Of a stretch of 37,817 nucleotides of DNA, positions 1-37,817 are shown one piece after another (positions within the stretch are counted from its first letter, which is position 1; every line of letters starts with the position of its first letter). Location: IMG/VR virus record IMGVR_UViG_3300021963_000312, positions 1 through 37,817 of that record. One strand, given 5' to 3'. Made by a program: the position numbers and the translations under genes. Origin of the DNA: a virus. Below the pieces are notes generated by a model that was not told where the DNA came from, did no database searches, and worked only from the letters and a program-made list of their open reading frames with translations.

Positions 1-68
1 ATCGTGAGTCCGTAGTCATGCCTATAAGTGAAGCACATGCTGTTAATAATTTGTTCTCTAGTAACCAT
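1..68 (-). CDS. Partial small conserved phage protein (N-terminus only)
   Basis: An ATG at 68 follows a strong AGGAGG ribosome site and opens a frame that runs off the left edge. The visible residues begin MVTREQIINSMCFTYRHDYG. This resembles, from memory, small conserved hypothetical proteins of marine T4-like phages with a 'SMC.T.RHDYGL' motif; no function is known to me. Its start overlaps the stop of the upstream gene (TAATG), so it is the next cistron in the operon that begins at uvsW. The C-terminus is outside the window. Confidence 0.6.
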   Translation of the reverse strand, partial: MVTREQIINSMCFTYRHDYGLT

Positions 69-313
69 TAATCGCCTCCTGATAGAATATGGATAGCCAC
101 ATCATCCGGATCTAGCTTGATAGACTCCCGTGGATATTTGTTCTTTTCATAGTTACGACTGCCAGTAGGATAACGCTTAACCTTAATCATCTTTTGATTG
201 AGTTTAGTTACTTTTCCTAGCATAAGGCCATTGTAGTCTGCTACAGCAACCATGTCGCCTAGCTCAATTGGTTTGCCTATTCTATCTACATGTGTCGGTG
301 CTGGTTTAGCCAT
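68..313 (-). CDS. Small conserved phage protein, unknown function (81 aa)
   Basis: I chose the ATG at 313 (MAKPAPTHVDR) because it follows GGAG at good spacing; the longer frame starting upstream would overlap the preceding gene. The protein is short and basic in its second half, with a central 'GDMVAVADYNGLMLGKVTKL' stretch that looks like a small beta-barrel or SH3/KOW-like fold, which is inference only. Similar 'GKPI..GD.VA...N.LM.G.V.KL' proteins occur in marine T4-like phages. It sits one base from the upstream gene's stop and overlaps the next gene's start, so it is translated as part of the uvsW-apt-metK operon. Function unknown. Confidence 0.6.
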   Translation of the reverse strand: MAKPAPTHVDRIGKPIELGDMVAVADYNGLMLGKVTKLNQKMIKVKRYPTGSRNYEKNKYPRESIKLDPDDVAIHILSGGD

Positions 314-314
314 T

Positions 315-548
315 TTAATACTCCGGTGCTGAATAGTCAGATGTTTTAGTATAGATAGCAAAGCCGTCTAATCCATACGCTGGGCATACAAGTATCTTTT
401 CCGGCAGGCCCATGGTATCTTTTTCTCCGGCTTCGCCACAGATAAAGTATACACCATCTAGCTTATCAGCTGATAAGTGTCTTACCATTTTATGTACTCG
501 GCGTAGCTGTGTAAGCTCGCCTTCGTATGCTTCTAGTTCTAAGTTCAT
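315..548 (-). CDS. Hypothetical protein (77 aa)
   Basis: The ATG at 548 follows an AGGA site and overlaps the upstream stop in an ATGA arrangement, which supports a real coupled cistron. The N-terminal third is acidic and helical (MNLELEAYEGELTQLRRVHK). The remainder has a 'DGVYFICGEAGEKDTMGLPE' segment and a hydrophobic end. I do not recognise a family. Its place in an operon with replication and nucleotide-metabolism genes suggests an early or middle accessory role, but nothing in the sequence defines one. Confidence 0.55.
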   Translation of the reverse strand: MNLELEAYEGELTQLRRVHKMVRHLSADKLDGVYFICGEAGEKDTMGLPEKILVCPAYGLDGFAIYTKTSDYSAPEY

Positions 549-1258
549 ATTCCTGCTGCCTCACAAGCTGTTCTAACTGCTTCGACTTCTTCTGCATTGT
601 TAGCAAACACTTTGACCCAAAACTTAGCGTTGATAAGATCGTCAATCATCTTAACTTGTTCACTGCTGAAGCGAGTAAGTAACTCTGCACCAGATGCACT
701 AAGATAGATTAACCAAGGACTAATCTTTGCGGATCTAATATCATGTACAGCACGTGGTGTGCTAACTACTTTAAAGTATTCTTGCCAATCACAACTGTTA
801 TCGTCAGCCCATTCAGCAAGATATAATATGCTACGTTCTAGAGCTCGTAAGCCAGTTTCTTTCTTTACATACTCCAACAAGAATTCGTTATATAAACTAT
901 CCTTGTTCCAGTCAGCTAGCTTCTTGCCATTCTTAATTAACCACTCAGCAAACTTCTCTGGATCTAGATACTCATTGCGTACACAACTACGTCCAAACTT
1001 AACAAAGCCTTCATAGTATTGACTACGGATAAAGTCTTCCATGCTTTTAGGTTTGGCAGCGGCTGTGTTTAGTTCATAAAACATTTGAAATACTCTATAT
1101 CCTAAACGAACATGAGTCATTTCGCGGTCGGCCCAGCGCCGCTTCTTTGGACACATATGCGCGGCTAGAGTTCGCTCGTTACGAAACTCTTTTTCACACC
1201 ACTTGCAGACAGTGTCACTTTCCAAAGATGTCTTTGATGGATTTGTCGTCGTAACCAT
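545..1258 (-). CDS. Zinc-finger-like conserved phage protein (237 aa), unknown function
   Basis: The ATG at 1258 has an AGAGG ribosome site and lies 44 bp inside the 3' end of the upstream gene. Near the N-terminus is a CxxC...HxC cluster (C17, C20, H33, C35) followed by a basic KKRRW segment, which resembles a single zinc finger or zinc knuckle. The remaining 190 residues are mostly helical and charged, with no motif I know. Similar proteins appear among marine T4-like phages as hypothetical. A nucleic-acid contact through the finger is plausible but is inference. The gene follows the probable clamp-loader subunit in the same operon. Confidence 0.6.
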   Translation of the reverse strand: MVTTTNPSKTSLESDTVCKWCEKEFRNERTLAAHMCPKKRRWADREMTHVRLGYRVFQMFYELNTAAAKPKSMEDFIRSQYYEGFVKFGRSCVRNEYLDPEKFAEWLIKNGKKLADWNKDSLYNEFLLEYVKKETGLRALERSILYLAEWADDNSCDWQEYFKVVSTPRAVHDIRSAKISPWLIYLSASGAELLTRFSSEQVKMIDDLINAKFWVKVFANNAEEVEAVRTACEAAGI

Positions 1259-1688
1259 GTGCCTCTGCTAACTTTATTAGATCTTCTTTGGTGTTTAATT
1301 CTAGCAACATATCAATCTCGCTGGATTTCAGCAAAGGATAAATGCCACTAACAAAATCTCTAACTTTATCTTTTTTCTTTTTACTGTTAGGTGGTTTAAT
1401 GTAAGGATGGAATTCAACTTTGCCAGACCCTGCCGCAGTCATCAATAGCCACTGTAGTTCTGGATGCTTACTAACATCGCTAAAGTTTTTGTTAACAAGT
1501 TCATTAATCATAAACAAATAATGTGCGGCATTACGACCTTGTGCGCTACTAGCATAACGCATCATCATCCAAGGTACAAATGCTTTCTTCTGTTCATCAG
1601 TCAAGCGACTATAAAAGCTTCTGTCCTTTTTGTCCAGTGCTGCCATAATATCTTTTAATGGAATAGCAGGTTCTTTTTTAGTTGTCAT
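1215..1688 (-). CDS. Probable clamp-loader small subunit, gp62-like (157 aa)
   Basis: I chose the ATG at 1688 (MTTKKEP) because it overlaps the metK stop as ATGA; the longer frame would extend into metK. The pattern 'AFVPWMMMRYASS...NAAHYLFMINELVN...HPELQWLLMTA' followed by a basic KKKKDK segment, and a C-terminal 'NTKEDLIKLAEAHGYDDKSIKDIFG', recalls T4-like gp62, which joins gp44 to load the sliding clamp gp45. The length is close to T4 gp62 (187 aa). The call rests on remembered pattern rather than alignment, and gp44 and gp45 are not in this window to support it. A conserved marine phage hypothetical is the alternative. Confidence 0.45.
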   Translation of the reverse strand: MTTKKEPAIPLKDIMAALDKKDRSFYSRLTDEQKKAFVPWMMMRYASSAQGRNAAHYLFMINELVNKNFSDVSKHPELQWLLMTAAGSGKVEFHPYIKPPNSKKKKDKVRDFVSGIYPLLKSSEIDMLLELNTKEDLIKLAEAHGYDDKSIKDIFGK

Positions 1689-2791
1689 AATTTGATATCT
1701 AAGTCTACTTGTTCCCAAGGAAGATGATTCTTGCCAAAATGTCCATAGTTTGTAGTATCTGTTAATTGTACACTAAACAGGTCGAACTTGTCAATGATTC
1801 CTTTTGGCGTGAGGTCAACATTTTTTAGAATCCAATCAGTAAGCTCTCGACTGTTGCCATTGCTTTCAACATAAAAGCTCATTGGTTCTTTAACACCAAT
1901 TGCATAGCTAACTTGGCATGTGGCCCAGTCTGCATATCCACCTGCAACAATGTTCTTAGCCAAGTAACGCATCATATAAGCGGCACTGCGGTCTACTTTG
2001 GTAGGGTCCTTTCCACTAAAAGCACCACCGCCATGAGGACTATAGCCGCCGTAAGTATCGACGATGATTTTTCGTCCTGTGAGGCCTGCATCCCCATCAG
2101 GGCCGCCAATAACAAAACGGCCAGTAGGATTAATGTAAAACTCAGTGTCATTATCTAGTAACTCCTTAGGAAGAACTTGTCTAATAATTGCTTCTACTGC
2201 ATTACGAACGCTTTGTATAGTTACATCTGGGCTATGCTGTGTTGAGCATACCACCTTTGCAATACGCTTTACTGTAGCATCGTCATTGTATTCCATAGTA
2301 ACCTGACTCTTAGCATCGGGACCTAGCCATGTGCCATTAGCAGACTTGCGAGCTTGCGCCAATGTTTCTACAATACAATGGCTCCAATAAATTGCTGCCG
2401 GCATGTAGTTAGGTGTTTCACGGCAAGCATAGCCAAACATGAGGCCTTGGTCGCCGGCGCCAAAATCATCAGTACCCAATGCGATATCTGCACTTTGTGG
2501 ATGTAGTTCGTTGTAGATTTTTAGATGCTGCCAATGAAAGCCTTCTTGCTCGTAACCAATACGTTTAACAGTGTTACGCACAATATCTGCAATCACACTC
2601 TTGTCAATTTCTTTAGTACTCTTATACTCACCAGCTAATGTTACCATGTTAGTAGTAACCAGTGTTTCTATTGCGGCTCGATGAGCGGTATTCTTATCTA
2701 GAATATATGTTGCTACTGCATCGCTAATTAGGTCTGCGACCTTATCTGGATGCCCTTCACTTACGCTTTCACTTGTAAACAAATAACTCAT
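1685..2791 (-). CDS. metK: S-adenosylmethionine synthetase (MetK), 368 aa
   Basis: MetK makes S-adenosylmethionine from methionine and ATP. The signature motifs are intact: SEGHPDK at residues 11-17, GAGDQG at 111-116, a lysine in DAKSQVT near 161, and the P-loop-like GGGAFSGKDPTKVDRSAAY at 254-272 with both lysines. Cellular enzymes are about 384 aa, so this is essentially full length and looks active. The ATG at 2791 follows AAGGA and overlaps the apt stop (ATGA). Phages normally rely on host SAM. A phage copy beside adenine phosphoribosyltransferase, with a radical SAM enzyme elsewhere in the window, suggests it raises SAM supply during infection (inference). Base composition is not obviously different from its neighbours. 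Confidence 0.96.
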   Translation of the reverse strand: MSYLFTSESVSEGHPDKVADLISDAVATYILDKNTAHRAAIETLVTTNMVTLAGEYKSTKEIDKSVIADIVRNTVKRIGYEQEGFHWQHLKIYNELHPQSADIALGTDDFGAGDQGLMFGYACRETPNYMPAAIYWSHCIVETLAQARKSANGTWLGPDAKSQVTMEYNDDATVKRIAKVVCSTQHSPDVTIQSVRNAVEAIIRQVLPKELLDNDTEFYINPTGRFVIGGPDGDAGLTGRKIIVDTYGGYSPHGGGAFSGKDPTKVDRSAAYMMRYLAKNIVAGGYADWATCQVSYAIGVKEPMSFYVESNGNSRELTDWILKNVDLTPKGIIDKFDLFSVQLTDTTNYGHFGKNHLPWEQVDLDIKL

Positions 2792-3348
2792 TGGTCGTCC
2801 TTATCATATTCAATTACGCTGAATGTTTTTATACCCTTGCCACGTAGTTTAACTGTGCCTCCTAAGAAACTTAGATCAATTACACATGCATAACAGATCT
2901 CGATTGGATGTACGTTAAACTTTTTAAGCAACTCAATTATAGCTAGTGCTGTTCCGCCTGTGGCGTTTACATCATCAATAATTAGTACATTTTTTAATGC
3001 ATCCAAAGGTGTATTAGCCTTCATGTGCAAACTAGTTTGAGCATACTCATATTCAAACTCAATGCCCACAGTTGGAGGTGGTAACTTACCAGGCTTGCGT
3101 ACTAGGTGTAATGGTACACCTAATGCTACTGCTACTGGACTACCCCAAATGAATCCTCTAGCATCAGGTGCTACAATATCTGTGATGTTATTAGCCCTAG
3201 CAAACGCTGTAATAGCGTCTACAGTGGTTTTAAATGCCGCTGGCTTATACAGTAAGCTAGTAACGTCTTTGTACTGTATGCCGGGTAACGGAAAGTCTGG
3301 GATGGGGACAATTTCGCCCTTTAGGTTATATGGGTCAGTATCGAGCAT
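2788..3348 (-). CDS. apt: Adenine phosphoribosyltransferase (186 aa)
   Basis: Apt converts adenine and PRPP to AMP. The family N-terminal signature is visible (IPDFPLPGIQYKDVTSLL at residues 16-33), as is the PRPP-binding loop VLIIDDVNATGGTA at 121-134. RKPGKLP and a Tyr-containing 'FEYEYAQTSLHM' segment stand where the flexible loop lies in known APTs. Length matches the 170-185 aa family norm. The start overlaps the upstream stop (TAATG) and its own stop overlaps the metK ATG, so apt and metK are translationally coupled. Adenine is released when SAM by-products (SAH, MTA, 5'-deoxyadenosine) are cleaved, so pairing apt with metK would close the adenine branch of SAM turnover; that link is inference. 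Confidence 0.93.
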   Translation of the reverse strand: MLDTDPYNLKGEIVPIPDFPLPGIQYKDVTSLLYKPAAFKTTVDAITAFARANNITDIVAPDARGFIWGSPVAVALGVPLHLVRKPGKLPPPTVGIEFEYEYAQTSLHMKANTPLDALKNVLIIDDVNATGGTALAIIELLKKFNVHPIEICYACVIDLSFLGGTVKLRGKGIKTFSVIEYDKDDQ

Positions 3349-3845
3349 TAGATTAAATCCGCAATATCAATATCTTGAACTTTGTTAGCTTCTTTAACAA
3401 AGTAAGCACACTTTGGTTTTGGACCGCCGCTCAAAGGTACGGCAAGCAAATGCCCGTTTTTTAGTTTTGGAAAATACCATTTAACATCTTGATAGATGTT
3501 TGTAATTGCAATTTCTTTTGCGCTTATTGAAATGGCTTGCAAAGGATTCATTACAAGTGCTTGAAATCCTCTGTTGTTTAAACTAGCTAAAGGAATAACT
3601 TCAAAGCCGCTGTATTCCTCGTCACAAATTAATATGCTCCAATCCATTGGCATCTGTACAGAGTGTTCTCCAATCTGCAAACAGATAGCCGGAGCATGAA
3701 AACTCTCCAAAAAGATCAGCGGCAGAAAAAAGAAATCAACATTATGTTTGTCGCTGGCATCTAGCACACAGTACCTAATGTCATCTATTTCATTTGGTAC
3801 TGTATCTAAATCATATGATACGTTATCTACTGTTAGTATTTTCAT
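3348..3845 (-). CDS. Conserved T4-like phage protein, unknown function (165 aa)
   Basis: The ATG at 3845 (MKILTVDNVSY) is preferred over an in-frame TTG at 3857; a GGAAAAG site precedes it. The centre reads 'MPMDWSILICDEEYSGFEVIPLASLNNRGFQALVMNPL' in two parts, and the C-terminal part contains 'DVKWYFPKLKNGHLLAVPLS' followed by a Pro-Lys-Cys segment. I remember this pattern from hypothetical proteins of marine T4-like phages that lie near replication genes, with no assigned function. There is no signal peptide and no obvious catalytic motif. It overlaps the genes on both sides by a few bases and lies between uvsW and apt in one operon. Confidence 0.6.
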   Translation of the reverse strand: MKILTVDNVSYDLDTVPNEIDDIRYCVLDASDKHNVDFFFLPLIFLESFHAPAICLQIGEHSVQMPMDWSILICDEEYSGFEVIPLASLNNRGFQALVMNPLQAISISAKEIAITNIYQDVKWYFPKLKNGHLLAVPLSGGPKPKCAYFVKEANKVQDIDIADLI

Positions 3846-4113
3846 TTTCTTTTCCAAATAGTTTGTTTAATTGGTTTACCATATTAGCAAAGACACTTTT
3901 ACCTTGTCGTCGCCCGGATGACATTATTTGCATCTCTCCGGAGCGCCAGCCACCTGTTGACGAGTGCCAGATAAATGCAGGAGACTTTTCACACCATTCA
4001 CTGTGAACGTTGAACATACCTTTTAAGTCGCAACCACAACCAGTGCAACGTCCTTCTAGTTTTAAAAAGGCTTTGTCTGTTTCCGAAAGATTTTTATGTT
4101 CGCCTAATGTCAT
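3823..4113 (-). CDS. Hypothetical protein with a CxGC-type cysteine motif (96 aa)
   Basis: The ATG at 4113 overlaps the uvsW stop (ATGA). A CTGCGC cluster at about residues 23-28 and a further Cys at 41 could form a small zinc-binding knuckle. The segment 'SSGRRQGKSVFANMVNQLNKLF' has a glycine-lysine-serine sequence but is too short for a P-loop NTPase domain. I do not recognise the family. The tight coupling with the UvsW helicase gene suggests co-expression and perhaps a helper role, which is inference. Confidence 0.5.
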   Translation of the reverse strand: MTLGEHKNLSETDKAFLKLEGRCTGCGCDLKGMFNVHSEWCEKSPAFIWHSSTGGWRSGEMQIMSSGRRQGKSVFANMVNQLNKLFGKENENTNSR

Positions 4114-5567
4114 TTGTATTCAACCTTAGTCATTGTGTATCTAAAGTTTTGCTCTTTATAGTATTCTTTACGCTTGGTCATGTGACGCTTGCTGTATTTT
4201 AAGTTACTGGTAAGGTCGACTACTTGTAGGTAATCCTTATCCTCCGCTTTACGGATTCCTCGTCCAATGCTTTGTATAACGCGGACAAAGCTCTTTCCGG
4301 GCTCCAGAAGAACCAGATTAAAAATACGGGGGATATTAATACCCACAGCGGCCACACCGTAAGTCGCCACAATAATCTTGTTATTAGTGTCCGAAACTTC
4401 ATCATATTCCTTTTGACGATCTGTTGTTTTCATTTCGCCACTGATGAACACCCAATCAGGGTTACGTTCCATTAGCATCTCACCTGTAGCGATCCTATCA
4501 ATAAGCACCAACGTATTACCGCTGTTGCTTAAACCCTTTACTATACTACTAATCTGATCTATTCGTTTTGGATCAGATACCAACCATTTTAATTCTTGAG
4601 CGTAACTACCAAAACCAAGAACACCATCTTGCAACTGTAGAATGTTAATATCCAAGTCAGCAAGCACACCCATGTCTTGCAATTCTTTACTGCTCAAGTT
4701 ACCAATGACTGGACCAATGCTACAAATACAACCAACTGCTTCGTATTCGTCTTTGGGAATGGTGCCAGTTAGTCCCCAACGGATAGGAACATTGCGGAAG
4801 ATACCACTTAGCTGATCCCGCAATACATCTGCTTTAGCTTTGTGTACTTCGTCTACCATTACGCATACAACACCATCAAGGAATTGTTCTACATCTATGT
4901 CTGCTTCACCCGCTTTTGTTTTCTTTTCTAGGATAGCAAGACTTTGCCACGTACAAATAGTATGAGTTTTACCAAACTCTTTTCTATCACCGAAGAACAC
5001 ACCAACATCTAGCCCCATGTTCTTATAATCTTTTTCCGTCTGTACAACAAGGTCCTTGTTGGGTACAATAACAATACTACGCCCATACGGTTCGCATTTG
5101 TTACTAAGTACTGCGGTAATAAGTGTCTTGCCGGCACCGGTAGCAATCTGCTGTAGACATTGCGGGTTATCTAAGAAACGATTAATTACTTCTACTTGAT
5201 AGTCACGTAAAAGGATAGGCTCGCCTGCACGTGGGTGCTTGGCGGGCCATGCAATATGTTCATAGTCAGTTTGAGTTACATGGTCAAACTTAAAGTCCCA
5301 TTGTTGTCTCTGGTCGTCTACTTCAACTTGATACCCATCAGCAACTACTAAAGGTAACAACTTATCTAAAAGATTAAAGTATGTGCGGCCACCAACGTCA
5401 CAATAACGTACACAGCCATCCCACCGCCCTAGCTTATAAGCGGGCATATGGTATGCATATGGCAAAAAGTATTTCACCGCGTCTGAAATCTTACGCCGTG
5501 TTTTTACATCAAGTCCAACAAACTTTACATTAACTTCGTCGCGGATTTCTAGAATAACTTTTTGCAT
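4110..5567 (-). CDS. uvsW: UvsW-type recombination DNA helicase (485 aa)
   Basis: UvsW is a superfamily 2 helicase that branch-migrates and unwinds recombination and replication intermediates in T4-like phages. Here an N-terminal accessory domain (about residues 1-110) is followed by Walker A 'QIATGAGKT', motif II 'VDEVH', motif III-like 'GLTGT' and motif VI 'QSIGRGIRK'. Length is close to T4 UvsW (503 aa). The ATG at 5567 has no Shine-Dalgarno sequence and lies 7 nt from a good -10 box, so the transcript may start at or next to the AUG. It is the first gene of the left-hand operon and is separated from the ATPase gene upstream by a terminator. Confidence 0.93.
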   Translation of the reverse strand: MQKVILEIRDEVNVKFVGLDVKTRRKISDAVKYFLPYAYHMPAYKLGRWDGCVRYCDVGGRTYFNLLDKLLPLVVADGYQVEVDDQRQQWDFKFDHVTQTDYEHIAWPAKHPRAGEPILLRDYQVEVINRFLDNPQCLQQIATGAGKTLITAVLSNKCEPYGRSIVIVPNKDLVVQTEKDYKNMGLDVGVFFGDRKEFGKTHTICTWQSLAILEKKTKAGEADIDVEQFLDGVVCVMVDEVHKAKADVLRDQLSGIFRNVPIRWGLTGTIPKDEYEAVGCICSIGPVIGNLSSKELQDMGVLADLDINILQLQDGVLGFGSYAQELKWLVSDPKRIDQISSIVKGLSNSGNTLVLIDRIATGEMLMERNPDWVFISGEMKTTDRQKEYDEVSDTNNKIIVATYGVAAVGINIPRIFNLVLLEPGKSFVRVIQSIGRGIRKAEDKDYLQVVDLTSNLKYSKRHMTKRKEYYKEQNFRYTMTKVEYK

Positions 5568-5603
5568 ACTACATAATATATACTAATATCACTTATTTGT
5601 CAA
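5568..5603 (-). promoter_or_regulatory. sigma70-like promoter for the uvsW-apt-metK operon
   Basis: On the minus strand, TTGACA (5603-5598), a 17-nt spacer and TATATT (5580-5575) precede the uvsW ATG at 5567. With normal geometry, transcription would begin at 5568 or 5567, making the mRNA leaderless or nearly so. No late-promoter box is seen here. Confidence 0.75.
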
Positions 5604-5614
5604 GACACAAATAA

Positions 5615-5645
5615 GAAAAATCCCCCGGGTATTACTACCCGAGGG
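5615..5645 (-). terminator. Rho-independent terminator after the AAA+ ATPase gene
   Basis: Arms at 5620-5630 and 5635-5645 form an 11-bp stem with a 4-nt loop. On the minus strand it is followed by a run of T. One position pairs as U-G only in the minus-strand transcript, matching the direction of the gene ending at 5671. Confidence 0.85.
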
Positions 5646-5670
5646 AGCCTGCCTAGGCTGTGGGAGGTGC

Positions 5671-6708
5671 TTAGGCAAAACGCTTCATACAAGTCGTCTC
5701 TGCGAGGTCTTTCCAATTCTCAGGCGCCATCTTCTTAAGGTCGGCTACCTTGAGTACCATACGCAAGCTGATCTCACGCAAACGAGCTGACTTCTCCACC
5801 ATGAAGTCTACAACTTCTTGGTCGCCGTCATCACCAAAATCATACTCGGCAAGCATACCATCCTTAACAATTTGGTTGATACGCAAGAAACGGTCAGCAC
5901 TACTATCCATTGCAAGGTCAATATAGTGACAACGTGACATCAGCGCAGACAAGTGGTCTTGAATCTTTTTGCTACGAACGTTCTCAAAGTTAACGTTAGT
6001 GATAAAGATACAGCCACCCTTAAAATCAAAACGGTCTGGAATGCCTTCACGACGCAGAGCGTTACTTTCGCTCTTCCAGCTAATTGTACGCTTCTTACCT
6101 GAGTCAAGCACAGCCTTGAGCATGTTCAAGCAGACCTCATCAAACAAGATGCTGTCACAGTCATCAAACACAAGGATGTTACCTTCCTGACTGTTATTGT
6201 ACAGCGTCTGGAACAAACCAATCGGGGTCATCGAACCCTTAACAATTTCTGTACGCGGTGCCTTACCACCAGCGAGCTTATGCATAGCTTCGTACTCGTC
6301 AAGGATCTTCTCGACACCAAAGCTCTTACCAACACCTGGAGGGCCGCTAACAATTAGACCACGCACAACACCGTTAGCAACAGCGTCCGTCATTTGGTCT
6401 AGAATCGAAAAACGCTTGCGGATACGATCCATTGCTTCTTCAGGCGTTTCCTTCTTTTTCTCAACCTTTGGTGCTTCTGCAACAGGCGACATCTGCGTGA
6501 CAGTTTCACCGTCAGCAGTTACATACTCAAATGAGTTAGGATCTTCTAGCAACACACGAATTGCACCTTTATCTTCACCCAACAGTGCGCGGGCGTCGAC
6601 TGTAGCGAACATGCCCTTCTTGCCAATGTTAACTGGCTTCACCATTGGAAATACAGTGTTAATGATTGGGCTGTTACGATAACTGCCCTGCTTAATATTA
6701 ATCAACAT
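5671..6708 (-). CDS. AAA+ family ATPase (345 aa)
   Basis: A P-loop ATPase: Walker A 'GLIVSGPPGVGKSFG', Walker B 'ILVFDDCDSIL', and a sensor-like 'CIFITNVNF' followed by a probable arginine region 'LSALMSRCHY'. The first hundred residues are a separate, less ordered N-terminal part ending in a Lys/Glu-rich linker. I chose the ATG at 6708, which has GGGAGC at the right distance; an in-frame GTG at 6723 would bury that site. Similar single-domain ATPases are common in T4-like phages, but I cannot assign the partner or substrate. The gene is monocistronic, with its own promoter and terminator. Confidence 0.85.
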   Translation of the reverse strand: MLINIKQGSYRNSPIINTVFPMVKPVNIGKKGMFATVDARALLGEDKGAIRVLLEDPNSFEYVTADGETVTQMSPVAEAPKVEKKKETPEEAMDRIRKRFSILDQMTDAVANGVVRGLIVSGPPGVGKSFGVEKILDEYEAMHKLAGGKAPRTEIVKGSMTPIGLFQTLYNNSQEGNILVFDDCDSILFDEVCLNMLKAVLDSGKKRTISWKSESNALRREGIPDRFDFKGGCIFITNVNFENVRSKKIQDHLSALMSRCHYIDLAMDSSADRFLRINQIVKDGMLAEYDFGDDGDQEVVDFMVEKSARLREISLRMVLKVADLKKMAPENWKDLAETTCMKRFA

Positions 6709-6746
6709 AGTTTTTGCTCCCACACAAAAATTTAACTTACTTGTAT

Positions 6747-6774
6747 ATAATAACAGATTTTAGCAACTTGTCAA
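6747..6774 (-). promoter_or_regulatory. sigma70-like promoter for the AAA+ ATPase gene
   Basis: TTGACA (6774-6769), a 16-nt spacer and TATTAT (6752-6747) on the minus strand. The -35 hexamer contains the TGA stop codon of the upstream 51-codon gene. The expected leader is about 35 nt and carries the GGGAG ribosome site. Confidence 0.75.
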
Positions 6775-6926
6775 CCGAAAATTGCATCAACAAGCATCCA
6801 AAAAGCGAACCAAGCCCAAACTGCCCCAATAATTACAGACAAAATATCTGCTCCAGCTGGGATAACATCTTTCCAAAAGATCCCAACTAAAACTAGCAAT
6901 CCAATTATTAGCAAAACAGTGAACAT
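6771..6926 (-). CDS. Small membrane protein (51 aa), unknown function
   Basis: A short frame from the ATG at 6926 to a TGA at 6771. It follows AGGGAG with good spacing and has its own promoter, so I regard it as real despite its size. The sequence is almost entirely hydrophobic: residues 1-16 (MFTVLLIIGLLVLVGI) and about 28-50 (ILSVIIGAVWAWFAFWMLVD) form two likely membrane helices joined by a short WKDVIPAGAD loop. No family is recognised. A holin-like or membrane-modifying role is conceivable but unsupported; it is not next to the endolysin genes. Confidence 0.6.
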   Translation of the reverse strand: MFTVLLIIGLLVLVGIFWKDVIPAGADILSVIIGAVWAWFAFWMLVDAIFG

Positions 6927-6948
6927 CTTTTTCGCTCCCTATATATAC

Positions 6949-6976
6949 ATAATAGCAGAAACTGAGTATAAGTCAA
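6949..6976 (-). promoter_or_regulatory. sigma70-like promoter for the 51-aa membrane protein gene
   Basis: TTGACT (6976-6971), a 16-nt spacer and TATTAT (6954-6949) on the minus strand, with the same spacing and -10 as the ATPase promoter. The ATG lies about 22 nt below the -10 box. Confidence 0.7.
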
Positions 6977-7000
6977 CCGGTTTATTGCGGTTTTAGGGAT

Positions 7001-7030
7001 AAAAAAGTTGTATAAAAACAACAACTTATC
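7001..7030 (-). terminator. Possible second, AT-rich terminator-like hairpin
   Basis: AAGTTGT (7005-7011) and ACAACTT (7021-7027) can pair, and on the minus strand the hairpin is followed by a run of T at 7001-7005. The stem is short and AT-rich. It follows a stronger terminator and may be a back-up or simply part of the repeat noted here. Confidence 0.35.
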
Positions 7031-7121
7031 CCACCTAAAATGTTGTTTTTAGCCACAAAAAAGCCCTTATAAATCAATGACTTACAAGGGCTAAAAATTT
7101 GTTAAAAAACAACAACTTATC
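7014..7121. repeat. Pair of 17-bp direct repeats flanking a terminator
   Basis: The 17-mer AAAAACAACAACTTATC occurs at 7014-7030 and again at 7105-7121, with the terminator at 7055-7093 between the copies. Nothing else coding is seen from 6927 to 7126. The function is unknown. Confidence 0.7.
7055..7093 (-). terminator. Rho-independent terminator ending the gp32-uvsX-uvsY region
   Basis: Arms at 7062-7072 and 7082-7092 form an 11-bp stem with a 9-nt loop. On the minus strand it is followed by six T. One G-U pair exists only in the minus-strand transcript, so the terminator is oriented for the gene ending at 7127. Confidence 0.85.
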
Positions 7122-7126
7122 GAAGG

Positions 7127-7459
7127 TTATTGCTCTCTACATGTACGCTCTTTGTACACTTGCCCATCGCTGGTCATAATTTCTTTCCATTCACTGCATA
7201 CAATCACCTTTGTAACTGTTACAGGAGCAGACTGAACAATAACTTGCTTTGTTTCTTTTTCTTTTTCTTTTGCGTCTGCAATAACGGCACCTAAAATAAC
7301 ACCACCAATTAATGGTGCTACCCAATTGTCGCGGTGTACAATTACAGGACCGTGTCTATGATGATGTTGAGTTTTATAACCATTGTGATAATGGTGACCG
7401 CCAGCAAATGCAGGTGTAGCTACTGCTAGAGCTAAAAATAATGCTATAACTTGTTTCAT
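7127..7459 (-). CDS. Secreted, histidine-rich small protein (110 aa)
   Basis: The N-terminus is a clear signal peptide (MKQVIALFLALAVATPAFAG), with likely cleavage after AFA. Next comes a His-rich stretch (GGHHYHNGYKTQHHHRHG, residues 20-37), then a glycine-rich hydrophobic segment (PLIGGVILGAVI, about 49-60). The C-terminal part contains two cysteines in a 'CSEWKEIMTSDGQVYKERTC' arrangement. The pattern resembles bacterial periplasmic or outer-surface proteins ending 'C..W.E....G....E.TC', so a host origin is plausible. In a phage it would act in the envelope; metal binding by the His cluster is inference. An AAGGA site precedes the ATG. It is the last gene before the terminator. Confidence 0.7.
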   Translation of the reverse strand: MKQVIALFLALAVATPAFAGGHHYHNGYKTQHHHRHGPVIVHRDNWVAPLIGGVILGAVIADAKEKEKETKQVIVQSAPVTVTKVIVCSEWKEIMTSDGQVYKERTCREQ

Positions 7460-7468
7460 GAATATTCC

Positions 7469-7600
7469 TTACCTAATCACTTCGGTGTGTTTACCCTTGA
7501 GGGATTTCTTTAAAGACTTTTTCCAAAGACGCTTTTGTTTTTCTTTGTCACCGCCGATAATAGCTTCATAGTATTTCATAATTAGTTTTTTAACTTTCAT
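7469..7600 (-). CDS. Small basic protein, UvsY.-2-like (43 aa)
   Basis: I chose the ATG at 7600 (MKVKKLIMKYYEAIIGGD), preceded by AGGGGG; the longer frame has no good start and would overlap uvsY. The protein is a short, strongly basic helix ending 'RLWKKSLKKSLKGKHTEVIR'. From memory this matches the small protein encoded next to uvsY in T4-like phages (T4 uvsY.-2). The position directly after uvsY supports that. No function is known. Confidence 0.55.
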   Translation of the reverse strand: MKVKKLIMKYYEAIIGGDKEKQKRLWKKSLKKSLKGKHTEVIR

Positions 7601-7623
7601 ACAAATACCCCCTATAACATTAT

Positions 7624-8085
7624 TTAGCTGATTACAATATCTTCCATGCCTGCGGTACGTAGTCTTGTAATATGACCAATTTGCCATTGTTTAGTATCCA
7701 GGCCCTTCATGATACCTAAAAACTTATTGCGTAATAAGCTAAATTGGTTGCATAGGTGAGTGAGTGTAATAACACTCTCCTCACCGTCAACAAACTTCTC
7801 TGCATCTCTGCTACTGAGTTGTCTATTGTATGCTTCCAAATACTTTCTAAATACTTTACTGCGTTCTTTACGTAGCTCAATATTCAAGTGTTCAAGAATC
7901 GCTTCAATCTCTTGAAGTTGATTAAAGCGATGCTCGGTGATACCTGGGAGGGCGGCACTGGATTTCTCCAGGCTACCCTTTATCCTACACTCGTACTTAG
8001 CGTTTTCAATTTCATCTTCAAAGTAGGAAATACAATCTATTATATTGCCTAAATCGTCAACTACTTTATTATACCAAGTACTCAT
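7624..8085 (-). CDS. uvsY: UvsY recombination mediator (153 aa)
   Basis: UvsY loads UvsX recombinase onto ssDNA covered by gp32. The protein is all-helical, and its second half follows the family pattern: a basic stretch 'LRKERSKVFRKYLEAYNRQLSSRDAEKFVDGE' (two parts), then 'FSLLRNKFLGIMKGLDTKQWQIGHITRLRTAGMED'. Length is close to T4 UvsY (137 aa). Gene order gp32-uvsX-small acidic protein-uvsY also supports the call. The ATG at 8085 lies 3 nt after the previous stop and has only a weak ribosome site, so coupling is likely. Confidence 0.8.
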   Translation of the reverse strand: MSTWYNKVVDDLGNIIDCISYFEDEIENAKYECRIKGSLEKSSAALPGITEHRFNQLQEIEAILEHLNIELRKERSKVFRKYLEAYNRQLSSRDAEKFVDGEESVITLTHLCNQFSLLRNKFLGIMKGLDTKQWQIGHITRLRTAGMEDIVIS

Positions 8086-8088
8086 GAA

Positions 8089-8334
8089 TTAATCCCAGTC
8101 GTTATAATCGTCATCTTTAGATTCATCGTTGTCTAAAAGATAATCAAAGTGACTCTTAATTGCGGCCTTCATCGCTGAATCAAAACTTTGAACATGATCT
8201 TCGATATCATCTAAACTTAAATGATCTTCAAAGGTTCTTAGTATTGTTTCTGCGAATTCAACTCGATCCTTCTTTGGGATATGTACTTTTACAATATCCC
8301 AAAGTTCATCGAGAAGTGCTACTTCAGGACTCAT
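8089..8334 (-). CDS. Small acidic protein downstream of uvsX (81 aa)
   Basis: I chose the ATG at 8334 (MSPEVALLDELWDIVKVH), which overlaps the end of uvsX by 11 bp. The protein is helical and ends in a very acidic tail (DNDESKDDDYNDWD). Marine T4-like phages carry a similar short protein of the type 'LW.ILK..IP..D' with an acidic end directly after uvsX; its role is unknown. An acidic tail is typical of proteins that contact ssDNA-binding or recombination partners, but that is inference. Confidence 0.65.
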   Translation of the reverse strand: MSPEVALLDELWDIVKVHIPKKDRVEFAETILRTFEDHLSLDDIEDHVQSFDSAMKAAIKSHFDYLLDNDESKDDDYNDWD

Positions 8335-9430
8335 CTGCGTATTCCTCCGGTGCTGGTTCAAAGTCATCAGCAGAAGCATCCTCTACAGTATCTTTACTTG
8401 CAAGGGGATTTTGCTTCCACTCGTCAATAATTATCTGTAGCTTATCTCCGGTCCATCCTTTTCTGAACTCTTTAACGATTTCACCTGTAACTGGAGAAGA
8501 ATAAGTTAGCCTGTTACCTTCTTTAACTAAAATTCCTTTTGCTTCAAACATATCTAATAGACCGCTATACGGATCCATCCCAGACTCATAAGGAATTTTA
8601 ATTTGTACGCTTTCAAACGGCTTGCTATAACGAGTTTTCATTACCTTACAAGCACTGCGAATACCACGTACTTCGCTGATCTTGTTGCCGTCCTCATCTT
8701 CTTTGAGTTTGAGCTTACGCATTGCAACAACAATACTTGATGCATATACGAAGCCTTGACCACCACTGATCTTATCATCTGGATCAAACATATCCTGGCT
8801 AGCATACGTGTGATTGGTTGCAACAAGACCGATTGGATATGGGGCAAGCATGTTGACAGTATTACGAACAAGTGCTGTTAGTGCTTTAGGCTTACGGCCC
8901 ATATCGCCTTTCATGTCACCTTTCTGAAACTGATCTACGTCAGTTGGAGTAAGCAACATGCCTAGACTGTCAATAACAAACAGAAGTTTAGGCATTTCTT
9001 CATATTTTAGCGCACCATAATTGGCTTTGTAGTCCTTCATGAAGTCTGAGATGGCTTTGGCCACATCGTCAATCATGCTAACACTAATACGAAGTAGTTT
9101 TTCAGGGCTGGTATCAACCTCTAGGGCTTTCAACCATTCTTCATCAAGTGCGTTCTCGGAGTCAAAAAGAACAACTTGACAACCCATTTTTTGTGCGTGT
9201 CGCACAATATTACCGGAACAAATAAATGATTTACCTGATCCTGATTCACCAGCAAACACACTTACCTTGCCCAGAGGAATACCTTTGTTAAAGTCTCCGC
9301 TGATAAGATAATTTAGTGTGTAGTTACCAGTGCTGATCCAATCACGTGGGTCATGAAAACCAGCACTAATACCGGTGATACTTTTAGTCAGACCAGTACG
9401 AAACTTGGTCAAGTCAAATGGTTTTTGCAT
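8324..9430 (-). CDS. uvsX: UvsX RecA-like recombinase (368 aa)
   Basis: UvsX is the strand-exchange protein of T4-like phages. It has Walker A 'FAGESGSGKS', Walker B 'LLFVIDSLGML' and a RecA-type loop region with a conserved 'ATNHTYASQDMFDPDDKISGG' (two parts), then a C-terminal acidic tail (ADDFEPAPEEYADES). Length is close to T4 UvsX (about 390 aa). AAGGAG precedes the ATG at 9430. It follows gp32 by 10 nt, so the two are co-transcribed. Confidence 0.95.
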   Translation of the reverse strand: MQKPFDLTKFRTGLTKSITGISAGFHDPRDWISTGNYTLNYLISGDFNKGIPLGKVSVFAGESGSGKSFICSGNIVRHAQKMGCQVVLFDSENALDEEWLKALEVDTSPEKLLRISVSMIDDVAKAISDFMKDYKANYGALKYEEMPKLLFVIDSLGMLLTPTDVDQFQKGDMKGDMGRKPKALTALVRNTVNMLAPYPIGLVATNHTYASQDMFDPDDKISGGQGFVYASSIVVAMRKLKLKEDEDGNKISEVRGIRSACKVMKTRYSKPFESVQIKIPYESGMDPYSGLLDMFEAKGILVKEGNRLTYSSPVTGEIVKEFRKGWTGDKLQIIIDEWKQNPLASKDTVEDASADDFEPAPEEYADES

Positions 9431-9440
9431 AAGCTACTCC

Positions 9441-10457
9441 TTAGGCTTGCTTGCGATTACGGATCATTGCAAGGATGTCATCAGCTGACTTCTTTGCGCC
9501 ATCGCTTGCTGCCGGAGCAGGAGTTGGCGTTTCTACCTTTGTTTCTGGAGCCGCATCAAACGGTGCGTCTTTGTCTTCATCCACAACTGGTTTTGCCACT
9601 GGGGCAGGAGTTGGCTTTGCTACTGGAGCACTTGCCTTCTGAAGAGTTGGGCTTGGTGCATTAGCTGGAACTTCTACACCATATGGCTTGTAGTAATTAC
9701 CCCAACGTGATGGATCATATAGATCACCATTTACACTTGCTTCAAACATTTCAGCAATTGCCTTGTAATGTTCAGCACTCGGACGAGCTGGCAAAAATTC
9801 GTTTAGATCAAAAAGACCAAACTTGTCAATTGATGCTAGTTCAGTTTCATCCAAACTGCGTTCCTTACGAGCCCACTTAGATGTGCTGTAATCTGCGTAC
9901 TGACCCTTTGTTGTCTTTGACAAACGGAAGTCTGTGCCATTTAGATAATCTGTTGGAATATTTTCCATATCAGGATCCATTAGTGCAGACTTAATAATGT
10001 TAAAGATCTGTGGACCAATTACGAAACGACGAATTGGATTTTCTGGGCGGTCTTCGTTAAGAGGATTCTCTGTAACAAAACCTTGGAAGATGTAAGACTT
10101 CTTCTTCCAATACTTACGACCCATTTCCTCTAGTGCCGGATCCTTAAACCAAGGACGTACTTCTGTTAGAATTGGACAAGTATCGTTGTACATTTCACCG
10201 CAAGGTACCTGTACTGTTACAGGCTTATTCTCACCACCAACTACTCCTGGGAAGGAAAGTCGGATCATCTGACGTTCAACCCAAAAGAAATCATTCTTTG
10301 CGTTGCCATCGGGGAGGAAGCGGAATGTTGCTGAAGCGCCTTCTTCGATATTCCAGAACGGATAAATTGCGTTATCGCTTTGCGCTTGGTTGTTGTTGGA
10401 ACCTGGTTTCGATTCCATTGCCGCGAGCTTTGCGCGGATGTCTGCTAATGAGGCCAT
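9441..10457 (-). CDS. 32: Single-stranded DNA-binding protein gp32 (338 aa)
   Basis: gp32 coats ssDNA and organises replication and recombination. The N-terminal basic cooperativity region (ADIRAKLAAMESK) is followed by an OB-fold core beginning 'YPFWNIEEGASATFRFLPDG'. A cysteine pair in 'VPCGEMYNDTCPIL' fits the zinc site of T4 gp32. The C-terminal third is a Pro/Ala-rich linker ending 'ADDILAMIRNRKQA'; it is longer and less acidic at the very end than in T4 (301 aa). AAGGAG precedes the ATG. A sigma70-like promoter and a late box lie upstream, as expected for a protein needed throughout infection. Confidence 0.93.
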   Translation of the reverse strand: MASLADIRAKLAAMESKPGSNNNQAQSDNAIYPFWNIEEGASATFRFLPDGNAKNDFFWVERQMIRLSFPGVVGGENKPVTVQVPCGEMYNDTCPILTEVRPWFKDPALEEMGRKYWKKKSYIFQGFVTENPLNEDRPENPIRRFVIGPQIFNIIKSALMDPDMENIPTDYLNGTDFRLSKTTKGQYADYSTSKWARKERSLDETELASIDKFGLFDLNEFLPARPSAEHYKAIAEMFEASVNGDLYDPSRWGNYYKPYGVEVPANAPSPTLQKASAPVAKPTPAPVAKPVVDEDKDAPFDAAPETKVETPTPAPAASDGAKKSADDILAMIRNRKQA

Positions 10458-10489
10458 AATATTTCTCCTTTGCCATATGTGCCATGTTT

Positions 10490-10506
10490 GTTCTTTATAT
10501 AAGAAC
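10490..10506 (-). promoter_or_regulatory. Hairpin in the gp32 mRNA leader
   Basis: GTTCTT and AAGAAC form a perfect 6-bp inverted repeat around TATAT in the leader between the -10 box and the gp32 ribosome site. T4 gp32 represses its own translation through a leader structure and an AU-rich region. This hairpin is a candidate for a similar element; that is inference. Confidence 0.4.
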
Positions 10507-10513
10507 TTTGTTT

Positions 10514-10542
10514 AGTTTAATGCCTAGATAGAAAAAAGTCAA
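10514..10542 (-). promoter_or_regulatory. sigma70-like promoter for gp32-uvsX-uvsY
   Basis: TTGACT (10542-10537), a 17-nt spacer and TAAACT (10519-10514) on the minus strand. The -35 hexamer lies within a 9-bp perfect inverted repeat (arms 10531-10539 and 10545-10553). Confidence 0.65.
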
Positions 10543-10562
10543 GAACTTTTTTCTAACAATTT

Positions 10563-10570
10563 TATTTATC
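10563..10570 (-). promoter_or_regulatory. Candidate late promoter upstream of gp32
   Basis: GATAAATA on the minus strand, matching the late box seen before virion genes here. It lies upstream of the sigma70-like promoter and just after the terminator, so gp32 may be transcribed both early and late. Confidence 0.5.
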
Positions 10571-10591
10571 TTTCTTCACTGAATACAGAAC

Positions 10592-10625
10592 AAAAAGCCC
10601 CGTATAATTTTACTTATACAGGGCT
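10592..10625 (-). terminator. Rho-independent terminator after the 421-aa late gene
   Basis: Arms at 10596-10606 and 10615-10625 form an 11-bp stem, followed on the minus strand by five T. One pair is U-G in the minus-strand RNA only. The region 10458-10653 is otherwise non-coding. Confidence 0.85.
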
Positions 10626-10653
10626 CCGTGTTTCAAACATTTTTTCTGATTAG

Positions 10654-11919
10654 TTACTCTGCAATGAACTCATCCAAAAACTTTTCGTAACTTTCGGATT
10701 CAGTCATACCGGGTACAGTCTTTACTCTTGCTTCATTGGCACAAAGTAAACAACTCTTAACAGTCGTATATTCAAACTGATTGAGCGATCCGCCTGCATT
10801 TAGCTTCTTACTAATATTCTGAAGATAATTGCCCAGTACCGGATTTTGAGCGGCATAACCCATTTGTGCAACTTGATGTCCAAGTTTTGCATGTGGTGTC
10901 GCAAAATCGAGTGTGTCACCTTCACTTAGCAAGTCTTTTAATCCTTCAAATGATTCGTTAGCTACTGCTCTAGCAATAGTACCTTCAAAAGAATTTTGTC
11001 TTGCCATAGCACGTTTGATACTATCCATAGCATTTGCTACACGATCATCAAAGTGCGTTTCAACAAACTTACTTTCTAAGTCAACACCATCTTCTAAAAT
11101 TTCAACGCTGTAACGATCTTCTAAACTTTCAACTGCGGTAGAATAAGTCTTTACACCAGATAGCTTATCAAAAATAGTTCTAATATTTTCAATGTTTTCA
11201 ACCGCCATAGTTACATACTGCTCGTTTGCTTCGTTAACTAAATTAGCACCACGAACATAACGAACAAACTCACTTAGTTCACGATACTCTTTAGCCATCT
11301 CAGTAATTGATTGGCCTGTACTATCAAACATTTCGCCGCCATTATGAATGTGACGTGCCATAGCGCGAGCGGCTCTTAAACTATTTTCCTGCATCTTAAA
11401 CTTTTCTTCACCACGCTGAATATAGATACTGTGGATGTTTCTACTACGGGCTCCACGTGATTCCTCATTAACAGGCTTTCTATGTTTAACAACAATCTTA
11501 ATGTTGTCAAGTGGTTGATAGCTAGTCTTTGTGCTGCCTGTCATTTGGCCAAAGCCTTCCATTACATCCGCCATATCTTTCTCCGAATTTTTAATTATAT
11601 TAATTGCTTCACCCTTAGCCTTTAGTTTTTTACCAAACACTTTGTAGTCAAATGTAACTTCAGGACTTGAATTAAAAACTAACTTTTTAAGCTGTTCTCT
11701 TACAGGATGATCGCTTAGATCTTCACTGGTAGCTAAACTTACTTGCATACTGTTTAAATCAATTCTAACTAAGATGTTAGGTTTATCCACTAAGAAACGT
11801 GTAGCATCTTGAGGATCTACAACTAACTTACCTTCTGGATCGTATGACTGTACAGTATATCCGTAACCCTTTAAAAGGTTAAAAATCTTTTCTGCAAGTT
11901 TTTTTGTATTAACTGCCAT
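10654..11919 (-). CDS. Conserved marine T4-like phage protein, probably virion-associated (421 aa)
   Basis: I do not know a defined function. The middle has 'EESRGARSRNIHSIYIQRGEEKFKM' (two parts) followed by 'LRAARAMARHIHNGG', a pattern I recall from long conserved hypothetical proteins of cyanophages and related phages. The rest is helical and soluble, with no signal peptide or membrane span. A late box (GATAAATA at 11945-11938) precedes it, so it is expressed late like virion proteins. AGGAGA lies before the ATG within an inverted repeat. A terminator follows. A structural or packaging-associated role is inference from timing and neighbours. Confidence 0.7.
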   Translation of the reverse strand: MAVNTKKLAEKIFNLLKGYGYTVQSYDPEGKLVVDPQDATRFLVDKPNILVRIDLNSMQVSLATSEDLSDHPVREQLKKLVFNSSPEVTFDYKVFGKKLKAKGEAINIIKNSEKDMADVMEGFGQMTGSTKTSYQPLDNIKIVVKHRKPVNEESRGARSRNIHSIYIQRGEEKFKMQENSLRAARAMARHIHNGGEMFDSTGQSITEMAKEYRELSEFVRYVRGANLVNEANEQYVTMAVENIENIRTIFDKLSGVKTYSTAVESLEDRYSVEILEDGVDLESKFVETHFDDRVANAMDSIKRAMARQNSFEGTIARAVANESFEGLKDLLSEGDTLDFATPHAKLGHQVAQMGYAAQNPVLGNYLQNISKKLNAGGSLNQFEYTTVKSCLLCANEARVKTVPGMTESESYEKFLDEFIAE

Positions 11920-11945
11920 AGTATTATCTCCTAATACTATTTATC
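11919..11945 (-). promoter_or_regulatory. Late promoter overlapping a ribosome-site hairpin
   Basis: GATAAATA (11945-11938) encodes part of the last codons of the upstream gene. Immediately below, AGTATTA and TAATACT (11938-11932 and 11926-11920) are perfect inverted repeats flanking GGAGA. With T4 late geometry the mRNA would begin at about 11932, at the AGGAGA itself, so only read-through mRNA could form the full hairpin. Confidence 0.6.
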
Positions 11946-13192
11946 AATTCAGCTATCTTATGCAAAGGCTCGCAAAGCAGATCGGTTAAAAACTCTAAAT
12001 CTGTTATTCGTTCGAAGTTATGAAGTTTATAGTCTATTGTGTGCGTAGGAGTATTATAAAAATAAACAGCTAGTTTACTTACTTCTACAGGATCAGTGGT
12101 ATCAAATTCATCTGTAATTAGCTTAAACCCATGACTACGAAGATGCGTTATAGAATTCTTAGGCCCATACATTATAGGGGTTGCGCCTGTTAAAAAACTC
12201 TTGTAAGTTTTTTCAGTTAAGCCAGCTGGTCCGCCCATTGGGGTGGGTATTTCATTACCCATATATGTTTCGGCGCAGATATTAAATTTGTATTTGTTAA
12301 ACCACTCTGCTAGCGGAGATATTACATCTACCCAATTTACCGAAGGGCCTTCTAAAAATTTTGGAAAATCGTGATTAGACAAGAAGTGTAATTGTTCATC
12401 AGTATAGGTCTCTGTTTCTTTATACTTAATAGTAGTTACATAATTATGCTTAGATAAATTATATGCTAGGCTCCAATCTGTTTTGTTTAAAATTTGATGT
12501 TTTTCTAACTGTACTAATAATTCTACTCTGCTTTTTCTAGGTTTAAATAATGGTACGGCACAAAAATTTGTAGAGTCTTTTTCTAACTTATCTAGAAATT
12601 GTTGTTTTATTGTACTGTCGAAAATAGCTTGGGCAAACACTTTGTCAACTATTGCTGTTTGGACTGCCCAGTATTCGAACGGAATTTTATAAATGTTAAG
12701 AGGTGGATAATCTGATAACTGAAAACAATAGCCTACTAAAAATAACATCTTTGGCTTTATGTTTAGCTGTGTCAAAATTTCTATTAGATGAGGCCTAGGC
12801 GGTCCGTATAGTGTACCACCTTCTTCAAAATCATTTAACGCAACAATATAATTTTCCAATAAACGTTTTAATTTTTGCTTCCCTAAACAATTTATGTGGT
12901 CGATAGTTATTTCAACAACTAAATTGTCAATAGGTGGAGGATTTAATAATAGTATGTCTATGTCTATGCCAACATTTCCATAATACTTCCCAATCTCTAT
13001 ATTTTTTAATTTAGAAAAAACATAAGGCGAAAGTATATCTAGTGAATTTAAGTCCTGATTGCGCCGAAACGTTCGACCATCATCAGGTAAAGTAAGAATT
13101 CGTGATGTATTATTGTGTAAAAAGCTATCAACAAATGTTTGCCATGTGTAGCTGGTAATTCGTTTTAAAGAAAGTTTTTCGATGTGTATCAT
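11924..13192 (-). CDS. Glycosyltransferase-like protein (422 aa), tentative
   Basis: The C-terminal third contains 'LTEKTYKSFLTGATPIMYGP' followed by 'THLRSHGFKLITDEFD'. This matches, from memory, a motif near the C-terminus of exostosin- or fucosyltransferase-like proteins in large viruses and phages ('TEK...P......P.....G....L...GF'). The N-terminal part is unrecognised. If the call is right, it would add sugar to a surface or virion component. The start at 13192 overlaps the gp17 stop, and no ribosome site is clear. It ends in codons that double as the late promoter and ribosome site of the next gene. An insertion between gp17 and late structural genes is unusual. Family assignment is uncertain. 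Confidence 0.5.
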   Translation of the reverse strand: MIHIEKLSLKRITSYTWQTFVDSFLHNNTSRILTLPDDGRTFRRNQDLNSLDILSPYVFSKLKNIEIGKYYGNVGIDIDILLLNPPPIDNLVVEITIDHINCLGKQKLKRLLENYIVALNDFEEGGTLYGPPRPHLIEILTQLNIKPKMLFLVGYCFQLSDYPPLNIYKIPFEYWAVQTAIVDKVFAQAIFDSTIKQQFLDKLEKDSTNFCAVPLFKPRKSRVELLVQLEKHQILNKTDWSLAYNLSKHNYVTTIKYKETETYTDEQLHFLSNHDFPKFLEGPSVNWVDVISPLAEWFNKYKFNICAETYMGNEIPTPMGGPAGLTEKTYKSFLTGATPIMYGPKNSITHLRSHGFKLITDEFDTTDPVEVSKLAVYFYNTPTHTIDYKLHNFERITDLEFLTDLLCEPLHKIAELINSIRR

Positions 13193-14769
13193 TATAGCAC
13201 CGGCATCGGAGAATCATATTCGTCCTCTTGTAAAAATTCATCGGTGCTCAAACTATTATTTACTGCACTAAACACTTGATCTTCGAATGTGCTAATATAT
13301 GTAATCATGCGTATAGCAATTAATAAACTCATAACTAAGTCATCTGTTTGACCCGGCTTTGCACTATAGCTATTACCGCGAGCAACGAAATTCTTAAGTT
13401 CACTAATTAACATTTTACTATTAATAGTAATCTTATTTTTTTCAACCAAACGTTTTAAAGCAATAGCCGCTTCAACTTTGCTCTTATGATTAGTATGGAA
13501 TCCTTTACGGCCTTTATAACCTTGAATACGTTTTGGTTCGTGTAAGAAATCTCCCGGGAAATTTTCTTCACCAGTATCTCTAATAACAACCAGTGCGGCT
13601 TCGCCGATGGTGTTATTTTCTACAGACCAATAAATCTGATGAGCGCCACGTTCTTTGATGTACTGCATGATATCCATCATTGTACGCATTTGGCCTTCAA
13701 TAGGTGTTTTATTATTGCACCATTCTGCAACCTGAATCATAGAAGGTAATTCAATAACCTGAATACCTGCGTTGTCGCCACCTGTGCCGGCGCTTGGGTC
13801 TAGCGCAACAACATACATGTTTGCTGGACTTATATGCTTATACCAACGTACTTGTCCCATACGTGAAATAGGTTCGGCGCCTTGTAGATCTAAAAGTTTA
13901 ATTGCACTAATCAGTGTTTCGTCATAGATAATAAATTCGCATTCGTGTTCACGACGGAAACGTTCATCACCAATACGACTACGTTCTGCATCAGCCCATG
14001 CTTGATCTCGGTCAGGATGTTCATCCCATTTAGCAAACATAGGTTTGAAACCGTTTACACCTACCGCAGTTTCATTTCCGTATTCGTCATAATTTTTATT
14101 TGCCGCTTTCCAAATCTCTGCAAAAGTATCTTCGTCACTGCTAGGTGTGCTAGTAACAATACACTTACCACCAGTACTTAGTGTAGGTGATAGCGAAGCC
14201 CAAAATTCTTTAGCAATAGTGTTACGCACGAATGCGAACTCGTCTAAGTAAATTAGCGAGATAGACATACCACGACCAGTGTTTTCTGTAGTTGTGGTAC
14301 TTACAATACGACTACCATTATCAAAGGTAATACTACCTTTGTTATATTCAGTAACACCTGCGCGAATATGATCAGGTACGTTTTCATATGCGTAACGAAT
14401 ACGTGTCATAATTTCACTCGCACCACTTTGCTTATGAGCCGCAACTAAAATTGTACTGTCTGGTACAAACATAGCATACCAAAGCAGATAGCCGGCAGCA
14501 ACCGTAGTTTTACCCATCTGTCTGCCCAGCATGTTAATACTGTAACGATAGTCATTATAGTTTTTGATAAGTTCTAACTGATAGTCAAACGGAACAAACT
14601 TTATCGCACCTTTAGTTGGGTGCTGAATCATCATGTATTTTTCCATAAAGTATCTAGGGCCTGTTTGTGGATGACAACATGCTCTAAATTCTTTTAGCGT
14701 ATCGTTAGTATATGCTACTTTAGCATATGCTGATTTTGTGAGACTGCTCTCTACTGTACCTTTTGCCAT
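13192..14769 (-). CDS. 17: Terminase large subunit gp17 (525 aa)
   Basis: The motor that packages DNA into proheads. The ATPase domain has 'MLGRQMGKTTVAA' (Walker A, about residues 80-92) and 'LIYLDEFAFV' (Walker B). The C-terminal nuclease domain has 'VVALDPSAGTGGDNAG' and 'YWSVENNTIGEAAL', acidic positions typical of the RNase H-like nuclease. Length is close to T4 gp17 (610 aa) with a shorter N-terminus. I chose the ATG at 14769: the frame extends upstream only to a TTG inside a terminator. There is no Shine-Dalgarno sequence; a late box ends 5 nt before the ATG, suggesting a leaderless mRNA. Confidence 0.95.
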   Translation of the reverse strand: MAKGTVESSLTKSAYAKVAYTNDTLKEFRACCHPQTGPRYFMEKYMMIQHPTKGAIKFVPFDYQLELIKNYNDYRYSINMLGRQMGKTTVAAGYLLWYAMFVPDSTILVAAHKQSGASEIMTRIRYAYENVPDHIRAGVTEYNKGSITFDNGSRIVSTTTTENTGRGMSISLIYLDEFAFVRNTIAKEFWASLSPTLSTGGKCIVTSTPSSDEDTFAEIWKAANKNYDEYGNETAVGVNGFKPMFAKWDEHPDRDQAWADAERSRIGDERFRREHECEFIIYDETLISAIKLLDLQGAEPISRMGQVRWYKHISPANMYVVALDPSAGTGGDNAGIQVIELPSMIQVAEWCNNKTPIEGQMRTMMDIMQYIKERGAHQIYWSVENNTIGEAALVVIRDTGEENFPGDFLHEPKRIQGYKGRKGFHTNHKSKVEAAIALKRLVEKNKITINSKMLISELKNFVARGNSYSAKPGQTDDLVMSLLIAIRMITYISTFEDQVFSAVNNSLSTDEFLQEDEYDSPMPVL

Positions 14770-14782
14770 ACTTATATTTATC
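14770..14782 (-). promoter_or_regulatory. Late promoter of gp17, exactly 5 nt from the ATG
   Basis: GATAAATA (14782-14775), then TAAGT, then the ATG at 14769. It directly follows the T-run of the upstream terminator. In T4 the box spans about -13 to -6, which would place +1 on the A of AUG. Confidence 0.75.
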
Positions 14783-14783
14783 G

Positions 14784-14811
14784 AAAAAAAAGCCCGCCTA
14801 GGCGGGCTTTT
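14784..14811 (-). terminator. Rho-independent terminator between the 569-aa gene and gp17
   Basis: A perfect 8-bp GC-rich stem (14791-14798 with 14801-14808) and a long T-run on the minus strand. It ends transcription of the gene finishing at 14832 and insulates the gp17 promoter. Confidence 0.93.
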
Positions 14812-14831
14812 GAACTCCAAAAGAGTTTATC

Positions 14832-16541
14832 TTATGCCAATCTTTTTTGTAATTTGTCACGTAAAACATTGATTAATGTCTGTTTGTCTGTGTTATATTT
14901 TACGTCTGTTGGCATTTCTTCGTCTTGACATCCACATGGTTCTTCAGCTGGTGCTTCTGGCGCATGTGGTTCAAGAGCCACAGCAACATCTTTCATGCTT
15001 GGCTCTTGTTTGGCACCATCGCTATTGTAGTTAACACCTGCTAACTTCAATATACGATGTAACTCTTCCATATCTTTAGCTGACGCATTAATATTCAATG
15101 TTGCGTCGCCAATTGTCTTGCTTTGATTAAAACTTACAGTAGTTGTTTCTTGAGGTCCTACTGCGCCTGGCATTGTTTCAGGACCTGGAGCATAATAACC
15201 TTCTTGTGCTGGAACTTTTGATTTGCCTGTTAGCTTATCAATAGCACGCTTTTGGCCGGCTGATCGACTAGCTGTTGGGCTGTATAGTTTACGATCCATA
15301 GGTGTACCAAAGTTCTTGCCTGTGGCTGCTCTTAACTCATCACGTACTCTAATACCGTGTGCGCGACGCTCTTTTTCGTCTTTAACAGACTTAGAAACGT
15401 AGCTACCAAGTGTTTGTGGTGATAGCTCGTCTAGCTGTTCATCTTCTTGCGTTATTGAAAGTGCTTTACGCACACCAGCTTTACGATTATGATACTTTCT
15501 TGCTGACTCTGCATCTTTATTGCGATCTGCATGATATGCATCACGTTCCTTTGATGCTTTGTCTGCATACGATGAAAGTGTTTTGTTTGATACTTCATCA
15601 ACTGGTTCACTATCTGGTACTGGTAATTCTTCGACACTTCCGACAATGCTGTCATAGTCGTCCATGCTTAATGGACCATCTTTTGACATTGCAATTAGAC
15701 GCTCTACTACATCATGTAAAACTATATCATCTTCGACTTCTTCTCTAGCAAATTCTAAGACACGTAGTAACAGTGGAACATCCATACTCACTGTATCTAC
15801 TTCATCGCCACTGCTAGCATCATCGGTTGGATCTTCGTCACTATCCTCTAACGAACTTCCCACTGCATGTCCGACTGCGCCAGCAACACCACGTGTTACT
15901 GCGCCTGCTCCAGCAAATGCTGCTCGGCCAGCCATAGCACCTAGCATTGGTAAGATTTCATCAAGCTGTTCATCTTCCTGCACACGGTCATAATGACCTG
16001 CTTCTAAATCTTGAATAACTTGCTTAGTCCAGATGCTTACATCGCTTGATCCAATTTCGTCTAAGCCATCGCCGCCGGCATATTCTGCAACATCATCAAT
16101 AGCTGCCATAACTTTTACAGGACCGTACTTGCTTAATAGGTCTGCATGTTGCATCATAATGCGACGAGTAATTGAACTTGCTACTGCATCAACGCTGTCT
16201 TGATCTTCGTTGACATTTTCTTGTGCAGGTTCTTGTTTTTGTGCTTGCTTCATTAGCTGAACAAACTTACTTCTTAATTGAGGATCTGATAAAATTACTG
16301 TTAGCGCATCTGCATAAGGATCTAATGCTTTTGCAAGTCCAGGTGTTAGTGTTTTACCTGAACCTAATGCACCTAATGCTTTTGCTACTGCTGAGCCCGA
16401 TTGGTGAGTAACACCTCTCATTGCATTAGCACCTGATACTGCGGCGGCTGCGGCTGTTGACCCAGGCTTTGGTGCTGGATTCATTCCCATTTCAGGTGAA
16501 GGTGTTAGAGCTGGCGCTTCAAAAATATTAGACAAACGCAT
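14832..16541 (-). CDS. Large modular late protein with repeated motif, unknown function (569 aa)
   Basis: Not assigned to a defined family. The N-terminus is Ala/Pro/Gly-rich and low complexity. Residues 200-228 are a Gly/Ala-rich hydrophobic stretch that could insert in a membrane or act as a flexible linker. Two copies of a short motif, 'DEVSNKTLSSYADKA' (about 315-329) and 'DELSPQTLGSYVSKS' (about 371-385), are preceded or linked by charged helices. The element 'EDEQLDE' occurs twice. A C-terminal 'MEELHRILKLAGV' and a Cys pair (CGC, 536-538) follow. Such 'L...TL.SY..KA' repeats are familiar to me from virion or scaffold-like proteins of marine T4-like phages. AAGGA precedes the ATG. It follows the 230-aa gene by 2 nt and ends at a terminator. 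Confidence 0.6.
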   Translation of the reverse strand: MRLSNIFEAPALTPSPEMGMNPAPKPGSTAAAAAVSGANAMRGVTHQSGSAVAKALGALGSGKTLTPGLAKALDPYADALTVILSDPQLRSKFVQLMKQAQKQEPAQENVNEDQDSVDAVASSITRRIMMQHADLLSKYGPVKVMAAIDDVAEYAGGDGLDEIGSSDVSIWTKQVIQDLEAGHYDRVQEDEQLDEILPMLGAMAGRAAFAGAGAVTRGVAGAVGHAVGSSLEDSDEDPTDDASSGDEVDTVSMDVPLLLRVLEFAREEVEDDIVLHDVVERLIAMSKDGPLSMDDYDSIVGSVEELPVPDSEPVDEVSNKTLSSYADKASKERDAYHADRNKDAESARKYHNRKAGVRKALSITQEDEQLDELSPQTLGSYVSKSVKDEKERRAHGIRVRDELRAATGKNFGTPMDRKLYSPTASRSAGQKRAIDKLTGKSKVPAQEGYYAPGPETMPGAVGPQETTTVSFNQSKTIGDATLNINASAKDMEELHRILKLAGVNYNSDGAKQEPSMKDVAVALEPHAPEAPAEEPCGCQDEEMPTDVKYNTDKQTLINVLRDKLQKRLA

Positions 16542-16543
16542 TT

Positions 16544-17236
16544 TTAATTCCTTCTTGAGCTTTGAGTGATTACGTCAACTTCTTTGTTTTCTACACCTCT
16601 GCCCATGTTTGCCTGACCGTGTAATGTATCCCACATTGGTTTTAGGTTGTCGCCCATAATTTCATCTTTAGTTGGATAATTTTTAAAGTAGTCTGCGCCT
16701 TTATCGGCTTTAATTTTTGCTAGGGTGTCTAAAAACTTTTTGTTATATTCTTCACCAAAATAAACTACATCTTCAATGCCTTCATTTTGCATTTCATAAT
16801 GTGATTGGCCATCATCTTTTGCTAGTACTGCATCATCTTCAGTAACAGTACGATCCTTGTTATAAGCTGTACGGTCAGCGGCATTGTCAGATTCTAACTT
16901 ACGTGGATCTTTAACGTTATAGCATAATACTCTATCGTGATCTAAACCTAAATGCACTGCTAACCAAACTTCTAAAATTCTTTCGTGTACAGGATACTTA
17001 AGTACAACATCTGTACTACATACTTCGCTAATTAACTTTACGCCTTTAGCACGAACAAATTCCATTGGGTTTTCTTGAATTGGTGTACGCTTAAATGATG
17101 CTACACTAACTACATTGTATTTTGCTAGGCACTGTTCAATGATGTCCAAGTGCTCAGGCTTGCAATCGGCAGCAATTTTGATTCTAAACGAATACTCTTT
17201 CTTAAAACTTTCTGCGATGAAATCTTTTAGTTGCAT
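16544..17236 (-). CDS. Late protein of unknown function (230 aa)
   Basis: The N-terminus (MQLKDFIAESFKKEYSFRIKIAADC) resembles the short leader seen on several marine T4-like virion proteins. Residues about 18-110 look like a small alpha/beta domain with 'HLDIIEQCLAKYNVVSVASFKRTPIQ'. The C-terminal half is charged and helical. I cannot name a family. A late box (GATAAATA at 17266-17259) and a strong AGGAG precede it, and it is co-transcribed with the 569-aa gene. A structural or head-assembly role fits the timing and position but is inference. Confidence 0.6.
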   Translation of the reverse strand: MQLKDFIAESFKKEYSFRIKIAADCKPEHLDIIEQCLAKYNVVSVASFKRTPIQENPMEFVRAKGVKLISEVCSTDVVLKYPVHERILEVWLAVHLGLDHDRVLCYNVKDPRKLESDNAADRTAYNKDRTVTEDDAVLAKDDGQSHYEMQNEGIEDVVYFGEEYNKKFLDTLAKIKADKGADYFKNYPTKDEIMGDNLKPMWDTLHGQANMGRGVENKEVDVITQSSRRN

Positions 17237-17258
17237 GGGTTTAATCTCCTGTTACAAC

Positions 17259-17266
17259 TATTTATC
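17259..17266 (-). promoter_or_regulatory. Late promoter for the 230-aa and 569-aa genes
   Basis: GATAAATA on the minus strand, 22 nt above the ATG, with AGGAG in the leader. It is the leadered class of late promoter. Confidence 0.7.
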
Positions 17267-17280
17267 ATTTTAGTCAAAAA

Positions 17281-17306
17281 GAAAGGGGCCACTAAGACCC
17301 CTTCCC
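17281..17306 (-). terminator. Rho-independent terminator after the 114-aa late gene
   Basis: AAGGGG (17283-17288) pairs with CCCCTT (17298-17303), followed on the minus strand by TCTTTTTG. It lies between the stop at 17330 and the late promoter at 17266. Confidence 0.75.
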
Positions 17307-17329
17307 AATTTGTTTAATACTTTACAGTA

Positions 17330-17674
17330 TTACGATACTACTAAACTTGTACCAACTGTTACAGCGGCGCCTGAGAAGTCGTAGCTGCCAACGGTAGATG
17401 TACCGATAGCCTGTAGCTGAGTTTCTAGTGATACTTCGTCAAACTGTGAACCGTCAACTACGCAGTGGATCTGACCACTGGCGTTTGATGGTAGGAAGTA
17501 TGCTAGTGGCTGAACGATCTGTAGAGCACGCTCTACTGCTTCACGAGTAGCATCATCTTCAGTTCGAAGATCTGCACCTGTGTCAACCATGATTAACTTT
17601 AGATTATGTCTGCTAATTAGTGTACCTGTTGCAAATTCTGCAACGCCTGCACCATTACCTTTTGATTGTGGCAT
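17330..17674 (-). CDS. Small late protein, probably structural (114 aa)
   Basis: A compact protein with alternating beta-type sequence ('GTLISRHNLKLIMVDTGADL', 'SGQIHCVVDGSQFDEVSLET') and a Gly/Thr/Val-rich end. There is no signal peptide. Its own late box (17726-17719), strong AGGAG and its own terminator suggest high expression, as for a decoration or minor capsid protein. That reading is inference, and I do not recognise a family. Confidence 0.6.
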   Translation of the reverse strand: MPQSKGNGAGVAEFATGTLISRHNLKLIMVDTGADLRTEDDATREAVERALQIVQPLAYFLPSNASGQIHCVVDGSQFDEVSLETQLQAIGTSTVGSYDFSGAAVTVGTSLVVS

Positions 17675-17717
17675 TTTTTTCTCCTAATAATTTTTAAGTT
17701 GTTGTACAACTATGTAC

Positions 17718-18200
17718 TTATTTATCACTTTTACCAAGCATTTTTAACAATTCATTACGGTCAAATGTGTTAGAACTAATCTCTTCTGCTTCAGTGTCGC
17801 CTATCTTTTTAGCAGTTTGATCAACCCTAGCTTTTTTAAGCATCAAGTCAACTTGCTTTAGCTTACGACTTACTTTGCTGTCTTTGGCTTCTAGTGCAAT
17901 TTTAAGCATATTTGCGGCATTGTTAAACACTTGGCCAGCAGCCATATCACTCATATTCATACCTAAACTCATAAGCTGAGTATAGCTATTCATTGCTTCT
18001 AGCGCAATAGCATCCATTTCACTGTCATGCACTTCCATACCGCGAACTTCTGCTAGTGCATTATCAATTTTTTCACTAATGCTAATAGCTTCTTGCACTT
18101 CGTCAATAGTAGTTAACGGCTGCTCTGTAGTTTCTACAGTAGCACCTAGTGCTTCTTCTAAAGGAGGAAGATTAAATTCTTCTTCTAACTTTCTTGTCAT
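17718..18200 (-). CDS. 16: Terminase small subunit gp16 (160 aa), probable
   Basis: The start 'EEEFNLPPLEE' and a central long helical pair ('AIALEAMNSYTQLMSLGMNM' and 'AAGQVFNNAANMLKIALEAK') fit the gp16 pattern of T4-like phages: an N-terminal short motif, a central oligomerising coiled coil, then a basic end. Length matches T4 gp16 (164 aa). It recognises DNA for packaging and stimulates gp17. It is separated from gp17 here by three genes. A degenerate late box AATAAGTA ends 5 nt before the ATG, and no clear Shine-Dalgarno sequence is visible. Confidence 0.65.
   Translation of the reverse strand: MTRKLEEEFNLPPLEEALGATVETTEQPLTTIDEVQEAISISEKIDNALAEVRGMEVHDSEMDAIALEAMNSYTQLMSLGMNMSDMAAGQVFNNAANMLKIALEAKDSKVSRKLKQVDLMLKKARVDQTAKKIGDTEAEEISSNTFDRNELLKMLGKSDK
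17719..17726 (-). promoter_or_regulatory. Late promoter overlapping the gp16 stop codon
   Basis: GATAAATA on the minus strand; its bases include the final Asp-Lys codons and stop of gp16. It drives the 114-aa gene with a leader of about 40 nt carrying AGGAG. Confidence 0.65.
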
Positions 18201-18211
18201 ACTATTACTTA

Positions 18212-18679
18212 TTACTTTTTCTTTTTACTAACTCTAGTTCTAGGTGTTCTTTTTTTATTGGTATGAAATATCTGGTCTTCATTAATAACTTTAAAACGTA
18301 TACCTTTACGCAAACACCATTCTTGTGCCGCGGCCCATTTAGCCGAGTTTACAATAGTTGCAGCCTGATTCTTAGCTGTTTTTGCGCTTTCTAGTGTGGT
18401 TTGATTCTTAGGTTTAATTTCTACTAGTTCAACATGTGTTGAGCCGTTTTTGTCTACGTACTGAATCATAAAATCGGGTACATAGTTTGACCATTTATTT
18501 GTTAAGGGATTTAAGTAAGGAATCTTAACACTTTCATTTGCCCATTTCAAAATGTTAGGATGTTGGTCGCACATACGCATAAAAGCTAATTCCCAACTAC
18601 TGCGAAAGTAGGGAACATTTTGACCTGCGTATTTTAAAGGGTTTTGTACAGTATAAACCCCTTGCGAAAACTGTTTCAT
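18212..18679 (-). CDS. 4: Head completion nuclease gp4 (155 aa)
   Basis: T4 gp4 (also called gp50/65) completes DNA-filled heads and has a restriction-type nuclease fold. The family pattern is visible: 'PLKYAGQNVPYFRSSWELAFM', 'ESVKIPYLNPLTNKWSNYVPDF', then 'VELVEIKPKNQT', which supplies the D...ExK catalytic set. The C-terminus is strongly basic (KKRTPRTRVSKKKK). Length matches T4 gp4 (150 aa). It starts 2 nt after the upstream gene's stop. Confidence 0.88.
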   Translation of the reverse strand: MKQFSQGVYTVQNPLKYAGQNVPYFRSSWELAFMRMCDQHPNILKWANESVKIPYLNPLTNKWSNYVPDFMIQYVDKNGSTHVELVEIKPKNQTTLESAKTAKNQAATIVNSAKWAAAQEWCLRKGIRFKVINEDQIFHTNKKRTPRTRVSKKKK

Positions 18680-18680
18680 G

Positions 18681-19118
18681 TTAGGGCTGTATTAAATCTT
18701 TGAACCTTGTAGCAGAATTATTTAAAGGACTAACTAAATTAATTCTATTACCGACAGGTCTTAGTGCATTGATTGTTTGATATGTGTCTATAGCTAATTT
18801 TAATGAACTATCATTAACACTAAAATAATCCATAGGATTTACTCGCTGTTGAGCTGCAACTCTAATTAAAACATTGGCCATTGCCTTTGCATTAGCATTT
18901 TTAAAACCAGACTTAACTAATCGTTGCTCAACTTGTTCTAGTAAAGTTGGATTAATAGGGTCATCTTTATCTTCAAATAATTTTGATAGTATGTCTGTGC
19001 TAGCTTCTGGAATAGGAAATTTAACTGTGGCATTTTCTAAGTACGCAACTAATGTATTTTGCGTAACTTGATATTTTACTTCATTACCAAATGTATCATA
19101 TAAATTAACCGACGACAT
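18681..19118 (-). CDS. Putative virion protein, unknown function (145 aa)
   Basis: GGAGGAT precedes the ATG at 19118. The N-terminal 60 residues are beta-rich and acidic; the middle is helical ('PTLLEQVEQRLVKSGFKNAN'), and the C-terminus reads 'RPVGNRINLVSPLNNSATRF'. I do not recognise the family. It sits between the baseplate tube protein and gp4, all tightly spaced, so a small tail or head-completion role is likely by context only. Confidence 0.6.
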   Translation of the reverse strand: MSSVNLYDTFGNEVKYQVTQNTLVAYLENATVKFPIPEASTDILSKLFEDKDDPINPTLLEQVEQRLVKSGFKNANAKAMANVLIRVAAQQRVNPMDYFSVNDSSLKLAIDTYQTINALRPVGNRINLVSPLNNSATRFKDLIQP

Positions 19119-19121
19119 ATA

Positions 19122-20303
19122 TTATCCTCCGCCGCCCGGGCCTTTTGGTTTAGGACCACGTACAGGAGTTGTTATTTGATTAGTGATACCTGTGACTACT
19201 CCGCCAACCGCAGTCGATACTACTGCATTTTTAATACTTTTACCGTGAATAGCCGCAGTTAATGCATTGTCTGCTACACTGCCTAATAATCCTTCTAAGA
19301 AACTTTTATCCTTTTCAGTAGGTGCAGCGAATGATCCTTTTTTACCATAAATTGAATCAGGTTTAATACCACTGTTTACTGTTATTGTCGGAAGGCCTGA
19401 TATTGGATCAATTTCTGGGGTTGGTTCAGATTGTGGTTGACCTGAACGAGGCACTGGTCCTAAAAACTCTAATGTACGTTCTGTGTCTAACACTACAGGT
19501 GTGCCATTAGGCACAAACGCAGGACCAGTAAAATTTTTACCGTCTTCAAATCTTAATATATCAACTTCAGATAACCCAAAATTAACATTTTGATAAACAT
19601 TAAATGACTCGTATTCAAATGTCATGTCAAATTCCATAACTTCTGAACTAGCATAGTCTATGTCACTTGTTCTAAATCTTGTTAATGTAGGATTAACCAA
19701 GCTGTACTGTACTGCTTTATTACCATGATATAACACATAATCTATACGTTCAAAGAATGTAGATGTGAGATTTAAGTTAAAACCGTATGCATTGCTGTTC
19801 CATGCGTCGGTGTCTTGGCCAAACAGTGAATTTATAGTTTCTTTGCCAGGTGTTGTTGTGCCGCCAACAGTCTCTCTAGATGGGTCTTTTCCCTGTTTGT
19901 TTCTAGGATTCATATAATGATAGCTGTAATACTTCATAAAAAGTATTAACCATTCATTATTAATTGTATCAATTACTTTAATATCAACTGGCTGATATTC
20001 TACACCCGTATTAATAATACGTTTTCTGTTGTATTGATTTTTAGTATCTGTTTTAAATTCTATTTCAGGCAGACTTGCTGTTCTTACTAAGCTACTAATC
20101 TGTGTTCTAAAAGATGCATTATCATTGTACCAGCTTTCACCGTACAATTCACGATTAACAATGAAATTTATGTATCCATTAAATTTTTGGCGTGGAGGGT
20201 TGATATCTGGGCGAAAACCGTACGCATTACGAAAATCTCGTGCATAGAATTTATTATTTCCGCCATTACCAAAGATATCAAAGATTCTGCCTAACACACT
20301 CAT
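19122..20303 (-). CDS. Baseplate tail-tube protein, gp48/gp54-like (393 aa)
   Basis: The N-terminal 280 residues have the tail-tube fold pattern: 'FNGYINFIVNRELYG', 'ISSLVRTASLPEIEFKTDTK', 'VEYQPVDIKVIDTINNEWLI' and 'FDMTFEYESFNVY'. In T4, gp48 (364 aa) and gp54 (320 aa) are the tube-initiating proteins of the baseplate, related to gp19. Length and the location just after gp19 fit. The C-terminal 110 residues are extra, ending in a Gly/Pro-rich tail with a hydrophobic glycine-rich segment. I cannot say which of gp48 or gp54 it is. TTGGAG precedes the ATG; a terminator lies upstream. Confidence 0.65.
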   Translation of the reverse strand: MSVLGRIFDIFGNGGNNKFYARDFRNAYGFRPDINPPRQKFNGYINFIVNRELYGESWYNDNASFRTQISSLVRTASLPEIEFKTDTKNQYNRKRIINTGVEYQPVDIKVIDTINNEWLILFMKYYSYHYMNPRNKQGKDPSRETVGGTTTPGKETINSLFGQDTDAWNSNAYGFNLNLTSTFFERIDYVLYHGNKAVQYSLVNPTLTRFRTSDIDYASSEVMEFDMTFEYESFNVYQNVNFGLSEVDILRFEDGKNFTGPAFVPNGTPVVLDTERTLEFLGPVPRSGQPQSEPTPEIDPISGLPTITVNSGIKPDSIYGKKGSFAAPTEKDKSFLEGLLGSVADNALTAAIHGKSIKNAVVSTAVGGVVTGITNQITTPVRGPKPKGPGGGG

Positions 20304-20319
20304 GCACTGGACTCCAAAA

Positions 20320-20361
20320 AAAATTAGAAAGAGAGTATAGCTGTTGCCAGCTATACTCTTT
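20320..20361 (-). terminator. Terminator after gp19
   Basis: A perfect 12-bp stem (20332-20343 with 20348-20359) and a 4-nt loop. On the minus strand a T-rich run ending in eight T follows a few bases later. Read-through must supply the next gene, as no promoter is seen after it. Confidence 0.8.
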
Positions 20362-20367
20362 CAATCA

Positions 20368-21006
20368 TTAAACGCCAGGACTTAGTTCGTTTAGGCCAAC
20401 ATTATCTGGGAATGGGTTACCAGCACTTGTTCTGCCGTTAACATCGTTGTCACCTTGATAATGTGTAGCATTATCGTAACGAACCTGCATTGTAACAGTG
20501 ATTGGCTCGTTAGTGCTGTAATCACTGTCGCTGTAGTCAACGTTAGTGAAGAAGCAACCTTCTAAGAACCAAACTTCGCTTGCGCCAGCGTTAACACCGT
20601 CTAGGATTTCAATCTGCATGTCAAACTTATAGTCTGAGCCAGCTGCTGGTGTTGATTGCTGGAAGTGATTTAGCTGACGCTGAATCTGTGCGCCAACTAG
20701 TTTAGTTACGCTGTTTGTAATATCGTCACGAACAACAACTGAGATCTGCTCCCAACTGTGCTTGCCCTGTAGATACATTCTTGAATTGTAGCTGTCAATG
20801 GTTACTTCTTCATATGTAATCTTTGGACGGCTAACGTTCTGTACGTTTTGTGTTAGCACTCTCGACTCTGCTTCACCACCGAAGCCGCCTAAGAAGCTAA
20901 CGCGGAAACGGTACTTTAGCTTAGGCATTAAAATGCCAGAGCCATTGTTACCGGTAACAGGAACACCAAACTTTGATCTGGTTTCTGTTGTATTAATATT
21001 TGCCAT
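20368..21006 (-). CDS. 19: Tail tube protein gp19 (212 aa)
   Basis: The inner tube subunit of the contractile tail. The fold pattern is clear: 'LKYRFRVSFLGGFG', 'VQNVSRPKITYEEVTIDSYN', 'WEQISVVVRDDITNSVTKLV', and 'LEGCFFTNVDYSDSDYSTNE' near the end. T4 gp19 is 163 aa; this one is longer mainly through loops and a C-terminal extension, as in marine relatives. A late box (21052-21045) and strong AGGAG precede it. It follows the sheath gene as in T4. Confidence 0.92.
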   Translation of the reverse strand: MANINTTETRSKFGVPVTGNNGSGILMPKLKYRFRVSFLGGFGGEAESRVLTQNVQNVSRPKITYEEVTIDSYNSRMYLQGKHSWEQISVVVRDDITNSVTKLVGAQIQRQLNHFQQSTPAAGSDYKFDMQIEILDGVNAGASEVWFLEGCFFTNVDYSDSDYSTNEPITVTMQVRYDNATHYQGDNDVNGRTSAGNPFPDNVGLNELSPGV

Positions 21007-21044
21007 CTTGTTCTCCTACGAACGGTTAGTTCTTTCTATGTAAA

Positions 21045-21052
21045 TATTTATC
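21045..21052 (-). promoter_or_regulatory. Late promoter of gp19
   Basis: GATAAATA on the minus strand, with a leader of about 33 nt carrying AGGAG before the ATG at 21006. Confidence 0.75.
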
Positions 21053-21092
21053 ATATAAACAGAAAAAACATTAACTCACGTTTTAATTTGAC

Positions 21093-21119
21093 AAAAAAAG
21101 GGGCATTTCTGCCCCTTTT
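21093..21119 (-). terminator. Rho-independent terminator after the sheath gene
   Basis: A 10-bp GC-rich stem (21096-21105 with 21110-21119), 4-nt loop and seven T on the minus strand. Confidence 0.93.
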
Positions 21120-21142
21120 CCTGTTTAGTAAGTTTTTTAATC

Positions 21143-23950
21143 TTACTGTGATGATCCCAATGTATTCTGGATACGAATTGGAATATAAATGAACTCAACT
21201 GCCTTGACTGGCTGAATAGCGATGTCAATGTGTAGTTCGTTTCGGTCGATTCTTGCTGGTGTGTTATTTGTTGTATCACACACTGTTAAGAAGTCAAACA
21301 ATCCACGCTGTGTTACTAGCTGACCTAAGAAACGATCAACTACCACCTTAGCGTTTTGACGAGTTACTTCGTCGTTTGGTTCAAACAAGAATGGCTTAAC
21401 AATATCGTCTAAGCGTTCACGTAAGTAAACAACTAGACGTGCTACGTTAACACGATCCAATGCACTTGCTACTGGGTTTAGAGTCTTCTGACCAAACACA
21501 GCTAGGCCGCGACCTGGGAAGTTACCAATTGGGTTAATCTTGTTGATGTACAAGCTATCGCGTTGGCCTTCACTTAGTGCTACAGCTACATATTCAGCCG
21601 ACGCCGCATCTAAGTAACCTACGCTTGTAGCGTTGCTTACTAGACCACGCTGGAAGCCAGCTGGAGCAAACCAAGGATAAGCAACCTGGTCGTTAAATGC
21701 TAGTGTACGTAGAGCAACATGACTTGCTGGCTGTAACACATTTGTACCATCTAAGTTTGTTGTTAGCGCATGTGGATAGTATACGCCGATGTATGGTGAA
21801 CTTGCTGTTAAGCCATCTTCACCATTGCCGTCAGCATTGGCGCTGTTAGTAGCCCATGCTTGAGTAGCGGTTGCACTTGCGGCTAAACGTAATGGAGCAT
21901 CAGCAACAATAAATGCTGTTTCCTTACGATCCACATTCAAGCTAACCATCTCATCAATTAGTTCTGGATAACCTGGTGCAGCGAGTAGGTTGAAACGATT
22001 TATTTCGTTTCTTGCTTCTTCGCTGGCTGCTACTGCGGCCTGCATCTGACGTACAATTGCGGCACGTTGAGCTTTACGTAGCATATATGGTGAGCCATCT
22101 GACTTGTTACCTGAGTAGTCAACCCACTTAGGACCAATGTCGTTACCTGCTACAATATATACTTCATTGTACTGCTTAACGTTACCACCACTTGCACGTT
22201 TGTTCCACGCAAGAATACCAACAGGGTAAGCATTTGCTCTTGGTGAGTCTGCATCCATTGTTGGCGACAACAGTGTTGCACGTGGGCGGAAATCGCCGAA
22301 CACAATACCATCGCCGGTTACTTGATCAGTGTTATCAACAAGAACCCACTCATCATCTGCGCTCCAGGTATAGATTACAGGGAAGTTTTCTAAATCGCCG
22401 CCGTCGATCCATAAGTCGCCGGTTGCTAGTGTAGTTGAACCGTCGCTTTGCTTAGTTGGTTCAGACGCTGTTACTTGGATGTCTCCAGTGTATGTAACCC
22501 AACCATTGGCTGCATCATTGATAAGAATATCAATGTTGTCTACAGTTGTAACATTATCGTACCACAATGTGCCATTAGCAGTTTCGCCTACTAGTGCTGT
22601 ACTGCTTGCTTCGTAACTTAATACTTCCCAGTTTGTATAAGCTGTATCTGATACTAAGTTTAAGTTTCCAGGACCAAATCCTGGTACATTACCTGCGGTA
22701 AATACAATGTCATAACCAGCTGTGTTAACGATTCTAACTTTACCGCTAACATTGCTAGCAAGAACAGTTGAACTGAAACTAACTGTTGTGTTAGCTAAAG
22801 ATAGAGCTGAGTTAATATCTGTTACAATATCATCAACACTTGCGTTACCATCTGAATTATAATCAGAAGCAAGTTTAACTGGTACAGATGTACCGTCATT
22901 AATTGTAATATTAAACGAAACAACGTTAGCATTATGACCAGTTAATCTAATAGCTGTATCAGTAATCGCTGCGGTAGCTGTTACAGTTAATGAACTTGCA
23001 CCGTTATGTCGACGAAGTGTAATAGTAGCATCAGCTGATGTAAAATCAGCCCATAAATCACCTTCGCTTAGTGTTGAACCATATGTGCTGTATGCACTAG
23101 ATGAAAGAGTAAACTGTGCCACAGATTCTGTTGTCCACTGGCCAGTTGAAGCATTGTACACTTTAACAACAATATTTGAACCATTGTTAGGACTGTTTAT
23201 TTGTAATGCTACGTCACCAGATGCTAATGAACCACCACCACTCTTTGTTGTTGGTAATGCTGTATGACGGCATAACTGGTAATCTTTACCGCTTGCCGAA
23301 TCCCAACCAGCTGAACCAACCACATACCAAGTATTGTTGATCTTTTGATGAATTTTTACAGTGCTTGCTGTATCACCAATATTGTTGAAATACACTGCCG
23401 CGAAATCACCATTTTTACCATATGCTGGTTTAATAACTGTCGGTGACACCATATTTGATGTTAATGGTACACTAACAGATTGACGTACCCAAGCAGAACC
23501 GCTCCATGTTTTAACACCCCAAACGGTGTCATTAATGTCTACCCAATAAGCACCATTTGCAGGATCAGCCGATGGGGCTTCTGCACTTGCTGTTAGCTGA
23601 TTAAGGTCAATGTTTGCTCTCATTACATAAGCACGATTTGCGATGCCTAGGAAGCTATAAGCTGCCATTAGACCGTATTCGTTTTGCTCATGACCATGTA
23701 GTGGTGTACCACCGCTTGTCTTGAAAATCGGATTACCAAAATTTGTTAGCAGGTCTCGTTGGCTGGTAATCAATTGTACCTTGCCTGCTGTTGCTGTTGT
23801 AGTATAAGCCGCTGTACCGCTGCCGTCTGGTGTACTCTTATCTTGTGCTGTTGCAATTATGATAAGAGGAACTGTACCAGTACCAGCTGGAGCATAAAAG
23901 CTCTCGTCAGTAACGCTTACACTTACACCAGGTGAAACTAATGTTGCCAT
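21143..23950 (-). CDS. 18: Contractile tail sheath protein gp18 with large insertion (935 aa)
   Basis: The N-terminus 'SPGVSVSVTDESF' is typical of sheath proteins, and the C-terminal third contains the conserved core ('ILAWNKRASGGNVKQYNEVY', 'NLLAAPGYPELIDEMVSLNV', 'GLAVFGQKTLNPVASALDRV', 'VEFIYIPIRIQNTLGS'). T4 gp18 is 659 aa. The extra length lies at about residues 120-570 and is built of Thr/Ser/Asn-rich beta segments with repeated tryptophans and 'GDLW.D' or 'GTLWYD' motifs. These look like surface domains protruding from the sheath. A late box CATAAATA and GGGAG precede the ATG; a terminator follows. Confidence 0.95.
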   Translation of the reverse strand: MATLVSPGVSVSVTDESFYAPAGTGTVPLIIIATAQDKSTPDGSGTAAYTTTATAGKVQLITSQRDLLTNFGNPIFKTSGGTPLHGHEQNEYGLMAAYSFLGIANRAYVMRANIDLNQLTASAEAPSADPANGAYWVDINDTVWGVKTWSGSAWVRQSVSVPLTSNMVSPTVIKPAYGKNGDFAAVYFNNIGDTASTVKIHQKINNTWYVVGSAGWDSASGKDYQLCRHTALPTTKSGGGSLASGDVALQINSPNNGSNIVVKVYNASTGQWTTESVAQFTLSSSAYSTYGSTLSEGDLWADFTSADATITLRRHNGASSLTVTATAAITDTAIRLTGHNANVVSFNITINDGTSVPVKLASDYNSDGNASVDDIVTDINSALSLANTTVSFSSTVLASNVSGKVRIVNTAGYDIVFTAGNVPGFGPGNLNLVSDTAYTNWEVLSYEASSTALVGETANGTLWYDNVTTVDNIDILINDAANGWVTYTGDIQVTASEPTKQSDGSTTLATGDLWIDGGDLENFPVIYTWSADDEWVLVDNTDQVTGDGIVFGDFRPRATLLSPTMDADSPRANAYPVGILAWNKRASGGNVKQYNEVYIVAGNDIGPKWVDYSGNKSDGSPYMLRKAQRAAIVRQMQAAVAASEEARNEINRFNLLAAPGYPELIDEMVSLNVDRKETAFIVADAPLRLAASATATQAWATNSANADGNGEDGLTASSPYIGVYYPHALTTNLDGTNVLQPASHVALRTLAFNDQVAYPWFAPAGFQRGLVSNATSVGYLDAASAEYVAVALSEGQRDSLYINKINPIGNFPGRGLAVFGQKTLNPVASALDRVNVARLVVYLRERLDDIVKPFLFEPNDEVTRQNAKVVVDRFLGQLVTQRGLFDFLTVCDTTNNTPARIDRNELHIDIAIQPVKAVEFIYIPIRIQNTLGSSQ

Positions 23951-23992
23951 GTTATTCTCCCATAGATAGGTTAAGTGAGTTTCCTATGCAAG

Positions 23993-24000
23993 TATTTATG
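23993..24000 (-). promoter_or_regulatory. Late promoter of the sheath gene
   Basis: CATAAATA on the minus strand, a one-base variant of the box used elsewhere, with a 42-nt leader and GGGAG before the ATG at 23950. Confidence 0.65.
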
Positions 24001-24011
24001 CAAAATGGGAG

Positions 24012-24037
24012 AAAACCGGTATTATACGAATACCGGT
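24012..24037 (-). terminator. Rho-independent terminator after the dNMP kinase gene
   Basis: A 9-bp perfect stem (24015-24023 with 24029-24037), 5-nt loop and a short T-run on the minus strand. Confidence 0.8.
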
Positions 24038-24070
24038 GACATCAGTTTTATGGAAAAATGCTAAATAGCC

Positions 24071-24727
24071 TCAGATCGCTACCAGCTTTGGTTTTTTGAT
24101 ATTAGAACTAATCTCTGCTACACGCTCACGCAGGTCTTCCATTGTACCAGTATTAAAAATAGTATAATCTGATTTGAAGCCTACCCAGTTCCATTCGCTC
24201 TCATGAATGTCTCTGTATCGTGTCTGCATAATTTTTTTGCTTACTGCATTACCGGTATGTGCGCTGGATGCAATGTCATACCATTCAGGTAAGTCGCCTC
24301 GGCGTACCCAAATAATTTTGCCGCCCATTTCACGAATTAATTCAAGTTCATTTTTAAATCTTGCATCGCTAATAACAATAGATTCTTTGTTAGAAGTATT
24401 TTTTCTAATGCGATATTCTAAACTGTTAAGCCAAATATCTTGAGAGAATTGATTACGAAGCACATCGGTGCCTACAAGTTGTAGAGCAAGTCTAGGAGTA
24501 AAGTTATCAATACCTAGCTTGCGAGTCCAAAACATATCGGGTGTTTCTCGAAACTCTCGGCTTTCTACAGTGTCGCCTTCAAGTAACTCTCTGGGCCAAC
24601 CAAACATTGCCGCACATACATCTTTAAGTGGTGCCGCAAAACTATCTTTTTTATAATTTAGTTTTACAAACTCTTGCGCGACAGTATCTTTACCGCTACC
24701 GATAAATCCAATCAATCCAATAATCAT
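24071..24727 (-). CDS. 1: Deoxynucleoside monophosphate kinase, T4 gp1-like (218 aa)
   Basis: It phosphorylates dNMPs for phage DNA synthesis. The P-loop 'GLIGFIGSGKDTVAQEFVKL' is at the N-terminus, followed by the family features 'FAAPLKDVCAAMFGWPRELL' and 'VISDARFKNELELIREMGG'. Length fits T4 gp1 (241 aa). It follows gp13 directly, 2 nt after its stop, so it is expressed from the gp13 late promoter, which is an unusual place and time for a nucleotide-metabolism enzyme. Confidence 0.88.
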   Translation of the reverse strand: MIIGLIGFIGSGKDTVAQEFVKLNYKKDSFAAPLKDVCAAMFGWPRELLEGDTVESREFRETPDMFWTRKLGIDNFTPRLALQLVGTDVLRNQFSQDIWLNSLEYRIRKNTSNKESIVISDARFKNELELIREMGGKIIWVRRGDLPEWYDIASSAHTGNAVSKKIMQTRYRDIHESEWNWVGFKSDYTIFNTGTMEDLRERVAEISSNIKKPKLVAI

Positions 24728-24729
24728 TA

Positions 24730-25491
24730 TTAACCTATAATAAAACCAAGAGGACTATTACCTTCTTCCATATTATGGAGTTCTTGTTTTAGTTGCTCTT
24801 GCATCTGCTGTGATTCTTGTTTTAGTTCTGCGCCGTTAAGTTGAATAGCGCCGCCGGCTCCTGGTAAGCCTGAAGTGAATTTACTACGGGCTTCGCCTAA
24901 GTAATGTTTACACATAGCTAGTGCGTATGTAGCTAACCACGGACTTGCATATACGTCTCTAAGCAGTACATTTTCTGGAATAAAGTTAAAGACGCCGATC
25001 ATAATTTCCTCATCATGTCGGATATTACGAAGAAGTTTTAGTACTTTGGTATTTCGATTCCAAAGGAAATTATACTCGCTACCAAATACACGACCAATAG
25101 TTTCTTTGTATTGTGCAAAGGCATCAAATACAGCAAGTCCACCAATCTGACCTGCTTGTAGCATGTACATGTTATTAAATGCTACGTCAAACGGATCAAA
25201 GTTAGTTCCGCCTCCGCTGTTAGTACCGATACCTCTGCGGTAAATTCTGCGTACCTCTTGTACTTCATCGGGAAGTGTATATTCTGTTACGTCAGGTTGA
25301 GATTGAATAAAAATTAAACTTTCTTCTACAGAACCTTGACTTAATTGACGATACTTTGCAAGAGCTTGGTCGATTGCAACATCGTAGTGGTCACGATCTA
25401 ATTCAACGTCTACAATACCGTCAGCAAGACGTAGTTGTAGCTCTCGAATTAAATCTGAACGTCCGTTATATCCTATTTGGTTTGCTGGCAT
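24730..25491 (-). CDS. 13: Neck protein gp13 (253 aa)
   Basis: gp13 forms the head-tail connector neck with gp14. The protein starts 'GYNGRSDLIRELQLRLADGI', then 'VELDRDHYDVAIDQALAKYR', a typical gp13 beginning. It continues with 'FDPFDVAFNNMYML' and 'WLATYALAMCKHYLGEARSK', also family-like, and ends in a Gln-rich helix. T4 gp13 is 309 aa; marine relatives are about this size. It has no Shine-Dalgarno sequence; a late box lies 5 nt from the ATG. In T4, gp13 is next to gp14, but here they are 7 kb apart on opposite strands. Confidence 0.85.
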   Translation of the reverse strand: MPANQIGYNGRSDLIRELQLRLADGIVDVELDRDHYDVAIDQALAKYRQLSQGSVEESLIFIQSQPDVTEYTLPDEVQEVRRIYRRGIGTNSGGGTNFDPFDVAFNNMYMLQAGQIGGLAVFDAFAQYKETIGRVFGSEYNFLWNRNTKVLKLLRNIRHDEEIMIGVFNFIPENVLLRDVYASPWLATYALAMCKHYLGEARSKFTSGLPGAGGAIQLNGAELKQESQQMQEQLKQELHNMEEGNSPLGFIIG

Positions 25492-25504
25492 AATACTATT
25501 TATC
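25492..25504 (-). promoter_or_regulatory. Late promoter of gp13, exactly 5 nt from the ATG
   Basis: GATAAATA (25504-25497), then GTATT, then the ATG at 25491. The 19-mer GATAAATAGTATTATGCCA is identical to the one at the gp14 start on the other strand (32515-32533). Confidence 0.8.
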
Positions 25505-25507
25505 TAT

Positions 25508-26665
25508 TTAGAACGTACTAATTAGAATAATGTGCTCATTCAACCTACCATTCATGCATGTTTCTGTAGCACGAATCTCGTCAAACTGCTTTTGCATTTT
25601 AGTTCTAGATAGTTTGTTTGCACCTTTTAATAGCTCTGGCTTACGCACAGTTTTGCATACGCTCTTCTTAGGATCAAAGCCCACAATACTTGTACCTTTA
25701 ATACTTAGTACTTGTGCCATAGAATCTGCTACATAACAACCTAGTTTTCGATTCTTTGAGTTATATACCCACAGAATACTGCTATCAATGATGCTTAAAG
25801 GATTAACACTTGCTAGCCCGATACTTGGCTCGCTTTCTTTAAACTTAATTTTGGAGATTAGCTTTTCTTTGCTAGGTGCTTTCTTAACACGTGGTTTGCG
25901 AACAGCTTTACCGGTGTTGATAAATGTATCACAAGCAACCATAATCTTTTCATAAAATGCTAAAAATTCTTTGCGCTTTTTAGCAGTCATATAGGAATAG
26001 CCTTCCTTAATCTGCTCATCCTTCCATGCTACAACTTCTTGTGCTTCTTGATATTGATTCCAATACATGTCTTTGATAATCTTAGCATGAGCTGCCTTGA
26101 TTACACTAGAGTTATAAGTTTGCATCTGTGTGTGAGGATCAAACTTAGCTAACTCAAAATCATTACCAAAACATAACTGATCAACACAGTCATCCCATGT
26201 AGCACAAAGGCCAGTTACTTGCTCTTTCATCCTGTCTTGAATTGACATAACAGGCATTTTAACTTTTTCTACATCAACTGCTTTTTTTACTTTAGCAAGT
26301 TTTTCTGCTTTCACTAAGAGTTCTTTGTATCGTTCTTCTAAATACGTATGAGTGGAATCTTCAAGCTCTGCACCTTTGGTAGCCAAATATGCATACTTAC
26401 CAATAGACGCAAATTCATAGTCGGGCAATACTCTGAGTACTGCGGATTTCTTTTTATCAAAACGTTCTGCGTATTTAAGAAAACTAGTGACTAATGTTTT
26501 GAGAGGTACTTCATAGTGGACAAAGTACATAGCGTCACTGAGTAAACGCTTATAATCCATCAAAACGCCATTGGAGTTTTTAAAAGGTTTAATATCTTTT
26601 TTTACCAGACCCCATTCGGGCATGGAAAATCCATTAATAGAAAGATTACGTTTTGCTTTTGCCAT
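25508..26665 (-). CDS. Conserved marine T4-like phage protein, unknown function (385 aa)
   Basis: I chose the ATG at 26665 (MAKAKRNLSI); an upstream in-frame TTG at 26683 would overlap the radical SAM gene. The protein is Lys-rich and helical, with a long central coiled-coil-like part, a basic linker (RKPRVKKAPSKEK) and a C-terminal domain with 'ILWVYNSKNRKLGCYVADS' and 'LSIKGTSIVGFDPKKSVCK'. I recall the 'L..YN.K.RKLG.Y.A' and 'SVKGT.I..FD' pattern from conserved hypothetical proteins of cyanophages. Function unknown. It is the last gene of the late metabolic operon and is probably not part of that pathway. Confidence 0.7.
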   Translation of the reverse strand: MAKAKRNLSINGFSMPEWGLVKKDIKPFKNSNGVLMDYKRLLSDAMYFVHYEVPLKTLVTSFLKYAERFDKKKSAVLRVLPDYEFASIGKYAYLATKGAELEDSTHTYLEERYKELLVKAEKLAKVKKAVDVEKVKMPVMSIQDRMKEQVTGLCATWDDCVDQLCFGNDFELAKFDPHTQMQTYNSSVIKAAHAKIIKDMYWNQYQEAQEVVAWKDEQIKEGYSYMTAKKRKEFLAFYEKIMVACDTFINTGKAVRKPRVKKAPSKEKLISKIKFKESEPSIGLASVNPLSIIDSSILWVYNSKNRKLGCYVADSMAQVLSIKGTSIVGFDPKKSVCKTVRKPELLKGANKLSRTKMQKQFDEIRATETCMNGRLNEHIILISTF

Positions 26666-26666
26666 T

Positions 26667-28556
26667 TTAGTCAGTTGCCTCAATTACGTTTAAGACCCAT
26701 TGTCTACGACGCCCATACACTATATTATCTAAGTGTTGATTGATTGTCGTAGGAAAATGATTATATCTGTCTTTTGCATAATATGTATACTCGTTGTGTA
26801 CTATTGTTTGGGCAGTGTTTTGAACGTACTCAAATAAATTTGTTTTAGTAGATAACATTTTTGGGTTATTTGAGTATTCACCCCACTGCTTGACTCTATG
26901 CTGTGTTATAATAGCATAATCATGTAGAATGTCAAGATCTGTTTTTGGGTAAGTGTCCTTTACAAAATTGGATACAAGCTCTACAAACGAATTTACCGAA
27001 TTACTCGAGTGCATGAATAGCGACAAACTGTGCGGCACTTGCCAGCTTAGTACCTTAGTATTATCAGTCTCAACAAAAAAGAAACCCGTTTCTTCCCACT
27101 TATAGAAAGCTGTTTCTAATGAGTTTTTCCAATCGGCAAATAGTTTATTATTATTGGTAACATATTTAATCAACTTAGAATAAAATTCAGTGTAGCTAAT
27201 ATTATTTAATTTATTTAAATATATTGCAATAATATCTGAGATGCCGTAAATGTGAAAGCCTAATACTGCCCAAGTATATAAAAACATTTCGTATAAATCA
27301 GAATTAGTTAAAGTACTAGATGACTTAATAACAGGTATACCTTCTAAAATATTGTTGTTTTCAACAATGTTTGCAGTTTCGTAAAATAAATCGTATGCTA
27401 AAAATGTTTTCATGTCATAACGATTCATATCATGTGTCATTGGTGCGTTTTCTAAAATCTGCAGAAAAAATGCATCTATGCCGTTATGTAAATTAGAATT
27501 TAAAATTTTTTCTATATTGTTTTTCCAACTATCTACAGTTTCTCCAGGAAGTCCTAGTATTACTTCAGTAAAAATAGGTACTTGAAGTTGTCTTCCATAG
27601 TCAGCAATATTAGAAATATCGTTGACATCCATATTTGTTCTTTTAATGTTTTTTAATACATCATCTGTTGTAGTTTGTAAACTTAAAATAAATCCAGTTT
27701 GAATATTTGCTTCTTTAAATTTTTTTACTATTGCAAACACATCAGCATTACTGTTTTTAGCATAGCTTACACTGATGCCTGTAGGATAACCGGTATCTAA
27801 CGATAATTTAACAATTTTATCAGCTATTAATGCATCACGTTCTTTAAAGATACCAAAGTTAGCATTAGTCATGGTAAGAAATGGCATCTTCATTTTGCTA
27901 AACCATTCAAGTTCTGCAAACACACGCTCTAATCCAAACTTAATAACTTTACTTGCTGTCATGCTACCCCAGTCGCAAAAGGTACATTTATACGGACAGC
28001 CTCTGTCTGTTTCTAATGTAGGCATCCATTCTATATCGGGGTACTGTTCTATCAATTGATCAAAAATGCCGTCTAGATACGGACTAGGAACATTTAAATC
28101 TTTTATACGATCAGCTTTTATAATTTTAGGAATGTCTTTATTGTCAATTAATTTTATCAATATATCTTTGACAGCTTGCTCGCCTTCGCCCACAACTATA
28201 GTGTCAATAAATGAAAACTTAGAAAAAATATCTGAATTTTTATGTGGTAACTCGGGACCACCGAATACTGTTATTAAATTTGGATTAGCTTGTTTTAATT
28301 GTTCAGCTAACTTGTAACAATAATTTTTATTCCATACGTATATACTGAAAAATACTATGTTACAAGTTTTTAATTTTTCAACAGAAACGTCAAGTGGATC
28401 TCGTCTAAAAATCCAACTGACTGTGTGTACAGCGTTTGCTATTTTTTCAGCTTGTTTAGCATATGCCCATAGCAAGCCTACACTATAAGGCAAATAATAT
28501 GCGTTAAGGTGTTTGGGCCCGGTCTGAAAATTTGGCTGAACTAGGCCGATATGCAT
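26667..28556 (-). CDS. B12-binding radical SAM enzyme (629 aa)
   Basis: The N-terminal 150 residues have the layout of a cobalamin-binding domain ('PYSVGLLWAYAK', 'IVFFSIYVWN', 'TVFGGPELPHKN', 'TIVVGEGEQAV'). A radical SAM core follows with 'TDRGCPYKCTFCDWG', giving CxxxCxxC at C187, C191 and C194 for the 4Fe-4S cluster, and 'EVILGLPGETVDSW' downstream. The C-terminal 230 residues are a separate, unrecognised domain. Such enzymes perform difficult methylations or rearrangements and consume SAM; the substrate cannot be read from the sequence. The gene follows the epimerase by 2 nt in the late operon. The window also carries metK, which could supply its SAM (inference). Confidence 0.9.
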   Translation of the reverse strand: MHIGLVQPNFQTGPKHLNAYYLPYSVGLLWAYAKQAEKIANAVHTVSWIFRRDPLDVSVEKLKTCNIVFFSIYVWNKNYCYKLAEQLKQANPNLITVFGGPELPHKNSDIFSKFSFIDTIVVGEGEQAVKDILIKLIDNKDIPKIIKADRIKDLNVPSPYLDGIFDQLIEQYPDIEWMPTLETDRGCPYKCTFCDWGSMTASKVIKFGLERVFAELEWFSKMKMPFLTMTNANFGIFKERDALIADKIVKLSLDTGYPTGISVSYAKNSNADVFAIVKKFKEANIQTGFILSLQTTTDDVLKNIKRTNMDVNDISNIADYGRQLQVPIFTEVILGLPGETVDSWKNNIEKILNSNLHNGIDAFFLQILENAPMTHDMNRYDMKTFLAYDLFYETANIVENNNILEGIPVIKSSSTLTNSDLYEMFLYTWAVLGFHIYGISDIIAIYLNKLNNISYTEFYSKLIKYVTNNNKLFADWKNSLETAFYKWEETGFFFVETDNTKVLSWQVPHSLSLFMHSSNSVNSFVELVSNFVKDTYPKTDLDILHDYAIITQHRVKQWGEYSNNPKMLSTKTNLFEYVQNTAQTIVHNEYTYYAKDRYNHFPTTINQHLDNIVYGRRRQWVLNVIEATD

Positions 28557-28558
28557 AA

Positions 28559-29515
28559 CTATTTTCCGATACTAAATTTCTTTTTAGCGTTAAATTCTAC
28601 TTTATTGTCAACAATGTTACGCCATACTGCGATGGTTCTGTCCAGTCCATCATTTAGATCAACCTTAGGATACCAGCCTAAACGAGCTGTAATTTTATTG
28701 TTAGTGCTGTTAAGTAAATAAATCTCACCGGGACGTTTTGGTTTTGTATTCCAATTAACATGTCCGTCCCAGCCTACCTTATCAGCAATAATCTTTACAT
28801 AATCTTTGATCTTAAGTGCATTGCTTGGCCCAATACAAAAAATTTCGCCAGCGCACTTTGTGGGATTGTTAATTACTGTTTCCCATGCATCTAACAAATC
28901 ATCGATATAGATAAAGTTACGATATGGTTCGCCGTAGCCTAAATTAATTTCCTTAGGGTTAGTTAACATTTGATAAATGATTTGTTCTGTAACAAAAAAG
29001 TTATTATCTTTGCGGCCATATGCATTTGTTTGACGGATGGCAGTAAAGGGCAAGCCGTAACTGCGATGTGCGTATTCTAAATATTTTTCGCAAGCATACT
29101 TTGCTACAGCATAAGGTGCATTAGGGTTCGGAGGGGTGCTTTCATCAAATGCAAAAATACTTTTTTCTTTACCGTCCCTAATTAAATCGCTAATAGGTTG
29201 CCATCCATAAACTTCCATGGTGCTAGCAAACACAAAGTTTTTAAAGTTTGGTAAGTCTTTAGCTACTTCAATTAAATTGACAGTGCCGGTATAGTTAATA
29301 TCACTGAATGTAATTTGTTCATAGAAGCTTTGCTCTACTTCAGTTCGGGCAGCAAGGTGAACAATAATTTCAGGACTAAACTGCCTAATTTGAAATCCTA
29401 CTTTATCGTGATCCCTGAGATCATGTTCTAAAAAACAAAGTTCATGTTTTTCTTTTAAACGTTCAACTAAATGTTGACCAATAAATCCGTCGTGTCCTGT
29501 GATAAAAATTTTCAT
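28559..29515 (-). CDS. NAD-dependent nucleotide-sugar epimerase/dehydratase (318 aa)
   Basis: An extended short-chain dehydrogenase/reductase. The nucleotide-binding 'FITGHDGFIGQHL' is at residues 4-16, S98-T99 are in 'VFASTMEVYG', and the catalytic Y135xxxK139 is in 'APYAVAKYACEKY'. 'RQTNAYGRKDNN' and 'YGEPYRNFIYIDDLLDAWE' are typical of UDP- or GDP-sugar epimerases and dehydratases. Length is normal (about 310-340 aa). The exact sugar cannot be told. The ATG overlaps the upstream oxygenase stop (ATGA). In this operon it suggests that the pathway acts on an activated sugar. Confidence 0.9.
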   Translation of the reverse strand: MKIFITGHDGFIGQHLVERLKEKHELCFLEHDLRDHDKVGFQIRQFSPEIIVHLAARTEVEQSFYEQITFSDINYTGTVNLIEVAKDLPNFKNFVFASTMEVYGWQPISDLIRDGKEKSIFAFDESTPPNPNAPYAVAKYACEKYLEYAHRSYGLPFTAIRQTNAYGRKDNNFFVTEQIIYQMLTNPKEINLGYGEPYRNFIYIDDLLDAWETVINNPTKCAGEIFCIGPSNALKIKDYVKIIADKVGWDGHVNWNTKPKRPGEIYLLNSTNNKITARLGWYPKVDLNDGLDRTIAVWRNIVDNKVEFNAKKKFSIGK

Positions 29516-30057
29516 GTAATGTCCTCTAATTTGGCAAAGCCTGTGAGTTGCATAGTGTATCTATTTATATAACCTAAATTAGCTACACTATGGATTTTAT
29601 TAGGTGTAATAATTGCAAAGTCGCCTTGCTTATAATCATCTAGAAATCGTCCTTCCATTTCAAACATATGTCCAAGTTCTTTATTTTGTAAAAACAAGTT
29701 GATTCGAACTGGGTATAACATTGAAACATCTAGTTTTTCGTCTGATAGTTTTTGTCGTATGCGATATAATGTATCCTGATGAGGCGGTATAAAACATCCT
29801 GGGGTCAATTTATTAATTGTAACCATACTGTATTTAAGCCAGCTATCAAATAAATTTTTAACGTTATTTGCCCAAGCTGGGCAAGTATCTCCAAACGTTT
29901 GATATACTATGTCAGCATCAACTGGAAAATTAGGTGTACTTGTTCCTAATGTTTTCCAATAGCCGCCGGCTTCCCTAGTTTTTGTTTTTTCAGTAAAAAC
30001 TAGTTCTTCTAACATATCATATGTGATATGAGAAATATCAACATGGCCTCTTATCAT
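29512..30057 (-). CDS. Fe(II)/2-oxoglutarate-type hydroxylase, copy 1 (181 aa)
   Basis: The double-stranded beta-helix pattern of aspartyl/asparaginyl hydroxylase-like enzymes is visible. HxD is at H93-D95 in 'FIPPHQDTLYR', a distal His is at 156 in 'TPNKIHSVANLG', and R118 in 'YPVRINLFLQN' could contact 2-oxoglutarate. The N-terminus (MIRGHVDISHITYDMLEEL) parallels that of the next upstream gene, so the two are probably tandem paralogues. It overlaps its neighbours by 4 nt on both sides. The substrate is unknown; small HxD...H oxygenases are common in marine phages. Confidence 0.75.
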   Translation of the reverse strand: MIRGHVDISHITYDMLEELVFTEKTKTREAGGYWKTLGTSTPNFPVDADIVYQTFGDTCPAWANNVKNLFDSWLKYSMVTINKLTPGCFIPPHQDTLYRIRQKLSDEKLDVSMLYPVRINLFLQNKELGHMFEMEGRFLDDYKQGDFAIITPNKIHSVANLGYINRYTMQLTGFAKLEDIT

Positions 30058-30542
30058 GTTAATACTGTCACCTGAGCTGAATAAAAAGGTTCGTCACCCA
30101 TGTTGCCGGCAAGGTGCCAGTCATTGGTTCCAAATTTAACCCAGTCGCCTTTACGCCATTTTGTATAAGGCTGATCATGTACTTCATAATAGTGACCGCG
30201 CTTCCAATCTTCTAAAAAGATTAAATATCGAAAACTCTCACCAGCGCCAAACTGCTTTTTAAGCATATAATGTTTGTCTATATGATAAGGAATAGTTTGA
30301 CCAGGATCAATGTTAACGACACTTACAACATAATGTTTAAAGTCTTGCGGTATCTTACCTGATAATTCTTTAATAAAATCTGGACACTTGTCATCAAACA
30401 TTTGCCAAATACTACTATTATATTTTGTGTAGTATTTTTCGATATTAGGCGTTTGTTGATAACACTGAAAATAGTCAGTGAAGTTTATAGATCTTAATTG
30501 ATCTACTGTTACATCAGTGTCTAAATGTCCGTACTCAATCAC
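30054..30542 (-). CDS. Fe(II)/2-oxoglutarate-type hydroxylase, copy 2 (162 aa)
   Basis: Same fold and layout as its downstream neighbour: H87-D89 in 'TIPYHIDKHY', R105 in 'ESFRYLIFLEDW', and a distal His143 in 'FGTNDWHLAGNMGD'. The start is GTG at 30542, supported by GAGAG just upstream inside the last codons of the amidinotransferase gene; no alternative ATG lies near. The N-terminus (MIEYGHLDTDVTVDQLRSI) matches copy 1 in pattern. Two related oxygenases in a row suggest two successive hydroxylations or two substrates (inference). Confidence 0.75.
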   Translation of the reverse strand: MIEYGHLDTDVTVDQLRSINFTDYFQCYQQTPNIEKYYTKYNSSIWQMFDDKCPDFIKELSGKIPQDFKHYVVSVVNIDPGQTIPYHIDKHYMLKKQFGAGESFRYLIFLEDWKRGHYYEVHDQPYTKWRKGDWVKFGTNDWHLAGNMGDEPFYSAQVTVLT

Positions 30543-31593
30543 AATAGCTCTCTAATGTACCTTTACGTCTAAGATCAAGCGTAGCACAATGAATACCACC
30601 GCTGAGCGTCATACTGTGACGGAAGCGAACTGGTACGCTGTCGATGCCGTGCTTGTCAAGTTCACGCATTAGTGGTTCTTGTGCGCTGTCGCAGATGATT
30701 GTGTTTTCGTTAACACTAAGAATATTCATACCAATATAAGGACTGCAAGGAGCAATATAACCTTGATCGGCAAGTTTACTACCTTGTACTACACAATCAT
30801 CAAACCAAATCTTATCCCACTTCTTAAAGATTTCAGGGCAGTTGTCAGGTGTTACTCGTGTACTGTTTAGCAGTACTAGACCCGGACGTAGAGGAACAAT
30901 TGTGCTGTCAAAGTGGGCAAAGCTATAGAGCTCACTATAGTGTAATTTGTAACCCATTGGTTCTAAGAAACGCTTGAGCCATTTAAAGCCCTTCATGTTA
31001 CCACTGTTGCTAACTTGATAAAGTAAGTCTCGGCCAACACGAACAATATTAGGAGCATCAAAACAAATTTCATGATCCATTAGTGTTGCTTTTTTAAGAT
31101 TCTCAAACTGATACATATTATCATGTAATTTGGGTTTAGGTGCCTGCAACCACAAAGCACCATCTTCAAATGCTTCGTAAAGGATATCTTCGTATAACCG
31201 TGTTTCAAAATATCTAGCACGAACTGGTGTAGGTGTTTCAATCAACATATCGCCTAGCGGTAAAATTAAATCGCGTGGGCACCAACTATACCAGCCTTTA
31301 GTATTCCATCCTTGGCCGATGTCGTAATTAACATTATCCCAATCAATAATTTTAGGGCGATGTACTTTTACACCCATCTTAGTAAGTGTATCCGCTAGGC
31401 CATCTGCATCTTCATTAGCTTCATCAATTACCCATTGAGGATAAGTGCCTTCTAAATGTTTAATTTTTTCAGCAGGATGATTAGCATAGCTAAAACTATG
31501 TGCGCTGATGTCTGTGGCAATGCGACTGTGATGTGCATGGCCTACGATAATTTCCTCTAAAGGATCCCAGTCATTGTGTGAATTTACGATCAT
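30535..31593 (-). CDS. Glycine amidinotransferase-family enzyme (352 aa)
   Basis: This family moves the amidino group of arginine to an amine, giving a guanidino product and ornithine. The match is strong: 'GDMLIETPTPVRARYFETRL', 'CFDAPNIVRVGRDL' with Asp179, 'FAHFDSTIVPLRPGLVLLN' with His227, and the end 'TLSGGIHCATLDLRRKGTLE' with catalytic Cys336. The end closely parallels human AGAT as I remember it. AGAT makes guanidinoacetate; relatives act on inosamine phosphates in aminoglycoside synthesis, so the acceptor is open. I chose the ATG at 31593, which overlaps the upstream stop (ATGA). All catalytic residues are present, so it should be active. Confidence 0.93.
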   Translation of the reverse strand: MIVNSHNDWDPLEEIIVGHAHHSRIATDISAHSFSYANHPAEKIKHLEGTYPQWVIDEANEDADGLADTLTKMGVKVHRPKIIDWDNVNYDIGQGWNTKGWYSWCPRDLILPLGDMLIETPTPVRARYFETRLYEDILYEAFEDGALWLQAPKPKLHDNMYQFENLKKATLMDHEICFDAPNIVRVGRDLLYQVSNSGNMKGFKWLKRFLEPMGYKLHYSELYSFAHFDSTIVPLRPGLVLLNSTRVTPDNCPEIFKKWDKIWFDDCVVQGSKLADQGYIAPCSPYIGMNILSVNENTIICDSAQEPLMRELDKHGIDSVPVRFRHSMTLSGGIHCATLDLRRKGTLESYCD

Positions 31594-32462
31594 GTGTTTA
31601 TGTCTCCAAGATATTCGCTTAAACAAACCCTATTGTTATGTAGAATACCTCTATTAAAATGTTTATATTCTTCGCCGCCTAAACCAAAAATTACTGTATC
31701 AGTATATACTAAGTTTTTTTCTTTGCAGATTTTTTCGTAGTTTTCTTGGTGTGTTTCCCAATTCCAATCTGGACTAAAACTTTTCATAAAGTGAACGCCT
31801 AAGCTCATGCTGAATTTATTTTGCATATCCACTTCATTTAACATACTTATTCCGTCATCAGCATAAGTTTTAGTAAACCTGATTCCTACCCTATGATTTT
31901 CCAATGTATAAAACGGCTTACTAAGACTACAGGTTATTTCTTGTATTGCTGGATAGCTTAAATCGAGATGTATATTTTTAGATATACCCCAATATGCTAA
32001 ATCTAAACAAACAGGAATATCATTTATAGCGCATAAATTTAAGATATCTTTAAACTCTGGATGCATACATCCATAGTCGCTAAAAGGAATACTAATTAAT
32101 AGTGCATGTAACCCTTTACCTTGTATTTTATTTACAAGGTCATCATAGTTATTAGCATATGTAAAGTTAATATGTTTACCTAAACATGCATGATATTGAA
32201 AGTCTCCCGTTAAACAGATAATTTGTTTGTCCGATGCATGTTTTAAAATAAAATGATCAAATGTCTGACTGGTACCTTGTGTATAATCAGCAAACTCAAA
32301 TTCATCTAAACCTTTTATGGTTTTTGTATCAGAATATTCAAGCCAATCTCTCCATACATTTTCGTACTCGTCTAACCCTATATCTCTATAAATATGGGAG
32401 ACGTGATGTTGTTGTAGTTCGGTATGTTTTATCGGGCGGGCGCCCCTAACAGCTTTACTCAT
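31590..32462 (-). CDS. PLP-dependent aminotransferase-like protein, short (290 aa)
   Basis: Fold-type I features are visible: 'ALLISIPFSDYGCMHPEFKD', 'IPVCLDLAYWG' with an Asp (about 154) in place to hold the PLP pyridine, and 'EITCSLSKPFYTLENHRVGIRF' (two parts) with Lys182 as the Schiff-base candidate. At 290 aa it lacks much of the C-terminal small domain of a typical 380-420 aa enzyme, so activity is uncertain. I chose the ATG at 32462 (MSKAVRGARP) over one at 32468 because a late box ends exactly 5 nt before it. It is the first gene of the late metabolic operon. Other PLP enzyme types remain possible. Confidence 0.7.
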   Translation of the reverse strand: MSKAVRGARPIKHTELQQHHVSHIYRDIGLDEYENVWRDWLEYSDTKTIKGLDEFEFADYTQGTSQTFDHFILKHASDKQIICLTGDFQYHACLGKHINFTYANNYDDLVNKIQGKGLHALLISIPFSDYGCMHPEFKDILNLCAINDIPVCLDLAYWGISKNIHLDLSYPAIQEITCSLSKPFYTLENHRVGIRFTKTYADDGISMLNEVDMQNKFSMSLGVHFMKSFSPDWNWETHQENYEKICKEKNLVYTDTVIFGLGGEEYKHFNRGILHNNRVCLSEYLGDINT

Positions 32463-32475
32463 AGTCATATTTATT
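32463..32475 (-). promoter_or_regulatory. Late promoter of the metabolic operon, exactly 5 nt from the ATG
   Basis: AATAAATA (32475-32468), then TGACT, then the ATG at 32462. There is no Shine-Dalgarno sequence. It is divergent from the gp14 late promoter, with about 40 nt between the boxes. Confidence 0.75.
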
Positions 32476-32514
32476 GCTTTAAAAACCCTGCATATTTTTA
32501 TTTAGAATACTTCT

Positions 32515-32527
32515 GATAAATAGTATT
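32515..32527 (+). promoter_or_regulatory. Late promoter of gp14, exactly 5 nt from the ATG
   Basis: GATAAATA (32515-32522), then GTATT, then the ATG at 32528. No Shine-Dalgarno sequence is present. The sequence is the same 19-mer as at the gp13 start. Confidence 0.8.
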
Positions 32528-33595
32528 ATGCCAAGACTATCACTGTGGAATCCAGTTAAAACTAATGATTTTAAGTTCATAGACAGAATTGTCGGTGAAC
32601 ATCTTCACGCTGGTGGTACCGGTGTGCATATTCACAAATACTTAGGAGTTAACGAAACTCCTGAAACTGGAGATCCTACTCGCCCTAGCAGTGCTGGGAA
32701 TGACACCGAAGTGTTTATTCAAGACTTGCTGTTCTTAGAAAATAGGGATCGCAAATATGATAAAACCATTTATGAATTACGTGGACAATATAACATCCTA
32801 GATAATGACGGTTTTGATCTAACTCAATTTGGCGCATTTTTAGCCAATGATACTGTGTTTTTAACATTTCACATCGAAAGTATGATTGAATCGTTAGGAC
32901 GTAAACTAATGCCAGGCGATGTGCTAGAGCTACCTCACTTAAGAGATGATATTTTATTAGGCGCCGAAGGTGCCATTAATAGATTTTATGTAGTACAAGA
33001 AGGTGCTAGACCTGCTGAGGGGTATGATGCCCGCTGGTGGCCGCACTTATGGCGTGTCAAATGTGGACCTATCAGTGACAGCCAAGAATACAGAGACATT
33101 ATCGGTACCGGTGAAGAAGAGGGCGATTTACGCAATCTTATCAGCAAGTATCAAAATGAGATCGCTATTAACGATGCGATTCTTGCACAAGCAGAACGTG
33201 ACGTTCCATACGATCCACAATACAGAAATAACACACACTTATACTTTGATCCTAGCGTACCGGATAAGCCTACAATTGGTTTAGATTTTGGTGCAAGCGA
33301 CGGACAACCACCGAATGGTCTAAGCATAGTTGGAAGCGGTTCAAGTTTCCCAACTAGTGGTGTAAATGATGGTGATTATTTCTTAAGAACTGATTTTACT
33401 CCTAATAGACTGTTTACTAAGTCTGGTAGTAGATGGATTAGAGTAAGCGATGATGCTCGCAGAACATGGGCGGCTGCTAACAGATTGCTTACTTCGTTCG
33501 TCAACAACGACAATTATACAATTAACAGTGACGGTGAGATTACTCCTGAAAAGACTAATCTCAGCAGAGTAGTAAAGCCAAAGACAGACAATTAA
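32528..33595 (+). CDS. Probable neck protein gp14 with C-terminal extra domain (355 aa)
   Basis: Residues 58-190 have the layout of T4 gp14: 'VFIQDLLFLENRDRKYDKTI', 'NDGFDLTQFGAFLANDTVFL', 'RKLMPGDVLELPHL', and 'FYVVQEGARPAEGYDARWWP'. gp14 and gp13 build the neck that joins head and tail. T4 gp14 is 256 aa. The extra C-terminal part (about 255-310) holds a 'GDYFLRTDFTPNRLFTKSGS' then 'RWIRV' module, also seen in a variant form in gp15 and the sheath. It heads the plus-strand late operon containing lysis genes and gp15, which supports a neck role. A different baseplate or neck protein is the alternative. Confidence 0.6.
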   Translation: MPRLSLWNPVKTNDFKFIDRIVGEHLHAGGTGVHIHKYLGVNETPETGDPTRPSSAGNDTEVFIQDLLFLENRDRKYDKTIYELRGQYNILDNDGFDLTQFGAFLANDTVFLTFHIESMIESLGRKLMPGDVLELPHLRDDILLGAEGAINRFYVVQEGARPAEGYDARWWPHLWRVKCGPISDSQEYRDIIGTGEEEGDLRNLISKYQNEIAINDAILAQAERDVPYDPQYRNNTHLYFDPSVPDKPTIGLDFGASDGQPPNGLSIVGSGSSFPTSGVNDGDYFLRTDFTPNRLFTKSGSRWIRVSDDARRTWAAANRLLTSFVNNDNYTINSDGEITPEKTNLSRVVKPKTDN

Positions 33596-33607
33596 AGGAG
33601 TAACAAG

Positions 33608-34108
33608 ATGGCAACAAAATTAACAGAGCATTTCACATTAGAAGAAATGACAACTTCACCTACAGCAAAAAAACTAGGTCTACCAAATACACCAACAGCA
33701 GAACACATTGAAAATATGCGTTATTGCTGTGAGAAGATTCTTGAGCCAGTTCGCGCTCACTTTGGTAAGGCTGTAACAATTAACTCAAGCTATCGCAGTC
33801 CAGCCGTTAACAAGGCAGTTGGTGGTAGCACAACAAGTCAACACGTAAACGGTCAAGCAATTGATTTTGAAATTCAAGGTATTTCAAATAAAGTTGTAGC
33901 TGACTGGGTTGCTGACAACTTAGAATTTGACCAAGTTATTTTAGAGTTCTATGTTGAAGGTGACAAAAATTCAGGTTGGGTACATGCTAGTATTAAGAAA
34001 GAAGGCGGTAATCGTAAGCAAAAATTAATTGCTAAGAAAGACGGTTCTTCAACAAAATATGTACCAACAACAGACTTTGATCCAACAAATGCTTGGAAAG
34101 ATCTCTAA
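33608..34108 (+). CDS. Peptidase M15-type endolysin (166 aa)
   Basis: A zinc DD- or LD-carboxypeptidase fold that cuts peptide bonds in peptidoglycan. The zinc and catalytic signature is intact: 'SQHVNGQAIDFE' with His79 and Asp86, and a later His126 in 'GWVHAS'. 'ITINSSYRSPAVNKAVGGS' is also typical of the family. There is no signal peptide, so export by a holin or action from the virion would be needed. AAAGGAG precedes the ATG. It lies 12 nt after gp14 and just before the GH19-type gene. Confidence 0.88.
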   Translation: MATKLTEHFTLEEMTTSPTAKKLGLPNTPTAEHIENMRYCCEKILEPVRAHFGKAVTINSSYRSPAVNKAVGGSTTSQHVNGQAIDFEIQGISNKVVADWVADNLEFDQVILEFYVEGDKNSGWVHASIKKEGGNRKQKLIAKKDGSSTKYVPTTDFDPTNAWKDL

Positions 34109-34117
34109 GGAGCACAC

Positions 34118-34732
34118 ATGTCAGTTAAAATTTTACAAGAAAAAGTAGGTGCGGCAGCAGACGGTGCCTGGGGTCCGGGTACACTAAAGGCTGCACAAGC
34201 ATTTTATAAGTTAAGCGATGCTAGAGCGGCTCACTTCTTTGCACAGTGCGCTCACGAGTCAGGTGGATTTAAAACATTCAACGAAAACTTAAACTATGGC
34301 GCACAAGGGTTGCTAGGTATCTTTAAGAAGTATTTCCCAGATGCCGCTACAGCCGCTAAGTATGAGCGTAAGCCAGAAATGATTGCTAACAAAGTTTATG
34401 GCGGCAGAATGGGTAACGGTGATGAAAAGAGCGGCGACGGTTATAAGTATCGCGGTCGTGGTGCTATCCAGTTGACTGGTAAGAGCAATTACCAAGCCTT
34501 TTCAACATATATCAAAGATCCAGAAGTAATGACTAATCCAGATGTTGTTGCTACTAAGTATGCTTTTGAAAGTGCTATGTTCTTCTTTGAAACAAACAAG
34601 CTATGGGCTATTTGTGATAAAGGTGTCAACGATGCCGCTATCCTAGAGCTAACAAAGCGCATCAACGGTGGGACACATGGTTTAGATGACCGTGCTGAAA
34701 AAACTAAAAAGTATGCTAGCTGGTTAGCATAA
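34118..34732 (+). CDS. GH19 chitinase/lysozyme-like endolysin (204 aa)
   Basis: Cleaves glycan strands of peptidoglycan. Catalytic features are 'FFAQCAHESGGF' with Glu47, a probable second acid at Glu103 in 'GNGDEKSGDGYK', and the substrate-binding 'YRGRGAIQLTGKSNY'. The first 30 residues ('LQEKVGAAADGAWGPGTLKA') look like half of a peptidoglycan-binding repeat. There is no signal peptide. AAGGAG precedes the ATG. With the M15 gene next door it would attack both peptide and sugar bonds. Confidence 0.92.
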   Translation: MSVKILQEKVGAAADGAWGPGTLKAAQAFYKLSDARAAHFFAQCAHESGGFKTFNENLNYGAQGLLGIFKKYFPDAATAAKYERKPEMIANKVYGGRMGNGDEKSGDGYKYRGRGAIQLTGKSNYQAFSTYIKDPEVMTNPDVVATKYAFESAMFFFETNKLWAICDKGVNDAAILELTKRINGGTHGLDDRAEKTKKYASWLA

Positions 34733-34742
34733 GGAAAACACC

Positions 34743-36089
34743 ATGGCAGGCAAGAACTTAGATTACTGGTATGACGAACAGATAAAACGTTATCTGATTC
34801 AGATTGTCAGAGTATTTTCAAACTTTCAAGTAAGAGAATACACTAGTAACGGTGTGAAATATAACCGTGTGCCTGCACGTTATGGTGATTCTAGCAGACT
34901 TGTGGCGCACCTTATGCGTAACAATAGCGAAAATACGCTTAATAGTGCGCCACAAATCGCTGTCAGTATTCAAAGCATTCAGCCTGCTAGAGATAGAACT
35001 GCTGAACCGTTCTTAGTAGATACACAACAAGTAGCAGAGCGCGAGTTTGATACTGTTAATAATTCTTATACCAGTGAACAAGGTAATTTATATACTACAC
35101 AGCGTTATATGCCTGTGCCGTATAATATGACTATTCAAGTAGATATTTGGACTACTAACACTGACACTAAACTGCAATTACTAGAACAGCTCTTTATTCT
35201 TTTCAATCCTAGTATTCAATTACAATCAAACAGCAACCCATTAGACTGGACTAGCGTATTTGAAATTGAACTTACTGATATTAACTGGAGTAGTCGTAGC
35301 ATTCCAGCCGGAGTAGATGAAACTCTAGATATTGCTACAATGACTTTTAGTGTTCCTATTTGGATCAGTCCTCCAGCTAAAGTTAAACGTCAAACAATTA
35401 TTCAACAAATTATTGCAGATATTCATAAAACAGACAACATTGCTGGGTTAGGATATGATCAAGCATATGCTGACTTTTTTGGCACTATACCCGATGAAGG
35501 CGAAGTTATTGTAACACCGGGAGATTACAGAGTTCTTATCAGCGGTGCTACTGCTACGTTGGTTAATTCTAGTGGTGTTGCTAAAATTTGGAGCGATGTT
35601 ATCCAAATGCAAGGCGAATTGACTGCAACAAGTTTACTAAAACTTAATATTAGCAACGACAGTGACAGCGAAACTTCTATGATAGTTGGTTCAGTTGTTG
35701 CAAATCCTTTAAGCAACACTTCGTTAATTTTTAATTTAGACACTGATACACTGCCAACTGATACATTAAGTGAAGTAGATAAAATTATTGATCCTACATC
35801 GAGTAGCCCGGGAAGCGGTTTAGCTTCTGCTACACTAGGTCAGAGATATTTAATAACCGAAACAATTTCTGCTTCTGGGTATCCTACATGGAACGTAGAT
35901 GCAAACGAAAATGATATAATTCAATACGACGGTTCAAACTGGACTGTGGTATTTGACTCGCAAGCGGTAACAACAATACAGTATGTAACCAACGACTTTA
36001 CATCAAAACAATACAAGTGGACCGGTAGTTCATGGATAAGTAGTTACGAAGGTGAATACAATCCTGGATACTGGAGACTTGTACTTTAA
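34743..36089 (+). CDS. 15: Tail completion / sheath stabiliser protein gp15 with long C-terminal extension (448 aa)
   Basis: Residues 1-220 follow T4 gp15: 'YWYDEQIKRYLIQIVRVFSN', 'VKYNRVPARYGDSSRLVAHL', 'RYMPVPYNMTIQVDIWTTNT', and 'MTFSVPIWISPPAKVKRQ'. gp15 caps the finished tail and joins it to the neck. T4 gp15 is 272 aa, so about 220 residues are added here. The extension is Thr/Ser-rich with Trp-containing modules ('NDIIQYDGSNWTVVFDS', 'SKQYKWTGSSWISSYEGE') like those in gp14 and the sheath. AAGGA precedes the ATG. Its stop overlaps the Nudix start. Confidence 0.85.
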   Translation: MAGKNLDYWYDEQIKRYLIQIVRVFSNFQVREYTSNGVKYNRVPARYGDSSRLVAHLMRNNSENTLNSAPQIAVSIQSIQPARDRTAEPFLVDTQQVAEREFDTVNNSYTSEQGNLYTTQRYMPVPYNMTIQVDIWTTNTDTKLQLLEQLFILFNPSIQLQSNSNPLDWTSVFEIELTDINWSSRSIPAGVDETLDIATMTFSVPIWISPPAKVKRQTIIQQIIADIHKTDNIAGLGYDQAYADFFGTIPDEGEVIVTPGDYRVLISGATATLVNSSGVAKIWSDVIQMQGELTATSLLKLNISNDSDSETSMIVGSVVANPLSNTSLIFNLDTDTLPTDTLSEVDKIIDPTSSSPGSGLASATLGQRYLITETISASGYPTWNVDANENDIIQYDGSNWTVVFDSQAVTTIQYVTNDFTSKQYKWTGSSWISSYEGEYNPGYWRLVL

Positions 36090-36514
36090 TGACAACAGCC
36101 GCTGGCGTAGTATTTTTAGCAAAAGACACAGGTCGTTGCTTACTACAATTACGTAACTCTGATAAGAGATTTAAAAACACTTGGGGATTTTGGGGCGGCC
36201 TTATTGAAAAGGGCGAAACAGTCTACGAGTGTATTCAGCGTGAGCTTACTGAAGAAATAGGTTTTGTACCTGAACTTGCTAAACTAAATCCTATAGACGT
36301 TTATCAAAGCAAGGATCAAAAGTTTTACTACTACAGTTTTGTTTATGTAGTTGAAAAAGAATTTAGTCCTGTATTAAATGTTGAAAGTGCAGGATATGCA
36401 TGGGTAAACATAGGAGTATGGCCACAGCCGTTACATAACGGTGCTAGGTTAACATTAAACAAAAACGGCGGAACAGAAAAACTACATACTATTCTTAAAA
36501 TCCATAAAGAATAA
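36089..36514 (+). CDS. Nudix hydrolase (141 aa)
   Basis: A complete Nudix box runs from G37 to F59 and fits GX5EX7REUXEEXGU ('GGLIEKGETVYECIQRELTE' then 'EIGF'). Members hydrolyse nucleoside diphosphates linked to another group, such as nucleotide sugars, ADP-ribose or damaged dNTPs; the substrate cannot be told here. The 'GRCLLQLRN...WGFWGG' start resembles GDP-mannose or dNTP hydrolases. The ATG overlaps the gp15 stop, so the two are coupled and late. The final codons overlap the late box of the next gene. Confidence 0.92.
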   Translation: MTTAAGVVFLAKDTGRCLLQLRNSDKRFKNTWGFWGGLIEKGETVYECIQRELTEEIGFVPELAKLNPIDVYQSKDQKFYYYSFVYVVEKEFSPVLNVESAGYAWVNIGVWPQPLHNGARLTLNKNGGTEKLHTILKIHKE

Positions 36515-36522
36515 ATAGTGTA
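36510..36522 (+). promoter_or_regulatory. Late promoter inside the Nudix stop codon, 5 nt from the next ATG
   Basis: AATAAATA (36510-36517) includes the TAA stop of the Nudix gene, followed by GTGTA and the ATG at 36523. No Shine-Dalgarno sequence is present. Confidence 0.7.
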
Positions 36523-37149
36523 ATGAGTGATGTCGTAGACTTCGTTTTATTAAGAATACAAAACGAATTAGAAAAATATAAAAAATCAAAAACTATACCC
36601 TTTGATTTATTAGAGGGTGCGTACTCAATTGACGACATTAAGCAAGGATACTACGATAAACTTACGACAAAATATCAAAAAATTGCCGATAGTTTAATAA
36701 AAGATTACGAACAAAAAATATTAAATAATCTCGATAGCTTAAAAATTGCGCTGAGAAAAGACTACACTAGCACTATAACTCAACTCGAAACAGAAAAAGC
36801 TGACTTTAAATTTCCATCGGTACTAATCAAGTATCGTCCGAACATTAATCCGGTAAGAGCAATATTTTACGAAATCAGAGAAATAACAAGAAGCTACAAT
36901 ATTGAGAATGAATACCATGCGTGGCTATTATCGTTATTGCAGAATGCAGAGTATAATAACAAAGTTATAGATGCCTTAAGCATAGACATAAGAAGATTAG
37001 AAAAGGTAGTAAGTAGATATTACTTGCCTTTAATTAAGTATACCGACAGTATACCTTTAGAGTTATTTCACGCTAGACAACTAATCAAAGATTTTCGTCA
37101 CTATAAAAATGCGTTTATATCTTTAAAGGCTTGGGATCCTGAATCGTAA
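36523..37149 (+). CDS. Late protein of unknown function, helical (208 aa)
   Basis: Almost entirely helical and charged, with coiled-coil-like stretches ('LRIQNELEKYKKSK', 'ADSLIKDYEQKILNNLDSLK') and a C-terminal 'SRYYLPLIKYTDSIPLELFH'. I recognise no family; the charged helices would suit a baseplate or scaffold component, but that is inference. It has its own late box and no Shine-Dalgarno sequence. Its 3' end overlaps the converging gene on the other strand by 35 bp, and no terminator is visible between them. Confidence 0.65.
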   Translation: MSDVVDFVLLRIQNELEKYKKSKTIPFDLLEGAYSIDDIKQGYYDKLTTKYQKIADSLIKDYEQKILNNLDSLKIALRKDYTSTITQLETEKADFKFPSVLIKYRPNINPVRAIFYEIREITRSYNIENEYHAWLLSLLQNAEYNNKVIDALSIDIRRLEKVVSRYYLPLIKYTDSIPLELFHARQLIKDFRHYKNAFISLKAWDPES

Positions 37150-37306
37150 AAGGTATAAACATTCTTTCAGCAAAATCTAAATCATTATTCTTTGCACGTT
37201 CATATACTTCTTTAGCATAATTAAAATTTGCAGTTGTTACTAATAATATATCATCGGCAACTACTGCAAATCTAGTACCTTGTCTATTACTTTCTAGTGT
37301 GATCAT
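37115..37306 (-). CDS. Small protein of unknown function (63 aa)
   Basis: The ATG at 37306 overlaps the stop of the cyclase gene as ATGA, supporting a real coupled cistron. The short protein has a beta start ('GTRFAVVADDILLVTTAN') and a helical middle ('YAKEVYERAKNNDLDFAERM'). No family is recognised. Its 3' end overlaps the converging gene. Confidence 0.5.
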   Translation of the reverse strand: MITLESNRQGTRFAVVADDILLVTTANFNYAKEVYERAKNNDLDFAERMFIPFTIQDPKPLKI

Positions 37307-37817
37307 TTTGATGTGGCTCTGTAGATGCCATCCCAGTTCTTGGGAGGACTTGATTTAAACTCATGTATACGAGCTCTCATTGCTTCGTAATATTGAGTTA
37401 GTTCACCCTTCCAACTGTGTCTCATGTCTGTAGCTAGTTTGTATGCTGTGTCCCATTCGCCATTGCGATATAGTTTTAAAAATTCTTTGTGTACTCTTTC
37501 ATCGGCTGCATCAAATTCTTCTAGCACTGTAAAAATTTGTGCTGGTTCTGTTTTGCCTTTTACTGCGAGTAAATCGAGCTCAACGACTTGGTATGCTTCT
37601 CGCACATACTCAGCCGTTTTTGGTCCGATGATGATTTTGACTCCGTATGGTTTGGATTGACCTTCGAGGCGACTAGCAAGATTAACACCATCGCCAAGAC
37701 AGGTATAGTCAAAACGCTGATCGCTGCCCATATTGCCAACAACCACAGTGTCAGTATTGATACCGAGACCCATACCAAAAGCTGGTACACCTTCTGCCTT
37801 AATTTCTGCATTGAATT
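37303..37817 (-). CDS. Class III adenylate/guanylate cyclase, C-terminal part (cut by right edge)
   Basis: The frame is open to the window edge, so the N-terminus is missing. The visible 171 residues hold the second half of a class III cyclase catalytic domain: 'GMGLGINTDTVVVGNMGSDQ', then 'LGDGVNLASRLEGQSKPYGV', with N and R of NxxxR as transition-state residues and the preceding Asp in the base-selecting position, as in adenylate cyclases. 'LLAVKGKTEPAQIFTVLEEF' and a tail of about 60 residues follow. The style resembles CHASE2-type bacterial cyclases, but the upstream domains are not visible. A phage gene making cAMP would alter host signalling (inference). That the gene is phage rather than flanking host DNA is likely but not proven here. 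Confidence 0.85.
   Translation of the reverse strand, partial: FNAEIKAEGVPAFGMGLGINTDTVVVGNMGSDQRFDYTCLGDGVNLASRLEGQSKPYGVKIIIGPKTAEYVREAYQVVELDLLAVKGKTEPAQIFTVLEEFDAADERVHKEFLKLYRNGEWDTAYKLATDMRHSWKGELTQYYEAMRARIHEFKSSPPKNWDGIYRATSK

Follow-up and report, generated by a model that had tools for sequence, protein, structure and literature searches.

A conserved late phage gene cassette around a StrB-like amidinotransferase suggests a guanidino-compound pathway

We describe six metabolic genes in a linear virus record of IMG/VR (IMGVR_UViG_3300021963_000312; the 37,817 bases analysed are called the window hereafter), and our comparisons support reading them as co-inherited parts of a late biosynthetic cassette with an active-looking amidinotransferase at its centre. 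As the central enzyme resembles the guanidino-adding enzyme of the streptomycin route, the phage probably makes a guanidino small molecule or sugar of its own. The reading that we favour, tentatively and at slightly less than an even chance, is that of a late pathway tailoring a guanidino compound on a sugar- or cyclitol-like acceptor, with decorations that vary between phages.

Gene content and genomic setting

By ORF inspection, the six metabolic ORFs run head to tail on the minus strand from 26667 to 32462 (Table 1). With starts corrected by alignment, the junctions are overlaps of 4 nt (AT-AGAT), 8 nt (AGAT-OX1), 4 nt (OX1-OX2) and 4 nt (OX2-EPI), followed by a 2-nt gap (EPI-rSAM). An earlier note on this DNA had listed these genes in this order with this tight coupling, and its start for AT is also retained, while the alignments move that of AGAT from 31626 to 31593. 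Its single operon over 25508-32462 is kept for the six genes from 26667 onwards, the seventh gene being non-metabolic and part of a virion block. As a pathway gene this seventh one was ruled out, its homologue gp292 preceding the Ad2, dNMP kinase and sheath genes in Pseudomonas phage PA5oct.

Table 1. Coordinates of the cassette genes, the flanking gene and the promoter-like sites in the window
Feature	Position	Strand	Description	Basis
AT	31590..32462	-	290 aa, PLP fold-type-I aminotransferase-like	AlphaFold2/Foldseek and motifs
AGAT	30535..31593	-	Predicted StrB-like L-arginine:X amidinotransferase	PDB 1bwd match, triad; start set from alignment
OX1	30054..30542	-	Small Fe(II)/2OG-type DSBH hydroxylase-like protein	Fold, alignment, weak Pfam match
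OX2	29512..30057	-	Second DSBH hydroxylase-like protein, OX1 paralogue	Alignment, weak Pfam match
EPI	28559..29515	-	Extended SDR, predicted NDP-sugar substrate	Pfam and motifs
rSAM	26667..28556	-	KedN5-type cobalamin-binding radical SAM protein	NCBIfam and PDB matches, motif
Flanking gene	25508..26665	-	phrog_11903, no assigned function; opens the conserved virion block	PA5oct homologue gp292
Late-promoter-like site AATAAATA	32468..32475	-	Exactly 5 nt ahead of the AT ATG (32462)	Motif and spacing as before VSP and Ad2
Exact T4 late consensus TATAAATA	29562..29569	-	Within the OX2 gene, 47 nt ahead of EPI; may act as an internal late promoter	

Judging from its T4-like virion genes (terminase, sheath, tube and the head-tail adaptor Ad2), the carrier is a large T4-like tailed phage, whose terminase and sheath are nearest to those of PA5oct (59% and 43% identical, respectively). 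In PA5oct the phrog_11903 homologue, Ad2, dNMP kinase and sheath genes stand in a row and are cassette-free in front, and in Agrobacterium phage Atu_ph07 the VSP and Ad2 homologues are divergent neighbours ~75 nt apart, as expected of an empty site. The whole records of these two phages, the nearest cultured relatives by virion genes, hold no AGAT homologue. The cassette appears to be an insertion that separates two blocks of virion genes. Hints at the host diverge: the cassette is also carried by a contig of 3.7 kb in an assembly of Synechococcus lacustris, while the closest relatives of the nucleotide cyclase fragment of the window are found in Methylophilales and Pelagibacter phages.

Late expression signals

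Late-promoter-like sites precede AT and occur within OX2 (Table 1), the latter (TATAAATA) being absent from most relatives. Ten of the 13 ATAAATA sites of the window lie at most 70 nt from a gene start. The 5-nt spacing to the ATG occurs 27 times in a 250-kb relative, against 0 to 4 times for each of the other spacings between 0 and 12, and exactly this spacing marks several virion genes. Moreover, 51 of 78 relatives have a separate ATAAATA for AGAT, which in the examples seen comes with a GGAGA-type ribosome site, an arrangement shared with the sheath gene. The T4 late consensus with one mismatch showed no enrichment over shuffles; the narrower ATAAATA core is the element enriched near gene starts. 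These signals, shared with the virion genes, make the predicted late expression of the operon well supported, as had been proposed, while the single late promoter proposed with it gives way to several sites (before AT, inside OX2 and, in many relatives, before AGAT).

Conservation among viral relatives

The AGAT scan found at least 92 viral contigs with AGAT, of which 80 were kept, and gene order was counted over the 41 loci that are complete from one flanking virion gene to the other. AT, AGAT and EPI follow the same order in all 41, a recurrence for which chance would not account; OX2 is present in 37, OX1 in 34 and rSAM in 14. Hence the gene order that the earlier note had proposed to seek in viral metagenomes was recovered for AT-AGAT-EPI, the other three genes being less constant. 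Independent occurrence of the genes or degenerate active sites, which that note had named as contrary to its reading, is not what we found, since the order is conserved and the active-site motifs are intact. A SPASM radical SAM gene on the opposite strand flanks the cassette in 22 of the 41 relatives, and other variable extras include a gene with a weak likeness to sulfotransferases, a gene of 205 aa and one of ~450 aa that many relatives have upstream of AT; to this last gene, searches by Pfam, PHROGs, PDB profile and tblastn gave no identity.

AGAT is 84-98% identical to that of the window among relatives in which identity falls to 60% for sheath, 58% for AT and 42% for OX2. Its pN is 0.02-0.12 and its pS 0.52-0.81, and because synonymous sites are thus near saturation, the sameness of AGAT reflects constraint; no other gene of the cassette is as constrained. 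A recent exchange of genes was ruled out as the source of this identity, the synonymous divergence matching that of the neighbours. Such constraint, together with the separate promotion of AGAT in many relatives, would also suit a steering of arginine by AGAT towards ornithine, for polyamines neutralising packaged DNA, with the other genes as separate passengers. However, AT and the SDR are never lost where AGAT is kept (41/41) and OX1 and OX2 only rarely, and an AT-AGAT-OX1 core stays together in other gene surroundings (loci L097/L098 and L079); we give arginine steering the smallest probability of all the readings weighed here.

A StrB-like amidinotransferase

AGAT matches phrog_25854 (E 4e-42), and its best solved relative is StrB1, the inosamine-phosphate amidinotransferase (PDB 1bwd; E 1.6e-84, 287 bits), ~100 bits ahead of SxtG, HsvA and human AGAT (175-189 bits). 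The triad of amidinotransferases is Asp254/His303/Cys407 in human AGAT numbering (PMC3684758); the corresponding Asp/His/Cys motifs FDAPN, AHFDST and GGIHC are kept in nearly all of ~95 phage copies, and the triad is also matched in the alignment of phage AGAT to 1bwd and 1jdx. By sequence, the protein is therefore a genuine L-arginine amidinotransferase homologue with its triad intact; it looks active and is predicted to transfer an amidino group from arginine.

The residues preceding the catalytic His influence which acceptor is used by AGAT, AmtA and CyrA, the latter two transferring the amidino group to amino acids, and Met302 is essential in human AGAT (PMC4887976). In our alignment, this 300-flap reads L-Y-S-F-A in the phage enzyme, L-Y-A-S-T in StrB1 and D-P-N-P-M in human AGAT, so that the predicted substrate flap of the phage enzyme is StrB-like and not of the glycine type. 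A tree of 102 sequences likewise places the phage clade on the StrB side rather than with the glycine-type, SxtG and HsvA enzymes (split support 94/91), on a separate long branch of 1.1 changes per column, and because of this long branch the acceptor may differ from that of StrB1. The former label of glycine amidinotransferase-like is thus right for the family and the triad and wrong for the glycine type, a creatine-type reading being ruled out by the flap residues and the tree. Bacterial StrB-type genes have varied, mostly uncharacterised neighbourhoods.

Partner enzymes and the choice of target

For AT, nothing was detected in Pfam or PHROG, including no Pfam DegT match. Its AlphaFold2 model (pLDDT 88.7) has class I/II aminotransferases as top Foldseek matches in the PDB (E 3.7e-11), GntC of enduracididine synthesis being one among many fold matches. 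Residues D156, Y159, K184 and R280 (numbered on the 292-aa ORF starting at 32468) are conserved, and the motifs SLSK, with the PLP Lys, and DxAY occur in nearly all relatives. AT has a short N-terminal part, and the Asn of the NPTG motif, which contacts PLP O3', is replaced by Ser in the aligned P-F-S-D-[YF]-G. The modelled fold and the PLP Lys bear out the aminotransferase-like nature first proposed: AT is modelled as a PLP fold type I protein, class I/II-like and not of the DegT/StsC type of the streptomycin route.

OX1 (AlphaFold2 pLDDT 91.5) matched cupins, EasH and AspH in Foldseek, and OX2 is its paralogue at ~24% identity; Pfam matches are weak for both (Asp_Arg_Hydrox with OX1, E 0.04). 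The DSBH fold and an HxD...H facial triad invariant in both alignments (H87, D89, H143) agree with the two Fe(II)/2OG-type hydroxylases of the earlier reading. R105, a basic residue and candidate contact of the 2OG carboxylate, is also invariant in both. OX1 has no Arg at the usual place ~10 residues past the distal His, which makes its 2OG dependence less than certain.

EPI matches the Pfam families GDP_Man_Dehyd (1.5e-42) and Epimerase (3.2e-42) and carries the motifs GxxGxxG, ASTMEVYG and YAVAK, and hence the NAD motif and YxxxK. With T-x-E and YxxxK conserved, epimerase, 4,6-dehydratase and decarboxylase activities are presumably all possible, and EPI reaches no NCBIfam equivalog cut-off. 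It is, by these features, an extended SDR predicted to act on an NDP-sugar in one of these three ways, so that the proposed NAD-dependent sugar epimerase holds as an NDP-sugar SDR with motifs kept and lapses as a named function.

The sixth protein, as read before, combines a B12-binding domain with the cluster motif CxxxCxxC (CPYKCTFC). It strongly matches the C-methyltransferases KedN5 (NCBIfam NF033712, E 8.6e-69) and TokK (PDB, E 3.4e-65), CysS being matched too, yet its 232 bits fall below the curated NF033712 cut-off of 700; it is probably a B12 radical SAM C-methyltransferase of the KedN5/TokK kind. None of 50,697 phage records held a homologue. A phage SAM synthetase, which the window shares with two relatives, was ruled out as a fixed radical SAM partner, as it is absent from the 250-kb relative.

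The 250-kb relative has 12 radical SAM matches, with an array of twitch-domain paralogues. These and the flanking SPASM genes, as well as the weak likeness of OX1/OX2 to Asp/Asn hydroxylases, would fit the modification of a virion or host protein by hydroxylation, radical SAM chemistry and amidino transfer to a side-chain or terminal amine. Roles for an NDP-sugar SDR and for AT are hard to find there, and the known amidinotransferases of the AGAT family use small molecules; to such a protein target we assign a small probability.

The same relative carries GalE, NDP-sugar dehydrogenase, NeuB-like and NodU-type carbamoyltransferase genes. In the cassette we recognised no glycosyltransferase, nucleotidyltransferase or inositol-phosphate synthase, and the families searched for revealed none in larger relatives either; GT2 and NTP_transferase had no match in the relatives of the window; the attachment step is thus missing from the cassette. 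Phage-made inositol was ruled out, no Inos-1-P synthase occurring in the relatives searched; inositol phosphate for a StrB1-type acceptor could come from the host.

The lack of a recognised glycosyltransferase in the cassette of the window would also suit a free guanidino amino acid or its kin (a hydroxylated, methylated homoarginine or an enduracididine-like compound), made without any sugar and acting on the host cell, on a competitor or on a defence system. A PLP enzyme, an amidinotransferase, two hydroxylases and a B12 methylase suit amino-acid tailoring, GntC is among the AT fold matches, and AmtA and CyrA show that amidinotransferases can act on amino acids (PMC4887976). However, an NDP-sugar-type SDR is present in 41/41 intervals and the flap is StrB-like rather than AGAT- or AmtA-like; we regard a free amino acid as unlikely, though of appreciable weight.

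DNA hypermodification, with a guanidino product on a modified base for nuclease evasion, would fit the late timing and the dNMP kinase gene just downstream of the cassette, past the adaptor gene, and Campylobacter phages with an AGAT cluster also have a QueD-like gene. However, PA5oct keeps the dNMP kinase without the cassette, and thymidylate synthase/hydroxymethylase-type and TGT/DpdA-type genes are absent from the 250-kb relative, whose record may be incomplete, and from other contigs. DNA, one of the targets first suggested, is dropped on this ground, and we hold hypermodification to be very improbable. Of the proposal of a single guanidino- or amino-modified product, the data support the co-inherited cassette.

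Proposed pathway and comparison with known systems

For the favoured guanidino tailoring of a sugar- or cyclitol-like acceptor, we infer the acceptor, the order of the reactions and the destination of the product as follows. During late expression, AT would probably make or supply the acceptor amine by transamination, and AGAT would transfer an amidino group from L-arginine, which becomes ornithine, to a primary amine, probably on the sugar- or cyclitol-like acceptor. OX1 and OX2 would hydroxylate, the SDR would make or edit an NDP-sugar, and the optional B12 radical SAM enzyme would C-methylate. Amidino transfer would be the invariant step, with decorations differing between phages, and the likely destination would be a structure on the surface of the virion or the host, such as a glycan. 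A more specific version, possible and well short of an even chance, is that a widespread large T4-like lineage builds a guanidino-aminosugar or -aminocyclitol by a streptomycin-like logic, with optional radical SAM (B12) methylation, and either exposes this compound on virions or on host envelopes or sets it free.

Phages are already known to carry genes for virion glycans and for DNA modification; our cassette, if read correctly, would be a genuine biosynthetic pathway in a phage for an undescribed natural product. A co-inherited pathway of five to six steps, whose StrB-like core is more constant than the tail sheath, suggests that the guanidino product is important in infection, and the defined, expressible gene set could be used to find it.

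The analogy with streptomycin-type aminocyclitol assembly drawn previously is sustained in part. AGAT is ~43% identical to StrB1 over its full length, with the same Asp/His/Cys and the same L-Y flap start, and StrB1 is the best PDB match, on the same side of the tree; an amidinotransferase gene is also paired with an aminotransferase gene. In contrast, the DegT partner and inositol-phosphate synthase are wanting, other str genes were not seen in the cassette and AGAT forms its own long-branched clade; what speaks most against a streptomycin-like route is the lack of a glycosyltransferase, together with an aminotransferase of the class I/II kind.

This cassette is undescribed in the open-access literature that we searched, and the nearest published system is the radical SAM-amidinotransferase cluster of Campylobacter phages CP220 and CPt10 (Firehammervirus), an interchangeable module described in 2010 (PMC2853527). 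Like ours, it is an exchangeable, phage-borne cluster with one amidinotransferase and radical SAM enzymes; CP220 has glycosyltransferase-like genes in it, and the related phage WX1 has an aminotransferase. It differs by an AGAT only 25-31% identical, by five radical SAM genes against one of B12 type here, and by having no recognised OX1/OX2 or SDR. In Synechococcus phage S-SCSM2R, a 2OG oxygenase gene adjoins AGAT (36-41% identical), with a DegT aminotransferase (AHBA-synthase-like) and a radical SAM gene nearby, whereas its cluster has at least four glycosyltransferases, no SDR or B12 radical SAM enzyme, and another place in the genome. Given these two cases, the combination of AGAT, aminotransferase and radical SAM enzyme recurs in separate phage lineages. 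Our cassette makes the amidinotransferase modules of Campylobacter phages, published without an assigned function, worth a second look.

Late-promoter-like sites and genes around the cassette

The late-promoter-like sequence NATAAATA stands exactly 5 nt upstream of the ATG of virion genes, both in the window and in G001, the 250-kb relative (L105-L117), and one such site precedes the aminotransferase-like gene (AT) that opens the cassette (32475). In G001, the 5-nt spacing occurs 27 times, versus 0 to 4 times at other spacings. This exact spacing, read from the sequence, suggests that late mRNAs are leaderless.

The window also encodes an S-adenosylmethionine synthetase, which could supply the cassette's B12-binding radical SAM enzyme; the gene is present in two relatives and was absent from the others checked.

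Features of the window and related loci
Feature	Location	Strand	Remark
NATAAATA	window 32515, 36510	+	late-promoter-like; ATG exactly 5 nt on
NATAAATA	window 25504, 14782, 32475	-	as above
S-adenosylmethionine synthetase	window 1685-2791	-	complete; three Pfam domains
Class III adenylate/guanylate cyclase	window 37303-37815	-	C-terminal part, truncated by contig end
AT duplication	L097:9412-11279	+	second copy adjoins amidinotransferase gene (AGAT)
370-490-aa family adjoining AT	L032:7720-9087; L051:8873-9976; others	+ (L032, L051)	many relatives
Twitch-domain radical SAM array	L113 (G001 160-180 kb)		~8 paralogous genes
Two paralogous repeat proteins	L109:8694-9575 (G001)	-	secreted-looking
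Synechococcus lacustris assembly contig	L118		3,736 bases; AT-AGAT-OX1-OX2-EPI

Where AT is duplicated, the second copy is only ~30% identical and retains SLSK. The family adjoining AT, with paralogues elsewhere in G001, is possibly a glycosyltransferase, and Pfam, PHROGs, PDB profile and tblastn searches gave it no identity. The radical SAM array of G001, accompanied by NeuB-like, NDP-sugar dehydrogenase and carbamoyltransferase genes, is a second, larger sugar-like cluster. By eye, the G001 repeat proteins resemble curli subunits; one of the two was searched against Pfam, with no match.

Host hints

The AGAT of the Synechococcus lacustris contig is 99% identical to that of the window. This contig is probably phage DNA present in the culture and offers at most a hint of the phage host, one at odds with the relatives of the window cyclase fragment: Methylophilales phage Melnitz and Pelagibacter phage HTVC008M both carry homologues of it.
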